A DNA stretch of 64,000 bases. It comes from Spirochaetales bacterium. Its GTDB lineage: Bacteria > Spirochaetota > Leptospiria > Leptospirales > Leptonemataceae. The notes below the pieces were generated by a model that saw only the letters and a program-made list of their open reading frames with translations, had not been told where the DNA came from and searched no databases. The stretch is from NCBI GenBank assembly GCA_015075425.1, contig JABTUL010000001.1:2232001-2296000 (forward strand), given 5' to 3'. Of the stretch, positions 1 through 64,000 are shown piece by piece; within the stretch, counting starts at the first letter, position 1, and the number at the start of each line of letters is the position of its first letter. Made by a program: the position numbers and the translations under genes.

Positions 1-267
1 CTTCCAGCGCAGTTCGTCCACGCCCGGCGAGCCCATGGAAGATGAGGCATTCAGAATGGAATCCACATACAGTCGCATACAGATGCTCGCCGTATGCCAG
101 CCGCTGGCAATGAGCCCGCCAAAGTGGCTCTTCGCGCCACCTTCATGACTCAGATGAAAGGGCTGCGGATCATACTTCCGGGCAAACTCGATGATTTCTG
201 CCTCGGTGACCGTATAGCCACCCAGTTCGATTTCCTGACCAATCTGAAAATCTTCAAAGTAACGCAT
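1..267 (-). CDS. MaoC-like (R)-hydratase, C-terminal part outside window
   Basis: The first 89 codons of a minus-strand gene that runs off the left edge. It starts with MRYFEDFQIGQEIELGG and continues with YTVTEAEIIEFARKYDPQPFH, the typical opening of MaoC/hotdog-fold dehydratases; the D-P-Q-P-x-H segment is the conserved substrate-binding and catalytic region. LIASGWHTASICMRL follows, also typical of the family. An AGGAAGG Shine-Dalgarno lies just upstream of the ATG. Family members hydrate 2-enoyl-CoA thioesters; the exact substrate cannot be told from this fragment. Confidence 0.85.
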   Translation of the reverse strand, partial: MRYFEDFQIGQEIELGGYTVTEAEIIEFARKYDPQPFHLSHEGGAKSHFGGLIASGWHTASICMRLYVDSILNASSSMGSPGVDELRWK

Positions 268-407
268 AAGGCCTTCCTCTCTGCTGTGCAGCTTTTTTTC
301 CTGATATCCTGTTGCCGACCAAATATCGGTTCTCCTGTCAAGGGAGCTGGATCCTTTGCGCCCAATAAAAGAATTGGACGATTCCGTTCCAGCAGAGAAG
401 GTGGGCC

Positions 408-656
408 ATGATTGCAATCCCGGATCCAACGTATGGCCTTGTGGTGTTTGATGGGAGCGTTATTGAGGTCTTTGAGAGCAACGCGAAGAGCAGGCGCTAT
501 CACCTGAAAATGATCAAGAGCATCGAATTGGTTGAAAAGAAAAACTATATCGAGCTAAAATACTCGGACCTGAACATGTCCCAGCATATTCCGTTCAAAG
601 CGGAAGCAATGGAGCAGGCGCGTGAGCTGGTCAACACTGTCCGGGCTGCTCTGTAG
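408..656 (+). CDS. small conserved-looking protein of unknown function
   Basis: An 82-residue soluble protein with no signal peptide or membrane segment. It alternates short hydrophobic strands (LVVFDGSVIEVF, HLKMIKSIELV, YIELKYSD) and ends in an amphipathic helix (EAMEQARELVNTVRAAL). This strand-then-helix arrangement resembles small bacterial PH-like domains, but that is only a structural impression. A GAGAAGG ribosome-binding site precedes the ATG. It lies 43 bp upstream of the FUSC-oxyR pair on the same strand and may be cotranscribed. I do not recognise a function. Confidence 0.6.
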   Translation: MIAIPDPTYGLVVFDGSVIEVFESNAKSRRYHLKMIKSIELVEKKNYIELKYSDLNMSQHIPFKAEAMEQARELVNTVRAAL

Positions 657-699
657 CAGTCGGCCAAACGAATGATCGGGATAAGGAGAGATCTATTCC

Positions 700-1641
700 A
701 TGCTGGCCCGGTTCTTTCGCTCCGAGTACACTCTGACCCATCCGCTCTACGTAGCCTTTAAGTCAGCCCTGGCAACACTTCTGGCCCTTGGACTGGACTC
801 GATCACCGGCAACAGCGACCACGTTTCGGCTACTTTTGTGGCCGTTCTGTCCATCGCACCCACCGTTTACCAGGGTCTCAAACAAGCCGCTCTGCAATTT
901 CTGGGGAGCGTCATCGGCGGCATTTGCGGCGCTCTGGCCATGGCTATCTTTCTCCTTCACGAGTGGCCCCTGCTATATGCCATTCCACCGGCTGTTTTCT
1001 TTGCCATCATGGGTGCCTTTTTTGTGAAACAGCCTGGAATCCTGATTGTCTCCGCTTTTACGGCTCTTTTTCTGCCCAACATCGCCAATCAATCGCCAAT
1101 GGCTACCCTGCAGATGCGCCTCTTTGCCGTAACCACCGGCGCCGTTTCTGGCTTTATCGTCAATACCCTGGTTTCTGCCTTCGCTCACCGCCGGATCTTC
1201 CTGCGGCGCCGGCGAAAGCTTTACACCTGCCTGTACTTGCAGTTGGGCAGCTACGCCGAACTCGGGCCACCGGCACTCGCTCCTGTCTTTCACCTGCACG
1301 GGCAACTGCAGGCAGAGCTTCATTCAGCATTGCTGGACCTGGGACACACCCGCCAGAAAGGTGCAACTGCGCTAATAGAACGATTGCTCAAAGAAACCGA
1401 TCAGTTGACTTATGTTATGCATCTGGTAAACCAATTGTACTACAGCGCCCGCGCACAGGGTCTGGCATTACCCAAAACCGTTCTCCAGCAGGTCCGTGAG
1501 AAAGTGGCAGAGTTTTGCCTGCCGGACATCCGCTCGACCCCGAAAACAACGACTGCCGGGCCAGCAGTAAGCGATTCACTGGCCACAGAAACAGACCTCC
1601 TTTTTACTGAAATGAACAGGCTCGCAGAGTTTTACCCGTGA
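700..1641 (+). CDS. FUSC / aromatic-acid-exporter family membrane protein
   Basis: A 313-residue protein whose first ~165 residues form about five or six hydrophobic helices. The pattern matches the FUSC/ArAE fold: an N-terminal helix with SALATLLALGLD, then HVSATFVAVLSIAPTVYQGLKQA and a glycine-rich helix (LGSVIGGICGALAMAIFLL). The remaining ~145 residues are cytoplasmic and helical. Relatives export aromatic carboxylic acids or similar anions; here the substrate is unknown. AAGGAGAG stands upstream of the ATG. The stop codon overlaps the GTG start of the downstream oxyR-like gene by 4 bp (GTGA), so the two are almost certainly cotranscribed and translationally coupled. Confidence 0.75.
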   Translation: MLARFFRSEYTLTHPLYVAFKSALATLLALGLDSITGNSDHVSATFVAVLSIAPTVYQGLKQAALQFLGSVIGGICGALAMAIFLLHEWPLLYAIPPAVFFAIMGAFFVKQPGILIVSAFTALFLPNIANQSPMATLQMRLFAVTTGAVSGFIVNTLVSAFAHRRIFLRRRRKLYTCLYLQLGSYAELGPPALAPVFHLHGQLQAELHSALLDLGHTRQKGATALIERLLKETDQLTYVMHLVNQLYYSARAQGLALPKTVLQQVREKVAEFCLPDIRSTPKTTTAGPAVSDSLATETDLLFTEMNRLAEFYP

Positions 1642-2567
1642 CTCTCACCCAGCTGCGTTATTTGATCGCTGTAGAAAAGTATGGCAGTTTCATCTCAGCG
1701 GCCGAACACTGCTTCGTCACCCAGCCCACCCTCAGTTTGCAGATCCAGAAACTGGAACAGGAGATGGGAGTGGAACTATTCGATCGCAAACGCAATCCAG
1801 TGGTCGTCACCAGGATGGGGGAAAAAATCATCGCTCAGGCACGTCAGGTGCTTCTCGAAGCAGCTCGACTCGAAGAACTCTACCAGAGCGACAGGCCACC
1901 TGGCGGCAGCCTGAAACTGGGCATCATCCCCACCGTCGCACCGGCTCTCCTGCCCCATCTGGTGCGCTCCCTGTCCCATCTTTCCCCGGAACTGGAATTT
2001 CGCATCTTTGAACTGCCCACTTCCCAGATCATCCACCGGCTGCGGGGCGAAGATCTGGATCTGGGAATTCTGGCCACGCCACTCGAAGAAAAAGATCTTA
2101 CCGAATTTCCTCTGTACTACGAACCTTTTGTGGCCTACTACCCGCCAGGGGCTGTACCGCAAAGTCCTGTGGCTCTGAAAGACCTGAACCGCAAACCCGG
2201 CGGCGATGGACTGTTTGAACTGGTCCTCCTTGGAGAAGAGCACTGCTTTCGCAACCAATCCCTGCAACTGTGTAAAGGACGATCCCCCGCGCGCATTGAA
2301 TGCGGCAGTCTGGATACCCTGCGTAAAATGGTGGATGAAGGCGCGGGCATGACTCTCCTGCCCCTTCTGGCCTGTGACCCCCAGGATCCACGGGTAGTGC
2401 CTTTTGCTCCGCCGATTCCCGGCCGGGAAATCAGCCTGGTTCATGGCCCGGGTTTTGTCAAAGGCCGGCTCATCGACTTGCTGAAAGAGCTGATCCTTGG
2501 CCCTGTACCCCCCGGACTGCGCGTACGGGGAGATCTGGACATCGTCGGTCTGAAAAACGGAGGTTGA
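1638..2567 (+). CDS. oxyR: LysR-type peroxide sensor OxyR
   Basis: A 309-residue LysR-type regulator. The N-terminal winged helix-turn-helix (residues 1-60, with FVTQPTLSLQIQKLEQEMG as recognition region) is OxyR/CysB-like. In the effector domain, EEHCFRNQSLQLC puts Cys203 and Cys212 with the same spacing and surroundings as the peroxide-reactive Cys199/Cys208 pair of E. coli OxyR (there HCLRDQAMGFC). The call is therefore OxyR rather than a generic LysR protein. The GTG start overlaps the FUSC gene stop. OxyR usually sits alone or divergent from a peroxidase gene, so the coupling to an exporter is unusual. The start is set by this overlap and by the LTQLRYLIAVE opening. Confidence 0.85.
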   Translation: MTLTQLRYLIAVEKYGSFISAAEHCFVTQPTLSLQIQKLEQEMGVELFDRKRNPVVVTRMGEKIIAQARQVLLEAARLEELYQSDRPPGGSLKLGIIPTVAPALLPHLVRSLSHLSPELEFRIFELPTSQIIHRLRGEDLDLGILATPLEEKDLTEFPLYYEPFVAYYPPGAVPQSPVALKDLNRKPGGDGLFELVLLGEEHCFRNQSLQLCKGRSPARIECGSLDTLRKMVDEGAGMTLLPLLACDPQDPRVVPFAPPIPGREISLVHGPGFVKGRLIDLLKELILGPVPPGLRVRGDLDIVGLKNGG

Positions 2568-2603
2568 ATTTTTTATGCAAACAAAAGCAAAAAATCGCTC
2601 GTC

Positions 2604-2624
2604 AACTGTTATACAGTTAACAGT
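2604..2624. promoter_or_regulatory. nested palindrome upstream of FecR lipoprotein
   Basis: Two overlapping perfect inverted repeats: AACTGT-TAT-ACAGTT at 2604-2618 and ACTGTTA-TACAGT-TAACAGT at 2605-2624. They lie 26-46 bp before the start of the FecR-domain gene and just after oxyR, where an operator would be expected. There is no following T-run, so a terminator is less likely. Which protein would bind is unknown. Confidence 0.45.
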
Positions 2625-2649
2625 CTGATAGATACAGATGGGGGGAATC

Positions 2650-3780
2650 ATGAAAATTCACGTAATAGCTGCCGCACTACTCGCGGTGCTTCTGGCCTGC
2701 GCTAAAGAAAAGCCGGCCGTCGAGACCACTTCAATGGTCATTGTCCATACGTCCGGTGAGGCCCGGGTGATCCGGCAGGGTCGCACGGAAAACGCGCGGG
2801 TGGGCCTCCTGGTCCATGAAGCCGATGAAATTCAGACAACTACCGGCTCTGTTGATCTACAAACAAGAGGAGGCAGCGCTGTCCGTGTAAAGGAAAATAC
2901 CAGCATGACTGTAGCCATGCTCCTCGGTCGCGGCGATGCCCGGCTGAGCCTCAAGCAGGGAAGCCTGTTGGCCACTGTAAAAAAATCCCGGGCCGATGAA
3001 GAGTTCGCTGTGGTAACACCAACGGCCATTGCGGGCGTGCGTGGCACGACCTTCAGCGTCAGCGTCGATCAGGCGGGCAAACAGCCGCGCGTCAAAGTGA
3101 TCGAAGGTAAGGTTGCCCTGGCTCCGCGTATTGCCGTTCTGGAAACCCTGGAGGAAAAGGCCATCGAAGAAGACGCCAGCCTCCGGCAGCTCGCCCAAAT
3201 TCAGGAGTCTGCCGTAATTCTTGAGGCCGGTCAGCAGGGATCCCTTAACCCGGTTGTCGAGCAAAGGGTCAGCCAGCTCAATGAAGAACTCGTAGCGGAG
3301 GAAAAAAATAGTCCTCAGGAAATTGGCCAGGCTGCCGCAGAGTTGAGCGCCGCTCAGACCACGGTGATTGCCGTCGCCGCACCGGTCAGCGTGGCAGAAC
3401 TTTCGGAAAAAGCATCTCTGGTTACAGTGGCCCCCGAAATTGTAGAACAGGCTGCGAGAGAAGACCAGGGAGCGGCTATTGCTGCGGCCCGCGAAGAACG
3501 CAGAACCCAGGAAGTCGCCCGGATGGAAGTGGATCCGGCAACTGTGGTCAAAAAAGAAGCAGAAGTGGCGCAGATCCAGGCAGAAGCAACTCGTCGACAA
3601 CTGCAGAACCAGGCAGCCATCCGCGCCTATTACCAGAAGATGGAAACCGTGATGATGAATGACGGCAGTATGCATGAAGGAGCTGTCATTGCGCAAACGG
3701 AAGGGGAGCTGGTGCTCCATACACCGGGCGGCGTTATCCGTCTGGAAAAAAGCGAAGTCCACAGTATCGAATACCGGTAA
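2650..3780 (+). CDS. FecR-domain lipoprotein
   Basis: A 376-residue lipoprotein. The ATG at 2650 is chosen over the in-frame ATG at 2638 because GGGGGA sits just before it and it gives a clean signal peptide ending in LLAVLLAC (lipidated Cys at residue 17). Residues ~30-155 form a FecR domain with the characteristic VVTPTAIAGVRGTTFSVSVD segment. A long Ala/Glu-rich, probably coiled-coil region follows. The last ~40 residues (HTPGGVIRLEKSEVHSIEYR) recur in the two other FecR lipoproteins of this window (46693-47691 and 55705-56670). No FecI-type sigma factor or TonB receptor is adjacent, so a classical FecIRA role is unlikely; the protein is probably an envelope protein using the FecR fold as a binding module. 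Confidence 0.8.
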   Translation: MKIHVIAAALLAVLLACAKEKPAVETTSMVIVHTSGEARVIRQGRTENARVGLLVHEADEIQTTTGSVDLQTRGGSAVRVKENTSMTVAMLLGRGDARLSLKQGSLLATVKKSRADEEFAVVTPTAIAGVRGTTFSVSVDQAGKQPRVKVIEGKVALAPRIAVLETLEEKAIEEDASLRQLAQIQESAVILEAGQQGSLNPVVEQRVSQLNEELVAEEKNSPQEIGQAAAELSAAQTTVIAVAAPVSVAELSEKASLVTVAPEIVEQAAREDQGAAIAAAREERRTQEVARMEVDPATVVKKEAEVAQIQAEATRRQLQNQAAIRAYYQKMETVMMNDGSMHEGAVIAQTEGELVLHTPGGVIRLEKSEVHSIEYR

Positions 3781-3800
3781 CAAAACCGGCACTTACACCG

Positions 3801-3842
3801 TCACCCGGCCCACAGGCCGGGGTGATGGGTTTCTTGCCCCGG
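3801..3842 (+). promoter_or_regulatory. metH leader with two mutually exclusive hairpins (possible attenuator)
   Basis: TCACCCGGCC (3801-3810) pairs with GGCCGGGGTGA (3815-3825) across a CACA loop, with one bulge. CCGGGG inside the right arm (3817-3822) can instead pair perfectly with CCCCGG at 3837-3842. The first hairpin is followed by TGGGTTTCTT, a weak terminator tail. The alternatives lie 67-108 nt before metH. It may be only the terminator of the FecR gene, or a conditional terminator for metH. I could not match it to the cobalamin, SAM or SAH riboswitch consensus. Confidence 0.4.
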
Positions 3843-3908
3843 AAGCCATGGGGAATCATCGGCCTAAGGTAGTTGTCATAAAAGCGGCCCTCTAAATCTC
3901 ATCCAACA

Positions 3909-6900
3909 GTGACTTCTACAGAGCAACTGCTGACCCTTCTTGAAAAACGTATCCTGATTGTGGATGGTGCTATGGGCACCATGATCCAGACATACAACCT
4001 CAGTGAAGCCGATTACCGCGCAGAGCGCTTTGCTCAACATGCCGGTGAACTCAAAGGGAATAACGACCTGCTCAATTTGACCGCCCCCAAAATCATTGCC
4101 GGCATCCATGACGCCTTCCTTGCCGCGGGCGCTGATATTATAGAAACCAACACATTCAACAGCAATCGCTTCTCCCAGGCGGACTATCAAATGGAAGATC
4201 TGGTGCGGGAAATCAACCTGGCCGGGGCACGGCTGGCCTGCGAGGCCCGGGATCGCTATAAAACAGCGGAGCGCCCGCGCTTTGTAGCCGGAGCGATTGG
4301 ACCCACCAACAAGAGTCTTTCGCTTTCTCCGGATGTCAATCGACCCGGCTACCGGGCCACAGATTTCAGCAGCATGCAGGCTGCCTACTACGAGCAGGCC
4401 CTGGCCCTCCTGGAAGGTGGTGTGGACCTTTTCCTTGTGGAGACTGTTTTCGATACTTTGAATTGCAAAGCGGCTCTCTTTGCCATCCAGGATCTCTTCC
4501 AGAAGACAGGGAAGCGCCTGCCCGTTATGGTTTCGGGGACAATTGTTGATCAGAGCGGACGGACTCTTTCCGGGCAAACCGCTGAGGCCTTCTACACAAG
4601 CATTGAGCACATGCCGGAACTATTAAGCATCGGCTTAAACTGCGCCCTGGGACCGGCGCAAATGCGGCCGTTCATCCATGACCTGTCCCGTCTGTCCCGC
4701 ACGGCCACCAGCCTCTATCCCAATGCCGGACTGCCCAACGCTCTTGGGGGCTATGACGAATCGCCGGAAAGTATGGCCGCCACCATGGGTGAATTTGCGC
4801 GCGAAGGTTTCCTGAATATTGCCGGCGGCTGCTGCGGGACGACTCCCGAACACATTGCTGCCATTGCCCGGGCCATGGATGGCGTCACACCGCGCAGCTT
4901 AACTGCGCCCGCTCCCCGGGGGCTCTGTCTTTCCGGAATGGAAGCCCAGGTCTTTACAAAAGAATCTAATTTTATCAATATTGGTGAACGAACCAATGTT
5001 ACCGGCTCTCCGCGCTTTGCCGCACTCATCCGCGAAGGAAAACTCGAAGAAGCCTTGAGCGTTGCCCGTCAGCAGGTGGAAAATGGAGCGCAAATCCTTG
5101 ATATCAACATGGATGAGGGTTTGCTTGATTCTGTTGCGCTCATGCGCGACTTTCTGAGTCTCATCGCCGCCGAGCCCGACATTGCCCGCATCCCTATCAT
5201 GGTGGACTCATCCCGCTGGGAAGTTCTGGAAGCCGGTCTGCAGATGCTTCAGGGCAAGGGTATTGTGAACAGCATCAGTCTCAAAGAAGGCGAGGCAAAA
5301 TTTCTGGAGCAGGCGCGAAAGATCCGTCAGTACGGTGCAGCCGCTGTGGTCATGGCCTTTGATGAGAAAGGTCAGGCCGATGACTTTGAAAGGCGCATCG
5401 AGATTTGCAAGAGATCCTATCGACTGCTTGTGGATGAAGCCCACTTCCCTCCCGATGACATCATCTTTGACCCCAACGTCTTGACCATTGCAACAGGCAT
5501 GGAAGAACACAATCGCTATGCGCTCGATTTCATCCGGGCCGTGCAATGGATTAAAGAAAATCTGCCGGGAGCACGTGTTTCCGGCGGAATCAGCAACATC
5601 TCCTTTAGCTTCCGGGGCAACAACAAAATACGCGAAGCCATGCACACCATCTTCCTTTACCATGCCGTGCGCGCCGGACTCGATATGGGTATTGTGAATG
5701 CCGGCATGTTGGGTGTCTATGAAGAAATCGAGCCAGAGTTACGCGACCTGATTGAAGACGTCATCTTCTGCCGCCGCGAAAATGCAACGGAGAGTTTGAT
5801 CGAAGTCGCAGAGCGCTACAAAGAAACAGAGGGAAACGCCGCCCGCGTTGAGGTTGCCGCCTGGCGCGAAGCGAGTGTGGAAGAAAGACTCAAAACCGCG
5901 CTCGTTCAGGGGATCATGGATTTCATCGACCAGGATACAGAAGAGGCCCGCCAGAAGTACGGCCGTGGCCTGTCTGTCATTGAAGGTCCCTTAATGGCCG
6001 GAATGAACGTTGTTGGCGATCTTTTTGGGGCAGGCAAAATGTTTCTGCCTCAAGTGGTCAAGAGCGCCCGGGTAATGAAAAAATCCGTCGCTTATCTCAT
6101 TCCTTTCATCGAGCAGGAAAAGACGGGAAAAGAAGAGAAACAAAAGAAGATCCTTCTGGCCACAGTCAAAGGTGATGTGCACGACATTGGCAAAAATATC
6201 GTGGGTGTGGTGCTTGCCTGCAACAACTATGAAATCATAGATCTGGGTGTGATGGTGCCACGTGAAAAAATTATCGATGAAGCCCTGAAAGCCGGGGCTG
6301 AAGTGATCGGTCTGTCCGGGCTCATCACTCCGTCACTTGATGAAATGGTTGAGGTGGCCCGTGAAATGGAACGCCGCAAACTCAGACTGCCTTTACTCAT
6401 TGGTGGGGCAACCACGTCCCGCATCCATACGGCACTGCGAATCGACCCCGCCTACAGTGGTCCGGTGGTCCACGTCCTGGATGCGTCGCGCAGCGTGCCC
6501 GTGGTGGCCGCTCTTTCCGGTGCAGATCAGGAAACCACAAAAGAACAGTACAAATCCGAGTACGTGCAAATTCGCGAGGAACAAAATCGGCGCAATGCAA
6601 AAAAAGACCTGCTTTCTCTGGAGGAAGCACGGGCCAATGGTTTTCAGCTCTCCGCAGAAGAAATTGCTCCGCCACAGCAACTGGGAGTCATTCCGGTCAC
6701 AGTGCCCCTCTCAGAACTGCGGGAATACATCGACTGGACCCCGTTTTTCCTGACCTGGGAAATGAAAGGTAAATATCCACAAATATTGACGGATCCGGCT
6801 CTGGGAAAGGAAGCACAGAAATTGCACCACGATGCTCTGCAGATTCTGGGAGAACTCATCAACTCCGGGAAAATTGAGGCCCGGGGTGTCTGTGGTATCT

Positions 6901-7571
6901 TCCCGGCCCGTCGGGACGGTGATGATATCGTCGTCGGCTACCCGGCACAAGCCTTCCGGGAAATGAACCGCCTTTTTACACTGCGGCAACAATCCAGAAA
7001 AAGAGAAGGTGAACCCAATCGGGCTCTTGCTGACTACATCCGCACCGACCAGGATTACATTGGCCTTTTTGCGGTAACGGCCGGCATCGGGGCCGCAGAA
7101 CTTGCCGGTAGCTATGAGAAAGCCGGAGATGATTACTCCTCCATCATGGTCAAAGCCCTGGCAGATCGCCTGGCCGAAGCTTTCGCCGAATGGATCCATG
7201 CCCGTGTCCGGCGCGAGTACTGGGGTTTTGCCAGAGACGAATCACTCACCAATCAGGAGCTGATCTCTGAAAGTTACCAGGGAATTCGTCCGGCGCCCGG
7301 TTATCCGGCGCAAATTGACCACACAGAAAAAAGAACCATCTTTCAGTTGCTCGAAGCAGAGAAACATACGGGCATGTCGCTTACGGAAAGTCTGGCCATG
7401 CAACCGGCCGCGTCTGTCTGCGGTATCATCTTTGCCAGTGCCCAGGCGCGTTACTTTGGTCTGGGTCCTCTGGCCCGCGATCAAGTGGCCGACTACGCCC
7501 GGCGCAAAGGCATGGACCTGGCAGAAATGGAAAAGTGGCTTGCGCCGGGGCTTGCTTACGAGCGTTCTTGA
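3909..7571 (+). CDS. metH: cobalamin-dependent methionine synthase
   Basis: A full-length 1220-residue MetH, which transfers the methyl group of 5-methyltetrahydrofolate to homocysteine through methylcobalamin. The homocysteine domain (1-~325) carries the zinc cysteines Cys245 (GLNCALGP) and Cys308/Cys309 ([10 protein letters not shown]). The pterin-binding domain begins at [14 protein letters not shown]. The cobalamin domain has [12 protein letters not shown], with His758 as the lower cobalt ligand, and [13 protein letters not shown]. The C-terminal reactivation domain has [15 protein letters not shown], so reductive reactivation by SAM is retained. The start is a GTG with no clear Shine-Dalgarno. 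A leader with alternative hairpins precedes the gene, and a peptide-binding lipoprotein gene follows 2 bp after the stop. Confidence 0.95.
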
Positions 7572-7573
7572 AC

Positions 7574-9406
7574 ATGCGCGCATTTCTCCTGTTACTGCTT
7601 CTGTTTCTTTACTGTAACAACAATCCCTGGGGAGAGTTTCCCGGTCGTGATGTATTTTATTCGGCCATCTCTGATGATCCCCGGACGCTTGATCCGGCAC
7701 GGGTGAGTGATACTTCGTCCAACTTGATCGCTTCCAATCTGCATGATACGCCCTACGAATACCACTATCTCAAAAGGCCGCTGGAGCTTGTACCGGCCAT
7801 GGCCACTGCCATGCCAGAGATCGGGAAACGAACACTGGACGGAAAGACACTGGGCAGCTTTCGCTTCAGTATCAAGAGGGGACTGCGCTACCAGGACGAT
7901 GTTTGTTTCCCTGATGGCCGGGGCCGCGAGATCCTGATACATGATATTATTTACAATATCCAGAGGGCCGCCGACCCGGCTCTCGATCCCTTTGGTCTGC
8001 CCCTGCTTATGGGCAAAGTTCTGGGATTTGATGAATTCATGCAAAAACTGGAGAAAGCCTCCGCAGAGGAAAAGGTTCTACTGCATAAAGAAGGCCTGCC
8101 TGGCGTTCGTGCCCTGGATGACTACACGCTGGAATTGCTCTTGACCCAGGATTTTCCCCAGATTCGTTTTTTCTTTGCCGCCACAATGGGCTCTCCCGTT
8201 CCTCCCGAATGCATTGCTTACTATGATGGCAGTTCCCGCGATCGCCCCACCTTTGACCGTCACCCGGTAGCATCCGGCCCTTTCTATCTTAAAGAATGGC
8301 GGGCCAACTACAGGATGATACTGGAAAAAAATCCTAACTATCGCACGGATGATACCTACCCGCAGTCAGGCAATCCGGGCGACGCCGAAAACGGCTTTCT
8401 TTCCCTGGCCGGTCATCCGCTGCCCATGGCCGACTCTTTTCACTTCCAGATCATCAAAGCCGGTTCACCCATCTGGCGGCTTTTTGAGCAGGGTTACCTG
8501 GACCGCGCCGGAATTCCGGTCGAAGTCTTCAATCAGGTCATTTACGATCAGGATCTGGCCGGGGCCTACCGCGAACGGGGCATCCGTCTGGATCGGGAAG
8601 TGGGCACTGCCACCTACTGGTGGTACTACAATATGGAAGACCCGCTTTTCAAGAACAATCCCGATTTGCGTCGCGCTCTTTCTTTAGCCATTGACCGCAG
8701 GGAGATGATTGAACGCTTCCACAACGGACGAGGCCTGATCGCACACAGTCTCTTACCACCAGGTCTTGAAGGATACGAAGAAGATTTCCGCAACCCCTAC
8801 AGCGAGTTCGATCTGGAACGGGCAAAGGAACTCATGGCAATCGCCGGATACAGGGATGGCATCGACCCGCAAAGCAAGCAACCCTTAAAGATTACGATGA
8901 CTCTGGTGGCTTCAGCCCAGGGCTCCAGCCGCTACCGATTTTTCATTGAACAGTTCCGTAACGTGGGCGTGGATTTGAAAATTGAGACCCTGGACTGGCC
9001 CACAGTTCTGGAACGTAAAAATAAGAAAACCTTTCAGATGATCCACGGCGGCTGGCATGCCGACTATCCGGACCCACAAAATTTCTTTCAACTCTTCTAC
9101 GGACCCAACGTCAAATCAACTTACAATGAAAACCACTACCGGTCTGCGGCATTCGATGCTCTGTATTTGCAAACCCGGGGTATGCCCTCTGGAAAAAAGA
9201 GGGTGGCTCTCCTGCGCGAAATGAAAACCATCCTTGCCCAGGACGCACCGGTCATCCTGCTTTTTCATCCGCTGGAGTACGGACTGACCCACTCCTGGGT
9301 AAACCCCATCCGTCCCCATCCGGTAAATACCAATCAACTCAAATTTCGAGCCATTGACCGGAGTATGCGGCAGGAAAAAACAAAAGAATGGAACAGCCTT
9401 TTATGA
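7574..9406 (+). CDS. ABC-type oligopeptide-binding lipoprotein (SBP family 5)
   Basis: A 610-residue extracytoplasmic solute-binding protein of the OppA/DppA family. The ATG at 7574 gives MRAFLLLLLLFLYCNNN, a signal peptide with a relaxed, spirochaete-like lipobox and Cys at residue 14; the longer in-frame extension into metH is discarded. Family features include SDDPRTLDPARVSDTSS near the N terminus, RFSIKRGLRYQDD, ASGPFYLKEW, and LRRALSLAIDRREMI in the second lobe. No permease or ATPase genes are adjacent, so it probably serves a transporter encoded elsewhere. It is only 2 bp from metH and its stop overlaps the next gene by 4 bp. Confidence 0.85.
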   Translation: MRAFLLLLLLFLYCNNNPWGEFPGRDVFYSAISDDPRTLDPARVSDTSSNLIASNLHDTPYEYHYLKRPLELVPAMATAMPEIGKRTLDGKTLGSFRFSIKRGLRYQDDVCFPDGRGREILIHDIIYNIQRAADPALDPFGLPLLMGKVLGFDEFMQKLEKASAEEKVLLHKEGLPGVRALDDYTLELLLTQDFPQIRFFFAATMGSPVPPECIAYYDGSSRDRPTFDRHPVASGPFYLKEWRANYRMILEKNPNYRTDDTYPQSGNPGDAENGFLSLAGHPLPMADSFHFQIIKAGSPIWRLFEQGYLDRAGIPVEVFNQVIYDQDLAGAYRERGIRLDREVGTATYWWYYNMEDPLFKNNPDLRRALSLAIDRREMIERFHNGRGLIAHSLLPPGLEGYEEDFRNPYSEFDLERAKELMAIAGYRDGIDPQSKQPLKITMTLVASAQGSSRYRFFIEQFRNVGVDLKIETLDWPTVLERKNKKTFQMIHGGWHADYPDPQNFFQLFYGPNVKSTYNENHYRSAAFDALYLQTRGMPSGKKRVALLREMKTILAQDAPVILLFHPLEYGLTHSWVNPIRPHPVNTNQLKFRAIDRSMRQEKTKEWNSLL

Positions 9407-9954
9407 AAGGCAACCTGGTCTGTACAACCCTGCTTTTGCTGGCCCTTTTTTGTAAGGCACCGGAGAGTAACGCCCATTACAAAAAGGCACTCGATAGCAC
9501 GGCAGACGCAGTGCGCCTGACAGGGGCAGCGGAACAGGAAGCACTGAAAAGATTCTACGATTTCTATGCGCGCTTCGCGCCCGACGTCATCGAGAAACGC
9601 TTTGAGGAAGTCTATACGGAGGGAATCTATTTTCGCGACCCCTATCGCGAAGTCCGGGGGATAAAAGAAACTAAGGCCTATTTTTTGCGCACGACAAAAG
9701 CCATAGAGGAATGCACCTTCACCATCGAACGACCTGCCATCCGTGAGGGCGGCAATTACTACTTCCGCTGGACCATGCACCTGACTTTAAAGCGCAACAA
9801 GAATCAGAGAATCGAAATCCCGGGAATGTCCCATGTGCGCTACAACCAGGACGGGAAGATTAGCTTTCATCAAGATTACTGGGATTCTTCCCTGGTGCTG
9901 GAACAGTTTCCGCTGATGGGCCCGGTGATCCGGAAAATTCGGGCCAGTCTGTAA
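9403..9954 (+). CDS. NTF2/SnoaL-like lipoprotein
   Basis: A 183-residue lipoprotein. The ATG at 9403 overlaps the previous stop (ATGA) and gives the signal peptide MKGNLVCTTLLLLALFC with Cys17 as lipidation site; an ATG at 9388 is a less likely alternative. The mature part has the NTF2-like cone-fold pattern: helix LKRFYDFYARFAPDVIEKRFEEVY, then FRDPYREVRGIKETKAYFLRT and strands ending in YFRWTMHLTLK. Such proteins are isomerases, dehydratases or simple ligand binders; no catalytic residues can be assigned here. It was probably made together with the peptide-binding lipoprotein. Confidence 0.7.
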   Translation: MKGNLVCTTLLLLALFCKAPESNAHYKKALDSTADAVRLTGAAEQEALKRFYDFYARFAPDVIEKRFEEVYTEGIYFRDPYREVRGIKETKAYFLRTTKAIEECTFTIERPAIREGGNYYFRWTMHLTLKRNKNQRIEIPGMSHVRYNQDGKISFHQDYWDSSLVLEQFPLMGPVIRKIRASL

Positions 9955-9969
9955 GCTTAATTTAAGACC

Positions 9970-10809
9970 TCACCAGTGCTGAAACCTCAAATGAGGAAAG
10001 TCCCATTCTGGAGTTTCAGCCTTTCCGGCAGTACGAAGTGCGCGAACGCTGTACCAGCCATCTGACCTTCGGGGATTTTGCAGCACATGAAACTCCTGGG
10101 CCGGCATGAAGCTCTGACCAAGGAGCAGATAAGAATCCTCAGCTCCTGTGGCCCGATCCAGAATGATGATGGCGTGTCCGGGGAACCCGCCCTGAATCAG
10201 CACGTCACCGATTTGCCACTCCCCCATGCGATGGGGCAACTCCCGAGCAAGGGAAGCCGTCCCCGCGTAAGTGAAAACGAAATTCAGATAAGCACGCAAG
10301 TTCTTATAGGAAGTATCCCGGGCTGCCTTTCTTTGAAAGCTGAAGCGCTGTCCGCGAAGTACGGGACGCTCACCGGCCTGCCAGCGGCTGAAGGAAACTC
10401 TTTGCCCGTTGGTCATCGTGAAGGCAACCGTACCGCCCCGACCGCTTTGAAAAAGAAACTCCGCGCGCAAGCGCATCAGGGCATCGGCACATTGTTGTAA
10501 GTCCGCTGAACCAACATCCATATCAACAACGCGCCAATGAGCACGCTGGTTGGCCTTGAGCTGTCCATTGTAGAGAAGAACCCGACTGCCGGGAGGCTTC
10601 AAAGGCAGCTGGCGCAGAAAAAGAGCAAAGGGGTCGGCTGTTTGCACCCGGCTTGCACCCCGGGGGAGTGCAAGCGACTGCACACTTTCGCAGTCCTCGG
10701 AGCAGAGCCGAATTTCAGCGCTGGCCGCTGAGGCAGATAAAAAAAGGAGCCACAGCCAGCCTGGCAGGGTTAGTTTTCGCAGAGGATGCTGCGGTCTTTT
10801 AATTCGCAC
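9970..10809 (-). CDS. DUF4846-domain exported protein
   Basis: A 279-residue protein with a GTG start and a signal peptide (GWLWLLFLSASAASA). The C-terminal half carries the family hallmarks IGDVLIQGGFPGHAIIILDRA and LLGQSFMPAQEFHVLQNP, where the Gly-His pair and the Gln/Met loop resemble a papain/NlpC-like active-site neighbourhood (inference). Function is not established. Its 5' end overlaps the upstream MORN lipoprotein gene by 40 bp in another frame, and no ATG is available further in, so the GTG start within the neighbouring gene seems real and implies translational coupling. Confidence 0.75.
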   Translation of the reverse strand: MRIKRPQHPLRKLTLPGWLWLLFLSASAASAEIRLCSEDCESVQSLALPRGASRVQTADPFALFLRQLPLKPPGSRVLLYNGQLKANQRAHWRVVDMDVGSADLQQCADALMRLRAEFLFQSGRGGTVAFTMTNGQRVSFSRWQAGERPVLRGQRFSFQRKAARDTSYKNLRAYLNFVFTYAGTASLARELPHRMGEWQIGDVLIQGGFPGHAIIILDRATGAEDSYLLLGQSFMPAQEFHVLQNPRRSDGWYSVRALRTAGKAETPEWDFPHLRFQHW

Positions 10810-11213
10810 TTACGTGATTGAAACGTTCCCTGCCCTGATGAGCCGCCACCCTGAAAGGTTGCATTGAGTACGGGACCGCCATTGCCAAAGGTGTACGACC
10901 CTGGCCCTTCCATCTGTCCCCCTTTGAATTCGCCCCTGTAAAAATCTCCATTGGCCCAGTGGTACTCACCCTGACCTTCTTTCTGACCGGCGCGGAAACC
11001 ACCCTGGTAGCGATCCTTATTGGCATACTTCATGGCACCCTGGCCTTCGCGCTGTCCTCCTTTGAACTCGCCTTCATAGCGATCCCCATTGGAGTAATTG
11101 TACACGCCCTGACCATCTGCACAGTTTCCGCGGGCACAGCCCATCTTCGAGGCACAGCCCAGCCCGGCAAGGGACCCGACAAGGACCATCGTCCCTAAAA
11201 TTACATATTTCAT
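10770..11213 (-). CDS. MORN-repeat lipoprotein
   Basis: A 147-residue lipoprotein. The ATG at 11213 follows GGGAGAGAA and gives MKYVILGTMVLVGSLAGLGC, with the Cys at residue 20 as lipidation site. The mature protein is made of four MORN-type repeats of about 23 residues (GVYNYSNGDRYEGEFKGGQ, AMKYANKDRYQGGFRAGQ, EYHWANGDFYRGEFKGGQ, and a degenerate SYTFGNGGPVLNATFQGG). MORN repeats form beta-hairpin surfaces that bind lipids or proteins. It precedes and overlaps the DUF4846 gene; the pair faces away from the cytochrome oxidase operon. Confidence 0.8.
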   Translation of the reverse strand: MKYVILGTMVLVGSLAGLGCASKMGCARGNCADGQGVYNYSNGDRYEGEFKGGQREGQGAMKYANKDRYQGGFRAGQKEGQGEYHWANGDFYRGEFKGGQMEGPGSYTFGNGGPVLNATFQGGGSSGQGTFQSRKCELKDRSILCEN

Positions 11214-11275
11214 ATTTCTCTCCCGCATAAAAGCTGCTTGCCTTCTGGTCTACAGTATCGGCCCCCTGCTTATGG

Positions 11276-12079
11276 ATGCTAAAGCTCGCTTCATGCCTGC
11301 TTCTCTACTGTCTGACCGTCGGGACCGCACGGGCAGAAGAAGAACCACCGTCAGCCGCTGGCAAGAAAGAAACGGAGTTACCGGACCGCCAGATAGAAGA
11401 AAAACTCGGACAAAAACTCCCGCCGGAAATTGAACTGAAGGATGAGGAGGGAAAGACCGTGCGTCTGGGAGATTTTCTGGGCAAGAAACCGCTGATCATC
11501 GCCCCGGCCTACTACAGTTGCCCCATGCTCTGCACCCTGGTGTACAATGGCCTGGCCGATGCCGTGCGGGCAAGTTACCAGAATGGCCCGCGGGCCGGTC
11601 GGGACTACACCATTCTATCGATTAGCTTCAACCCCGCCGATTCTGCGGAGCTCGCTGCCCGTAAAGCGGCTGCCTACCACAAAACCCTGCCCGATGACGC
11701 TGCCTCGGGCTGGCACTTTTTTACCGGGAACCAGGGACCGGCAGAACTGTTCCGCCTCTCCGGCTATTCCTACAGGAAAGAAGGAGACGAATACATCCAC
11801 CAGGCGGCGCTTATTCTTCTCTCACCAGATGGACGGATCATGCGCTATCTGTATGGAGTAGAATTCCCAGCACAGGACTTTACCTTTGGACTGATGGAAG
11901 CATCTGACGGGCGCATTGGCTCGACAGCACAAAAAATTCTCCTCTCCTGTTTTCGTTACGATTCTCTTCAGGGGAAGTACGCGCCGTATGCCTTTGGTTT
12001 TATCCGTCTGGGAAGTATCTTTGTGTTCATCTGCCTGGTTGGTTTGATTATTTTTCTCCGGCTGCAGAAAAGAAGTTGA
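11276..12079 (+). CDS. SCO/SenC copper chaperone for cytochrome c oxidase
   Basis: A 267-residue SCO-family thioredoxin-fold protein with an N-terminal signal peptide and a C-terminal membrane helix (FIRLGSIFVFICLVGLIIFL). The copper site is complete: Cys82 and Cys86 in CPMLC plus His175 in EYIHQ. SCO proteins load the CuA centre of oxidase subunit II or keep its cysteines reduced. It directly precedes coxB, coxA, coxC and coxD and is best read as the first gene of that operon. C-terminal rather than N-terminal anchoring is a recurring variant of the family. Confidence 0.9.
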   Translation: MLKLASCLLLYCLTVGTARAEEEPPSAAGKKETELPDRQIEEKLGQKLPPEIELKDEEGKTVRLGDFLGKKPLIIAPAYYSCPMLCTLVYNGLADAVRASYQNGPRAGRDYTILSISFNPADSAELAARKAAAYHKTLPDDAASGWHFFTGNQGPAELFRLSGYSYRKEGDEYIHQAALILLSPDGRIMRYLYGVEFPAQDFTFGLMEASDGRIGSTAQKILLSCFRYDSLQGKYAPYAFGFIRLGSIFVFICLVGLIIFLRLQKRS

Positions 12080-12112
12080 GTGTAAGGGAACGCGCCCGAC
12101 GCTGGCTCTGAC

Positions 12113-13054
12113 ATGTATATCGAACGCGCGGCTGTTAATGCCACTTACATAGACTTTGTCATGAACTTCGTCCACTTCTGGTCGATCGTGCCCTTCCTGA
12201 TCGTCAATGCCGTTTTGATATACTTCATCATACGTTACCGTCGCAGATCGGCAGAGGACAGGACCTCAAAGATTGCCCACAACACCCGCATTGAAATCCT
12301 GTGGTCTGTTATTCCTTCTATAGTGTTTATTGTCATGTTCGCTCTGGGCGCGCATAGCTTCTACTCCATGCGGGCAGCGCCGGCAGACGCGGTGGAAATC
12401 CATGTGACGGCCTCCAAATGGCGCTGGGAATTTGCCTACCCTGCCCGCGCTACCGGCCTTGCCAAATCAGTTCAGAACGATAAAGTGCTGCTTCTTCCGG
12501 ACAAGAAGCCCATCAAGCTGATTCTAAAATCCAAAGACGTGATCCACAGCTTTTTTGTACCGGCCTTCCGGGTTAAAGAAGATGTAGTTCCCAATATGTT
12601 TACTTACGTTTACTTTACCCCTGATACCAGCATGGCGGACACAAATGAATTTGACATTTTCTGTACAGAGTTCTGTGGACTTGATCATTCTTACATGGTG
12701 GCCCGGGTCCGGGTTCTGCCGGAGAATGAGTGGAAAGCAGAATTGCAGAAGCTTGAAGCTGCAGCCGGAGAGGTCAGCGTAGCTGCCGGAAAGGCGATCT
12801 TTGACAGCAATTGCGTTGCCTGCCATTCTCTGGACGGCAGCCGCAAAGTAGGACCAACATTCAAGGGACTCTTTAATGCAGAGCGCAAATTTATGGATGG
12901 CAGCACAGCCGTTGCTGATGAAAATTACATTATTGAATCCATGAAAGAACCCAACAAAAAAGTGGTAGAAGGCTTCCCGCCAGCCATGCCTGCTCAGACC
13001 TACAGTGATGCGCAGTTGCGATCCGTTCTGGAATACATAAAGGAAATCAAGTAA
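12113..13054 (+). CDS. coxB: cytochrome c oxidase subunit II with fused cytochrome c (caa3 type)
   Basis: A 313-residue subunit II. Two membrane helices (about 17-40 and 60-83) are followed by the periplasmic CuA domain with ligands His145, Cys184, Cys188, His192 and Met195 ([12 protein letters not shown]). A C-terminal cytochrome c domain has CVACH (Cys234, Cys237, His238) and a likely distal methionine in FPPAMPAQ. The fusion marks a caa3-type aa3 oxidase that accepts electrons through its own haem c. The ATG has no strong Shine-Dalgarno; the start is chosen because it leaves a short N-terminus before the first helix. Gene order sco-coxB-A-C-D is standard. Confidence 0.95.
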
Positions 13055-13064
13055 GGTACGACTC

Positions 13065-14678
13065 ATGGGACATGCAGCTACAGGCCTGAATTATTTGCAG
13101 ACCGGTCGGTCCATCTGGGGCTGGCTGACTACCACAGACCACAAGAAGATCGGTATCATGTACCTGTTTTCCATCATGGTCATGTTTATTCTTGCCGGCG
13201 CCATGGCCATGCTGGTTCGCACGGAGCTCATCGCGCCCGGTGCCACCATCATGACCCAGCAGACTTACAACGTGATCTTCACTTTGCACGGCGCGATTAT
13301 GGTTTTCCTTTTTATTGTCCCCGGCATTCCGGCTACTCTCGGGAATTTCATTTTACCGCTCATGATTGGTGCCAAGGATGTGGCTTTCCCGCGCATCAAT
13401 CTTGCATCTTATTACGTCTGGTTCATTGGCGCCCTTCTGGCTGTTGTCTCCCTCCTCTCACCGGTTGACACAGGCTGGACTTTCTACGCTCCCTACTCCT
13501 TGCAGAGCGCGAGTTCTGTAATCATGATCACAGCGGGCGTTTTCATCATGGGCTTTGCTTCCATTATGACCGGCTTTAATTTCATCGTTACCATCCACCG
13601 TATGCGTGCTAAGGGAATGGACTGGAACAAGCTGCCGCTTATGGTCTGGGCTCTATACGCTACATCGGTTATCCAGGTGCTGGCCACGCCCATTGTGGGA
13701 ATGACACTTGTCCTTTTGATCATGGAACGCTGGCTGAATGTGGGTATTTTTGATCCCGCACTTGGTGGGGATCCCATTCTCTTTGAGCAATTCTTCTGGT
13801 TTTATTCGCATCCGGTGGTCTACATTATGATTCTGCCGGCTTTTGGCGTGATCAGTGAGATCATTCCGGTCTTTTCACGCCGGCCTATCTTTGGTTACAA
13901 AGCCATCGCCTATTCCAGCCTGGCCATTGCCCTGGTCAGTTTTATTGTCTACGGCCACCATCTCTTTGTCAGCGGCATGTCCGACTGGGCCCGCTATATC
14001 TTTTCTTTTCTCACCTTTTTCGTGGCTGTCCCCACGGCCATCAAGCTTTTCAACTGGATTGCGACACTCTGGCGCGGATCCATTGAGTTCACCACGCCCA
14101 TGCTCTATGCTCTGGGATTTCTCTTTCTCTTTTCCATCGCCGGGCTCACGGGACTTCACCTGGCAACTCTGGGCACGGACGTTTTTCTCCATGACACCTA
14201 CTTCGTTGTGGCCCATTTTCACTACACCATGCAGGGAGGGACGGTTGTTGCTCTGATTGCCGGCCTGTATTTCTGGTTTCCCAAAATGACCGGTCGGATG
14301 TACAATGAAAAAATTGGCCGCATTGGCTGGGCCTTGCTTTTTATTGGATTTAATGTAACTTTTTTTCCTCAGTTTTTTCTGGGCCTGGAAGGTATGCCCC
14401 GCCGCTACTTCGACTATCTGCCTCGCTTTCATACGTGGCATTTCATTTCCACAATGGGAGCCTGGCTTAATGGCCTTTCTTATCTTATGATCCTGGGCAG
14501 CCTCCTGTATTCGGCCTTCCGCGGCGCAAAAGCGCCGGCCAATCCCTACAATGCACTGTCGCTGGAATGGCAAACGAGTTCACCGCCACCCACTACCAAT
14601 TTCGATACTCCGCCCGAACTGAAAGGCGATATCTACGATTACGGGACAACCGATGACCATGATAAGGAGGCTGCGTGA
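13065..14678 (+). CDS. coxA: cytochrome c oxidase subunit I
   Basis: A 537-residue haem-copper oxidase subunit I with 12 membrane helices. Haem a and a3/CuB ligands are visible: TLHGAIMVF (low-spin haem His), [11 protein letters not shown] (CuB His with the H-x3-Y cross-linked tyrosine), [10 protein letters not shown] (two CuB His) and [14 protein letters not shown] (haem a3 and haem a His). The H-P-V-V-Y motif places it among A-type oxidases. AAGG lies upstream of the ATG. Its stop overlaps the ATG of coxC by 4 bp. Confidence 0.96.
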
Positions 14679-15352
14679 TGGAAGGCACCCTGCGCGACCG
14701 TCATCCGGTCCATGAAGAACTGGGCGGCTACGAAGGCTCCAAACTGGCGATGTGGCTCTTTCTGGCCACGGAACTCCTGCTTTTTGGTGTACTTTTTGCC
14801 GCCTTTGCGATCTTCCACGGAATGTACGCTGCTGAATTCAAACTGGCTCACAATACTCTCGATAAAATGATGGGTGGCATCAATACCATCGTCCTCATCT
14901 GCAGCTCCCTCTCTGTGGCCCTGGCTCTGGATGCCGTCCAAAGAGGGAAACGCAGCCGGGCCAACTGGCTTCTTTTGCTTACCATTCTGCTGGCCGGCGT
15001 GTTTCTGGTTGTGAAATACTTTGAATACACCGGAAAGTTTGCTCACGGAATTTTTCCTGGCCGTGCCGATCAAATCGTCATTGATGCTAAGAATCACATC
15101 TACGGACCGGTTCCTGTCGGGATGCAGCAGGCGGGTATCAATGTTTTCTTTAGTTTTTATTTTCTGATGACCGGAGTTCACGGCCTGCATGTCATCATTG
15201 GAATGACCGTGCTCGGTATTGTCCTGTATAAGAATATGAACGGCCGCTATTCCCACTGGTACTATACACCCGTGGAAAATGGCGCACTGTACTGGCACCT
15301 GGTGGACCTTATCTGGATCTACCTTTTTCCGCTATTCTATCTGGTAAGCTAA
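14675..15352 (+). CDS. coxC: cytochrome c oxidase subunit III
   Basis: A 225-residue membrane protein with about five to six helices and subunit III signatures: [21 protein letters not shown] at the N terminus, [17 protein letters not shown], and [22 protein letters not shown] at the C terminus. It stabilises subunit I in the A-type oxidase. The start overlaps coxA (ATGA) behind an AAGGAGG site inside coxA. A 10-bp gap with AAGGAGA leads into coxD. Confidence 0.94.
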
Positions 15353-15362
15353 GGAGACATCG

Positions 15363-15689
15363 ATGCACATCCCTGACCAAGAAAGTCGCGGCCATATCTC
15401 ACCACTGAAAACCTACCTGACCGTCTGGGTGGCCCTCTTGATCCTCACCGGCATCACCTACGGCGCTTCCTACGTGAACTGGGGCGGTACACTGATGAAT
15501 GTTATTGTGGCCGTCATTATTGCGACAGTCAAGGCAGCCCTTGTGCTTCTGTATTTCATGCATATGAAACATGAAAGCAGGCTCGTATGGGGCTATGGAA
15601 TCGTCTATCCTCTGCTGCTCTTCGCTTTACTTCTCGGGTTTTCATCCATTGACGTTTTTTTACGCGTCATTCCGACTGTAACACCATAA
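15363..15689 (+). CDS. coxD: cytochrome c oxidase subunit IV family protein
   Basis: A 108-residue protein with three hydrophobic helices. It has the prokaryotic subunit IV signature: TYLTVWVALLILTGITYGASY in helix one, an ATVKAALVLLYFMHMKHESRLVWG segment, and a final helix LLLFALLLGFSSIDV. It is the last gene of the sco-cox operon. The closing gap (15690-15764) shows no strong terminator. Confidence 0.88.
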   Translation: MHIPDQESRGHISPLKTYLTVWVALLILTGITYGASYVNWGGTLMNVIVAVIIATVKAALVLLYFMHMKHESRLVWGYGIVYPLLLFALLLGFSSIDVFLRVIPTVTP

Positions 15690-15764
15690 CCTTACCGGGT
15701 TACCGCCGACTATGAGGCCTGCCAGGACCGGAAAAATTTCGAAAAATAACGTCTGAGATTAGCG

Positions 15765-17378
15765 ATGTGGCGGCTAAAGCCCAGAATCCTTGGATTTGCC
15801 CTCTGGGCTCTCCCGTGGACGGAGGGGGAAGCCAATACGGCCCTCCTTCTTGAGGAAAGCACGTCCATCCTCCATGTTTCGTCCCGGGTACAACTCATCC
15901 ACAGCGATGCTCACAGTCCTGGTGTTGTGGCGCTCCAGAACGGCTGGACACAGAACAAAACTGACTACATCAATGAGGGATTTTCGAGAGGAGCCCTCTG
16001 GCTTAGAATGGAGATTCACAACCACTCAGAGAATGTACGCTGGTATTTAACGGTCAGAAACAATCGGCTGGATACTGTGGATTTTTTCCTGCTTACTAAC
16101 GCAGCAGTGCAAACTTCGACCGGGGGCGATCACACATACTTATCCGGAGCGGCTGCCTATCCAGTCTTTCCGTTTCGCCTCAGTACCGGCGAATCCGCAC
16201 AGATCTATCTGCGCATTGAGTCCACTTCGCATCTTTCATTCCCGCTCCGTATCTACAGCGCGGAGGCTTTTGGTGCAGAAAGCAATCTAACTTTGCTGTT
16301 CCATGTTCTTTTTCTTCTGGGTTTTGCCGTTTTTTTGATTTTTCATCTCTGGTTTAATCCAGCCTTTGAAGCAGATCTAAAATGGTTCTTTGGCGGTCTT
16401 GTGACATGTTCTCTTTTCTATGTTCTACTTACTGAAGGAGAAGGGAATCGCTGGCTCTGGCCTGATTCTATCTTTCTAAAGAACCAAACGCCTCCAGTCC
16501 TGATTCTCCTTGCGGAATTCTTTCTTTTGCGTTTTGTGACCGGCTATCTGCGACTGGAAGCCCTGCTACCTATGGCGGCGCGATTCTTCAACGGCCTTTC
16601 CTGGCTCTTCATCCTTCTGATTCTCCTGTACCTGCTGCCCGATCCTCTGGCAGCAGACAGAGCGCTGCTCGGCCAGGCACTGGCCGCTATGGTCGCTATC
16701 GTCTATGTGCTTATTGTCACCGTCATCCTCCTTGTCAGGAAACGACAGATCTGGGTCCGCTATCTTTTGGCCTGCTGGGCTTTGACCGGACTTGCCGGGG
16801 GAGTTCAGGCGCTGGTCTATCTGGGGGTTTTTCCCGCCCATTTTCTTACGGTCAATGGACCGCTGCTTGCCTTCCCCGCAGACGTTGTTCTGCTAACTGT
16901 ATCCTTCCTCTACCGGCACCATGCTCTGCGTCGCGAGCAACAGGCGCTGGAGGAGAAGATCAACAGCCTGCACTCCTTGAAGAAGAAAACCAGAGCGAAT
17001 GCAAGCCGGCTGAGCAACCTCGATCCGTCCTGGCTTGGACCGCGTATTCTCGCAGCCTTTGAAGCAGAAAAGATGCACCTGGATGAAAATTTTGGCGTCA
17101 GTGACCTGGCCCGATATGTCGGCGTTCGCCCCGACCAGATCTCCGCTTTTATCAGCAAGGAGCTGGCGAGCAGCTTTCCAGAGCTGGTGAATCGCTACAG
17201 AGTAGCTACTGCCAGACAGATGCTCCTCGAGCGCGATGACCTCAACATTCTGCAAATAGCGTTTGAATGTGGCTTCGGGTCCAAAGCCACATTCAATCGG
17301 GTTTTCAAATCACAGAGCGGACAAACCCCGGCAGAATTTCGCAGCCAGACCCGGAATACGCAAAGCGCCATAACCTGA
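15765..17378 (+). CDS. 7TM sensor fused to AraC-type DNA-binding domain
   Basis: A 537-residue one-component membrane regulator. Residues ~20-165 are an extracytoplasmic beta-domain of the 7TMR-DISMED2 type (SRGALWLRMEIHNHSE, LRIESTSHLSFPLRIYSAEAF). Seven hydrophobic helices follow between about 175 and 385, then a coiled-coil linker (REQQALEEKINSLHSLKKKTR) and a C-terminal AraC domain with two helix-turn-helices (FGVSDLARYVGVRPDQISAF; NILQIAFECGFGSKATFNRVFK, SGQTPAEFR). It probably senses an envelope ligand and regulates transcription directly. Its position 75 bp after coxD makes the oxidase operon a possible target, but the sequence does not show this. Confidence 0.88.
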   Translation: MWRLKPRILGFALWALPWTEGEANTALLLEESTSILHVSSRVQLIHSDAHSPGVVALQNGWTQNKTDYINEGFSRGALWLRMEIHNHSENVRWYLTVRNNRLDTVDFFLLTNAAVQTSTGGDHTYLSGAAAYPVFPFRLSTGESAQIYLRIESTSHLSFPLRIYSAEAFGAESNLTLLFHVLFLLGFAVFLIFHLWFNPAFEADLKWFFGGLVTCSLFYVLLTEGEGNRWLWPDSIFLKNQTPPVLILLAEFFLLRFVTGYLRLEALLPMAARFFNGLSWLFILLILLYLLPDPLAADRALLGQALAAMVAIVYVLIVTVILLVRKRQIWVRYLLACWALTGLAGGVQALVYLGVFPAHFLTVNGPLLAFPADVVLLTVSFLYRHHALRREQQALEEKINSLHSLKKKTRANASRLSNLDPSWLGPRILAAFEAEKMHLDENFGVSDLARYVGVRPDQISAFISKELASSFPELVNRYRVATARQMLLERDDLNILQIAFECGFGSKATFNRVFKSQSGQTPAEFRSQTRNTQSAIT

Positions 17379-17462
17379 AGGAAACGACTCTTCATAGAAA
17401 ATTCAGGTCTCATTTCCTGATCTGAGGCGACAGGGTGCGAAAAACGCGATAGCCTTTGAGCT

Positions 17463-18746
17463 ATGAATCTGACAAACACACGCACCACGGTGCATCCAAT
17501 GCCAGCGCGCCAAGCCCGGGCGCGCATTGCCCTTACCGGGAAAGCCAGACAGGCTTCCCTCACGTTAGTTGCCATCTGCACCCTGGCCCTCTTTGCTGCC
17601 TGCGGCCAGAGTCGAGATTCCGAGTACTGCGGTGAACTCACCCTTCCGGGGCAATATCAGACCTGCGAGAAGAACCGGGAGAAGAGGCGAACCACGGCAG
17701 CCCTGGCTTTAGTGGCAGCCTCCGGCTCGGGCTCAAGCGGATCCAGTGCGCCATCCATCTATGCAGTGGGCTATGCCAAAAACTCTTCCAGCGTCCAGGT
17801 TCCGGGCTACTGGAAGGACGGGGTCTTTACCTCTCTTTCTGTGCTGGATGCAACGCGAATCTCTGACGCACACGGAATTGCCGTCGTCGGAGGATCGGTC
17901 TACGTCGCTGGCTATAGCACCAATACGTCGAACGTTAGAGTCGCTGGCTACTGGAAGGACGGTAGCTGGGTAGCTCTCGATCCTGTAAGCGCATCAACGA
18001 ACTCAGCTGCGGAGGCGATCGTAGTATCGGGCAGCAATGTCTACGTGGGTGGCTACAGTCGCACCGCCGGCGGAATCGAGCAGCCGGTATACTGGCTGAA
18101 CGGAACAAGGACCAATCTCACTCCTGTAGATACTGGAACGCATTCAGGTGTCAGCAGCATCCTTTTGTCTGGATCGGATGTTTATACCGCCGGATACAGC
18201 AGGGACACGGCCGGTGGCGGCAACGAACAAATCCCATCCTACTGGATCGGCACGAACCGCACAGCCTTAAGTCAACCGGTGGTGGATCGTGATGGCCTGG
18301 TCCTGACACTCATCCAGAGTGGTGGAAGTACCTACGCCGGTGGCTGGAACCGCAAAGCGGACAATGTTCAACTGGCAGCCTACTGGAAGGATGGCACTCG
18401 CACCGACCTGAATGGCCCTGACAGTACCAGGGCCTCCGTTGTCTGGTCCATCGCAGTCTCCGGTTCGGATGTGTACGCGGGCGGAGCCGGAACGAATACG
18501 TCGAATGTCACGGTGCCCGGATACTGGCTGAATGGCACCTGGAGTGGCCTGACACCGCTTGATTCCTCCAGAGCAGCCGTTGTTCATTCGATCGCCTTAT
18601 CGGGAAGCGACGTGTACGCAGGAGGTTTCAGCAGGAACACAAGCGATGTCAGTGTTGCCGGATACTGGAAGAACGGGACCTGGACGGCCCTGCCCGGCCT
18701 GCAAACGGACCGCGATGCTGAGGTTCGCGAAATCTTGATTCAGTAG
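17463..18746 (+). CDS. lipoprotein with seven propeller-like repeats
   Basis: A 427-residue probable lipoprotein. The N-terminus is long and arginine-rich, then a hydrophobic stretch ends in LALFAAC. After a low-complexity linker, seven consecutive repeats of about 47 residues fill the rest. Each has the frame VYxAGYSxNTSxVxVxGYWKxGxW, a threonine/leucine segment, and a closing hydrophobic strand ending in SGSD. Seven such units suggest a seven-bladed beta-propeller (inference). Ligand and function are unknown. A perfect hairpin follows the stop. A start further in would still leave the lipobox, so the exact start is uncertain. Confidence 0.75.
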   Translation: MNLTNTRTTVHPMPARQARARIALTGKARQASLTLVAICTLALFAACGQSRDSEYCGELTLPGQYQTCEKNREKRRTTAALALVAASGSGSSGSSAPSIYAVGYAKNSSSVQVPGYWKDGVFTSLSVLDATRISDAHGIAVVGGSVYVAGYSTNTSNVRVAGYWKDGSWVALDPVSASTNSAAEAIVVSGSNVYVGGYSRTAGGIEQPVYWLNGTRTNLTPVDTGTHSGVSSILLSGSDVYTAGYSRDTAGGGNEQIPSYWIGTNRTALSQPVVDRDGLVLTLIQSGGSTYAGGWNRKADNVQLAAYWKDGTRTDLNGPDSTRASVVWSIAVSGSDVYAGGAGTNTSNVTVPGYWLNGTWSGLTPLDSSRAAVVHSIALSGSDVYAGGFSRNTSDVSVAGYWKNGTWTALPGLQTDRDAEVREILIQ

Positions 18747-18752
18747 AATTGC

Positions 18753-18781
18753 AGCTCTGGTGAGCGTTGCTCACCAGAGCT
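18753..18781. terminator. perfect 13-bp hairpin between convergent genes
   Basis: AGCTCTGGTGAGC (18753-18765) and its exact complement (18769-18781) around a GTT loop. It lies between the ends of the propeller lipoprotein gene and the convergent acyl-CoA dehydrogenase gene. There is no T-run on either side, so if it ends transcription it does so without a classical U-tract. Confidence 0.55.
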
Positions 18782-18827
18782 CACGGTCGCGGGTCGCGGG
18801 TCCGCACGAAATCAGAATATGCATCTC

Positions 18828-20477
18828 TCAAAATAGCACACTCAGCTCTGGCCTACGAAACACACTGTTTGCACTGGAAATCTGCGGAGCGCGGAGCGCC
18901 AGTTCACAGTGACCGTCCCGGACCATGGCCAGATATTCGGAAGGGCCAGAGCGAAGCTCCCGTTCGAGTGCAATCAGTGCCGTAAAATCGGTCAGAAATT
19001 GAGCAATGGATAAGCGGTGATCCATTTGCTCGCTGCGATCGCCTTGAAGAATCCCCTTAGCGGCGGCGCTCATCTCCAGCAGGAGCGCCCTGCTACTGGA
19101 CTCGGCCACGACTTCCTCGCGGAATCGCTCCAGGGAACGCTGCACGGCCGGGCGCTCAAAAGCTTTGAGAGCGTGCTCCGCAATGATCTGATGAGTCCCC
19201 TCCCATGTTTCATTGATGATGGAATCATTATGCAAACGGGGCAGAATCGAGAAATCATGCAGGATCCCGTTGCCCCCCAGAAGCAATATCGCTTCATGGG
19301 TCGTGCGGCTGGCATGCACCGTGCTTGCCAGTTTCAAAAGAGGCGTGAGAAGGAGTGCCAGCGGGTCACTCTTCGCATTCAGCTCATAGTTCCAGAAACA
19401 AAGCACGGTAAGAGCGGCCTGCCGGATCTCCATCACAGCCAGCGCCCTCCGGACCACCGGATAATCGACCACCCGGCGACCGTAAGCCTCACGCACATTC
19501 ACGTAGGCGCGGGCTTCCAGGATCGCTCTCCTTGCCATACCCAGCGCGGAAACGGCCACATGGAGGCGCGAGGTCTTAATCACATAACGCAGCAAATTGG
19601 CGAGTCCATGACCCACCCGGCCCAGAGCCTGGGCTTCACAATCTTCGTACACCGTCTCGACCGTGATCTTGCCGCGGGTGCCGATGATGTCTTTTTTACG
19701 CAAAAGCCTGCAACCGTTGAGCGTACCATCGCGTTTGAGCCGCGAAACCAGAAAAAGGCCGATCGTATTGGAAGGCAGACGAGCCGTTGTAACCCACAGA
19801 TCTCCCGGATTGGAACAAAACCACTTCTCCCCGTTCAAGCGGTAGCTCCCGTCAGGCATTTCTACGGCAACCGTACGATTGGCAGCCACATTGCTGCCTC
19901 CCACTCTTTCGGTTACATACTGTCCGCACATGAAATGGGAATCAGAACCGGGATGGGCAATGAGCGGCAGGTACATTTTCTTTTGCTCTTCGCTGCCGAT
20001 TTCTTTTAAAGCAAGGATCATACCATCGGTCATGGCCAGAGGACAGGTATAACCACTTTCGCCATTGAAGTTGGCCAGATAAGCCATAGCCATTTTATGG
20101 AAGAAGGTAAACTCATGCGGCCAGTTCGGATGAAAATCCAGATTCACAAGACCGTAATCGTAAGCGAGCTTACGTACCAGCTTTTGCTCGGTGCTGTAGC
20201 GCACTTCATCAATACGCTCGCCGGTACGATTGTAGTGAACGATTTCTCCGTAACGACCTTCTTTGTGACAGGCTTCCACAAGCTCATCTAAAGTTTCGCT
20301 GGCCAGTTTACCAAACCCGCGCAAATGATCCTGCATCGCCCGCGCATGAACACCAGAGAGGGAACGCGAGTGCGACTCCGTCAGCCGCAGGAGAACGGGA
20401 TCCAGCTCAAAGTAGTTCTTTCCGCGGATTCCCTGGTATCCGCTAATATCATAAGGGGCAAGTCCTGGATTGTCCAT
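18828..20477 (-). CDS. acyl-CoA dehydrogenase, AidB-like
   Basis: A 549-residue flavoprotein of the acyl-CoA dehydrogenase superfamily in the longer, AidB-like format. Recognisable parts are the middle beta-domain (QYVTERVGGSNVAANRTVA, RLNGEKWFCSN, LVSRLKRDG) and the C-terminal helical domain (REAYGRRVVDYPVVRRALAVM, AILLLGGNGILHDF, NDSIINETWEGTHQI). The last is the segment that normally carries the flavin-contacting WEG-T/S motif. Substrate is not known; AidB relatives may not have a standard beta-oxidation role. It follows the STAS-domain gene by 15 bp in the same direction. Confidence 0.85.
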   Translation of the reverse strand: MDNPGLAPYDISGYQGIRGKNYFELDPVLLRLTESHSRSLSGVHARAMQDHLRGFGKLASETLDELVEACHKEGRYGEIVHYNRTGERIDEVRYSTEQKLVRKLAYDYGLVNLDFHPNWPHEFTFFHKMAMAYLANFNGESGYTCPLAMTDGMILALKEIGSEEQKKMYLPLIAHPGSDSHFMCGQYVTERVGGSNVAANRTVAVEMPDGSYRLNGEKWFCSNPGDLWVTTARLPSNTIGLFLVSRLKRDGTLNGCRLLRKKDIIGTRGKITVETVYEDCEAQALGRVGHGLANLLRYVIKTSRLHVAVSALGMARRAILEARAYVNVREAYGRRVVDYPVVRRALAVMEIRQAALTVLCFWNYELNAKSDPLALLLTPLLKLASTVHASRTTHEAILLLGGNGILHDFSILPRLHNDSIINETWEGTHQIIAEHALKAFERPAVQRSLERFREEVVAESSSRALLLEMSAAAKGILQGDRSEQMDHRLSIAQFLTDFTALIALERELRSGPSEYLAMVRDGHCELALRAPQISSANSVFRRPELSVLF

Positions 20478-20492
20478 AATTCTCCTTAAAGC

Positions 20493-20852
20493 TCAGCGTG
20501 CGGCGGGGGGCATACCGGCAAAGGCCTGGCGGGCGCGCTGTTCGTCAGGGAAGATGTAAAGTCTCTGGTCCAGTTGCGTTAGATGAAAAACTCGTCCAAT
20601 CGATCCCGAGGCATTCATTACGGCCAGCTTCCCCCCACGCTCCTCAAGGATACCGTGCATATTGATAAGCAGGCCCAGCCCCGAGGAATCAATGCTGTCC
20701 ACGGCTCCCAGATCAATCAGCACGCGCTTCTTATTCTCCGCTTGCAGGCTGTCCAGCACGGCCCGGAGATCCGGTGTGCTGTAGAGGTCAAAGGAGCCTT
20801 CCAGCTCGATCACCGTGAGAGCCGGGGCTTCTTCCCGAATGGTAATCTTCAT
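20493..20852 (-). CDS. STAS-domain anti-sigma factor antagonist
   Basis: A 120-residue single STAS domain beginning MKITIREEAPALTVIELEG. It has the typical core IDLGAVDSIDSSGLGLLINMH, in which the first Ser of D-S-S-G is the usual phosphorylation site of SpoIIAA-type antagonists. The longer open frame upstream is discarded because it overlaps the divergent ispG promoter region and adds non-conserved sequence. Such proteins take part in partner-switching with a serine kinase/anti-sigma factor; no such partner is adjacent. It is followed by the acyl-CoA dehydrogenase gene, probably in one transcript. Confidence 0.85.
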   Translation of the reverse strand: MKITIREEAPALTVIELEGSFDLYSTPDLRAVLDSLQAENKKRVLIDLGAVDSIDSSGLGLLINMHGILEERGGKLAVMNASGSIGRVFHLTQLDQRLYIFPDEQRARQAFAGMPPAAR

Positions 20853-20910
20853 GCTGGTTTTTGATATAAAAGGATTGCCGTCCGGCAAGCGTTTTTCGTA
20901 ACCTGAATCG

Positions 20911-22620
20911 GTGATAGTCCAGAGCCTCAGAAGAAGGACCCGGGAGGTCCGGGTCGGGGATATAGGGATAGGCGGTTCCAATCCGGTCCGCATCCAGACC
21001 ATGACCATCGCCGATACCATGAACACCCTTGAAGTTGTCGAGGAAACCATCGCCTGTTACGAAGCGGGAGCGGAAATTGTACGCATTACAGCTCCGGGCT
21101 GGCAGGACGCGGAAAATCTGGGCCGGATCAAAGCGGAACTCCTCCGCCGCGGGTGCCATGTCCCGCTTGTCGCCGATATCCATTTTTCCCCGAGGGCAGC
21201 GCTCATCGCCGTCGAGCATGTAGAAAAAGTCCGCATCAATCCCGGGAACTTCCTGGATGAAAAGAAATTCAAACAGCGTGAGTATTCAGACCTGGAATAC
21301 CAGGCGGAGCTGGAACGACTTCATCAGGGCTTTAAAGAGCTGGTGCTCAAGGCAAAGCAATATGGCCGGGCTCTGCGGATCGGTACCAACCACGGCTCGT
21401 TATCAGATCGCATCATGAACCGCTACGGAGATACCCCGCAGGGTATGGTGGAATCCGCCATTGAGTTCATAGATATTGCCCGTCTGTACGATTTTCATGA
21501 TCTCGTAATTTCCATGAAAGCCTCGAATGTCAGTGTAATGGTCGAAGCGTATCGGCTGCTGGTGCAAAGATTCGAAGAGCTTGGCTACGACTACCCGTTA
21601 CACCTTGGGGTCACAGAATCAGGCGAAGGACGGGAAGGCAGAATCAAAAGCATCATTGGCATTGGTGCTCTTCTTCTGGAAGGTATAGGAGATACGATTC
21701 GCGTCTCTTTAACAGAAAAAAGCGTCAATGAAATCCCTGTTGCGCAGGCCTTACTTCAAGCAATCGATTCCTGTGCTGACCCGGGGATCCCGCACAGCCC
21801 TCCCCTGCAAAGGCGTTTGCCAGAACCCATAGCAAAAAAAGAACTGATTGTTGTTCAGCAACTGGATACGGGAGCAACGGAGCATGTCGATTACACTCTG
21901 AGCGATCATCTGCTGGCAGGTATTCCCGGAAAACAGACCATAACAAAAATGTATCATCCCGATGCAGTCGGCCTTCAGGTTCCGGACCTTGATGCCGCAG
22001 ATATCGACAGTCTTTCAGAGCACCATTTTGTCCTGGTGAGGTGCCTGGACAGGCAACACCCGCGCTACGACGCGCTTCGCAATCGTTTGATCCATACTCC
22101 CGTGGCAGCGGACAAATCTGAATCCTACTTTCACATACTGAAAGAAATTTCCGATCACAACCATCCCGTTTTACTGGACTGCACGTCGCTTGATCCGGAA
22201 ATTCATTTACCACTTGTGGCCGGCTCCCTGCTCCTTCGCGGACACATCCAGGGTCTGATCACAGGGCGTGCCACGGAGGCACTTGACATTTTTCAGGCTT
22301 TACGCTTACGACTCTTCAAACCCGATTACATCAGCTGTCCCGGCTGCGGGCGCACACTGTTTGAGCTGCAATCAACAACCAGACTGATAAAAGAAGCAAC
22401 TGCCCATTTGAAAGGACTGAAAATTGCCATTATGGGCTGCATTGTCAACGGCCCCGGTGAAATGGCCGATGCCGATTACGGTTATGTGGGTGCGGGGCCT
22501 GGCAAGATCCACCTGTATCGCGGCCGGGATATGGTGAAAAAGAACATTGCTACCGCAGAAGCTTTGCCGGAGCTTATCGAACTGATTCGCGCCGATGGCC
22601 ACTGGCAGGAACCACTCTAA
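20911..22620 (+). CDS. ispG: 4-hydroxy-3-methylbut-2-enyl diphosphate synthase, long form
   Basis: A 569-residue IspG (GcpE), the [4Fe-4S] enzyme that converts methylerythritol cyclodiphosphate to HMBPP in the non-mevalonate pathway. The N-terminal TIM barrel shows PVRIQTMTIADTMN, VPLVADIHFSP, VRINPGNF and LHLGVTESGEG. The C-terminal domain holds the cluster cysteines in SCPGCGRTLF and GCIVNGPGEMADADYGYVG. A ~150-200 residue insertion between barrel and cluster domain is the form found in chlamydiae, plants and spirochaetes. The start is GTG. The 3' end overlaps the convergent ftsW by 4 bp. Confidence 0.95.
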   Translation: MIVQSLRRRTREVRVGDIGIGGSNPVRIQTMTIADTMNTLEVVEETIACYEAGAEIVRITAPGWQDAENLGRIKAELLRRGCHVPLVADIHFSPRAALIAVEHVEKVRINPGNFLDEKKFKQREYSDLEYQAELERLHQGFKELVLKAKQYGRALRIGTNHGSLSDRIMNRYGDTPQGMVESAIEFIDIARLYDFHDLVISMKASNVSVMVEAYRLLVQRFEELGYDYPLHLGVTESGEGREGRIKSIIGIGALLLEGIGDTIRVSLTEKSVNEIPVAQALLQAIDSCADPGIPHSPPLQRRLPEPIAKKELIVVQQLDTGATEHVDYTLSDHLLAGIPGKQTITKMYHPDAVGLQVPDLDAADIDSLSEHHFVLVRCLDRQHPRYDALRNRLIHTPVAADKSESYFHILKEISDHNHPVLLDCTSLDPEIHLPLVAGSLLLRGHIQGLITGRATEALDIFQALRLRLFKPDYISCPGCGRTLFELQSTTRLIKEATAHLKGLKIAIMGCIVNGPGEMADADYGYVGAGPGKIHLYRGRDMVKKNIATAEALPELIELIRADGHWQEPL

Positions 22621-23741
22621 CCGGCCCTTTTGGTTGTATTGAGTAACAGACCGCAAAACATAAGACTGGCCACAAGAGACGATCCCCCGTAACTAAAAAA
22701 GGGTAAACTGATTCCCGTTGTCGGCGCCAGTCCGGTCACAACGGACAGATTCACAAGAGTCTGCATGATGAGCATGATCAGAGAACCAGCCGCAACCATG
22801 AAAGCAAACGGATCTTCCAGTTGCTTTATATTGCGAAAAGCCCGCCACATGAAAAACATAAACAGAAATAAAATAAAAACAACCATAACAAATCCAAAAT
22901 TTTCCGCTGTGAGCGGCAGAATAAAGTCCGTATGGCCGTAGGGCAGATAGCGCACGGCAAATCCCTGGGCCAGCTCCACTCCGGTAAGACCGCCGTCCTG
23001 GAATGCCCTGTAAGATGTTACCAGCTGATACCCGCCGGAGTTGCGATAGGCAAATGGGTCCAGCCAGACTTTGAAGCGCTCCAATCTGTAGGTCCACAGC
23101 ACGATCAAAAGATACAGGACCGGAAGTGCTGCCAGACCAATGGCCAGAAGCCGAATCATCGGAAAACCCGAAAGGAAGATCATCACAGCAATGACCGCGC
23201 CAATACTGATCGTGGTGCCGTACTGCGGTTCCAGAATGATCGCGGCCAGCATGCTACCTACCAGAAGGATAGCGGGGGTGAGCTTGCGGACATCGTACTC
23301 GGTTCTCAGAATTTCCGGCAGGGAAAGGATACGCGCCATATAAAGCACGATGGCCACTTTCGCAAATTCTGAGGGCTGGAAGGATACGGGCCCGAACGCC
23401 AGCCAGCGTTGAAAGCTTTCCTGATTGCCCCTGACCCCCCGCCCGATTCCAGGAACAAAAACCAGAAGTAACAGAAAGAGAAGCGCCAGAGCAATCCAGG
23501 TCGCATTGCGCTGCAGCCAGACCAGGGGGATCGTCGCCATGACAAAAAGAGCGACAAGGCCCAGCAGAAAAAGCAGGAACTGCCGTCTGATATAGTAATC
23601 GGAATCACCCAGCTGGTGCCATGCAGAAACGGAAGAGGCACCATACATGACCACCAGGCCGGTGAGTGCCAGAGTAAGCGCTGCGGCATACAAAACCAGA
23701 TCCCGGCCCACAGAATCGCGTAATGAAAAAATTCTTTTCAT
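22617..23741 (-). CDS. ftsW: lipid II polymerase / cell-division protein FtsW
   Basis: A 374-residue SEDS-family protein with about ten membrane helices. It carries family motifs VMYGASSVSAWHQLGD, RGVRGNQESFQRWLAFGPVSFQPSEFAKVAIVLYMA, the catalytic-region Asp in LTAENFGFVM context (YGHTDFILPLTAENFGF), and TTGISLPFFSYGGSSL. It polymerises peptidoglycan with a class B PBP. Assignment to FtsW rather than RodA rests on its place directly after murD in the division/cell-wall cluster. It is the last gene of the cluster here; murG, murC and the ftsQAZ genes are not downstream. Confidence 0.92.
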   Translation of the reverse strand: MKRIFSLRDSVGRDLVLYAAALTLALTGLVVMYGASSVSAWHQLGDSDYYIRRQFLLFLLGLVALFVMATIPLVWLQRNATWIALALLFLLLLVFVPGIGRGVRGNQESFQRWLAFGPVSFQPSEFAKVAIVLYMARILSLPEILRTEYDVRKLTPAILLVGSMLAAIILEPQYGTTISIGAVIAVMIFLSGFPMIRLLAIGLAALPVLYLLIVLWTYRLERFKVWLDPFAYRNSGGYQLVTSYRAFQDGGLTGVELAQGFAVRYLPYGHTDFILPLTAENFGFVMVVFILFLFMFFMWRAFRNIKQLEDPFAFMVAAGSLIMLIMQTLVNLSVVTGLAPTTGISLPFFSYGGSSLVASLMFCGLLLNTTKRAG

Positions 23742-25066
23742 AACGTATGTTCCGCGTAAGACCGGACCAGTCTTCTGAATGTTTCACCACGATCGGCGTA
23801 AGAACGGAACTCATCAAAGGATGTGCAACCCGGACTCAGAAGGACTATCGCCGGGGAGCGCGCAGCTACGACGGCGGCGCGGAAAGCTGCCTCCAGGCCC
23901 TCGTAGCTTTGCGAAGCTTCCACCTGAGCGGCAATGGTCGGTCCGGCCTCTCCGTAAGGATACATGCGAGCCCGGCCGCGCAGAGCAGAAAAATCGAGAC
24001 CTTTATTTCTTCCCCCCAGAAGCAAGTGAACCTCACCGTTAAAGGTTTCCAGAGCACATAGCACCGCCTGAATCGTTGTGGCTTTGGAGTCGTTGATAAA
24101 AAGGAGACCATCTACCTCTCCACAATTTTCCAGACGATGCGGCAATCCTTTGAATTGCTCAAGTGCTGACGGGAAATCCCGGGCCCGTATCTGCTTTCCC
24201 ATGCGAATCGCCAGGGATTCAACCGTCCGCAAGGCAAAATGGATATTCATCCGATTGTGTTTCCCGCGCAGTGCTGCATTGTTAAAAATAATCTCTTCTT
24301 GTGGGGAGGTGCTGGAAATTTCCTCACAAATAACATTATTTTGTATCATTCTGGAAAATTCCTCCGGAAACTTACGCAAAAGATTGGCGCTCTCAGTATG
24401 CAAAAACAGATCTCCGCTGAGAAGATTGCGGGCAATGTTCAGCTTGGCCCTTGCATACTCCGTCATTCCCGCATAGCGATCCAGATGGTCGGGGGCCACA
24501 TTGAGGATCATGCTGACGCTTGCGCGAAACTCGCCCACAAGCTCTAACTGAAAAGAGCTGAGTTCAACGATCAGCACCTGCGCTACTTTTATTCCTTGCA
24601 AATGCTCTGCGGCGATGGCTGAGAGAGGCTCGCCAAAATTGCCACAGGCCCGGGCCGTCACGCCGAGTAACGCCGCACACAGATGCGCAATCAAAGCTAC
24701 CGTAGTAGATTTGCCATCGGTTCCGGTAACTGCCACATAAAAAGGAGAAGGGCGCAGGGTCGCCTGAAGAACGCGATAGCCCAGATCATTTTCCCCGAAC
24801 ACAGCAATCCCCCGGGCCCGGGCCTCTGCAAAGAGCGGCAGGGCCAGAGGAACACCGGGAGCTGTAATGATAACATCCGGCTGGAAGCGCAAAAGCCACT
24901 GCTCTTCCGGCAGGTCGCGCAAATCCTCACAGTCCGCTTCAAGCTCCGTGGTCCGCTTGCGATCTGCAACGGCTACACGCCCGCCAAGCATAAGGGCCAG
25001 CCGTGTCGCCGCCCTGCCGGACACTCCCTCAGAGCCGGCAATGAGAACTCGTTTGCCGCGAAACAT
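23738..25066 (-). CDS. murD: UDP-MurNAc-L-alanine:D-glutamate ligase
   Basis: A 442-residue Mur ligase. The ATP-binding loop is TGTDGKSTTVALIAH, followed by the metal/substrate motif ELSSFQLE and NVAPDHLDRYAGM. KGLPHRLENCGEVDGLLFINDSKATT is the region where MurD closes over its ligand. It adds D-glutamate to UDP-MurNAc-Ala in the cytoplasm. It overlaps ftsW by 4 bp and abuts mraY (the shared base at 25066), so the genes are translationally coupled. Confidence 0.93.
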   Translation of the reverse strand: MFRGKRVLIAGSEGVSGRAATRLALMLGGRVAVADRKRTTELEADCEDLRDLPEEQWLLRFQPDVIITAPGVPLALPLFAEARARGIAVFGENDLGYRVLQATLRPSPFYVAVTGTDGKSTTVALIAHLCAALLGVTARACGNFGEPLSAIAAEHLQGIKVAQVLIVELSSFQLELVGEFRASVSMILNVAPDHLDRYAGMTEYARAKLNIARNLLSGDLFLHTESANLLRKFPEEFSRMIQNNVICEEISSTSPQEEIIFNNAALRGKHNRMNIHFALRTVESLAIRMGKQIRARDFPSALEQFKGLPHRLENCGEVDGLLFINDSKATTIQAVLCALETFNGEVHLLLGGRNKGLDFSALRGRARMYPYGEAGPTIAAQVEASQSYEGLEAAFRAAVVAARSPAIVLLSPGCTSFDEFRSYADRGETFRRLVRSYAEHTL

Positions 25067-26169
25067 TACTGGATCCGTAAGGTGGAAAGAGCCAGAAGAG
25101 AGAGCAGAATACCGATCAGCCAGAAGCGTATAACCACACGCGTCTCCGGCCAGCCGGAAAGTTCAAAGTGGTGATGTAAGGGAGACATGCGAAAGATTCG
25201 TTTCCCGGTGAGCTTGAAGGACAGAACTTGCAGGATAACCGACAGTGCTTCCGCTACAAAAATTCCGCCACAAATGAAAAGCAACAGCTCCTTCTTGATC
25301 ACAATCGCCGCCATTCCCAGCGCACCGCCCAGGGCAAGCGATCCCGTGTCTCCCATGAAAACCATGGCCGGTGCAGCATTGAACCATAAAAATCCCAGAG
25401 TGGCTCCGGTCAGTGCCGCCAGAAAAACGCTAATTTCATGCGCGTCCGGAATGTAAGGTAAATTCAAATAATTGGCAGCCCGCGGTGTGCCGGTAATGTA
25501 GGCCATGGCTCCCAGCGTGGCCGCGACAATGATCACCGTGCCGGAGGCCAGGCCATCCAGTCCGTCGGTTAGATTGACTGCATGCGCGGAACCCACAAGC
25601 ACCAGCATCCAGAATGGTATGGCAAGATAGACAGTCATGTCCAGCACCTGCCCCTTTATAAAAGGGACAAACAGGCCGCTCTTTTCGAAAGCAATAGCCC
25701 CTGACTGCGGTGCCGGAATGGGAACAAATTGATAGTAGAAGACACTGAAACTAAAAGCAACAAACAGGGTAAGAAGCATCTTGAGGCGGGCACTGAACCC
25801 CTTTTTCTTACGTAGTTTTGTATAATCGTCCAGAAAGCCGATTCCCCCGAGAGCCAGTGTTCCCGTAAGAACCAGCAGGAACAGAGGATCTCTTAAATCA
25901 CCCCAGAACAAACAGCTCACCAGAACCGCAGCAAGAATCAAAATGCCACCCATGGTCGGAGTCCCGGCTTTGGCCTGATGAGAACTCGGTCCGTCACCAC
26001 GAATGGATTCGCCAAACTTGATCTGGTGTAACTTGCGGATGAGCGCCGGTCCCAGAAAAATACAAAACGATGTAGCAAAAACTGCGCTCATCAGGGCACG
26101 AAAGCTGACATAACTGAACAATCGGAAGAATCCTGGCGTTTCAAAGCTCTGATACAAAATTTCAAACAT
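25066..26169 (-). CDS. mraY: phospho-MurNAc-pentapeptide transferase
   Basis: A 367-residue integral membrane enzyme with about ten helices, making lipid I from undecaprenyl phosphate. Signatures include KAGTPTMGGILIL, GFLDDYTKLRKKKGFSARLKM, NLTDGLDGLASGT, GATLGFLWFNAAPAMVFMGDTGSLALGG and the C-terminal MSPLHHHFELSGWPETRVV with the HHH catalytic/binding triad. It overlaps murF by 8 bp. Confidence 0.96.
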   Translation of the reverse strand: MFEILYQSFETPGFFRLFSYVSFRALMSAVFATSFCIFLGPALIRKLHQIKFGESIRGDGPSSHQAKAGTPTMGGILILAAVLVSCLFWGDLRDPLFLLVLTGTLALGGIGFLDDYTKLRKKKGFSARLKMLLTLFVAFSFSVFYYQFVPIPAPQSGAIAFEKSGLFVPFIKGQVLDMTVYLAIPFWMLVLVGSAHAVNLTDGLDGLASGTVIIVAATLGAMAYITGTPRAANYLNLPYIPDAHEISVFLAALTGATLGFLWFNAAPAMVFMGDTGSLALGGALGMAAIVIKKELLLFICGGIFVAEALSVILQVLSFKLTGKRIFRMSPLHHHFELSGWPETRVVIRFWLIGILLSLLALSTLRIQ

Positions 26170-27547
26170 AACCCTGATCCTTGATGGCCTGACTCACTTT
26201 TTCCATTCGAGAACTGCGCGAGCCCTTCACTAATATACCGTCAAATTCGGGAAGCAACGGAAGAACTTTTCTGGCAAGCTCCTCACTGTCCGGGGCAGCC
26301 ATAACAACACCTTCCCCGCCCGAACGCTGGAATTCCCCAGCATAAAGAGGTGCATGGATGGAACCACAGTAGCCCAGAAAAGCGTAACCCAGCTCTGCAG
26401 CCCGTCGGCCCACCTCCCGGTGGGCCTCTGCTGCCGTGTGGCCCAGCTCGGCCATCTCACCGGCCAGAACAGCAAGTTTGCCCGCAGGCAGCAATCGGCG
26501 CAGATCCTCAAGAGCAGCAGAAAAAGATGATAGATTGGCGTTATAAGTATCATCCACCAGAAGTCGGCCCTCCTTCCGGAATACAGAAAAGCGACCGGCA
26601 GACTGCGGCCGGGCTCCCTCCAGCGCCAGCGGTAGATCCGCAGGCAGAATACAACCGGATTTCACAGCCAGCATCCCGGCCCCAAAAAGGTTACAGGCCA
26701 TGGCCCGGCTGAAGTAGTAAGAATTCTTGAGCTCCCTGCCCTCAAACTCCATCCGAATGCCCCGCTCGTCGGCTCCCCGAAAAAGGGCCCGCAGACCATC
26801 GCCTGTGTCCAGGCCAAAAGAAATAAGATGGAGGCTTCGATCGTGACAGATGTCCCCGGCCAGTTCAAGTCCTGGACTGTCGGCATGGTAAAGAAGCACT
26901 CCGCCGGGCTTCATGCCATCCGTAATTTCCAGCTTGGCCCGGGCTATGTCGAGAACGCTGTCAAAAAATTCCGAGTGAGCGAGACCCACGCTTGTGATGA
27001 TGGCATGATCGGGCCGGGCCAGGCGCGACAGACTGGCAATCTCACCGGCATGGTTCATACCCATTTCTACGATGGCGATTTCACAATCCTCCGGGATGGC
27101 AAGGAGCGTCAGAGGAACACCGATATGATTGTTTAAGTTTCCCCGGGTGTAAGCACTTCTTTGCCCCGCAAAAATTCCAGCCAGCATCTCTTTGGTGCTG
27201 GTCTTCCCGTTGCTGCCTGTTACGCCCAGAACCACACTCTTCAAGCGACGGCGGTAGGCGGCAGAAAGATTTTGTAAGGCGATAAGAGTATCAGGGACAG
27301 CTACAAAGGGACCCTGCACGGGATGCGTAAGATACCCCTCTTCATCCATCAGCACGGCGCCAGCACCTGCTTTCAGGGCAGAAGCGGCAAAAGCGTTGCC
27401 ATCAAAACGTGGCCCGCGCAAAGCAACAAAAAGGGAACCGGGGATAATGCTCCGCGAATCGCTAACTACTGCGGAAAAATCTTCTGCGGCACCCCGGCGG
27501 AACTTTTCCGGCTTTAAAGCTTCCAGTAAAAATTCAAATGATATCAT
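26162..27547 (-). CDS. murF: UDP-MurNAc-tripeptide:D-Ala-D-Ala ligase
   Basis: A 461-residue Mur ligase. The N-terminal domain has SLFVALRGPRFDGNAFAASAL; the ATP loop is GVTGSNGKTSTKEMLA; EMGMNHAGEIASL and LVDDTYNANLSSF are MurF-specific. It adds D-Ala-D-Ala to complete the UDP-muramyl pentapeptide. It is coupled to mraY by overlap and separated from murE by 2 bp. Confidence 0.94.
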   Translation of the reverse strand: MISFEFLLEALKPEKFRRGAAEDFSAVVSDSRSIIPGSLFVALRGPRFDGNAFAASALKAGAGAVLMDEEGYLTHPVQGPFVAVPDTLIALQNLSAAYRRRLKSVVLGVTGSNGKTSTKEMLAGIFAGQRSAYTRGNLNNHIGVPLTLLAIPEDCEIAIVEMGMNHAGEIASLSRLARPDHAIITSVGLAHSEFFDSVLDIARAKLEITDGMKPGGVLLYHADSPGLELAGDICHDRSLHLISFGLDTGDGLRALFRGADERGIRMEFEGRELKNSYYFSRAMACNLFGAGMLAVKSGCILPADLPLALEGARPQSAGRFSVFRKEGRLLVDDTYNANLSSFSAALEDLRRLLPAGKLAVLAGEMAELGHTAAEAHREVGRRAAELGYAFLGYCGSIHAPLYAGEFQRSGGEGVVMAAPDSEELARKVLPLLPEFDGILVKGSRSSRMEKVSQAIKDQGYV

Positions 27548-27549
27548 AA

Positions 27550-28953
27550 TTAAATTCCAATGTCTTTCAATGCCCGCAGAAACTCTTCCCGGTCAGAAAA
27601 TGGCAACCGCCGGTCAGCCAGTATCTGTTCTTCTTCATGGCCTTTCCCGGCAACAAGCAGCACGGATTTCTGGTTTTGCTCAAGCAGCCAATGCACACCC
27701 TCGCGAATCGCCATTCTACGGTCGGCAATTTCCTTTACATTTGCGGATTTGCAGCCCTGCCGGATTTCCTGCCGGATATGGCGGGGATCTTCACTGCGCG
27801 GATTGTCATCTGTGATGATGACAAAATCGCTGAGTCGCCCGGCCACCTCTCCCATGATGGGACGCTTCAGACGATCTCTATTGCCACCGCAGCCAAAAAC
27901 CGTGCCGATTTTCTGGAAAGACGACCTTCTCAGTTCCAGAAGGATGCTTTCCAGCGCAGCGGGAGTATGGGCATAGTCCACCATTCCCTGCAATTCTTCG
28001 CGGCCGGGAACCGCGACCCAGCTGGCGCGTCCCGGCACTGCCGGCAACCCCTGCATTGCCGTAAGAACCGCATCCGGATCAAGCCCGCTGCCAAGCACAG
28101 CCAGAAGCGCATTGCTCTGCATAAAGCCGATGGGCACAGAAAAGGGCAGAGCAAGCCCGCTGGTTTTACGAACCGGGATCTGTAGTATTTGCGCTTTCTG
28201 TATGAACGCGGAAGCGTAAGGGGAATCAGGGTCCACGACAAGGCAGCGCGATTGATCGAGGAGCAAAAGTTTGGCTTCCAGATAATTTTCCATTGTTGCA
28301 TGCACATCCAGATGATCCGCAGAAAGATTGGTGAATACAGCCGCAGAAAAAGTCAGTCCGCTCACCCGACCAAGTATCAATGCCTCAGAGGATACTTCCA
28401 TGGCCACATGGGTCACACCTTCTGCCTGCATTTTCTGCAAAAGTTTACAGAGTTGCGGCAATCGCGGTGTCGTGTAGCCGGTCTTTTCCGCGAATCGGCC
28501 TTCCCGGCCAGCAAAAGACACTCCCAGCGTGCCAATCCTTCCGCACAGAATACCGGACCGCTGCCAGATGTCCTCCAGCATGAAACTGACGCTGGTTTTG
28601 CCATTGGTACCGGTAATCCCGACCAGATACAGCCCCCGATCAGGATGACCGAGCCATTCCGTAACCAGCTTGCCCTGAAAGCGCAGAATATCTTCTGCCA
28701 CCAGAACATTTGTATTTTCATTTTTATTTCTAAATGACAGAGCCTGGTCGCGTAGAGCCGGGGGGACAACCAGCGCCAGAGGCTTTTGCTCTGCGGCCAG
28801 GGCCAGGTAAGGTGACCCCTGGGCTGTGGCTACAAAGAGCGATCCAGGGCCCAGATTCCGTGAATCGTCACTGATATCCTCCACCTGACCCTGTAAACTG
28901 CCATGGCTTTCGACCTTTTCCCCGGTCCGCTCAAGAAGCTGGGCGAGTTGCAC
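27550..28953 (-). CDS. murE: UDP-MurNAc-dipeptide:diamino-acid ligase
   Basis: A 467-residue Mur ligase. Motifs: SLFVATAQG in the uridine-binding domain, GITGTNGKTSVSFML as ATP loop, TTPRLPQLCKLLQKM, MEVSSEALILGRV, NLSADHLDVHATMENYLEAK, VDYAHTPAALESIL and FGCGGNRDRLKRPIMG. The third-residue selectivity motif reads TDDNPRSEDP, the D-N-P-R form that favours meso-diaminopimelate. The gene is the first after the inverted-repeat element and the bidirectional terminator, so it may need its own promoter. Confidence 0.94.
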   Translation of the reverse strand: MQLAQLLERTGEKVESHGSLQGQVEDISDDSRNLGPGSLFVATAQGSPYLALAAEQKPLALVVPPALRDQALSFRNKNENTNVLVAEDILRFQGKLVTEWLGHPDRGLYLVGITGTNGKTSVSFMLEDIWQRSGILCGRIGTLGVSFAGREGRFAEKTGYTTPRLPQLCKLLQKMQAEGVTHVAMEVSSEALILGRVSGLTFSAAVFTNLSADHLDVHATMENYLEAKLLLLDQSRCLVVDPDSPYASAFIQKAQILQIPVRKTSGLALPFSVPIGFMQSNALLAVLGSGLDPDAVLTAMQGLPAVPGRASWVAVPGREELQGMVDYAHTPAALESILLELRRSSFQKIGTVFGCGGNRDRLKRPIMGEVAGRLSDFVIITDDNPRSEDPRHIRQEIRQGCKSANVKEIADRRMAIREGVHWLLEQNQKSVLLVAGKGHEEEQILADRRLPFSDREEFLRALKDIGI

Positions 28954-28987
28954 AGATCCAGGCCGGCCCGGGAGGGCCCCTTAGCAA

Positions 28988-29252
28988 GCCTTTAACCCGG
29001 ATTATTCATGAAAGTGTATGCGTAAAGTACAGGTTCAAAGAAAAACCGCCCCGCACTGGGCGGTTTTTCATCATTTCCACGAAAACCCGGAGCTTGTTTG
29101 TAAGAACAGTGTGTCGCGCGCGGCCTTGCCCCTGTCGCGGAGCCACGGAGGGCGCAGCGCCCCGCATTCGGGCAAGGACGTCCGTATGCGGGGCCAGGGG
29201 TAAGGTCGCGTGCGGCGCCCCACTGTTTTCACGAATAATCCGGGTTAAAGGC
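28988..29252. repeat. MITE-like element with 26-bp terminal inverted repeats
   Basis: The ends 28988-29013 and 29227-29252 are inverted copies with one mismatch over 26 bp (GCCTTTAACCCGGATTATTC, then A or G, then TGAAA). A second imperfect inverted pair lies inside at 29107-29134 and 29195-29225, and an inner perfect pair CCCCGCAT/ATGCGGGG at 29160-29167 and 29186-29193. The left side carries about 90 extra bp with a terminator. No transposase and no clear target duplication were seen. It may be a non-autonomous mobile element or a large structured RNA; only one copy is visible in the window. Confidence 0.65.
29041..29068. terminator. bidirectional rho-independent terminator
   Basis: AAAAACCGCCC (29041-29051), loop CGCACT, GGGCGGTTTTT (29058-29068). 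The stem has a run of T at its 3' end in both directions. On the minus strand it would end the rsmH-ftsL transcript before murE. Confidence 0.85.
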
Positions 29253-29253
29253 A

Positions 29254-29550
29254 TTACCGTTTCTGCAATTCCACGCGCACCACACGATTTTTTGCCGGTT
29301 TCTGTCCGTGTTTACTGCGATACAATTCTTCAATCCGGACTTCGCGCGAGACGCTGGCAATGGCACCTTTGAGCGCCTGATTCTTTTTGATGATTTCCTG
29401 TTGCTGCCGTACCAGAACATCCATCTCACGCTTGACAAGGGCCGTCTCAATGGTCAATTTACTGTAGAGCAGCAGCAAAACTCCCACAGCAGTGAAAGCC
29501 AGGGTAAAAATGCCCATCGGTTTTAGAGAGCGGACAGCAGCCAGAATCAC
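29254..29550 (-). CDS. ftsL: FtsL-like septum protein
   Basis: A 98-residue bitopic membrane protein: short cytoplasmic start, one helix (MGIFTLAFTAVGVLLLLYS), then a coiled coil (VKREMDVLVRQQQEIIKKNQALKGAIASVSRE) and RIEELYRSKHGQKP, like the leucine-zipper region of FtsL. Sequence conservation in FtsL is weak; the call rests on this architecture and on the position right after rsmH, overlapping it by 4 bp. Confidence 0.7.
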   Translation of the reverse strand: MILAAVRSLKPMGIFTLAFTAVGVLLLLYSKLTIETALVKREMDVLVRQQQEIIKKNQALKGAIASVSREVRIEELYRSKHGQKPAKNRVVRVELQKR

Positions 29551-30458
29551 GTTTCATTATCGGCCAATCGTTCCACCACCCTCAGGCGGGCGGAACGGGC
29601 CTGGCGATTCTGCTGTACCTCCTGGTAGCCGGGCTTGATGGCATGCCGGGTAAGCAAACGGAAGTTGTTCTGCCCCAGCAATCGAAAGCTTTGTTTCACA
29701 GAACGATCCTCGCCGGAATGAAAGGACAGAATGGCCAGCCGCCCACCCACGGATAGAAGGGGGGGCATTTGCTGCAAAGCGCGCTCGATGTTAGCAGACT
29801 CTTGATTCACGGCCATACGCAATGCCTGAAAGATCAGCGTTGCCGGATGGTGCTTGCGTGAGGTGGACCCGAACAGGCGGGTCAACTCGCGGGCGCTCCG
29901 GTAAGGCCGATTTTTTATCAGTCTACCGGCGAGCTGTGCTGCCTTTGCCGGTAGATAAGAGGACTTGAGAATCTCCGTTAAAACGGAAAGACTGGAATCA
30001 TTGAGAATTTCAGCGGCCGTGGGACCATCTTTCGAAAAACGCATGTCCAGCAAATCGTCATGAAAGCTAAAACCCCGGCCGGCCTCTCGCAACTGGTAGG
30101 TGGAAACGCCCAGATCCAGAAGAATGAAATCAAACTGATCGGCTTCTTCTATGTCAGCGTAAGAGCGGCCACAAAGAAAGATGCCGGCCGGCAATGTGTC
30201 AGGGAAGGGATAGGACACGATCTCCACCTTCTGACCGGCCAGCTGTAACCGCTGCTCTGCCCTCTTTAACATCTCTGGATCAAGCTCAGTGGCAAGAATC
30301 GTTGCCCGGGGAAACTTCTGCGCCAGAGCCAGGGTATGCCCCCCGTCGCCCAGGGTTCCGTCCAGAATCCGCCGGCAGGACTCCGGGCAATGATCCAGGA
30401 TCTCTGTGGTCAGGATCGATGGATGCCAGGAAGCTTTTTTGGTTTCCAGTGCAGACAC
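29547..30458 (-). CDS. rsmH: 16S rRNA (cytosine-1402-N4)-methyltransferase
   Basis: A ~303-residue RsmH (MraW). Core motifs: ASWHPSILTTEIL, the SAM loop LDGTLGDGGHTLALAQKFP, FDFILLDLGVSTYQL, GRGFSFHDDLLDMRF, LTRLF and LRMAVNQESANIERAL, SVGGRLAILSFHSGEDRSVK. The GTG at 30458 is chosen because the conserved sequence begins just after it; the open frame extends to an ATG at 30500 that would overlap the divergent kinase start and adds unusual Cys-rich residues. No mraZ precedes it. Confidence 0.93.
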   Translation of the reverse strand: MSALETKKASWHPSILTTEILDHCPESCRRILDGTLGDGGHTLALAQKFPRATILATELDPEMLKRAEQRLQLAGQKVEIVSYPFPDTLPAGIFLCGRSYADIEEADQFDFILLDLGVSTYQLREAGRGFSFHDDLLDMRFSKDGPTAAEILNDSSLSVLTEILKSSYLPAKAAQLAGRLIKNRPYRSARELTRLFGSTSRKHHPATLIFQALRMAVNQESANIERALQQMPPLLSVGGRLAILSFHSGEDRSVKQSFRLLGQNNFRLLTRHAIKPGYQEVQQNRQARSARLRVVERLADNET

Positions 30459-30498
30459 AAAAAAAAACTCTAACCGACATTTCAGGCAGGAACATATC

Positions 30499-31476
30499 AT
30501 GGAAGGAAAAAAAGCGGTTCTGGTCTACAATCCGGCCAGCGGCAAAGGAAAAGCAAAAGACAGGGCCATGGATTTTGCCCGGCTGTGGCAGGAAAAGTTC
30601 GGAACGGAATTGCGCCTCAGATCCACTCGCTCCCTTGAAGACATTCGAGTGGCCGCACGGGAAACAGCAGGAAAAGAATACATCCAGATCTTCATGGGCG
30701 GCGATGGTACTCTTTCCGAATCCGTTCAGGGTCTATCGGAAAGCAATGACTTCAAAGGTCTTGCCCGCCCTGTTGGACTCTTACCCGGTGGAACGGGCAA
30801 TAGCTTCCTGCGCGACTTTGGCATCACTTCCTATGAAGAAGCCCGCGACGCACTGCTGGCCGCCATCGCCAGCGACTCCAGTCTGACCATTGATGCGGGC
30901 ATCATTGAATACCAGAAATGTGAGCCCCAGAATCCGGCCCGCGGCAACGCAACGCGACGCATCACCTTCAATATCTGGGGTGTGGGTCTCATCAGTAACA
31001 TCACAGTGACAGCGATCAAAATGCGTTTTCTGGGATCTTTAAATTACACACTGGCAACTGTACTGAAAATTTTTACTCATCGTCCCGATCGCTTGAAAGT
31101 GACCATTGATGGCAAGCCGGAAGAACTTTTTTGCAATACCCTGATTGTTTCCAACAGTCGTTTTACGGGAGGTGCAATGGAGATGGCACCGGGAATCCGC
31201 GTCAACGATGGCCAGCTTTTTCTGGTCTGCCCGCAATTCACGAGTACTCTGAAACTCTTCAGCTTCTTTCCTACAATTTTCAAAGGTACTCATGTGAATC
31301 ATCCCAGCATTCGCACGGGATTCATTAAAGAAATCAAAGTTGAACGTGAAGATCCTTTCATCATGAATGTCGATGGTGAACTGGAGATCGGCTACGATCC
31401 GGGGCTCCGGGTTGTTCCCGGCTACTGGAAAGTGTACATGCCTGCGGAGAATATCAAAAAAGCTACGGCTAAATAA
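30499..31476 (+). CDS. diacylglycerol/sphingosine-kinase-like lipid kinase
   Basis: A 325-residue DAGK-catalytic-domain protein. It begins MEGKKAVLVYNPASGKGKAK, has the nucleotide-binding IFMGGDGTLSESVQGL and VGLLPGGTGNSFLRDFGI, and a C-terminal beta-sandwich ending with FIMNVDGELEIGYDPGLRVV. These enzymes phosphorylate diacylglycerol or related lipids at the membrane. The ATG is preceded by CAGG; a longer in-frame extension into the divergent rsmH promoter is discarded. The 3' end overlaps the convergent ThyX-like gene by 8 bp. Confidence 0.88.
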   Translation: MEGKKAVLVYNPASGKGKAKDRAMDFARLWQEKFGTELRLRSTRSLEDIRVAARETAGKEYIQIFMGGDGTLSESVQGLSESNDFKGLARPVGLLPGGTGNSFLRDFGITSYEEARDALLAAIASDSSLTIDAGIIEYQKCEPQNPARGNATRRITFNIWGVGLISNITVTAIKMRFLGSLNYTLATVLKIFTHRPDRLKVTIDGKPEELFCNTLIVSNSRFTGGAMEMAPGIRVNDGQLFLVCPQFTSTLKLFSFFPTIFKGTHVNHPSIRTGFIKEIKVEREDPFIMNVDGELEIGYDPGLRVVPGYWKVYMPAENIKKATAK

Positions 31477-33019
31477 GGCGTGTGTAGCTTTCCAGATCCT
31501 TATCCCATACCGGAACACCACAGTAGCGATCGCCTTCCGGGCAAAAGGGTGTTACCCCGGCCATCTTGCGCACCCAGCAGGGTGCCTTGATCCAGCGGGC
31601 AATACCGGGCTGAAAGGCCGATAGCTGCTGCAACTCTTCCACGGAAGCCTGAAAAATCTCCTCCTGGGCGTTGTAGCAGGTGCGTGTCTTCCATTTATGA
31701 TGCAAATTCAGCAGATCGCCGGACTCATAGAAACGCACCGGGAAGGCATTGGGCAATAAATAACTGGCTTCTTCCGGCGAACCACCCGAGTCCATAAAAG
31801 CAGTCGTTCTGGCAAAAATCTCCTGCATAATGGCAGCGTAACGATCTTCTATCTGTGGGCGGGAACGCACAAGAGCTGGCGTTACATAGTCCGGCTTTCC
31901 TGTGTAATGGCTCATAAGAACCGGCCGCGACGCCGGTACCATGCGATGGCGCTGATCCTGCGAATCAGCGGTGTGGGACAACTTCTTCTGGAAAGTATAG
32001 TGCAAATTGTAAAGTGCCCGCGTGGTTCGCGATAGGCTGCTTTCATTGAGTGTGGAACGCAAGTAGTTATTGGAAGCGGGAGAGAGAACCATCTCTATGG
32101 CCCGGGCATCTGACAGCGCCATCTGCGACTGGCCAAGTACTGTGCGGACGGCCGCTGCAAGCAAAGCCTCCGATCCCTCCATTGGTGCATACAGTCGCAC
32201 TATTTTACCATCCAGGGCGCGGTCAAACTCCTCAATGAAATTTTGCGCGTCTGGATTATTCCTGAGCTGCCCGTAGCTTTCTATAAAAAATTTATACTCT
32301 AAGGTGTCTTCCAGATGTTCGGGATCTGCAAATTCAGCAGCGTAATCCGGATCACTTTTCTCTACGGCCTCTATCATGGCGTTTACCACGGCCGTAGTTT
32401 CTTCCGGCACGTCAAAAGCACGGCAGAGCTTGCGATAACGGTGCAGGGTCAGTCCATTGATCGTATGATAAAGATAGGTGTGCGTGGAAAGAGGCAAAAC
32501 GTAGCGGGCCACTTCCATAGCCTTCTTCTTGATAACTGCCTGCCAGCGATCTGGTTTGGCTCGCCGGGCCGGAAACAGACGAAAAAACTCCTGAGCGGCC
32601 AGGTCCCGAAGTGACAGACAGAGTTCCTCATAAGCGTGCATGGAAAAAGCAACGGCCTCACTGTACAGTTGTTTTGACCGCGAAGAAAGCCCCGGCGGCG
32701 TATAGTAATGCTCGGTTTTGACGGCCACATAACGCTGGCTGACCTGTTCTGAGTTATAGTACGGATGAGAATGCAGAAAGCTCCAGACCATCTGACGACT
32801 CACACCTTCAATGGCAAAGATGAACTGGGGGTGCTGCCGGGTGGTAAGATGGCCCGCCTTCAGAGTGGACTGCGCAATTCGATCGCGCAGGGCGCGGGCC
32901 TCTTCCGTCGCGCTCACATCCTGGGGCCAGACAATGCCTCGACTCGAATAGCAGGTACGGGCTGAGGCAATGGATACATCGAAGGGGTTTCGGGTAGAAT
33001 CGATCAGGGTAACCCGCAC
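31469..33019 (-). CDS. tandem ThyX-like protein (two divergent thymidylate-synthase-X domains)
   Basis: A 516-residue protein, twice the length of ordinary ThyX, with two ThyX-like halves. In the first half SRQMVWSFLHSHPYYNSEQV (74-93) followed by SQRYV aligns with the ThyX motif region, but the flavin/dUMP-binding Arg-His-Arg reads His-Ser-His (83-85). The second half keeps RHR at 357-359, followed by MVPASRP instead of the usual serine-bearing sequence. Both keep histidine- and arginine-rich surroundings. ThyX normally methylates dUMP with FAD and methylene-tetrahydrofolate as a tetramer of short chains. This may be a pseudo-dimeric ThyX in which each half contributes part of a site, or a protein with a different role. 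Confidence 0.75.
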   Translation of the reverse strand: MRVTLIDSTRNPFDVSIASARTCYSSRGIVWPQDVSATEEARALRDRIAQSTLKAGHLTTRQHPQFIFAIEGVSRQMVWSFLHSHPYYNSEQVSQRYVAVKTEHYYTPPGLSSRSKQLYSEAVAFSMHAYEELCLSLRDLAAQEFFRLFPARRAKPDRWQAVIKKKAMEVARYVLPLSTHTYLYHTINGLTLHRYRKLCRAFDVPEETTAVVNAMIEAVEKSDPDYAAEFADPEHLEDTLEYKFFIESYGQLRNNPDAQNFIEEFDRALDGKIVRLYAPMEGSEALLAAAVRTVLGQSQMALSDARAIEMVLSPASNNYLRSTLNESSLSRTTRALYNLHYTFQKKLSHTADSQDQRHRMVPASRPVLMSHYTGKPDYVTPALVRSRPQIEDRYAAIMQEIFARTTAFMDSGGSPEEASYLLPNAFPVRFYESGDLLNLHHKWKTRTCYNAQEEIFQASVEELQQLSAFQPGIARWIKAPCWVRKMAGVTPFCPEGDRYCGVPVWDKDLESYTRLI

Positions 33020-33098
33020 GGGATCTGATTCTTATGTCGCCTGCATCGTGCAAGTAGAAAAGCTTGTGAGCCAGGCACACAAGAAGAGAAAGGTCCTG

Positions 33099-34139
33099 AT
33101 GCTCCGCAAATTCGGCCCGGTCGTGGCGAGTGCCCTTGTTTTCCTTCCCGAAATCCTGCTGCCTCATGAAATCTTCATCCGCGGCGGCCTGGCCACGGGC
33201 GAGCAGCGACCCCATTTTGCTCTATCTCACAAAAAGGACGATCTTTTCGGGAGTGGTCTGGGCGGAGCAACAGATGGCGCATGGAGTGGGACCTGGGGAA
33301 GTGACAACCTGCGAGCGCTCCCCGTGTTTGTCGGCTACGTCCATCCGCAGAACTACTACGCTGGCTTTGACTTCTCATTCCAGGAAAGCAACTTGAGCCG
33401 CAGCTCCATCTACAACACAAGAATTTCCGGAAACGATGGCCAGCTCATGGGCCGCGAAAATCTGGAAAAGTATCGCGAGACGCGACAGGTTATTGAAGCT
33501 GGCTACCGTTTGAATCCGGGATCACTGAGCGTCATTCCCTATGTGGGAATACGGGAGTGGAATGCTTCAGGGAGTCTGACCGGACGCAGCCGGGGTAGCG
33601 GAGCATTCTCCGGACAACGTGAATTTCTCGCCGGTCACATACAGCCGGGTTCCAGACTCAGTCAGGAATCCACAGCACCCGTTGTTGGCCTGCGCGGTCA
33701 GGCAAAGGCCGGTCCGGTAGAGGTTGCCCTGGGTCTGCGATTGTTTGCGGGTAACGGTACCTACCATGAGCGCATCACCACTTCATTCTATAACACGGGC
33801 CTGGGTGTTCTTGCAACGCAAAGCAGCATTCGGCAAACGACAGCCCGGATGAAGGAACAAGGTTTTGAGAGCACTCTGGATCTGGACTACCCGCTGGCAG
33901 AAGGAATCGCGCTTTTTGCCGGCATCGGCTTTGGTATCACGGAAGTCCGCCTGGAAAATTTCAGCTCCATTCACCTGCTGGAACGCGAAAGCTATTTTCA
34001 GGAACGCACGACAGATTCCCGTTCCGATTTTTTTGTCTTTGATGAGGCGGAATTCTTGCACGACCGATTGACCTACGCGAAACAAACGGGGCATTCCTTT
34101 CTCTTGCGCTTCGGCATTGCCAGCAAAATTGGCTTATGA
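33099..34139 (+). CDS. probable outer-membrane beta-barrel protein
   Basis: A 346-residue exported protein. The ATG at 33099 follows AGAGAAAGG and starts the signal-like MLRKFGPVVASALVFLPEILL; the open frame extends further upstream without a plausible start. The mature part alternates aromatic and polar residues in amphipathic strands (LPVFVGYVHPQNYYAGFDFSF, VIEAGYRLNPGSLSVIPYVG, VEVALGLRLFAGNGTYH, LDLDYPLAEGIALFAGIGFG) and ends in FLLRFGIASKIGL, compatible with a barrel. I do not recognise a family. It overlaps the convergent arsS by 6 bp. Confidence 0.65.
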   Translation: MLRKFGPVVASALVFLPEILLPHEIFIRGGLATGEQRPHFALSHKKDDLFGSGLGGATDGAWSGTWGSDNLRALPVFVGYVHPQNYYAGFDFSFQESNLSRSSIYNTRISGNDGQLMGRENLEKYRETRQVIEAGYRLNPGSLSVIPYVGIREWNASGSLTGRSRGSGAFSGQREFLAGHIQPGSRLSQESTAPVVGLRGQAKAGPVEVALGLRLFAGNGTYHERITTSFYNTGLGVLATQSSIRQTTARMKEQGFESTLDLDYPLAEGIALFAGIGFGITEVRLENFSSIHLLERESYFQERTTDSRSDFFVFDEAEFLHDRLTYAKQTGHSFLLRFGIASKIGL

Positions 34140-35120
34140 AATTTCACCGCCGCAGCTTGAGCCGTTGCCGGCCGTGCAGCCAAAGCAATGGCTGGCCGTA
34201 ACAATGAAGCGGCTGGCAAAGCGCTGTGCATCCCAGTCACGTATATGCCCTATGGGATTGGATTTTAACTCCAGCATCTGGTTGAAATCGCAGTCATACA
34301 GACTTCCCTCCCAGCCGATGCTGACCTGGTAGCGGCACATCAGCCCGGCAACTGTGGCCGGATTGTAGGCGGAAACGAGTAGGTCCATGTAATCTTGAAA
34401 CCGGCCGGCGCGGATGAGGCTGTCCAGAAATCGACTGATGGGCATGTTGTTGATGCAGTAAAGAGAATGAAAGAAAATGCCGTAGCGATCCAGGAGTTGC
34501 TTTTTGAACTCCCGCTCCAGTTCCTTCTGGTTGGGAGAAAGAAGCAATCCCGTCGGATTATAAACTAAATTTAGTTTTAATCCTCCATCCCGTCCGTAGC
34601 CGCGGGCATTGAGTTTTTGTAAAGAGTCTATTGATTTGTCAAAGACTCCCTGGCCGCGCTGGCGATCTGTGCGGGCAGCGGCAAAATGCGGCAGGGAGGC
34701 TACGACTTCAACCTCATTGTCAGCTAAAAAATCAAGCAAATCTTCCTGGCCTGGTTCAAACAGCACGGTCAAATTGCAGCGATCTATGACATGCAGGCCG
34801 CGTTCCTTCAGACGAGTCACCAGCCAGCGAAAATCGGGATTGAGTTCAGGCGCTCCGCCTGTAATGTCTGCCGTGGTAACCCCCGGTGTTTGATCCAGAG
34901 CCGTGAGAATCTGCTCCATGGTGGAGCGAGTCATGATCTCCGTACGTTTGGGACCCGCTTCCACATGGCAATGTAAACAGGCCTGGTTACAGAGTTTGCC
35001 CACATTGATCTGAAAGATAGAAATATTGACCGCCTGCAGATTCGAACCCCATGATTCCTGCAGCCTGTCCTGGAAGTTGTAGCTACCCGCGAGCTTTTCT
35101 CTTTGAACGGTTACTTCCAT
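34134..35120 (-). CDS. arsS: arsenosugar biosynthesis radical SAM protein ArsS
   Basis: A 328-residue radical SAM enzyme with the canonical CX3CX2C cluster motif at Cys44, Cys48 and Cys51 (CNQACLHCHVEAGPKRTE), DITGGAPELNP, and a C-terminal cysteine-bearing extension (LMCRYQVSIGWEGSLYDCDFNQML, HCFGCTAGNGSSCGG) typical of the DUF3641-containing ArsS group. ArsS is linked to attachment of a deoxyadenosyl group to dimethylarsenic in arsenosugar synthesis. The gene lies 37 bp after the peroxidase-like gene that usually accompanies it; no arsM methyltransferase is visible in the window. Confidence 0.88.
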   Translation of the reverse strand: MEVTVQREKLAGSYNFQDRLQESWGSNLQAVNISIFQINVGKLCNQACLHCHVEAGPKRTEIMTRSTMEQILTALDQTPGVTTADITGGAPELNPDFRWLVTRLKERGLHVIDRCNLTVLFEPGQEDLLDFLADNEVEVVASLPHFAAARTDRQRGQGVFDKSIDSLQKLNARGYGRDGGLKLNLVYNPTGLLLSPNQKELEREFKKQLLDRYGIFFHSLYCINNMPISRFLDSLIRAGRFQDYMDLLVSAYNPATVAGLMCRYQVSIGWEGSLYDCDFNQMLELKSNPIGHIRDWDAQRFASRFIVTASHCFGCTAGNGSSCGGEIS

Positions 35121-35157
35121 TTAGCTTCCCTGAAGACAATTTACTCCGGCTGTGAAA

Positions 35158-35502
35158 TCAAACAGACAGGTCATCGATTTTATTCATCATCTGAACGGAA
35201 TGCACAAGTGTAATCCCGGCAACCATGGCGGCCGCAACATGCACGGCTTCGCTCATTTGTTCTTCATCCGCTCCTTTCTCAAGAGAGGACGATGTGTAAG
35301 CATCAATGCAATAGGGGCACTTGAGCGCATGAGCCACTGCAAGGGCGATGAGCGCCTTTTCCCGCTCCGAAAGCGCACCCCCGGCCATTGCTTTTCCATA
35401 GTAAGAAAAATAACTTGCTGCCAGGTCTTTATTCACCCGGCCAATATCGCCAAAGTGGGCCAGGTCCTTTGCGTCGTAGTAGTAGGGTCTTTTAGTTTCC
35501 AT
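35158..35502 (-). CDS. arsenosugar-associated AhpD/CMD-like peroxidase protein
   Basis: A 114-residue carboxymuconolactone-decarboxylase/AhpD-like protein. It carries the redox motif KCPYCIDAYT (Cys62 and Cys65) with the AhpD-type SEREKALIALAVAHAL helix before it and a histidine-bearing SEAVHVAAAMVAGI after it. This short form, starting with YYYDAKDLAHFGDIG, is the one that accompanies arsS in arsenosugar loci. It probably gives reducing or peroxidatic help to that pathway (inference). It precedes arsS in the same direction. Confidence 0.85.
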   Translation of the reverse strand: METKRPYYYDAKDLAHFGDIGRVNKDLAASYFSYYGKAMAGGALSEREKALIALAVAHALKCPYCIDAYTSSSLEKGADEEQMSEAVHVAAAMVAGITLVHSVQMMNKIDDLSV

Positions 35503-35545
35503 CCGGGGAGTCAGTCGTTTGAGACAGGCAAAAGTTACAAGATTT

Positions 35546-36214
35546 TTACAGGGGTGTTTTGAGTCCGTAGGCTATGAAATTGGAGCCGCAAATGGGCAGG
35601 CAATAGGTCCCGAATATGCCGGAACGATGGTGGATGCGCATGAGCAGGCGGCTGCGAGATCCGGGCAGGCCCACATCCACCTCTGTAAGCAAATAGTTCA
35701 AAAGCCGCCTGACCGGAGCCTCCTCGAAGCGAGCTTTCAGCGGATCACGCCGCGGAAATTCCAGCTCTGGAGTTCCGGCAGCATAACTGCTTCCCGCGCC
35801 AAAAGCAAAACTTGCCGGAAACAGCCACGGATTTTCGAGGCGCGCGAGAAGCAGTCCGACCACTTCTGGATGGGTTTGCAGTCCCGTGTGCCTCACAATT
35901 TGTCCTTCCGCTTCAAAGCGGAAGGGATACAGTCGACCGTTCAGTTGCTGGTTTAAGGCCAGAAAAGCAAGCCAGGAATTGCGATAATCCGTATGAAAAG
36001 AACCTAAAATTTCCTGAAAGTCACTATCCGTATACATTCCGTAACCGGCCGCTAAACTGAGGCCCGCGTGACCGCTCATGCCCGCAAGTGGTCCAAATAG
36101 CGGTCCGGCCGACCCCGGGGCTCCCGGAGAGGCACGGAGCATCCCTGCCAGAAGAACCAGCAGTACAAAGATACGGCCAGAAGGGGGGCGCAAGGCACCG
36201 GTCACCAGGGACAT
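35546..36214 (-). CDS. exported protein of unknown function
   Basis: A 222-residue protein with a hydrophobic signal (RIFVLLVLLAGMLRASPG). The mature sequence has outer-membrane-like alternation (HAGLSLAAGYGMYTDSDFQEI, LLNYLLTEVDVGLPGSRSRLLMRIHHRSGIFG) and ends with NFIAYGLKTPL. HHRSGIFG followed by a conserved-looking SNFIAYGLK resembles the C-terminal strands of lipid-A-modifying or acyloxyacyl-hydrolase-like barrels, but I do not assign it there. The ATG at 36214 has AAAGGA directly before it and overlaps the upstream gene by 13 bp. Confidence 0.6.
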   Translation of the reverse strand: MSLVTGALRPPSGRIFVLLVLLAGMLRASPGAPGSAGPLFGPLAGMSGHAGLSLAAGYGMYTDSDFQEILGSFHTDYRNSWLAFLALNQQLNGRLYPFRFEAEGQIVRHTGLQTHPEVVGLLLARLENPWLFPASFAFGAGSSYAAGTPELEFPRRDPLKARFEEAPVRRLLNYLLTEVDVGLPGSRSRLLMRIHHRSGIFGTYCLPICGSNFIAYGLKTPL

Positions 36215-36684
36215 TCCTTTAAAGCAGAGATTGCTTCCTTCTGCCACGGCCAGTCCACGGGGAGGCTATCCGCGTCATAGCACTGAAGCATGCCTTCCCC
36301 CCGGCAGTAAAGGTTTTCCGGCCACTCCGGTAAGGAATAAATGGCTGAACCCAGCGCCGTTGCGATGAGACCCACGGGAGGCATAAAAACGCCGTACAGC
36401 CCGTCCTCGCGGTCTGTATGAATTCGCTGCCGGCAATCGCCAGAACGAATCTCCCAGCTGTACGTTCCCTGAGCGCTAATGCGCGTCAGGGCCCCCAGAG
36501 TCAAAAGCGAGTACCCTGCGTTTTTTAAAAAAGCGCCCTCTTCTTTCCTGGACAGGAGCCTGATTTCTACCGGCCGAGCTCGCCTGCCCCCGTAAATTTC
36601 GACCGGAGAAACGGACGGTCTCACCTCTGGCAGGGCGCAGGATATAAGACCAATAAGAAAGATACACCAGAAACGTGCCGTCAT
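36202..36684 (-). CDS. putative lipoprotein of unknown function
   Basis: A 160-residue protein starting MTARFWCIFLIGLISCALPE, a signal peptide with a lipobox-like LISC (Cys16). The mature part is short, with a hydrophobic stretch near residue 101 (PPVGLIATALGSAIYSL) and four to five cysteines that might form disulphides. No family is recognised. It shares an operon-like arrangement with the exported protein downstream (overlap 13 bp) and the membrane protein upstream. Confidence 0.6.
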   Translation of the reverse strand: MTARFWCIFLIGLISCALPEVRPSVSPVEIYGGRRARPVEIRLLSRKEEGAFLKNAGYSLLTLGALTRISAQGTYSWEIRSGDCRQRIHTDREDGLYGVFMPPVGLIATALGSAIYSLPEWPENLYCRGEGMLQCYDADSLPVDWPWQKEAISALKECPW

Positions 36685-36725
36685 CCGCCGTTGGACAACG
36701 GCACCTCAGGCACGGTTCAAAAAAA

Positions 36726-37238
36726 TTACGATGAAACCTTGCCGGTTTCCTCCAGGGCCCGCCCTTTGCGCAAAGAGGCAAAGAAGGCTGCTACTTTATC
36801 TTTCGCTTTTTCGCGGCGCCAGATGGCAAAAACCAGGGCCATGGCCAGCCAGAGCGGTAAGAAAAGAATCAGGACATAGGTGACCCGGAGCGTGAAAGAA
36901 AAAAGCCCCAGGAAAGCCCCCTTGAAATCGGGCCAGACCACGGGCATAGCCGCCACTTCCAGCTCAAGCACCAGGCTTTCGGGCTCAATCTTCTCGACGA
37001 GTCGGCTGGAGGGTAGCCTCTGTAAAAATTGGAAGAGGTCTTTCTGGGTGCCAAACTCCAGATGGGCGCGAATGCCGTTTTCCTGACTCTGCCAGGAGCG
37101 CAGTGTGCCCTCACCCAGGCGACCCAGAAGCTCACGGCGGAAATCTGCCACGTCCGGCACGGCCAGACTTACCCGGGAGGTCGACTCTGCAGAAAGCGCA
37201 CTGACAAATAGTAATAGCAAAAGCACCGACTTTTTCAT
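36726..37238 (-). CDS. small membrane protein with exported N-terminal domain
   Basis: A 170-residue protein: a signal peptide (MKKSVLLLLLFVSALS), an extracytoplasmic domain of about 90 residues (RVSLAVPDVADFRRELLGRL; FLQRLPSSRLVEKIEPESLV), one strong membrane helix (VTYVLILFLPLWLAMALVFAIW) and a basic cytoplasmic tail. The start at 37238 is chosen by the signal peptide; the open frame extends upstream to 37364, overlapping hisI on the other strand. Function is unknown. Confidence 0.6.
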   Translation of the reverse strand: MKKSVLLLLLFVSALSAESTSRVSLAVPDVADFRRELLGRLGEGTLRSWQSQENGIRAHLEFGTQKDLFQFLQRLPSSRLVEKIEPESLVLELEVAAMPVVWPDFKGAFLGLFSFTLRVTYVLILFLPLWLAMALVFAIWRREKAKDKVAAFFASLRKGRALEETGKVSS

Positions 37239-37292
37239 GAGCAGAGGTAAAATAAACCTGGTCAGGGCGACCAGCCTTTTTCCCTTTTGTTT

Positions 37293-37694
37293 ATGACCGG
37301 TACGAACCTGGAAGAGAATCGCGAACTGGCGCTTGATTACGGGCGCGTGGCCAGCATCAAACAACCTGTCATCCCTGTCGCCGTGCAGGATGCAGATTCA
37401 AAGGAAGTACTCATTGTGGCCTATGCCAATAAAGCAGCTCTCGATCACACCATTAAGAAAAAACTGGCTACCTTCTGGAGTATTTCGCGCGACGAGCTAT
37501 GGGTGAAGGGAGCCACCTCTGGAGACTATCTGGATGTTGTGGAAGTCCGTATCAATTGCGAGCAAAATTCCGCACTGTATCTGGTCCGCCCCCGGACGGG
37601 CGGCGCATGCCACACTCGGGACCAGCACGGCCAGACGCGCAAAAGTTGTTTTTACCGGCGCATCCAGGGGCCGCTGCTGCTTGAGTTTCTTTAA
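37293..37694 (+). CDS. hisI: HisI-like phosphoribosyl-AMP cyclohydrolase with altered metal site
   Basis: A 133-residue HisI-family protein, which opens the purine ring of phosphoribosyl-AMP in histidine synthesis. Family features: VLIVAYANKAALDHTI, ATFWSISRDELWVKGATSGD, and the zinc residues Cys106-His107 and Cys119 (ACHT, KSCFYRR). The usual DCDxD magnesium site reads INCEQN (Asn88, Glu90, Asn92), and a 6-residue insertion separates the CHT and SCFY parts. It is either a variant class or a diverged paralogue. No other his gene is adjacent. The ATG at 37293 is preferred over the in-frame TTG at 37287. Confidence 0.8.
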   Translation: MTGTNLEENRELALDYGRVASIKQPVIPVAVQDADSKEVLIVAYANKAALDHTIKKKLATFWSISRDELWVKGATSGDYLDVVEVRINCEQNSALYLVRPRTGGACHTRDQHGQTRKSCFYRRIQGPLLLEFL

Positions 37695-39526
37695 GAAACC
37701 TTCAGGGTCCAGCGCACCAGGCGGGCATCGTCCGTAATTCCCTTAAGCGCCGCCCCGAATTCCTCGCGGTAGAAATCTTCCGGCAGACTCACACTGGCGA
37801 TATTTTCCAGCTCCCGGGAAAAGACGATATCTCCGCCCTGTGCCTGGCCCTGAATGCGCGCGGCCCGGTTCACAGTAGCCCCAAAATAATCGAGCGTGTC
37901 GTTAGAATTCACGGCCAGACAGGGGCCGGCATGCAGGCCGATTTTTACCTTCACGGCAGGATGTTCGCTGGCGATGCGTCGCGCAATCCCGAGAGAAGCA
38001 GAAAGTCCCGCCTGACTGGAAGTGAAGACGGCCATTACCGCATCGCCAATCGTTTTAACCACTGCACCTTCGTTTTGCCGCACTTCTTCGAGCAAAACAT
38101 TGAAGTGGTCACGCACCAGAGCAAAAGCCGGAGCATCACCAAGTCTTTCATAGAGCGGAGTCGAATCCTTCAGATCCGTAAAAAGAAAACACAAATTCTC
38201 TACACCGATTTGCAACCCCGGCGCGAGCGCCTCAGCACTGAACTGGTCGCGAAATTCCTGCATGGCAGTAACGCGGGCTGCCGTAAGAGCATAATCTCCA
38301 TAGCCGCGCCGGTAGAATTTGACTGTGGCCGTCGGTGTCCGCTTCTGGACCAGGGTAATTTGACAGTTCTGACCCAGAATCAGGGGCTCATCGATTTTTT
38401 TACCCAGCTCCTCATCCAGGTCGATCAACTTCTCTACCGGTCCATCCCTGGCAATGCGCACGGAGCGACTGAAGGGAAATTGTGGACTGCGCAAAGAGTA
38501 GGATTCTTCGGGAAACCCGATCCTGGTCGTTTTTGCTTCATCAGACCAGACATTCAACTGAGCGTGAATGAAGAGTGCATTCCCCGGCGAGTGAATACAG
38601 TAGCTCTGGCCATGCACCTTACGTACATGGGGCAGGGGTCGGAAGGTGAGTTCCACACTCCGGGAAAAATCGGCATCGTATTCGATATTGCAATAGTCGC
38701 AATGGGCCTTAAGTGCAAGATCATGGAGCTTGCTTGCCCGGAATTTGTCGCCGCGGCAGGAAGGACACAGAAGATCCCAGCTTAAATTAAACAGTCCCCG
38801 CCGGGTGGCTCGCAAAAAGAATTCGATCAGATCGATTTCTGGAAGTTTGCTGTGCGCGGCAATCTGCAGTGGTTTGATCCGGGCAGCCAGCTTATCGGGG
38901 GCGCTGCCCAGAAAATCGGCTACAGCTTTGCCCACGCGGACGTCGGGGTGCAGGTCCTGGAACATTGCCATTAATGTATCTTTGTCTACTCCCAGAGCCC
39001 CGGCCTCCTCCGTGAAAACGCTGATGCTGAGTGGATCCTCCGCAGGCGGCAGAGCGCGCGCCTTTAAGGCCTGAAGGGCTCGCCCCACCGCATTCATAAA
39101 ATTGCGGGCCACAAGCCAGGCCAGAAAACCTGTGCCACGCACTGTGCGGTAACCGTAAAAATCTATCAAGCAGCCCTGCTCTGTTTCGCGCAATTCATAG
39201 CCCAGACGCAAATAGGCGAGCGGGCCAGCGGGGAAAAAGAGTTCGGCGGCTCCCCAGAAAGGATTGACCCATTCGTAGGGCAATTCTGCATAAAGCAGAG
39301 TCAGTCCGCCCTTTTTTGCCCGGGCAATCGAAAGCGATCCACCGTCAGGGGCAGGCCCGAACTCATAACGCGGCAGAGGATTTCCCGCCCTGTAGTTCAT
39401 CATGTCTATCTGGCCCAGGTAGCGGACCACGGTGGACGGGGAGTGAGGCACCTCAAGCGTGACATGCATGACCTTTTCTTGCTCTCTTAGCTGACGGTAG
39501 CGGGAAACATCGGGCAGGTAGTGCAT
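37691..39526 (-). CDS. DUF5939 / class III adenylate cyclase
   Basis: A ~611-residue cytoplasmic protein. The N-terminal part begins YRQLREQEKVMHVTLEVPHS, a START-like DUF5939 region that precedes many spirochaetal cyclases. A middle zinc-ribbon-like segment has DLLCPSCRGDKF and HCDYCNIEYDADFS (four cysteines). The C-terminal class III cyclase domain has FLFTDLKDSTPLYERLGD (first metal Asp), VVKTIGDAVMAVF (second metal Asp) and NRAARIQGQAQGG (transition-state Arg). It makes cAMP or a related cyclic nucleotide. A TTG at 39598 could extend the N-terminus by 24 residues; ATG 39469, with AAAAGG before it, is a shorter option. Confidence 0.85.
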   Translation of the reverse strand: MHYLPDVSRYRQLREQEKVMHVTLEVPHSPSTVVRYLGQIDMMNYRAGNPLPRYEFGPAPDGGSLSIARAKKGGLTLLYAELPYEWVNPFWGAAELFFPAGPLAYLRLGYELRETEQGCLIDFYGYRTVRGTGFLAWLVARNFMNAVGRALQALKARALPPAEDPLSISVFTEEAGALGVDKDTLMAMFQDLHPDVRVGKAVADFLGSAPDKLAARIKPLQIAAHSKLPEIDLIEFFLRATRRGLFNLSWDLLCPSCRGDKFRASKLHDLALKAHCDYCNIEYDADFSRSVELTFRPLPHVRKVHGQSYCIHSPGNALFIHAQLNVWSDEAKTTRIGFPEESYSLRSPQFPFSRSVRIARDGPVEKLIDLDEELGKKIDEPLILGQNCQITLVQKRTPTATVKFYRRGYGDYALTAARVTAMQEFRDQFSAEALAPGLQIGVENLCFLFTDLKDSTPLYERLGDAPAFALVRDHFNVLLEEVRQNEGAVVKTIGDAVMAVFTSSQAGLSASLGIARRIASEHPAVKVKIGLHAGPCLAVNSNDTLDYFGATVNRAARIQGQAQGGDIVFSRELENIASVSLPEDFYREEFGAALKGITDDARLVRWTLKVS

Positions 39527-39729
39527 GCTGGCGGCTTGAACATCCCGTCGCGGAAAGGCGAGCTTTTTTTGGGGCTCATCCGGCCCGGAGCGCCGCAAAC
39601 GGCCGCCTGACGCAGCAAAAAGCAGTGGACGCCGGCGCTATAGCGGAAATTCTGGATGAGCCTCGTCTCTTGGCTGGATGATTTTCCAGCGTTAATCGTT
39701 AAATCACGGTAAGGCTTACAGGAGTTAGC

Positions 39730-42492
39730 ATGTCACAGGTAGAAAGTCCAGAGCAGCAAACAAGAGATCCTATCATTTCTCGTTTGTTTGGTTTTCTAAA
39801 CGAAGAAAAGCTGATCAAGGATATCACCGCAGTTCAACTGAGTCGAATCAAAACCCTGGATGACTTTGTCGATGAGGTCGCTTCTTCAAGCCAGAGCAAG
39901 GAAGTCAAAGAACACCTGGAAGAAAGCCTCGCAGAGAATGAAGAATCTCTCGTGGCCCGTTACCTCCTTGGCTGCCTGGGGCTCGCGGAAGGAAGACTCG
40001 AAGACCTGGCCTACCTGCGCTCCCTCCTGGAAGACCTGCGTAAATCGGCTAAATGGACGATCGTGGACCATATCGCCGACCGCATTCTGGAAAAGGAAGC
40101 AGAGAATCGTTTTGCCCTGCGCGCCAAAGTAGAAAGCACAGAGCGGCTGAAGGGCAAAAAGGAGCTGCGCCCCTATCTGGAAAAATTGGCCAGCATTGAT
40201 CGCAAAAATCCGGAAATATTAAAAAAATACGCTCAGAGCATCTTTGACGAAGATCGCCCACGCGCTCTTTCCTTCCTCAAACAGGCCGGTGAAACCTATG
40301 CCCGGGTGAAAGACTATCGCAACCTGGAAGACATCTGGAGCACCATCGTTCAAAACGATCATACCGATTTTGCCTGGTTTGAACGGATCGAACGGATCCT
40401 GATCAGCAATCGGGAAAAGACACGCGCCGCTGCTCTATATACCTCACTCGTTGAACCCTACAAGAACGATGAGAACTGGAACACGGCCATCGTGGTGCTC
40501 AAGAAAATCATTGAATACGAACCTGCTTCAACCCGGATGCGCACGGAACTGGTTCGCGTTTATCGTGCCCGTTATGCGGGACACTCTCTTCTCGAAGAAT
40601 TCTTAAAGATGTCAGACTTGACCAACAATCGCAAGCCACCAGGGCCTGCCATTGCCAGCTTTGAGCGTAACATCGTTTTTGATAATGATAATTTCGTTTA
40701 CCACAAATCTCGCGGTGTTGGAAAAATCAAAAGCATCGATAAAGATCATGTCATCGTTGATTTCAGCGATTTTCCCGACCAGAAAATGTCCATACAGATG
40801 GCCATTTCGAGCCTGCAGCCACTGGGCAAAGAGCACATCTGGGTCAAGCGCTATGAAAACCCGGCGGAAATCGCGGAACTCTTCAATGAGGATGTGAATC
40901 TTTTCTTTGAAATGCTTCTTTCTTCTTTTGACAACTCGATCAGCCTCTCAGACATCAAAAGCGAAATCTGCGATCGCTACATACCGGCCAAAGATTGGTC
41001 TAAATGGTGGAGCCGTACCCGTACCCAGCTCAAGAAGGATCCGCGCTTTGGATTCAATCCGCGCAAGAAAGATGAGCTACTGCTGCGGGAGACACCCATG
41101 TCCCTGTCAGAAGAACTCAGCATGAAATTTCAGAGCGTCTCTGACTGGAATAAAAAGCTGGAGCTGGCTCTGGAGACGCTCAAGGATACAGAAGCTGAGG
41201 GAGCTCTGCACCTCTGTATGCAATTTTACCATGAACAGGAGAACAACAAGGACCTGCTCAAGCGCCTGCACAGCTTCTACTTCCTGGAAATGGCCGTCAA
41301 TGCCACCGGTGATGACGATTTTCCGCGAACGCTGGGCCGTAAGGACATTGATGAAACTATTGCTGCTGAGACGGCACGCAACTTGATTAAGTTCTGTCAG
41401 GACACTCCTTCGCTGGAATTCAAGCGGGAACTGGTGAATTCCATCATTAAAGTCCGGCCTGACTATCCACAAATACTGCTGGAAATCCTTTTTGAACTGC
41501 CTATCCGCATCCACCGCACCATAATCAATGAACTGAACCGGCTGGGAAAGACGGAAGAATTGCAGGAATTCATCGCCCGTGCGTTCAAGCGCTTTCGCGA
41601 AGCTCCGGAAATCTTTCTGTGGGTGGCTCGCTCTATCATTACCGGCCAGTGGAACTACGACTGGTTGAAGGAAACGCGCGAAGAAGCTATGCTTTCGATT
41701 TTTCGCCTGCTAAAACCGCTGGGAAGATTTGAAGAAAAGGGAACTCGCCTGAAAAATCTGGCCATCGAAACCCTTTTTGGCACAACCAACCTGAACATGG
41801 ACTCCGTGCGCGAAAGCCCGCTGGCCACCGAACTGGAAAAATCGAAGGCCAGTACCGTGCGCCGCATGGCCGCTCTATTTCGCGATGTCCCTTATATACC
41901 CGATGCTCATAAGGAAAATCTCATCGCTTTCTTCCAGGAAAAATTCCCGGATTTTGGCGCAGAATCGGTTGTGGATGAGGATGCCGGCGAGGAAACTCCA
42001 GCGTCCGATCGCCTGAGTGGAATCCTGCCACCCGATGACGTTATACTCGTTTCCAGAGCCGGCCTGGAAGCCCGCAAAGCACACCTGCATCATCTGATTC
42101 AGGAAGAAATGCCGGCCAACTCGCGAGAAATTCATGAGGCTCAGGAGAAAGGAGACCTGCGCGAGAACGCGGAATACAAAGCTGCCATGGAGCGGCATGA
42201 CCAGCTGCGCGCAGAAATCACCCGTGTCGATGCAGAGCTGAAGAAAGCCCAGGCGATTGATCCGCAGAATGTCCGGACAGACGTTGTGAGTATTGGCAGC
42301 CGTGTCAAAGTCCAGAGCGATGGCAAAAGTAGCGAATATACTATCCTTGGCACCTGGGACACCGATGCGGACCGTAACGTCATTTCCTACCAATCCCCGC
42401 TGGCCATGGCCCTGCTCGGGTTGCGACCTGGCGAAGAAGGGGCCCTGGATCAACGCAAGTTCCGGATTGAATCCATTCAAAGCGCTTTATAG
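39730..42492 (+). CDS. greA: GreA-family transcript cleavage factor with ~750-residue N-terminal extension
   Basis: A 920-residue protein. The last ~150 residues are a complete GreA: the coiled coil with the acidic tip EAQEKGDLRENAEYKAAMER (Asp and Glu that reach the polymerase active site) and the C-terminal FKBP-like domain (VSIGSRVKVQSDGKSSEYTILG, ISYQSPLAMALLGLRPGEE). The N-terminal extension is helical with TPR-like units up to about residue 290, then a KOW/SH3-like insertion (NFVYHKSRGVGKIKSIDKDHVIVDF). Long GreA proteins of this kind are known from leptospires. AGGAG precedes the ATG. It rescues backtracked RNA polymerase; the extension may couple this to another machine (inference). 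Confidence 0.9.
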   Translation: MSQVESPEQQTRDPIISRLFGFLNEEKLIKDITAVQLSRIKTLDDFVDEVASSSQSKEVKEHLEESLAENEESLVARYLLGCLGLAEGRLEDLAYLRSLLEDLRKSAKWTIVDHIADRILEKEAENRFALRAKVESTERLKGKKELRPYLEKLASIDRKNPEILKKYAQSIFDEDRPRALSFLKQAGETYARVKDYRNLEDIWSTIVQNDHTDFAWFERIERILISNREKTRAAALYTSLVEPYKNDENWNTAIVVLKKIIEYEPASTRMRTELVRVYRARYAGHSLLEEFLKMSDLTNNRKPPGPAIASFERNIVFDNDNFVYHKSRGVGKIKSIDKDHVIVDFSDFPDQKMSIQMAISSLQPLGKEHIWVKRYENPAEIAELFNEDVNLFFEMLLSSFDNSISLSDIKSEICDRYIPAKDWSKWWSRTRTQLKKDPRFGFNPRKKDELLLRETPMSLSEELSMKFQSVSDWNKKLELALETLKDTEAEGALHLCMQFYHEQENNKDLLKRLHSFYFLEMAVNATGDDDFPRTLGRKDIDETIAAETARNLIKFCQDTPSLEFKRELVNSIIKVRPDYPQILLEILFELPIRIHRTIINELNRLGKTEELQEFIARAFKRFREAPEIFLWVARSIITGQWNYDWLKETREEAMLSIFRLLKPLGRFEEKGTRLKNLAIETLFGTTNLNMDSVRESPLATELEKSKASTVRRMAALFRDVPYIPDAHKENLIAFFQEKFPDFGAESVVDEDAGEETPASDRLSGILPPDDVILVSRAGLEARKAHLHHLIQEEMPANSREIHEAQEKGDLRENAEYKAAMERHDQLRAEITRVDAELKKAQAIDPQNVRTDVVSIGSRVKVQSDGKSSEYTILGTWDTDADRNVISYQSPLAMALLGLRPGEEGALDQRKFRIESIQSAL

Positions 42493-42535
42493 AAAAAAAG
42501 GAGATTGAGGTGGCCGTTTTGCATGGCCTCTGTAA

Positions 42536-43378
42536 TTACAGATTCTTAATCTTTGTCTCCTGCCCGCTGCGCCGGTAGAACTCTTCCAGGGCTTTACGAG
42601 CCAGCGCCTTGCCGGCCGGATCGGGTGCTTTGCGGTACGCTTCCAGCAATCGCTTTTCCGTTGCTTCCGTCGCAGATTCATTCGGCCCTTTTTTGGCCGG
42701 TGCGTCAGGGGCAGGCATGGCCCGGCTGCGCATAGCCACCAGCCCCTCCTCTTTTGCCTCCGCTGCAGGCTTTTCAGCTTCCACGTTGTCACTGGCAGCA
42801 ACTGAGGCTTTTTCCGGCCCATCTGAGGCAACTTTCTCCTCGCGGGCGCTACCTTGCGGTCTACTCGGGGCCGATGGAACAGCCGGGGCCAGGGCAACCT
42901 GGGGCCGGGTGGCGGCTGGAGTTTTTCGCGCCGGCGGGAGGGCCGGAGCTTCGGAAGGTTCGATCGTCGGTGCAGAAACGGATTGCGACTCCGTTTTTGC
43001 CTGGGCCAGAGTTTCCTCCGGCTGACCCGGCTGGAGCATCCAGTAAACCGGGTAGGCCAGCGCAACAAGCAACGCTGCCGCTGCATAAAGAACGGAGGGC
43101 CGGCGCAAAAAGGTTAGACTGCCACCTTCCAGGGATTCGAAAAATCGAGCATCTTCTGCATTGAAAGGACCGGTGGATGCGATTCCGGCCAGCAGACGTG
43201 ATTTGAATTCCTTTTCTGAGAGCTTCCCGGAAAATTGCCGTTCCGTACGCCGGGCAAGACCTCCCAGCGTCTCCTCCAGGTTCCGGTTCAGAATGCGGTG
43301 CATGGTAAGATCTGCACTGCCTGAGTCAGGGCCTCCAAGCTCAGGCTCCAGTAAATATTTTTGCAGATCGTCAGACAT
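42536..43378 (-). CDS. membrane-anchored putative anti-sigma factor
   Basis: A 280-residue single-pass protein. The ATG at 43378 follows GGGGGAGGAA inside the end of the sigma-factor gene, overlapping it by 8 bp. The first ~100 residues are cytoplasmic and helical (MHRILNRNLEETLGGLARRT), then one helix (PSVLYAAAALLVALAYPVYWML), then a long Ala/Pro/Lys-rich periplasmic region. The architecture and coupling to an ECF sigma factor make an anti-sigma role likely. No zinc-binding H-x3-C-x2-C is visible, so it is not a ZAS-type anti-sigma factor. Confidence 0.7.
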   Translation of the reverse strand: MSDDLQKYLLEPELGGPDSGSADLTMHRILNRNLEETLGGLARRTERQFSGKLSEKEFKSRLLAGIASTGPFNAEDARFFESLEGGSLTFLRRPSVLYAAAALLVALAYPVYWMLQPGQPEETLAQAKTESQSVSAPTIEPSEAPALPPARKTPAATRPQVALAPAVPSAPSRPQGSAREEKVASDGPEKASVAASDNVEAEKPAAEAKEEGLVAMRSRAMPAPDAPAKKGPNESATEATEKRLLEAYRKAPDPAGKALARKALEEFYRRSGQETKIKNL

Positions 43379-43940
43379 GAAAGTATTCCTCCCCCCTTCC
43401 ATTTCCCAGAATGGACCTTTTGAGCAACTCCCGCGCTTTGAAGAGGCGACTCTTCACGGTGCCCTGATTGATACGTAGAACAGCGGCTATCTCCTGGTAA
43501 GAAAGATCATCATAGTAGCGCATGATCAGAATCTCTCTGTATTTCTTTTCCAGTCCGTTGATCTTGCCAATTAGATAGGAGGCATCCTCAGAAAGTTCAA
43601 GATTTTTTTCCTGAGAGATCCGGTCATCTGTGATGATGGCCACAGACGGATCAACGGTATCCACTTTACGAGTATTTTGACTGCGGTAGTGGTCGCGGCA
43701 TTTGTTCACCACGATGCGATAAATCCAGGTATAGAAACTGCTATCACCCCTGAACTTATGGATGGCCCGATAGGCGGTCAAGAGAGCCTCTTGCAAAATG
43801 TCTTCTGCATCATCCGGGCTTTGCAGCATGGAGCAGGCTTTGCGATACAGCCTTTGCCGGTAATCGGCTACCAGTTCATAGTAGGCCGCCCCGTCACCCT
43901 CCCGAACCCGGGAAAGCAGTTCCTTTTCCGCAACGGCCAT
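43371..43940 (-). CDS. ECF-type RNA polymerase sigma factor
   Basis: A 189-residue sigma-70 family ECF protein. Region 2: LYRKACSMLQSPDDAEDILQEALLTAYRAI and FYTWIYRIVVNKCRDHYRSQ; region 4: KYREILIMRYYDDLSYQEIAAVLRINQGTVKSRLFKARELL. There is no region 3. It lies 5 bp after lspA and overlaps the putative anti-sigma gene, so it is probably released by an envelope signal. Its targets are unknown. Confidence 0.92.
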   Translation of the reverse strand: MAVAEKELLSRVREGDGAAYYELVADYRQRLYRKACSMLQSPDDAEDILQEALLTAYRAIHKFRGDSSFYTWIYRIVVNKCRDHYRSQNTRKVDTVDPSVAIITDDRISQEKNLELSEDASYLIGKINGLEKKYREILIMRYYDDLSYQEIAAVLRINQGTVKSRLFKARELLKRSILGNGRGEEYFHV

Positions 43941-43945
43941 AAGAC

Positions 43946-44683
43946 TCAGCGGCCTTTTTGTTCCGCGGGCGGCTGTTTCATAGTAAACAGGAGCAAAATC
44001 ATACCCACAACAATCAGACTATCGGCCAGATTCCAGATGGGCCATACGGGCCAGGCAAGCCAGCCAAGAGGACAAAAGTTCGTACCGGGGATACACCAGC
44101 CGGCAGCAGGTGCGTAATCAAACCAGATGCATTCCACAAAATCCACGACTCCGCTGACATGGTCTTTCTGGGGGACTATGGAGAATTTCCATGAACGATC
44201 CAGAAGTGACTTCACAAACATCTTATCAATCAGATTGCCCAATGCTCCACTGAACACAAATAGCCAGGCAAGGGAGAGGCCTGCATTGTAGTTGTGCCAG
44301 CGGTAGAAGAAAAGAAAGATCACGGCACCCAGTGTCAAAAAGAAACCGAGCACCGGGGCAGCCGGTCCCGAGCCGAATACAAACCGATCATTGAAAACCA
44401 GATGCAAATTGATATAGCGACCGTTTTCCCCCAGAATGTCGATTTTATCCAGGCCATCCGCCTTCTCCAGACTTTCCGGTCCCGCATAACGCCGCAGAAC
44501 GGCCTTATGCTCCGGTCCCAGATTGTGTTCAAAACGCTGGTACGGAGCCAGATCAAAATTCAGGGTGCGCGTGATCCAGACTTTGCTTGAGAGATCGGCC
44601 ACAACCAGCAGGACAAAGAAAATGAGCCAGGACCGGGGAAAGGCAGCCAGGAAAGGGACAGGAAATTGGAAATATTTTTTCAC
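43946..44683 (-). CDS. lspA: lipoprotein signal peptidase, enlarged
   Basis: A 245-residue signal peptidase II with four main helices. Both catalytic aspartates are present: Asp171 in SGVVDFVECIWF and Asp221 in WNLADSLIVVG; GALGNLIDKMF and VFNDRFVFG are also conserved. The protein is about 80 residues longer than usual, with an insertion after the first helix (50-80) and a ~30-residue Cys/Trp-rich insertion between the two catalytic segments. It cleaves prolipoprotein signal peptides, of which this window encodes many. It overlaps the upstream ATPase-like gene by 4 bp. Confidence 0.88.
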   Translation of the reverse strand: MKKYFQFPVPFLAAFPRSWLIFFVLLVVADLSSKVWITRTLNFDLAPYQRFEHNLGPEHKAVLRRYAGPESLEKADGLDKIDILGENGRYINLHLVFNDRFVFGSGPAAPVLGFFLTLGAVIFLFFYRWHNYNAGLSLAWLFVFSGALGNLIDKMFVKSLLDRSWKFSIVPQKDHVSGVVDFVECIWFDYAPAAGWCIPGTNFCPLGWLAWPVWPIWNLADSLIVVGMILLLFTMKQPPAEQKGR

Positions 44684-45483
44684 AGCGGAACTCCATTCAA
44701 TGTATTCAAGTTGATTGTTAGCATAATGTTGGTGCTGTGCAGAGGGACGATCAAAAGAGCCTGGTTTGGATCCTGCCCCATCTGGATCAACTGCGAGTCA
44801 ATGGTCGCGTAGCCAAAACCGGCACCGGCCTCACTGCCATCCATGTGTCCCAGGAAAAAATCGATTTCCCGGCCGGCTGCCTGGAATTTCCGGAACTCGG
44901 CCCGACGATCGTGAATCCGGTTCAGATCAGCAAATAAAATGGGGGCCCGATTGATGACTTCAATGAATAGCAGATTCTGCCGCAAAGTCAGGCGGATCTC
45001 CAGGTAAATCCGGGCCTCACGAACTTCGCGAAACATGGCGCGGTACTCGTCTGTGGCACTCAGCTTCTCCATATCCTTGTCTGCCGGGGCCTTTTCTTCA
45101 TTACGACGGTTGCGCTCTTTGATCCAGAGACCCTCCTGGTCCAGTATGCGCCGGAGATCGCCAGTGAGGTCGCGGGTCAGTTCGGGATAACGATCCAGAA
45201 ACTCATTGTAGCGCAGGGCATCTTCACAAATGGGTTCCATCTGATCGGGATCGGCTTTTTCCTGGATGCGGCGCCGGATCAAAACATATTTGTAGTTGGC
45301 TTTCAATGCATTCTTGGCCAGTTCATCGACAATGCTTTGAAAACCTGGCAGCAGGGCGTGGCGGTCCGGCGGCAAAAGGCGAGAAATCTTCTCAAGAAGA
45401 AGGGAACGAGCCTTACGCGTCCACAGAAACACCCGGAAGCGGCTGGAATAGTTGCGTGCCCGCATGATGCGGGCCACTGTCAA
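44680..45483 (-). CDS. HATPase-like protein of unknown role
   Basis: A 267-residue soluble protein with a divergent GHKL ATPase pattern: an N-box-like FQSIVDELAKNALKANYKYV (residues ~48-67; Glu/Lys/Asn of E-x2-K-N-A) and a glycine-rich G-box-like GSEAGAGFGYATIDSQLIQMG near residue 213. The intervening sequence is mostly charged helices. It lacks a histidine-phosphorylation domain. In front of lspA, an ECF sigma factor and an anti-sigma factor, it could be a serine kinase or sensor of that unit (inference). Start: TTG at 45483 with GGGAG 10 bp upstream; ATG at 45465 is the alternative. Confidence 0.6.
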   Translation of the reverse strand: MTVARIMRARNYSSRFRVFLWTRKARSLLLEKISRLLPPDRHALLPGFQSIVDELAKNALKANYKYVLIRRRIQEKADPDQMEPICEDALRYNEFLDRYPELTRDLTGDLRRILDQEGLWIKERNRRNEEKAPADKDMEKLSATDEYRAMFREVREARIYLEIRLTLRQNLLFIEVINRAPILFADLNRIHDRRAEFRKFQAAGREIDFFLGHMDGSEAGAGFGYATIDSQLIQMGQDPNQALLIVPLHSTNIMLTINLNTLNGVPL

Positions 45484-45598
45484 AAAAGCCAGTCTCCCGT
45501 AAAGTTAGAGTTTTTGCTTGAAGCGGCGGACAGCAGCAGCTCGCTGGCTGTTGGGTCAGGGATCGTGGCCTATTAGCTTAAGATTATGGGAGGATCTC

Positions 45599-46585
45599 AT
45601 GCAGATTCCTAAGCGTTGTATTCTTATTTCAGGGATAGTTGCAGCAGTGCTTGCCTGCGGCCCGGATGCGGAAACCAAAAAGTTGATGGAACAGGCCAGG
45701 TCTGTGTTCGGAACCCTTCCCGACCGTATGCCAGGTAGCGAGAACGATACAAAGGATCGCATCAAGCTGGGTGAAATGCTCTACGAAGACAAACGGCTGA
45801 GCATCAATGACCAGCAATCCTGCTCTTCCTGCCATATTTTGAAAGATGGCAAAGCGGGGGTGGATAATTTGCGCGTATCGAAAGGAGCGCTTCCGGGCAC
45901 CGAAGGCAATCGTAACTCTCCGACCGTACTCAACGCCGGCTTTCACCTGGCCCAATTCTGGGATGGCCGCGCCGCCGACCTGGTTGAGCAGGCCAAAGGG
46001 CCCATCCTGAATCCGGTGGAGATGGGCATGCCGGATGAAAAAACCGTTGTGGAAAAATTGAAAAAAATTCCCGAATATGTGGATTTATTCGCCCGGGCCT
46101 TCCCGGCAGAAAAGGAAGCGTTAACGTATCAGAACATTGCCGAAGCCATCGCCAGCTTTGAACGCACTCTGCGCACCAGCGATCGTTTTGATGCTTTCCA
46201 GAACGGTAAGGCAAGCGCTCTGGGCCAGGAAGAGAAAGCCGGCCTCAAAGCTTTCATGGAGGCAGGTTGCACTACCTGCCATAACGGCAATCTACTGGGT
46301 GGACGGATGTACCAAAAAATGGGACTGATCAATCCATACGGCTCAACGGACAAAGGACGCTTTGATGTAACCAAAAAGGAGACCGACCTCCATGTATTTA
46401 AAGTCCCTTCCCTGCGCAATGTGGCACTGACCGCTCCTTACTTCCACGATGGCAAAGCCGCTACGTTAGAGGACGCTGTGCGTCAAATGGCGCATCTGCA
46501 ACTCGGTAAGGAATTAACTGAAGAGCAAACAAAAACCATTGTTGCTTTTCTCGGAAGTCTGAGCGATACAAAACTGACCAGGTAA
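45599..46585 (+). CDS. di-haem cytochrome c peroxidase family lipoprotein
   Basis: A 328-residue protein of the CcpA/MauG family. The ATG at 45599 follows GGGAGG and gives MQIPKRCILISGIVAAVLAC, a lipoprotein signal with Cys20. Two haem c sites are present: CSSCH (Cys75, Cys78, His79) and CTTCH (Cys224, Cys227, His228), with VPSLRNVALTAPYFHDG near the C-terminus as in peroxidases. It probably reduces periplasmic hydrogen peroxide with electrons from cytochromes. A strong terminator follows. Confidence 0.9.
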   Translation: MQIPKRCILISGIVAAVLACGPDAETKKLMEQARSVFGTLPDRMPGSENDTKDRIKLGEMLYEDKRLSINDQQSCSSCHILKDGKAGVDNLRVSKGALPGTEGNRNSPTVLNAGFHLAQFWDGRAADLVEQAKGPILNPVEMGMPDEKTVVEKLKKIPEYVDLFARAFPAEKEALTYQNIAEAIASFERTLRTSDRFDAFQNGKASALGQEEKAGLKAFMEAGCTTCHNGNLLGGRMYQKMGLINPYGSTDKGRFDVTKKETDLHVFKVPSLRNVALTAPYFHDGKAATLEDAVRQMAHLQLGKELTEEQTKTIVAFLGSLSDTKLTR

Positions 46586-46592
46586 AATGAGC

Positions 46593-46624
46593 AAGGTGGC
46601 GCGCGATGCGCGCCACCTTATTTT
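46593..46624. terminator. strong terminator between convergent genes
   Basis: AAGGTGGCGCG (46593-46603) and CGCGCCACCTT (46609-46619) form a perfect 11-bp stem around CGATG, followed on the plus strand by ATTTT. It ends the peroxidase transcript; on the minus strand, the stop codon of the 20-codon gene lies in the stem's outer bases. Confidence 0.85.
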
Positions 46625-46680
46625 GGCTTGTCTTTCTTGGGTTTCTTGGTTTCTCTTTTGCGTTTGTCCTTGCTGGCCAT
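46618..46680 (-). CDS. 20-residue lysine-rich small protein
   Basis: A short ORF encoding MASKDKRKRETKKPKKDKPK. The ATG has GGAGG 5 bp upstream, the best site in this neighbourhood, and the ORF begins 12 bp after the stop of the FecR lipoprotein gene on the same strand. Ten of 20 residues are lysine, with two arginines and two prolines. The good ribosome site, the abrupt TAA at the terminator stem, and the placement argue that it is expressed. Such basic peptides may bind RNA or ribosomes; no function is known to me. Confidence 0.6.
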   Translation of the reverse strand: MASKDKRKRETKKPKKDKPK

Positions 46681-46692
46681 ACGTCCTCCTGG

Positions 46693-47691
46693 TCAATAAT
46701 TGAGATCAATGTATTGAATATCACTGATAGAAAGTCGCACAATTCCGTCGGGAGTATGCATGATTACAGAACTGCCGGCCTGAGCGACTGTTACACCTTT
46801 CTTCTGCTCACCGGAACGCAGAACTGCGGTCTCGAGCGTAGCGTACTCTTTTTGCAGCTCGGCCTCACTCAGTGAGGGTGCATCTTTCTTCATCGCCTCG
46901 ACAGCACGATCTACCTGCTCATCATAAGCCCGGCTTACGAGTGCTGCGTTATCTTTTCCCTGGCTGGCATCACGGGCCAGTTCTGCATCAACGGCAACCA
47001 GAGTTCGGGCTTCCATTTCTTCCTGTTTGCTTACCGGATGCGCTTCAACAACTACAGATGCAGAAGACAGCTTCAGGGCAACATCCTCGCCGGCTTCCGC
47101 TGCTGTTTTTACGCGGGTAAGTTCCGCGACCGCAGCCGGAGTAAGACTGGCCCGGGCAGGGCCCTCGACAACGGTTTCCTGCGCGGCCAGTTCTTTCTGA
47201 GTGGTTTCTGTGGCTGACGGCAGGTAAGGAGCAAGAGCCACCTGCCCCTCCATGACCCGCAGCCCGGCTGTCCCCTGCTCATCGACTTCTACTTTGAATG
47301 TAGTTCCGCGAACACCGGCAATGGCCGTTGGTGTCACGACAGAAAAACGCTGCCCTTTCTCCCCTTTTTTCAGGCGGGCCAGAAGGCTCCCCTTTTGCAG
47401 CTGGACCTGCAACCCCTCGCCCAGTAGCGCTTGAACGGAAAAAATCGTCAGGGGACCCAGGCGAATCGAGCCGCCGTAGGAATTCTGCAGATCAACGGGA
47501 TTTTGCCCGGTCTGCAGCGAATCCGCCGGCTTTAAGACCATGCCGGTTTTCAACTGCGAGCGCGCCGTTCCGCGAATGAGCACGGCATCCGCCGGCGCGA
47601 AGGTAACCAGAAGATAGTCGGCTTTTCCGCTGGTTTTACAGGAAATACCGATCAGACAGATACCGGTCAAAAGAAGGAGGAAAGATTTCAT
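46693..47691 (-). CDS. FecR-domain lipoprotein
   Basis: A 332-residue lipoprotein starting MKSFLLLLTGICLIGISC, Cys18 being the lipidation site; the much longer upstream open frame is discarded. Residues ~25-150 are a FecR domain with VVTPTAIAGVRGTTFKVEVD. A helical, Ala/Glu-rich region follows. The C-terminus (SSVIMHTPDGIVRLSISDIQYIDL) matches the closing motif of the other two FecR lipoproteins. No sigma factor or receptor is adjacent. A 20-codon gene follows directly in the same transcript. Confidence 0.8.
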   Translation of the reverse strand: MKSFLLLLTGICLIGISCKTSGKADYLLVTFAPADAVLIRGTARSQLKTGMVLKPADSLQTGQNPVDLQNSYGGSIRLGPLTIFSVQALLGEGLQVQLQKGSLLARLKKGEKGQRFSVVTPTAIAGVRGTTFKVEVDEQGTAGLRVMEGQVALAPYLPSATETTQKELAAQETVVEGPARASLTPAAVAELTRVKTAAEAGEDVALKLSSASVVVEAHPVSKQEEMEARTLVAVDAELARDASQGKDNAALVSRAYDEQVDRAVEAMKKDAPSLSEAELQKEYATLETAVLRSGEQKKGVTVAQAGSSVIMHTPDGIVRLSISDIQYIDLNY

Positions 47692-47752
47692 TGAATAGCC
47701 CATACCATAACCTGTCCTGTGAGGCGCACAGACACAACCCTTTTTTTGAGTT

Positions 47753-48667
47753 CTACAGAAACTGCTTAAAAAAAGCAATGGTCTGCTTTTCTGCGGCTTC
47801 GCTATCCCGATTCCAGGAATCCACATGACGGCCGCCGGGAACAATCCAGACCTGCTCGGGCTTTCGTGCTTCCAGAAGACGCCGGGCATGGTCAACCGGG
47901 ATGACCGGATCTTCCATACCGTGAATCAAAAAAACCGGCCGATTCAAGTGCGCAAAGGCGGACACAGTGTCCAGTCCATCACGGGGAATTCCCGTGCCCA
48001 GGGCAAAAATGGCCGCTGTCAACGGAACGAGAGGATAGCGCGGCAGGAAATAGTCACGCCAGGCGACTTCCGCAAGGAGATCCTCCAGGCGGGCATAGGG
48101 GGCTTCGGCCACGAGGACACGGAGCTGCGGCTGGCGTTCGAAAGCCAGCACAGAAGCCACAGCGCCCATGGAGAAACCATACAGACCCACGGACTTCATT
48201 TTTTTTTGGTCGCGCGTAAAACGAAAGGCAGCCTCCACATCAAATGATTCATGATACCCCATACTGGAAAGAGTCCGGTCACTCTGCCCGTGTCGCCTCA
48301 AATCAAAGGCCAGAATGTTGAGCCCCGACGACTGGTAGGCGCGCATATAACGTAAAGCTGCCCAGCGCCCCGCATGACGGCCATGGACGAAGACAACAGC
48401 GGCAGACGATGCTGCGGGAATCCACCAGCCTTTCAAACCCGTTCCATCCGCTGAAGCAAAAGCCACTTCTTCAAAAGCAAGACCCAGTGCAGAGGGATCA
48501 CCACAATAGTGGTAAAGTGCCTTCTCGGATGGGCTGTTGCAATCGAACTGAGCCGGATGCGCCAGCAGATGAGCGAAGATCAGGGCGACGACAAGACAGA
48601 TGCACAGAACGGCCGTCGACCCGAGAGCGAGGAGCTTGAGCGGACTGCGGATTGAATTCTTCTGCAT
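47753..48667 (-). CDS. alpha/beta hydrolase, membrane-anchored
   Basis: A 304-residue protein with an N-terminal membrane anchor (LLALGSTAVLCICLVVALIFAHLL). The alpha/beta-hydrolase core includes VVFVHGRHAGRWAALRYM, LAFDLRRHGQSD, the nucleophile elbow GLYGFSMGAVAS, the acid in HGMEDPVIPVDHA and the histidine in PGGRHVDSW. It resembles the BAAT/peptidase S9-like family of extracytoplasmic esterases; the substrate is not predictable. It lies downstream of the Cys-rich peptide ORF and its terminator. Confidence 0.8.
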   Translation of the reverse strand: MQKNSIRSPLKLLALGSTAVLCICLVVALIFAHLLAHPAQFDCNSPSEKALYHYCGDPSALGLAFEEVAFASADGTGLKGWWIPAASSAAVVFVHGRHAGRWAALRYMRAYQSSGLNILAFDLRRHGQSDRTLSSMGYHESFDVEAAFRFTRDQKKMKSVGLYGFSMGAVASVLAFERQPQLRVLVAEAPYARLEDLLAEVAWRDYFLPRYPLVPLTAAIFALGTGIPRDGLDTVSAFAHLNRPVFLIHGMEDPVIPVDHARRLLEARKPEQVWIVPGGRHVDSWNRDSEAAEKQTIAFFKQFL

Positions 48668-48736
48668 GAGTCAATGGACCCTTCCCGGCCACACTGGCAA
48701 GCTCAATGGCCCTTTAAAATTCAGAAGACACAGAAT

Positions 48737-48780
48737 ACAAAAGACGCGACCCGTGAGCTCCCGGATCGCGTCCTTATTTT
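48737..48780. terminator. terminator after the cysteine-rich mini-ORF
   Basis: On the minus strand GACGCGATCCGGGAGCTCAC pairs back with GGGTCGCGTC (7-bp perfect outer stem plus an inner CCG/CGG), followed by TTTTG. On the plus strand the same stem is followed by CTTATTTT. It begins about 10 nt after the mini-ORF stop at 48785, a spacing also seen in leader-peptide attenuators. Confidence 0.65.
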
Positions 48781-48784
48781 CAGT

Positions 48785-48814
48785 TTAGCAACAACCTCCG
48801 CCACATGGACACAT
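48785..48814 (-). CDS. 9-residue cysteine-rich peptide ORF
   Basis: The ORF reads MCPCGGGCC and ends in TAA. An exact AGGAGGTGAT (the complement of the 16S rRNA 3' end) lies 8 nt before the ATG at 48814; the in-frame ATG at 48820 lies inside that site and is less likely. An operator-like sequence, also found at the neighbouring MarR gene, lies about 40 bp upstream, and a terminator follows the stop. Four of nine residues are cysteine. It could be a metal-binding or redox-active micropeptide, a ribosomal leader peptide sensing cysteine supply, or a precursor of something modified. No homologue is known to me. Confidence 0.5.
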   Translation of the reverse strand: MCPCGGGCC

Positions 48815-48850
48815 AGACATCACCTCCTCCGGCCGGGCCGATTTAATTTA

Positions 48851-48868
48851 TTTTTATCATACAAATAT
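48851..48868 (-). promoter_or_regulatory. operator/promoter of the cysteine-rich ORF
   Basis: Read on the minus strand, ATATTTGTATGATA (48868-48855) is identical to 14 bp of the palindrome at the MarR start. It extends to TTTGTAT-G-ATAAAAA, one arm being degenerate. TATGAT inside it is a plausible -10 element. It lies 25 bp upstream of the Shine-Dalgarno sequence of the 9-residue ORF. Confidence 0.55.
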
Positions 48869-48926
48869 AGACTTGAAAAAACAGCGCCGCCCCGCATTGG
48901 ATCCGACTGTTTAATGCTCATCCCGG

Positions 48927-49397
48927 CTAACAACACTGGCCTGCCGAGCAGCAGCTTCCCAGAGAAGCAAGGAGGCACTTCATGCCCCGTCGCGTCTCTT
49001 CCCGGTTCAGCGCAGACGAAAGTGGTTGCAAATGACTCGAAAGACAGCTGAAGAATTCTTCGTGAACACTCCACCCGGCCATAGTCAGATGTAAGCGTGC
49101 TGCCCGGGGGTCACGTTCCGATTTCTCCCTCTTGAGGAGCCCACGTCCGATGAGCGGCGCAATCAGCCGGGTTGTGGTTGAGCTGTCCACCATGAGCACC
49201 TCGTGCAAGGCGGAGAGCTCCAGTGCCCCGTCAGCCTCCGCTACATGATCAAGGACGATAAATTGGGTCAGGGTAATTCCGTTGCAAAAGATTGTCTCCT
49301 GCTGCAAAAGCCGCAGGAGACGCAACATATCGCGGAGCAAAAGATAGCTGCTTCTTTCCGGAGTGGCTGTCAGCCGGCCCATATTTGTATGATACAA
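48927..49397 (-). CDS. MarR-family regulator with cysteine-rich C-terminus
   Basis: A ~156-residue MarR protein: dimerisation helix (SSYLLLRDMLRLLRLLQQETIF), winged helix (LTQFIVLDHVAEADGALELSALHEVL, DSSTTTRLIAPLIGRGLLKREKSERDPRAARLHLT) and C-terminal helices. It ends SLGSCCSAGQCC, a CC-x4-CC tail, with further cysteines at the IFCNG and FFSCLSS positions. Such a tail suggests metal or thiol sensing. A TTG start at 49397 with AGAGG 9-10 bp upstream overlaps the palindrome; the ATG at 49382 directly after it is the alternative. Autoregulation through that palindrome is likely. Confidence 0.8.
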   Translation of the reverse strand: MYHTNMGRLTATPERSSYLLLRDMLRLLRLLQQETIFCNGITLTQFIVLDHVAEADGALELSALHEVLMVDSSTTTRLIAPLIGRGLLKREKSERDPRAARLHLTMAGWSVHEEFFSCLSSHLQPLSSALNREETRRGMKCLLASLGSCCSAGQCC

Positions 49398-49403
49398 AGA
49401 TAT
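49381..49403. promoter_or_regulatory. MarR operator-like palindrome
   Basis: TTTGTAT-G-ATACAAA at 49384-49398 is a perfect inverted repeat, within a wider ATATTTGTATGATACAAAGATAT. It covers the start region of the MarR gene. Fourteen bases recur at 48855-48868 in front of the cysteine-rich ORF. Size and symmetry fit a MarR dimer site. Confidence 0.65.
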
Positions 49404-49421
49404 GGACCTCTGTCCACCTTT

Positions 49422-50951
49422 TTATTTAAAGCTGAGCCCCGTTGCCTGCTTTTTTATGGCCCGCAGCATGGCATCATCAAGCGCCGGTGAGGCAGCGGGT
49501 GCAGACCGCTGTATGTGCAACTGCCGTTCGCGGCGCAGCGCGGTCAGCCGATCCTGAATGGCTTTACGCTCTGCCACGCGCTGATCCAGAATCTTCCGGA
49601 CCTCTCTGGAATCCTTTCCGCGCAAGTCCGCAGGCAGATCCTGCTCCTTGAGACGATCCAGGTCCAGTTGACCGTTCTCGTATCTTGAAACCAGATCCCA
49701 GCTTCGTGAGGATGCTTTGCGTGCGGAAAAAAGGGCACGGTCGATATCGGCCTGCTTACCGGCGGCCGATTTCTGGGCCAGCTTCTCACGAGCCAGTTCC
49801 GACTTGCCGGCCGGACCCGCAGGCAACACATTGTCGTGCAAACGATCGGTTAGCTGCCGGATTTCTGCATCCTGGGGAGCGGCCTCAACCGTCGCCGTTC
49901 GATCCTGATCAATATGCATATAAGCCCCGCCGCCGGCCAGAGCACCCGAAGCCCAGCCCAGGGCTTCGCCCTGAGTGCGCTCTCCACAGTAGATCGTGTT
50001 GACAATGATCCCCCGGCTTTGTGCCTCCCTTATGGCTTCCTTGAAATCGATCGGTCCCTGCTGAAAGGCCTCATTCCCGGCAATGAAGATGGTCCGATAG
50101 ACGGCGCGCTCATCCTTCCACTGCAACCGGCGAAGGGCCTGCTGGATGGCCTGCCCGGCGTATTCCTGACCGCCATTCGTTTTCAAATTTACCAGAGCCG
50201 CGAAAATCGCATCAAGATCGGAGGCAAACGGGCTGACCATGCGGATGTAGCCCTCACCGGCAGCAATACCATCGTTACCGTATTCAAAAAGAGCCACCTC
50301 AATCTGCGGCGATTTTCCGTCCTTTTCCGCGTAGGCCAGTTCACTGACCAGCTTCCAGAGCCGGGCACGGGCCTGTTCGATCAGTCCGTCCATACTGCCG
50401 GATGTATCCAGTAAAAGAGCAATCTGGACGGATGGCGGCAGAGCCGCAGGATCTTCACGGTGGGCCACGCCTTCCAGAATCTGCGCCCGGGCAGCAAGCA
50501 AGATCTGACCGCTCTGTGGCCGGACCATCCTGGCATTGATTTCCTGCACCTGACCCAATCGGGCCGTGGTGCCAAGGACAAGAATATCCACGCCCAGAAG
50601 CTGGCCCAACCGATCCGGCCGGTCGGCCATGAGGCCGGTCAGCTCCCGGGCATTTTCACGCAAAAGCTGGTCGAGCATTCTGCGTTCGAGAATTTGAAAC
50701 TTTCCCTGATTCACAAGAACTGTAGTCAGTCGTTCCTGTATGAGGCTCCCCTCTTCCGTGATGCGCCCGGATTGATCCGTGAACGGGAGGACGGCAAGGC
50801 GTGCCGCCGGCTGATCCAGCTTTGCCAGTTGCAGGGCAAGATCCTCGATGCTTTTTGCCGTGTCGGCTCGCAAGCCGCATGTCAGAACCAGAACTATTGT
50901 TAAAAAAAAGATCAGGCCTGGGCGTGCCTGTCTCTGGCGGGGAAGTAACAT
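49422..50951 (-). CDS. exported CsgG/FlgO-like plus von Willebrand A domain protein
   Basis: A 509-residue protein starting at the ATG behind AAGGAAC, with a signal peptide (GLIFFLTIVLVLTCGLRA). Residues ~35-150 resemble the CsgG/FlgO/TolB-like domain (RLAVLPFTDQSGRITEEGSL, VLVNQGKFQILERRMLDQLL, GVDILVLGTTARLG). A VWA domain follows with a complete MIDAS start (IALLLDTSGSMDGLIEQAR) and later AGNEAFQQGP. The C-terminus is helical and basic. It may recognise envelope proteins in a metal-dependent way; the partner is unknown. It stands 24 bp upstream of the MarR gene on the same strand. Confidence 0.8.
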   Translation of the reverse strand: MLLPRQRQARPGLIFFLTIVLVLTCGLRADTAKSIEDLALQLAKLDQPAARLAVLPFTDQSGRITEEGSLIQERLTTVLVNQGKFQILERRMLDQLLRENARELTGLMADRPDRLGQLLGVDILVLGTTARLGQVQEINARMVRPQSGQILLAARAQILEGVAHREDPAALPPSVQIALLLDTSGSMDGLIEQARARLWKLVSELAYAEKDGKSPQIEVALFEYGNDGIAAGEGYIRMVSPFASDLDAIFAALVNLKTNGGQEYAGQAIQQALRRLQWKDERAVYRTIFIAGNEAFQQGPIDFKEAIREAQSRGIIVNTIYCGERTQGEALGWASGALAGGGAYMHIDQDRTATVEAAPQDAEIRQLTDRLHDNVLPAGPAGKSELAREKLAQKSAAGKQADIDRALFSARKASSRSWDLVSRYENGQLDLDRLKEQDLPADLRGKDSREVRKILDQRVAERKAIQDRLTALRRERQLHIQRSAPAASPALDDAMLRAIKKQATGLSFK

Positions 50952-51052
50952 AAATTGTTCCTTAAACGAAAGTAATCTGTAAGACGGACTCCATGCGAGC
51001 CGGTTCATTTTTTTTGTAAGGGCTAATGCTCCGGGACGGCGGTCCTGGCAAA

Positions 51053-51832
51053 CTATTGAAACTGGGGCCGCCGCTTCTCGCGTAGAGCGGCCATGGCCTC
51101 CAGCAGATTTGCCTTGACTTCTGGACGAGCGAAGTTGCGGGCCAGCTCTTCCATGTGCATGGGTACGTGCAGTTGCAATGGTTGATGGAGGCTACGTTTT
51201 GTGCCACTGAAGGCAGAAGCGGGAACGCGCAGAATTTGTTCGATTTGCCGCAGAACAAGTCTTCGCAGCTCGGAGCGCGAATCGGCAATTTCATCAATGA
51301 GACCAATGGCCCGCGCTTCCGGTGCCCGGTACAGCGCTCCGTAAATTACACCATGCAGATGATTGGGCAGCACGGTAATCTTGAGTTTATCGATAAACAC
51401 GCCGGGCAGGGGTAACCCGAACATAACCTCTGTGAAGGAAATGCGCGCCTTGCCGTCCAGCATGAAACGAAAATCCGATGCCAGGGTGATTACGGCCCCA
51501 CCACCCATTGCGTAACCACTGACCTCAGCCAGAAGCGGCTTATCAAAAGTGATCAAATAATTAAAGAAATGCACAATCTGTCCCATCTCCGTTGCCAGCC
51601 GATCCGCTGGCGCATTCATGATAGTCGCTGCATCGACCCCGTTGCTGAAAAATTTTTCATTCCGGGAGGCCAGGATCACCGCACGGACAGTTGCATCCTT
51701 GTGAAGCCCGTCAAGTATGCCCTGAAGCTCCAGGAGATTTTTCCAGGTCAGGGAGTTCTCCTCATTGGTCTGCAGCACAATTTCTGCCACCTTATGACCC
51801 TTAACTTCCAGAATATTGATCAGAAAATTCAT
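51053..51832 (-). CDS. enoyl-CoA hydratase/isomerase (crotonase) family protein
   Basis: A 259-residue crotonase-fold protein. The ATG at 51832 follows AGGAGA. Typical parts: AVILASRNEKFFSNGVDAATIM (first oxyanion segment), KPLLAEVSGYAMGGGAVITLASDFRFML (second oxyanion glycines), ISFTEVMFGLPLPG. In the region where hydratases carry the catalytic glutamates the sequence reads ITFDK and MFGLPLPG, so one glutamate may be missing and an isomerase or other reaction is possible. No neighbouring fatty-acid genes help. Confidence 0.82.
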   Translation of the reverse strand: MNFLINILEVKGHKVAEIVLQTNEENSLTWKNLLELQGILDGLHKDATVRAVILASRNEKFFSNGVDAATIMNAPADRLATEMGQIVHFFNYLITFDKPLLAEVSGYAMGGGAVITLASDFRFMLDGKARISFTEVMFGLPLPGVFIDKLKITVLPNHLHGVIYGALYRAPEARAIGLIDEIADSRSELRRLVLRQIEQILRVPASAFSGTKRSLHQPLQLHVPMHMEELARNFARPEVKANLLEAMAALREKRRPQFQ

Positions 51833-51997
51833 TTCGGATTCTCCTGCGGCTAACGATTCAGAACCTGGCAAATGGAAAAAGCACAAAACGCAGGCCCCTT
51901 CAGCAGGGTGCTACGATTGGCGGGTACGCCCGGCTGTTTTCCGGGAGGCTCCCTGTAAAGCCCTTGCCCGGCAAGGGACCGGCCAGAGCCTTGGCCT

Positions 51998-53332
51998 GTG
52001 GCCCTTCCCGATCTCAATTCCATAGAACGACCCGGTAGCACGGTCCGCTATTTGAGTGAACTGGCCGAACACTACCTGGATCTCCCCATCGAAGCCATCG
52101 TGAAGCAGGATATATTACGCCTTGGCCTGGCCTTTGATGAGCAGGTTCTGGCCGGTAGCTACAAAGCAAAAGACTACTTTATCTTCACATTTGATCACGT
52201 TCCGTTAAAAAATCAGGGAGAAGGCATCCGCTTCCGGGTCCCGGAAGAGATACGCATCGAGGGCGGACCCTTCGCGCTGCTACCGACGGTTGTGTCCGTT
52301 CGCGTAAATCCACAGTCTCCGTACAAAATCGGCCTGAACCACGGTCAGGTAAGCTTATCCTTGAACGAAGAAGTGCTGGGAGAAGTCCGCTTCCCTCCCG
52401 AACCTGCCTGGTACCGGCACACGACTGCATCCGGCAAGAAGCCGGGTGAAGTGGCACCGGTCATTGAATGGGGCTATCTGATTTACCTGACGGTGTTTCG
52501 TAATTGTCAATATTTTGGAAAAGAAGAGGAATGCGCTTTCTGTGATATCAACCACAATTACCGTCAGCAGAAGGGTGAGGGTCGGCCTTATACAGGGGTT
52601 AAGTCAACAGAGGATATTTTAGAAGTTCTGCAATGGATCGATCAGGAAGACACCACAGCTCAGGTCTATACGATCACCGGCGGATCCATCACCGACCAAC
52701 TGCGCGGCAAAACGGAGCGGGATTTCTACCTGGAGTATGCACGGGCGATTGAGGCCCGTTTTCCGCGCCGCTGGTTGGGCAAGATCGTTACCCAGGCGTG
52801 GGAAAAAGAAGATCTGCTACCTTTCAAAGAAGCCGGTATACAAATCTATCATCCCAACTATGAAGTGTGGGATGCGGATCTGTTCCGTCGCCTCTGTCCC
52901 GGCAAGGAGCGCTTCATTGGACGGGACACCTGGGTGCGACGCATTGTGGAGGCCACGGAAGTCTTTGGTGCATCGCATGTGATTCCCAATTTTGTCGGCG
53001 GGGTGGAGCTTTCTGAACCGCACGGCTTTTCTTCAATAAATGCGGCTGTCGCCTCCACGACCGAGGGACTTGATTTCTTCATGAGCCATGGTGTGGTCCC
53101 CCGTTTCACTGCCTGGTGTCCGGAACCCTACACTACTCTGGGTACGCAGGCCGGTCCACCGCTCCAGTATTTCTGTGAACTGCTGCGCGCCTGGAAATCG
53201 ACCTTTGAGAAGTACAAACTACCCGTTCCGCCGGGCTACGGCAGTCCCGGTCCCGGTCAGGCTGTCTTTTCCGTCAGCGCCTTCATGGATGTGGTGGGCT
53301 ACAGGGGCCGCTCAGCCGCCATGCTGGCCTGA
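51998..53332 (+). CDS. radical SAM protein with CX8CX2C cluster motif
   Basis: A 444-residue protein with a ~150-residue N-terminal beta-rich domain, then a radical SAM barrel. The cluster cysteines are Cys170, Cys179 and Cys182 in RNCQYFGKEEECAFCDI, that is CX8CX2C rather than CX3CX2C. YTITGGSITD is the glycine-rich SAM-binding strand, and PNFVGGVEL and PRFTAWCPEPYTTLG lie later. It is a recognisable family of unknown reaction; I cannot assign a substrate. GTG start. The stop overlaps the ATG of the ClC gene by one base, so the two are coupled. Confidence 0.75.
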   Translation: MALPDLNSIERPGSTVRYLSELAEHYLDLPIEAIVKQDILRLGLAFDEQVLAGSYKAKDYFIFTFDHVPLKNQGEGIRFRVPEEIRIEGGPFALLPTVVSVRVNPQSPYKIGLNHGQVSLSLNEEVLGEVRFPPEPAWYRHTTASGKKPGEVAPVIEWGYLIYLTVFRNCQYFGKEEECAFCDINHNYRQQKGEGRPYTGVKSTEDILEVLQWIDQEDTTAQVYTITGGSITDQLRGKTERDFYLEYARAIEARFPRRWLGKIVTQAWEKEDLLPFKEAGIQIYHPNYEVWDADLFRRLCPGKERFIGRDTWVRRIVEATEVFGASHVIPNFVGGVELSEPHGFSSINAAVASTTEGLDFFMSHGVVPRFTAWCPEPYTTLGTQAGPPLQYFCELLRAWKSTFEKYKLPVPPGYGSPGPGQAVFSVSAFMDVVGYRGRSAAMLA

Positions 53333-55098
53333 TGCAGCGCATCCAGGAATTTCTGCGCATCACCGGCGCCAGGTCCCTGTACGTTTACTCCCTGATCATT
53401 GGTGCTTTTTCCGGTCTTGCCGCTCTGGCTTTTTCCTACGCTCTGGCCCTGGCGGAGCATGTCATTCTGCATGGGCTGGCCGGGCTCACCCTGGCCCATC
53501 CCGCAGGAGACTTCCATTTTGAACCGTTTCGTTTTTCCGGCCCGAATCTCTGGTTGCTGCTCTTCCTGCCGGCACTGGGAGGCCTTGTATCCGGACTGAT
53601 CAGCCATCTCTTTTGTCCGCAAGCACGCGGCACCGGAACCAATGCGCTCATTGAAGCTTTTCATCAGGGAGAGGGCCGTTTCCCCGGCCGCGTTCCGCTG
53701 GCCAAATCTTTGGCCACCATTGCAACTCTGGCAACAGGCGGCAGCGCCGGCAAGGAAGGTCCTACAGCCCAGATTGGTGCCGGTCTTGGTTCTTTTGTGG
53801 CTCGCATCAGTGGCGCCGGAGCGCGGGCCCGCCGTACTCTTCTCCTTGCCGGGGCTGCGGGTGGTCTCGGTGCCATCTTCCGTGCTCCTCTTGGGGGAGC
53901 CATTACGGCGATTGAAGTCCTTTATAAAGAAGATTTTGAAACAGATGCCCTCATCCCCTGCATCATCAGCTCTGTAACCGGATACCTTGTTTATACTTCT
54001 GTGGCCGGATCCGGCAGTGTGTTTTCCGTGGGCAAGGTTGGCATGGGATCTTACCTGGAAATCGGCCTGTACTTTGCTCTGGCCGGCAGTTGCTTTCTGG
54101 CCGGACAACTGTTCATTTACCTGTTTAAAAAAACAGAGAATTTTTTTGAAAGACTGCGACTGCCGGCCTGGATCAAACCGGCCCTGGGAGCGTCCTGTGT
54201 TGGCGTGGTTGGCCTTGCTTTCCCGGAGGTAATGGGCACGGGTGCTGGTTTTTTACAGGAATTGCTGGATGGCCGCCCGATGACCCATCCCTTCTTCCAC
54301 CCTGCTTTGTTTTTCGCCGGCATTGCACTGCTGAAAATCGGTACCACCGTTCTGACTGTGGGCAGCGGCGGCTCGGGCGGTGTTTTTGGACCCTCACTTT
54401 TTATCGGAGCAATGCTCGGAGCTTTTGTGGCAAGTTTCGCCAGCACTCTGTTTCCGGAACTACCCATCAATCGCTCCGCATTTCTTCTGGTCGGGATGGG
54501 TGGTTTTTTTTCCGGTGTGGCCCACGCACCCATTGCCGGTATGCTCATGGTCTGCGACATGGCGGGCACCTATGCTCTCCTGCCAGCGCTCATGATCACT
54601 TCCATTCTTGCCATTATTTTTTCCGGAAAGGGATCGATCTATAGCGGTCAGGTGAAAAACAAATTCCAGTCGCCGGCCCACCTCTGGGATATGAATTTCG
54701 ACGTCCTTGAAACGCTGCGCATCAGGGATTTTTTACCCGATCATTTTTTGGCTCACACGATGCCGGAAAAAACAACGCTCAAAGTGGCTCTAAAGGAAGT
54801 GGAGGCGCAGGGTCTTGGCGATCTCATTGTAACAGATGCAAGCGGAGAATACAGCGGCCTGGTATTCTTTAAAGAAATTCATGGAAAAGACAGAATTTTA
54901 AAACAGAAGCAGCCTCTCGGCAAATGTGCGCGAAAAATTCCACCCCTTTCTGTGGATGATACCCTGGCCACGGCTCTCAAGGAATTGCTGGGCCACCATT
55001 GCGATGCTGTGGCCATCGTGAGCAGCGGCCAGCCGGTGGGCTGTGTCCGCTACCCCGACATTTTCCAGATCTACCAGAACAACCGCCGACGAGCCTGA
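53332..55098 (+). CDS. ClC-family chloride channel/antiporter with CBS pair
   Basis: A 588-residue protein: ~430 residues of ClC membrane domain and a C-terminal CBS pair. Filter motifs: GGSAGKEGPTAQIGAG (gating glutamate Glu142), GGSGGVFGPSLFIGAMLG (GxFxP), and FRAPLGGAITAIEVL. The CBS region (475-585) has IRDFLPDHFLAHTMPEKTTLK and IPPLSVDDTLATALKELLGHHCDAVAIV. The gating Glu permits Cl-/H+ exchange or gated conductance; the CBS pair probably binds a nucleotide. Coupling to the upstream radical SAM gene by one base is unusual. Confidence 0.92.
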   Translation: MQRIQEFLRITGARSLYVYSLIIGAFSGLAALAFSYALALAEHVILHGLAGLTLAHPAGDFHFEPFRFSGPNLWLLLFLPALGGLVSGLISHLFCPQARGTGTNALIEAFHQGEGRFPGRVPLAKSLATIATLATGGSAGKEGPTAQIGAGLGSFVARISGAGARARRTLLLAGAAGGLGAIFRAPLGGAITAIEVLYKEDFETDALIPCIISSVTGYLVYTSVAGSGSVFSVGKVGMGSYLEIGLYFALAGSCFLAGQLFIYLFKKTENFFERLRLPAWIKPALGASCVGVVGLAFPEVMGTGAGFLQELLDGRPMTHPFFHPALFFAGIALLKIGTTVLTVGSGGSGGVFGPSLFIGAMLGAFVASFASTLFPELPINRSAFLLVGMGGFFSGVAHAPIAGMLMVCDMAGTYALLPALMITSILAIIFSGKGSIYSGQVKNKFQSPAHLWDMNFDVLETLRIRDFLPDHFLAHTMPEKTTLKVALKEVEAQGLGDLIVTDASGEYSGLVFFKEIHGKDRILKQKQPLGKCARKIPPLSVDDTLATALKELLGHHCDAVAIVSSGQPVGCVRYPDIFQIYQNNRRRA

Positions 55099-55100
55099 TT

Positions 55101-55529
55101 TCAGGCTGCCCGTGCAGCTGCTTTGGAAAAAACTGCAGTCCCTTTAGCCAGCAAGCGTAAAGACAGGGCACTGGCCTGGGTGTTGCCCTGAACAGGCAGA
55201 CGCTGAAACAGTACTTCGAACCCGGCTGGACCGGAAGGCAAAAGTCTCTTGAGCATCAGTTCCAGGGCGGCCAGCTCATCGGCGGGGATGTGACCCCGGT
55301 AAAATAAGGCCAGAACGGAGAGTTCTTTACCCTGCCACGATTTCTCACTGAAGCTCTTTTTTTTCCGGTACAGGACCAGCCCCAGGGTAACTGCGGAAAT
55401 TTCCGGGTAGTCGGAGAGAATGACCGGTAAGAGCACTTTCCAGGCAGCAGGAGCCGACGGACTCTGCACGGTGAGCCCGGCTCCCTGGAACTCCGGGTCC
55501 AGCTCTGTGATTTCTTTCATTGTTAGCAT
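55101..55529 (-). CDS. hypothetical protein
   Basis: A 142-residue soluble protein starting MLTMKEITELDPEFQGAG, behind GGGAGG. Mixed alpha/beta (WKVLLPVILSDYPEISAVTLGLVLY; LSVLALFYRGHIPADELAALELMLKRLL; ALSLRLLAKG). No signal peptide, no known motif. It is convergent with the ClC gene (gap 2 bp) and divergent from the FecR gene at 55705. Confidence 0.6.
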   Translation of the reverse strand: MLTMKEITELDPEFQGAGLTVQSPSAPAAWKVLLPVILSDYPEISAVTLGLVLYRKKKSFSEKSWQGKELSVLALFYRGHIPADELAALELMLKRLLPSGPAGFEVLFQRLPVQGNTQASALSLRLLAKGTAVFSKAAARAA

Positions 55530-55704
55530 GATTTGCCTCCCTTTACCATGGAAGGGTCGGGCCGCTGGACTTTGTTGCCCGTTTGGCAAAAAAAAAGCGA
55601 CAGTGCTGGCCAATTTTTTGTTACTTAATTACAGACCCGCAAGGGACATAAAAGGGTTGCTAAGGCTGCTGCCACCGGCAATTCTGGACAATCAGGAGAT
55701 GAAT

Positions 55705-56670
55705 GTGAAACAGCTTGTCATATTATTGATTCTAACGGTGGGCCTGGCTTTTTGCCGCAAGCCGGAGACGGCAGAAGCCACCCGGATGGTTGTAGTGCTC
55801 GCAACCGGTGATTCCTACGTTATCCGCGGCCAGGAAAAAATCAAAGCCACAGTGGGACTACCGGTTCAGCAGGAAGACCAGGTAGAAGTAGGCAATGGTC
55901 GGCTCGATATTCAAACTCGTGGCGGGAACGCCCTGCGCATCCGCCCGGGAACCAAAGGCAGCCTCCGTGAAATAGCCGGAGAAGCGGGCCTGAAATTTGA
56001 ACTCAGCAAAGGTGGGGTTCTGGTATCGGCCCGCAAACAGGCCGCACAGAGTGATGTCCAGGTCATTACACCCACAGCCATAGCAGGTGTGCGCGGTACC
56101 AGCTTTTCCGTCACCGTCAACAACGAAGGCAAAAATGCTAAAGTCCGTGTCCTTGACGGAGCTGTGGCTCTTTCCCCCCGTGCCAGGACCAAAAAAGAAA
56201 TTGTACTCAAAGGCAGTACGGAAGGATCCCTGCCGGCTGCCGTGGAACAAGCCATCGCTACCAATGCGGAAATTCCCGCCGATGCAGAGCTAACCTCTCG
56301 CCCGGCAACCATCACTCCAGAGGAACGGGCCGAGCGCGCCACTCTCGTTGTTGTTTCTCCGGAAAAATTTAGCGAGGCCCTCCAGCATGCGGATGCCGGT
56401 GAAATGGGCATGGCGGCGGACTTGCTCAGTCGGGAACGGCAGGCTTTGCTGGCAAACGTCCTCCCTGAACTCCGCCTGGATGCGGAGCAGGTCCGTTTCT
56501 CCAGCGCAGCGGAAGTGGCCAGTTACTACAGTAAAGTTTCCAGCGTGGTCATGAAAGATGGCCGGACATTTTCCGGGGCTCTGCTCAGTGAATCACCCGA
56601 TATGATTGTCGTGCATGCCCGCGAGGGACTCCTGGAGCTCAAACGATCGGAAATTCAAGAGATTCGTTAA
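55705..56670 (+). CDS. FecR-domain lipoprotein
   Basis: A 321-residue lipoprotein. The GTG at 55705 is chosen because AGGAG is 6 bp upstream, while the ATG at 55699 touches it. Signal: KQLVILLILTVGLAFC, Cys17 as lipidation site. FecR domain with VITPTAIAGVRGTSFSVTVN. A helical region and a C-terminal motif (MIVVHAREGLLELKRSEIQEI) follow, the third copy of this architecture in the window. The stop overlaps the next ATG by one base (TAATG), linking it to the IscU-pentapeptide protein. A gap of 175 bp upstream is shared with the divergent hypothetical gene and probably holds both promoters. Confidence 0.82.
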   Translation: MKQLVILLILTVGLAFCRKPETAEATRMVVVLATGDSYVIRGQEKIKATVGLPVQQEDQVEVGNGRLDIQTRGGNALRIRPGTKGSLREIAGEAGLKFELSKGGVLVSARKQAAQSDVQVITPTAIAGVRGTSFSVTVNNEGKNAKVRVLDGAVALSPRARTKKEIVLKGSTEGSLPAAVEQAIATNAEIPADAELTSRPATITPEERAERATLVVVSPEKFSEALQHADAGEMGMAADLLSRERQALLANVLPELRLDAEQVRFSSAAEVASYYSKVSSVVMKDGRTFSGALLSESPDMIVVHAREGLLELKRSEIQEIR

Positions 56671-57461
56671 TGGATTTTGAGCGCTACAAGGAGATCAACG
56701 ACCGCAGACTCCATTATGGAGAGATGGAAGATGCGTCCGTGGTCAGCTCCTACCGCAACACAGGTTGTGGAGATGGCTACAGGCTGTATCTGAAAATTGA
56801 AGATGATCGCATTGTAGACGCCAGCTATACCACCACCGGCTGCGGCTTTGGCCTGACGGCCCTGGCCATGGCCACTGAGTGGGTGAAGGGACGCACGCTG
56901 GATGAGGCAGAGGCCATGACAGGCCAGGACATCGAATCCCTGTTCGAGTTTCCACCCCGGCGCAAGAACTATCCGGAGTCGGCCGTGCAGGCCATGCAGA
57001 AAGCCGTGGCTGATTATCGCAGCGGCACGGGGATCCGGCCTGAAGACCGGGTTTCTGCAAAGCATGCGCTGGCCCTTTTGCGCGAACAGGGGCATCTGCG
57101 CGGAGCCAAATTGAATCAGGTGGTCCTCGAAAACGAGGACCTGTCAACGGTGGATTTCTCCGGAGCCGATTTAAGCCATGCCTACCTCATCAAGTGTAAT
57201 CTGAAGAACGCTTCCTTTGCGGGCGCACGCCTGCGCGGCACTTTCTTAAACCAGGCCAACCTGGAGGGTGCTGATTTCCGCAATGCAGACCTGCGCTGGG
57301 CCAAACTCAGCGGGGCCAACCTGGAAGGTGCGCAGTTTGCCGGAGCACAGTACGATATTGGTACGCGCGTGGATGCCCGCTACACACAGATCTTCTCCAC
57401 GATGGTACAGGCCGGAAAAGAAGCCTACGTGGAAAAAGATTCGGCCGTGCAAACCGCCTGA
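56670..57461 (+). CDS. IscU/NifU-like domain fused to pentapeptide repeats
   Basis: A 263-residue protein. Residues 1-~118 match the NifU N-terminal/IscU fold: NTGCGDGYRLYLKIEDDRIVDASYTTTGCGFGL carries Cys33, Asp35 and Cys58 at the usual places. The third scaffold cysteine (normally H-C-S-x-L-A) is a tyrosine (Tyr101 in KNYPESAVQAM), so cluster assembly would be altered. From ~130 to 227 come pentapeptide repeats (LSTVDFSGADLSHAYLIKCN, ANLEGADFRNADLRWAKLSG), a right-handed quadrilateral helix. Role unknown. The ATG overlaps the FecR gene stop. Confidence 0.82.
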   Translation: MDFERYKEINDRRLHYGEMEDASVVSSYRNTGCGDGYRLYLKIEDDRIVDASYTTTGCGFGLTALAMATEWVKGRTLDEAEAMTGQDIESLFEFPPRRKNYPESAVQAMQKAVADYRSGTGIRPEDRVSAKHALALLREQGHLRGAKLNQVVLENEDLSTVDFSGADLSHAYLIKCNLKNASFAGARLRGTFLNQANLEGADFRNADLRWAKLSGANLEGAQFAGAQYDIGTRVDARYTQIFSTMVQAGKEAYVEKDSAVQTA

Positions 57462-57500
57462 GTTTATTGCTTTTGCGGCTTTCTTTCCGGATTCGATCCG

Positions 57501-58427
57501 CTAATCGTTCAGCAGAACGATTTTACCGCGGGTTCGTCCCTGTTCCAGCAGCCGGTGGGCCTCTTTAGCCTCCGCAAGCGGCAACTTCTGATCCACATGC
57601 ACTTTTACTTTTCCGGAGACAATCCAGTCCTGGAGACGCGCGAGATCCGCCTTCCGCGACTGAACCATTGCGCCGCGGTATTTGAGTCCCCGTCTCCACG
57701 CGGGAAGAAAATGCAAAGGGTGCGGTAGTGTTGTCAGATAGGCTCCGCGCGGACGCAGGAATCTGGCAGCGCTGGCGGGCGTATAAGCGGCCACGGCATC
57801 AAGGAAAACATCATACACTCCGGCCCCCTCGCCAAAATTTTCTGTATCATAGGCCATAACGTGGTCCGCACCCAGTTCCCGGAGAAAATCACCATTTCGT
57901 TTGCTGGCAACGGCTGTTACCGTAAAGCCCAGCTGGCGGGCAATCCCGAGAGCCAGATGCCCCACCCCGCCACTGGCTCCATAGACGAGCGCAGCAGCAC
58001 CGGGCAGTCCATCCAGGAGTTGCAGCGCCGTGAGACCCGCCAGGGGGAAGGCGGCAGCGGTCGCAAAATCCATGCGGTCATCGAGCCTCAGACAATACTT
58101 TTGATCCACAACCCATTTTTCTGCGTACGCGCCGCCCGCAAGAGCGCTATGAAAGGCAACGACCCGGTCACCTGGCACAAAGTCCCGAACAGCCGCTCCA
58201 ACAGCAGATACAATGCCGCTGCATTCGGCACCGGGAATGAAAGGGAGCTTCCAGGCAAAGAGGAAAGCGAGAGGGAGTGTGCCGCTGCGCAATTTGAAAT
58301 CCACCGGGTTCGTGCCAATGGCCCGCACCTGGATCTGCAGCTGATGTGCTGCGGGCAATGGGTCCGGAAGTTCTTCCACCTGGAGTACATCCGCCGGACC
58401 TAATTTTCGATAGACGATGGCTTTCAT
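57501..58427 (-). CDS. quinone-oxidoreductase-like MDR protein
   Basis: A 308-residue medium-chain dehydrogenase/reductase without zinc ligands. Signatures: MKAIVYRKLGPADVLQVEELPDP, RAIGTNPVDFKLRSG, PGAECSGIVSAVGAAVRDFVPGDRVVAF, VYGASGGVGHLALGIARQLG (NADPH loop) and a C-terminal KLPLAEAKEAHRLLEQGRTRGKIVL. It reduces quinones or enals with NADPH; the substrate is unknown. It diverges from the rhodanese gene. Confidence 0.88.
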   Translation of the reverse strand: MKAIVYRKLGPADVLQVEELPDPLPAAHQLQIQVRAIGTNPVDFKLRSGTLPLAFLFAWKLPFIPGAECSGIVSAVGAAVRDFVPGDRVVAFHSALAGGAYAEKWVVDQKYCLRLDDRMDFATAAAFPLAGLTALQLLDGLPGAAALVYGASGGVGHLALGIARQLGFTVTAVASKRNGDFLRELGADHVMAYDTENFGEGAGVYDVFLDAVAAYTPASAARFLRPRGAYLTTLPHPLHFLPAWRRGLKYRGAMVQSRKADLARLQDWIVSGKVKVHVDQKLPLAEAKEAHRLLEQGRTRGKIVLLND

Positions 58428-58547
58428 CAGTTGTCATCCGGCGGCCGGCGGAAAAAAAGAGTAGCTGTTTTTTGCCCTGAGGATTTTCTTGGGCAGGCAA
58501 GAAATGAGATAGAATCTCAAATTTTTCAGAAAAGAAGGCAGAAAACC

Positions 58548-59099
58548 ATGGCAGAAGTTACGGAGCAATTGAGTCCCCAGATGCAAATGCAGGAAATCAT
58601 TGATCTTTATCCCGGAGCACAGCGCGCCCTGTTTCAAAAGTACCATATCGGTGGCTGCTCCAGCTGCGGCTTTTCCGATTCAGACACCCTCGAAGAAGTC
58701 ATGATCAATCACAATCGGTCCGGTCAGGTGAATGAGGCCATGGAAATCATTCTGGAAAGCGCCAGAAAAGATCGGGAAATGGAAATCAGTGTACAGGAGG
58801 TTGCCCGTGATCAGGCATCAGAGCGCAGCTACCGGTTGATTGATATCCGTGAGCCCTGGGAAAGGGACATCGCGCACATTGCCGGTGATGAATTCATGAC
58901 CCGTGAACTCGCTTACGAGATCATGCAGAATTCTCCGCGGGATGCAAAGATTGTGTTTTACTGTCATACGGGCAGGCGCACGCTGGAAGCAGCGGCTTAC
59001 TTCCGCGGTCACGGTTTCTCCAATGCCATGAGTATGGCTGGCGGAATTGAGGCCTGGTCTTTAGAAATCGACCCGGATGTACAGCGCTACAGCAAGTAA
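58548..59099 (+). CDS. rhodanese-domain protein with N-terminal CxxC domain
   Basis: A 183-residue protein. Residues ~12-70 form a DUF1858-like helical unit (QEIIDLYPGAQRALFQKYHI) with GCSSCGF (Cys37, Cys40). The rhodanese domain (~78-183) has LIDIREPWERDIAHIAGD and the active-site loop YCHTGRRT with Cys139. It carries persulphide sulphur. The start at 58548 gives the conserved opening; a longer open frame to 58431 overlaps the divergent gene. It is followed by queD and pyk in a tight run. Confidence 0.85.
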   Translation: MAEVTEQLSPQMQMQEIIDLYPGAQRALFQKYHIGGCSSCGFSDSDTLEEVMINHNRSGQVNEAMEIILESARKDREMEISVQEVARDQASERSYRLIDIREPWERDIAHIAGDEFMTRELAYEIMQNSPRDAKIVFYCHTGRRTLEAAAYFRGHGFSNAMSMAGGIEAWSLEIDPDVQRYSK

Positions 59100-59113
59100 C
59101 CAGGTAAAATCGA

Positions 59114-59521
59114 CTGTACAGAATCGTTAAGCGCATCCATTTCTGTTACGGTCACCGTCTTCTGGACTACGATGGCAAATGTGCCCATCCGCACGGACAC
59201 AACGGGCTCGTTGAGGTCGCCATCGATAGTCCCTCCCTGAACCATCAGGGCATGGTTATCGACTTCAATGAGGTGCGCAAGCGGCTGGAAGAGTACATCA
59301 TGCGAGAGCTTGACCATCGGATGCTCCTGCGCCGTGACGATCCCCTCATCGGGGCCCTGCAAAGCGTGGGAGAGGATGCCGTGGCTCTCCCGGATAATCC
59401 CACGGCGGAGAACATTGCTCGTTTGATTTTTGAAGCAGCCCGGAATTTAGGTCTGCCTGTATCTTCTATTAAGCTCTGGGAAAGCCGTGACAGCTATGCC
59501 GAATTTGGCATAGCGCCCTGA
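59114..59521 (+). CDS. queD: 6-pyruvoyltetrahydropterin synthase / QueD-like, CTG start
   Basis: A 135-residue protein of the 6-carboxytetrahydropterin synthase family. The first 46 residues, upstream of the only ATG (59252), hold the essential site: the zinc histidines His14, His27 and His29 in CYGHRLL and HPHGHN, and the catalytic Cys23. Only a CTG (59114), or an ATC, can start this frame because TAA lies at 59105. CTG is favoured: it gives LYRIVKRIHF like family N-termini, and CCAGG is 8 bp upstream. Catalytic Asp/His pairs in LDHRM and the Glu in LWESRDSYAEF complete the fold. The stop overlaps pyk by 1 bp. Confidence 0.85.
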   Translation: MYRIVKRIHFCYGHRLLDYDGKCAHPHGHNGLVEVAIDSPSLNHQGMVIDFNEVRKRLEEYIMRELDHRMLLRRDDPLIGALQSVGEDAVALPDNPTAENIARLIFEAARNLGLPVSSIKLWESRDSYAEFGIAP

Positions 59522-60942
59522 TGGAAGCTTTTACTCATACCAAAATCATAGCTACGCTCGGGCCGGCTTCTGCGGATGAGGATACCATACGCGCTCTGAT
59601 CCGGGCCGGTGCCGATTGCTTCCGCATCAATTTTAGCCATGGCGACGGTCCCTCGCATCTGCCACTCATCGAGTCGGCCCGGCGGGCCATAGCAAAAGAA
59701 AATCGGCACATTCCCCTGATGGCAGACATTCAGGGCCCCAAACTGCGGATCGGTCTTGTGCCCCCGGAAGGGCTGGAACTCAGGCCGGGTGCCCGATTTA
59801 CTCTGACCACGGATGCTTCTGTGCCTTCCCCGGAAAGAGTCCAGGCCGATTATCCCTACCTGACGCGTGACGTCAGGGCCGGGATGCGCATCTTGCTGGA
59901 TGATGGCCTTCTCGAACTGCTGGTGGAAAAGGTAACGGCCACCGATGTGCAAACGACTGTGACGGCCGGAGGAATGCTCTACTCACGCAAGGGCATCAAC
60001 TTTCCAGGGGCACAGCTTTCCGTACAATCGCTGACAGAAAAAGACCGCAGCGACTTGCTCTTTGTGGCAGACTGTCCTGATCTGGATATGGTCGCTATCT
60101 CCTTTGTCCGCTCCTCCCATGACTTAAGCCAGGCCCGCGCTCTGCTGGGCAATCGCCGCAAAATCCCCGTCATGGCCAAGCTGGAACGGCCCGAAGCTCT
60201 GGAGCATCTCAGCGACATTCTGGATCATTCCGATGGGATCATGGTAGCGCGTGGCGACCTGGGAGTGGAACTCGCCTTTGATCGCGTGCCTCTGCTACAA
60301 AAAGAAATTTTGCGCCGGGCTGCGGAAAGAGGTAAATGGGCCATCGTGGCCACACAGATGCTGGAGTCGATGCGCAGCCATCCCAGGCCTACAAGGGCAG
60401 AGGCAAGCGACGTGGCCAATGCCATTCTGGACGGAGCCGACGCTATCATGCTCTCGGTAGAAACGGCCAGCGGTCTGTATCCCGTCAAATCGGTTGAAGC
60501 CATGGAACAAATCGCGCGCACCACAGAATCTGTGGGTGAAAATAAAGAACAAAGACTGGAGATGGATCTGATCTCTTTTGCTTCCGGAGCTGCAGGCGCA
60601 GCGGTCCAGGCTGCACGGGAACTCAAGGCGCGGGCCATCGTAACTCTGGCCGGTTCTGGACTCACAGCACTCATGGTTTCCAAGTGGCGGCCCTCTCTGC
60701 CCATCCTGGCACTCAGTGCCAGTGAGCCCACTCTGCGCCGACTCAATGTCCTTTATGGTGTCATTCCCGTTCCCCTGGCGCAGCTGGGAGATATGGAAAC
60801 ACAGATCCAGGCGGCCGATGCCTTTCTGGTGGAAACCGGTCTGGCCCGCTCCGGTGATCCCGTTGTCATTGTGGCCGCCATACCTCTGGGAGAAAAACGG
60901 GAAACCAATACCATACGCTTCCATAAGATACGCGATTTCTGA
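59521..60942 (+). CDS. pyk: pyruvate kinase
   Basis: A 473-residue pyruvate kinase: TKIIATLGPASADEDTIRALIRAGADCFRINFSHG, LMADIQGPKLRIG, ISFVRSSHDL, MAKLERPEAL, MVARGDLGVELAFDRVPLLQKEIL and MLESMRSHPRPTRAEASDVANAILDGADAIMLSVETASG, then a C-terminal allosteric domain. It catalyses the last ATP-yielding step of glycolysis. It is coupled by one base to queD, which suggests cotranscription rather than functional linkage. Confidence 0.96.
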   Translation: MEAFTHTKIIATLGPASADEDTIRALIRAGADCFRINFSHGDGPSHLPLIESARRAIAKENRHIPLMADIQGPKLRIGLVPPEGLELRPGARFTLTTDASVPSPERVQADYPYLTRDVRAGMRILLDDGLLELLVEKVTATDVQTTVTAGGMLYSRKGINFPGAQLSVQSLTEKDRSDLLFVADCPDLDMVAISFVRSSHDLSQARALLGNRRKIPVMAKLERPEALEHLSDILDHSDGIMVARGDLGVELAFDRVPLLQKEILRRAAERGKWAIVATQMLESMRSHPRPTRAEASDVANAILDGADAIMLSVETASGLYPVKSVEAMEQIARTTESVGENKEQRLEMDLISFASGAAGAAVQAARELKARAIVTLAGSGLTALMVSKWRPSLPILALSASEPTLRRLNVLYGVIPVPLAQLGDMETQIQAADAFLVETGLARSGDPVVIVAAIPLGEKRETNTIRFHKIRDF

Positions 60943-61019
60943 TCTGTGAGCCATTTTCAGGCTTTACGTCGGAGGCAAAACTCACAGCATGACCGGAATC
61001 TTGCCACAGGAAAACAGGA

Positions 61020-62045
61020 ATGATTCGCTTTAACCATTGGCTTTTGCCCGGACTCTTACTCGCCGGTGTCCTGTCCTGCAGCACGGAAAAAACAGAAAAG
61101 CAGGATACAGTCAGCCCGGAAACGCTCTCCTATTTTCAGAACAGCCCGGAAGAAGAACTCAAACCCACCATCTGGTTCACCGGTGATACCACCATCACCA
61201 ATGAAGATCGGCTGGACCTGTTTGAAAAACATGTCCGCGGGCTGGGCGGCGGGTGCTTTGGCGTGGGCTCCTCGCAAAATCTGTCCCTGGCCGCCTGGGC
61301 CAAATGCGATTTTTTGTGGCTCATGGATTTTACTGAGATCGTTGTGGCGGCCAACAAAATCAACATCGCTTTTTTGAAAGCGGCAGAGAACCGCCAGCAA
61401 TTCAGACGACTCTGGACAAAAGAAGCCCGTAGGGAAGCTCTGGCCATCATTGAGAAAGAATATGCGAACGCTGCAGATCTGAAGTTCATAGAATCCGCCT
61501 GGGCCAAAAGCTATCCCTTTCAGATGAAAAGGTATGCTACAGATGATAAGGTTACTGCCAAATACAACTTCGCTCTCTGGCTGTATGATGACTCTCTCTA
61601 CAATCACATCCGTACCATGGCCCTGGGAGGCCGCATCCGCGCCTTAAAAGGCGACCTGCGCGGCCCCACTACTGTCCTGGGCATAGCCGATGCGGCCCGT
61701 CGTATGAACATTGTGCTGCGCCTTGTTTATTTCAGCAATGCAGAGGAGTATTTCACCTACGGGGAACAATTCCGCAAGAACTGGACAGCCATCCCTGTGG
61801 ATGAAAAAAGTTTGATTGTGCGTACGATCAGCGTAGAAAAGCACAAATTCCCCTGGGCACCGGATTCCCATCTATCAACGGATCGCGGCTTTCACTACAA
61901 CATTCAGCCTGCCCTGAGCTATCAAAACTGGCTCAAGTCACCGCAGAAGAATTTACGCAGTCGCGACATCCTCGCCACCGGGCAGGTGGATCGGGAAAAT
62001 GGCTTCACTCTCATCCCGCCCGATTCCAGACCCCCTGAAGTTTGA
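61020..62045 (+). CDS. lipoprotein of unknown function
   Basis: A 341-residue lipoprotein starting MIRFNHWLLPGLLLAGVLSC (Cys20) after AACAGGA. The mature part has an unusual glycine-rich loop (RGLGGGCFGVGSSQNLSLAA) followed by AKCDFLWLMDFTEIVVAAN, a pattern that resembles the nucleotide-binding loop and acidic strand of a Rossmann-like enzyme. GPTTVLGIADAARRMNIVLRLVYFSNAEEYF forms a second half-domain. I do not recognise an established function. The 3' end overlaps the convergent sodium symporter by 35 bp. Confidence 0.7.
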   Translation: MIRFNHWLLPGLLLAGVLSCSTEKTEKQDTVSPETLSYFQNSPEEELKPTIWFTGDTTITNEDRLDLFEKHVRGLGGGCFGVGSSQNLSLAAWAKCDFLWLMDFTEIVVAANKINIAFLKAAENRQQFRRLWTKEARREALAIIEKEYANAADLKFIESAWAKSYPFQMKRYATDDKVTAKYNFALWLYDDSLYNHIRTMALGGRIRALKGDLRGPTTVLGIADAARRMNIVLRLVYFSNAEEYFTYGEQFRKNWTAIPVDEKSLIVRTISVEKHKFPWAPDSHLSTDRGFHYNIQPALSYQNWLKSPQKNLRSRDILATGQVDRENGFTLIPPDSRPPEV

Positions 62046-63333
62046 TTGCGGCAAACGCTGCGAAAATCGACAGGGCCGTGACATAGGGCCAGGCCACGGC
62101 AAAGCCGTGAGCCAGGGCCACCGTTACTGCAGCACAACTTAAAAAGGCGGCCAGCATTGCCTGTGCCCGAATCGGTCGTCCTGACAGCAGGAAAAAGAGC
62201 ACACAGGCTATGAGTCCGCCATTGATGTAGTTAAATGCCGACATGGCCAGATCCAGCAGGGAATGGAAACGATCGGCCAGCAGACTGAAGACAAAAGCGG
62301 ATAGAGAAACAAGAAATAGACTCAGAGCGCTAAAAAGTCTTCCGGTGCGCCGGATACACAGAGAGCTTTTCCAGACAGCACCGGTAGAATGGATCATACT
62401 ATCAATCGTGCTCATCGCTGCCGCAAGCAAGAGTACCACAAAGCAACCTGTAAAAAAATCCAGTTTGCGGCTGGCAAAGTAAGCGATGAGCGGCGATCGC
62501 GGGTCATAACCGGCAAGACCTGAGCCCAGTGCAGTAAAGAGCAAAATTACAAGGCCTGCAACAAAACCGGAGATGAATAAAGACCGCCGCGCTGAGCGCA
62601 AATTCCCCGTGGCCAGAACCCTCTGTAGCGTGTCCTGGTCTGCACCGTGCGTTCCCAGAGTCAGAAACATGCCGCCCAAAAAAAGCGCTACGGAGTTTAA
62701 GGAATAATCAAACAGCCCTTCTTTATGTACGGTGAAGTCATACCAGGCAAAATCGCGGCCGCTAAAAAAAAGAAAGCAAAGAAAACCACCCATAGTTACA
62801 ATCACCAGGGCCTGCAGTTGATCGGTTAAGATGACGGACCGCAGCCCGCCACTGAGACTGTACAGACCGGCCACAAAAGCAACGGCGATAATCCAGCCAA
62901 CGATGGACCAGGGAAAAAGCTTGTTCATGGCATAAACGGCGATGTAAAACCGAACGCCGCTGGATAAAAACTTCGCAACCAGATAGGAAAACGAAATGAT
63001 TTGCCGCGCCCTGGTAGTTTCACTGATTGTTTCATAGATGGTAAGCCCGCTACGTCCATAGAGCGCCGGCAAAATCCAGAGGGCGACAACGCCCCGGCCA
63101 ACAATGAAACCCAGACACAGCCAGAGAATCTTGAAATCGTGAGCGAGTCCTGCGGCAGGAAAGACGACTATCGTGGCAACAGATGTCTCCGTGGCCACAA
63201 CAGAAACAAGGGATGGAAGAGTACGAATCCTGTGTCCGGCAAGAAAGTAATCTTCATCGGCACTGGAGCTGTGCAGGAAAAAGGCAACGAGAAGAACCAG
63301 CAGCCCATAAATGACAACAGGGAGCCAGAACAC
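62011..63333 (-). CDS. sodium:solute symporter (SSS family)
   Basis: A 440-residue membrane protein with about twelve helices and SSS-family signatures: DEDYFLAGHRIRTLPSLVSVVATETSVATI, ALYGRSGLTIYETI, SGGLRSVILTDQLQALVI, LGTHGADQDTLQRVLATGNLRSARRSLF. It imports a solute with Na+; which one cannot be told. It lies 3 bp after the DinB-like gene. Confidence 0.88.
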   Translation of the reverse strand: MFWLPVVIYGLLVLLVAFFLHSSSADEDYFLAGHRIRTLPSLVSVVATETSVATIVVFPAAGLAHDFKILWLCLGFIVGRGVVALWILPALYGRSGLTIYETISETTRARQIISFSYLVAKFLSSGVRFYIAVYAMNKLFPWSIVGWIIAVAFVAGLYSLSGGLRSVILTDQLQALVIVTMGGFLCFLFFSGRDFAWYDFTVHKEGLFDYSLNSVALFLGGMFLTLGTHGADQDTLQRVLATGNLRSARRSLFISGFVAGLVILLFTALGSGLAGYDPRSPLIAYFASRKLDFFTGCFVVLLLAAAMSTIDSMIHSTGAVWKSSLCIRRTGRLFSALSLFLVSLSAFVFSLLADRFHSLLDLAMSAFNYINGGLIACVLFFLLSGRPIRAQAMLAAFLSCAAVTVALAHGFAVAWPYVTALSIFAAFAAIKLQGVWNRAG

Positions 63334-63336
63334 GGC

Positions 63337-63813
63337 TTAAGCCGGGGGTAACTGCATGGCCCGACGCCACGCGCTGATCTGACCCATATGCTGATTCTCA
63401 TGCACAAGCATCAGGTAAGGCAGGGCTTTCCCGGCAATAGGCATCCGGTTTTGCCAGCGGGGCAGAGAAACCGGGTTGGCAAGGACGGCGGGCGTCGAGC
63501 TACGGAGGCGCTCGAGTACGCGGCGGGCTCCCTGTGTATAATCAGCAAGCAATTGGCGGAGATCCCGGTACGCGCTTGCCCCCTGAGGAAGGGATCCCAT
63601 GCCATAGGCAGAATCTTTGGGATCCGGAAATTCACGGTTCTCAAGAATAGAAAGCATAACATCATGATAGATATTGAGATGAGAGAGGACCCATAGTGGG
63701 TGATTCATACCGGCAACCACTTGACGGTCCGCAATCCCTGGATCGACATCCCCACAAAGGCGGGTCATATAATCCAGGTTTCTTTCATAACAATAGATCA
63801 GGCCATCGAGCAT
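63337..63813 (-). CDS. DinB/YfiT-family metalloprotein
   Basis: A 158-residue four-helix-bundle protein starting MLDGLIYCYERNLDYM. Metal histidines are in the first half NHPLWVLSHLNIYHDVM and near the C-terminus VHENQHMGQISAWRRAM. Families of this fold include thiol S-transferases; no specific reaction is assigned. A GTG two codons earlier (63819) is possible. It runs in the same direction as the SSS transporter. Confidence 0.8.
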   Translation of the reverse strand: MLDGLIYCYERNLDYMTRLCGDVDPGIADRQVVAGMNHPLWVLSHLNIYHDVMLSILENREFPDPKDSAYGMGSLPQGASAYRDLRQLLADYTQGARRVLERLRSSTPAVLANPVSLPRWQNRMPIAGKALPYLMLVHENQHMGQISAWRRAMQLPPA

Positions 63814-63902
63814 GCACACAGAAACTCTGGACCATGCCTGCCGGCCAAGTATTTTCCGTAATATTCTATGGACAGTGGAAACGGGCAGTGCCTTCTTAGC
63901 TT

Positions 63903-64000
63903 GTGGCTTTGAAGCTTGATTCCCTGTGGTTTGTTCGCCGGACCTATCGTATTCAGCGTGCTCTGCTTTTGCTGGGGATTCCGGCCTACTATGTCCTCGG
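63903..64000 (+). CDS. start of an unknown gene, cut by the window end
   Basis: An open frame from GTG (63903) reading ALKLDSLWFVRRTYRIQRAL and then a hydrophobic LLLGIPAYYVL. TAG lies two codons upstream, so a start here or at the following TTG (63909) is required. A short basic segment followed by a hydrophobic stretch suggests a membrane protein. Nothing more can be said from 32 codons. Confidence 0.4.
   Translation, partial: MALKLDSLWFVRRTYRIQRALLLLGIPAYYVL

Follow-up and report, generated by a model that had tools for sequence, protein, structure and literature searches.

A cysteine-tailed MarR regulator and a nine-codon tetracysteine ORF under paired predicted operators in a spirochaete genome: a possible soft-metal(loid)-responsive unit

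Our analysis leads us to propose, tentatively, that the MarR-family protein described here may be a soft-metal(loid) repressor of the As(III)-responsive type that controls its own gene and a transcript for a thiol-rich peptide resembling the tail of ArsM; we regard this as a serious possibility that stops short of being probable. More doubtful is the sharper version of this proposal, in which the only output of the unit other than the regulator itself would be a free nine-residue, tetracysteine copy of the ArsM tail, under a sensor from an undescribed MarR group that also occurs at operons for mercury and arsenic methylation.

Results

The features of the locus, which lies in a 64-kb stretch of DNA referred to here as the window, are collected in Table 1 together with those of related loci. 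The product of marR matches the Pfam MarR family (PF01047) with 39.6 bits against a cut-off of 24.6, and in its AlphaFold monomer (pLDDT 82.5) helices and wing follow one another as in MarR proteins, making a fairly strong case that it is a regulator. The protein carries Cys33 within the segment FCNGIT and, as the earlier note had read, terminates in CC-x4-CC (SCCSAGQCC); among the 311 window ORFs of at least 60 aa, it alone has at least three Cys among its final eight. In the model, the tail beyond the last helix is of low confidence and probably disordered. We have placed the start of the gene at the ATG because relatives point there, which indicates that this codon rather than the TTG is used. 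The marR mRNA is probably leaderless, with transcription predicted to begin at or near the ATG.

Table 1. Positions of the features discussed (window coordinates unless a locus is named)
Feature	Position	Strand	Remarks
marR	48927..49382	-	151 aa from ATG 49382; TTG 49397 a possible start; stop codon 48927-48929
Operator 1, predicted	49381..49403		ATATTTGTATGATACAAAGATAT; palindrome across the marR -10 and start
marR promoter, predicted	49389..49416	-	TGGACA-16-TATCAT
Operator 2, predicted	48846..48868		second palindrome copy, ~40 bp 5' of the mini-ORF; TATGAT, -10-like, inside
Shine-Dalgarno sequence	48819..48828	-	AGGAGGTGAT, 5' of the mini-ORF
Mini-ORF	48785..48814	-	MCPCGGGCC*, 9 codons
Intrinsic terminator	48740..48775	-	14-bp stem, T-rich tail, ~-24 kcal/mol
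Hydrolase gene	47753-48667	same as mini-ORF	starts ~70 bp past the terminator
arsM of the same genome	L101 1327-2361 (G000 contig C1, about 1443683-1444717)		CCGGGCC tail
16-codon ORF copies	L061, L062, L064/L065, L111		5' of a UbiE-like methyltransferase gene or its remnant
Pseudoknot-like motif after the mini-ORF stop	L066 829-849, L065 6596-6616, L062 6340-6360
Further copies of the motif	IMG/VR loci L112-L192 and named phages

The DNA logic of a two-operator unit is well supported by the sequence itself. Operator 1, 23 nt long and almost perfectly palindromic, spans the promoter and start of marR, and a palindromic predicted operator at the regulator's own promoter is conserved in relatives. 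The earlier note had pointed to 14 identical bases at the start of marR and about 40 bp before the peptide; these are indeed present and are found nowhere else in the genome, with ATATTTGTATGATA occurring exactly twice in 4.13 Mb, both times at this locus. The 14-mer is exact in both operators and belongs to a palindrome of 21-23 nt over which the two sites are 86-87% alike. Its orientation is opposite at the two sites, which is immaterial because it is part of a palindrome. When the palindrome core TTTGTATNATACAAA was searched against the whole 4.13-Mb genome, the marR site had no mismatches, the peptide site had one, and all others had at least two; these weaker sites were about as frequent as those of a reversed control core (142 versus 124). 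Since only two genomic sites match the core with at most one mismatch, the predicted regulon consists of marR and the peptide transcript.

The peptide transcript would be short. A nine-codon ORF with an exact Shine-Dalgarno sequence 8 nt before its ATG, and a terminator directly after it, had both been described from the letters, and both descriptions hold: AGGAGGTGAT ends 4 nt 5' of the ATG, AGGAGG ends 8 nt before it, and the terminator has a strong stem. The Shine-Dalgarno match of 10 nt is the best of the 2037 window ORFs of 5-25 aa, the next independent match being 7 nt, and the full pattern of Shine-Dalgarno sequence, spacing and ATG (AGGAGGTGATNNNNATG) occurs only twice in the whole genome. 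Judged by these signals, the mini-ORF is likely to be translated. Searches of 61 relatives and 393 genomes of the phylum with exact mini-ORF patterns returned the window itself as the sole match. A looser pattern had a single match in viral contigs; this lies inside a larger frame and ends in TGG, and we attribute it to chance.

Orthologues of the regulator are about 40% identical and patchily distributed among other spirochaetes and Syntrophales-type Deltaproteobacteria. Four genomes of the phylum sample carry them (38-43% identical), a scan of genome contigs added metagenome-assembled genomes (MAGs) of Syntrophales, Smithella and Desulfobacteraceae, and none was found in the other genomes of the same class that were searched. 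The patchy distribution suggests spread by horizontal transfer. Searches of plasmids yielded nothing closer than MarR proteins of 32% identity, and searches of viral contigs yielded none. The window protein falls within a cysteine-tailed MarR group at 31-46% identity with invariant Cys columns: every orthologue retains the Cys before helix 2, Cys at the C terminus and the STTTR motif in its DNA-binding domain. The spacing of the tail differs among them (CC-x4-CC, CC-x3-CC or CxC), as would be expected if the tail were a flexible ligand arm. Every orthologue with sequence available there has a palindrome of the TTGTA-n3-TACAA type whose end lies 2-5 nt 5' of the marR ATG, and most relatives have a marR promoter of the form TTGAC-16/17-TAnnnT. 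Because palindrome and promoter abut the ATG, the orthologous mRNAs are probably leaderless as well.

In the Deltaproteobacteria group (L068-L075), inspection places hgcA directly 3' of marR, together with hgcB, and the operator lies over the promoter. One representative pair (L068) was scored with profiles and exceeded the curated cut-offs, at 460 bits versus 275 for HgcA and 111 versus 99 for HgcB. The cysteine-tailed MarR upstream of hgcA in MAGs of Syntrophales and other Deltaproteobacteria is thus a candidate regulator of mercury methylation. Among spirochaetes, one (L063/L067) has a second operator 5' of arsM (342 bits, cut-off 263), and in three others (L062, L065 and L066) the second operator lies 5' of a 16-codon, Cys-containing ORF with the consensus MKRF[ST][IL]PR[VI]AHC[CF][NG]G[AS]. 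Around the hgcA-like genes in G131 and in G139 no operator was found, and Rfam gave no match on the relatives' loci.

The 16-codon ORF is very probably translated, to judge from its codon pattern: across the three operator-linked copies and a fourth (L111), the variable columns number 6, 2 and 11 at the first, second and third codon positions, and synonymous changes make up 28 of the 49 codon differences between pairs. A UbiE-like methyltransferase gene lies 3' of the ORF in two of the three spirochaetes, and L065 retains a scrap of the gene. The fourth copy, which is the second in its genome (G131, C46:88200), precedes a related methyltransferase gene with no visible MarR operator, so the ORF may be a methyltransferase leader rather than a partner of MarR. 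Selenocysteine read-through of its stop codon was considered and rejected, as TGA, TAG and TAA all occur. Relatives give a divided answer to whether the mini-ORF and second operator accompany the regulator: three spirochaetes retain both a second operator and a mini-ORF with Cys, and the Syntrophales relatives have a single operator followed by marR and hgcA, where inspection by eye showed no comparable mini-ORF. The relatives' mini-ORF is also a different peptide, placed before a methyltransferase gene or its remnant, and MCPCGGGCC is found in none of them.

As a separate observation, the stretch 3' of the 16-codon ORF is an instance of a widespread short motif, GTCCY-stem5-N-GAC-NN-TAAAC-stem5. 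Its seed pattern was found in 81 IMG/VR stretches, compared with 13 for a permuted control. In a search that did not require the stem, all five stem pairs could form in 22 of 24 non-seed copies, compared with 35% when the 3' arms were shuffled. Pairing is possible between GTC plus the base preceding it and GAC plus the base following it (55 of 74), which suggests that the motif forms a small pseudoknot. It is mostly intergenic or 5' of tRNAs, with up to eight copies per stretch (L123, L187), its stem covaries, and in named phages it sits in unannotated gaps. The motif is absent from the window, matched no Rfam family and was not found in paper text; this covarying element, common in phages, is apparently undescribed.

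The genome itself offers an arsenic context. Its own ArsM, encoded about 0.84 Mb from the locus, ends in SPDSACCGGGCC (SACCGGGCC), and since this tail reads CCGGGCC the mini-peptide is nearly a free copy of it. A decayed ArsR fragment just before arsM ends in NPGGCC, and ArsM and ArsR of Bacteroidota plasmids likewise end in paired-Cys tails. No operator was found at this arsM and no hgcA was detected in the genome; the window marR is akin to its orthologue group in sequence and in the layout of its promoter, but unlike that group it adjoins neither arsM nor hgcAB. ArsS, a radical SAM protein of arsenosugar biosynthesis, is encoded in the window at 34134-35120 on the minus strand, 14 kb from the locus (TIGR04167, 428 bits versus a cut-off of 300).

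Discussion

We envision a scenario in which metal-free MarR would occupy operator 1, repressing its own gene, and operator 2. An ion binding to the cysteines of MarR (Cys33 and the CC-x4-CC tail) would release the DNA and open the second promoter. The resulting transcript, about 110 nt long, would end at the terminator, and its sole evident product would be the very strongly initiated MCPCGGGCC. The peptide, free and carrying four thiols, could then serve as a ligand resembling the CCGGGCC end of this cell's ArsM, binding the ion and thereby buffering it, handing it over to ArsM or to export, and resetting MarR. In this scheme we infer repression, the identity of the ligand, translation and the function of the peptide, the last from its resemblance to the ArsM tail; by analogy, MarR could work in the manner of an ArsR-type metal(loid) sensor. 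A soft metal(loid) as the class of ligand is moderately supported, with As(III) the most likely and Hg(II) or organoarsenicals possible. Peptides of nine residues are usually short-lived through degradation, which counts against a functional MCPCGGGCC. The earlier proposal that regulator and peptide form one thiol- or metal-responsive unit thus stands in part: the two good operators of the genome both lie here, the MarR group is tied to hgcAB and arsM, and the peptide resembles the ArsM tail, but the pattern of mini-ORF and operator in relatives is mixed.

The mini-ORF could instead be a leader peptide. A ribosome that stalls over the four Cys codons, or because metal has bound the nascent chain, would then permit read-through into the hydrolase gene. 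The order of a short ORF with a strong Shine-Dalgarno sequence, a terminator and a same-strand gene fits an attenuator, the relatives' 16-codon ORF precedes a methyltransferase gene even where the operator is missing, and metal-sensing nascent peptides are known, as in CutF (PMC9973294). However, the terminator was kept in every fold and no competing antiterminator was found, which makes attenuation less likely; in addition, the downstream gene encodes a generic alpha/beta hydrolase without a known link to Cys or metals, and relatives have no such gene in an equivalent role. On balance we consider a leader function unlikely.

A regulatory RNA or a remnant, in which the original target (arsM or a methyltransferase gene, such as relatives have) was lost and a short transcript left over, seems similarly improbable. 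Such loss is exemplified by L065, with its mini-ORF and mere methyltransferase scrap, the ArsR before the genome's own arsM has likewise decayed, and MCPCGGGCC was conserved nowhere among the genomes searched. A remnant would nevertheless make the strong Shine-Dalgarno sequence and its distance from the ATG, the density of Cys in the ORF and the likeness to the ArsM tail all coincidences, and Rfam shows nothing at the window locus that would argue for a regulatory RNA. OhrR-type regulators of the MarR family detect oxidants through cysteines, and the OhrR model scores weakly on the window protein (29.7 bits, cut-off 200). Peroxide or disulfide stress might accordingly oxidize Cys33 and the tail, with the peptide serving as a sacrificial or relay thiol. 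Orthologues, however, sit on arsM and hgcAB and not on peroxidase genes, and the type of tail is one common to ArsM and ArsR of metal operons; we think a thiol/disulfide switch of this kind very unlikely.

If the soft-metal(loid) model is correct, ribosomes would make functional nine-residue metal chelators under dedicated control, a class of peptides overlooked entirely by gene finders, and MCPCGGGCC might be the smallest of the encoded peptides that buffer metal(loid)s. The group of conserved-Cys MarR proteins is also found immediately at hgcAB. How these methylmercury genes are regulated, and what natural purpose they have, is still under debate, and the operators found here make the question of MarR control of hgcAB directly testable. 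The adjacency of MarR and hgcA is in part already known; as far as we have checked, the conserved cysteine-tailed group with its operator, the arrangement of two operators and a mini-ORF, and the stand-alone 9-mer are new.

In Dethiobacter alkaliphilus and in Geobacter daltonii, MarR genes have been reported upstream of hgcA (PMC10349881), and the relatives described here similarly have a MarR-type regulator directly upstream of the mercury-methylation genes, whereas in the window genome the predicted target is the mini-ORF. Regulation of hgcAB by an arsenic-responsive ArsR has also been reported (PMC10349881). The ArsR proteins of ars operons and hgcAB resemble the window regulator in their C-terminal paired Cys, their link to arsM or hgcAB and probable derepression by metal(loid), but the window regulator has the MarR fold and family and another operator, and for it the metal(loid) ligand is our proposal. 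Leader ORFs of the CutF/CruR type are alike in being small, Cys-containing and linked to metal; they differ in being longer or exported and in controlling the gene next downstream, whereas the window mini-ORF is followed by a terminator. The tail of Cys-tailed ArsM is nearly identical to the mini-peptide, although in ArsM it belongs to an enzyme and MCPCGGGCC would be a free 9-mer. Compared with MCPCGGGCC, bacterial metallothioneins are much bigger and not homologous, phytochelatins are made non-ribosomally and the biarsenical tetracysteine tag (CCPGCC) is synthetic; what all of these have in common with the mini-peptide is a dense array of paired Cys suited to soft metals and arsenic.
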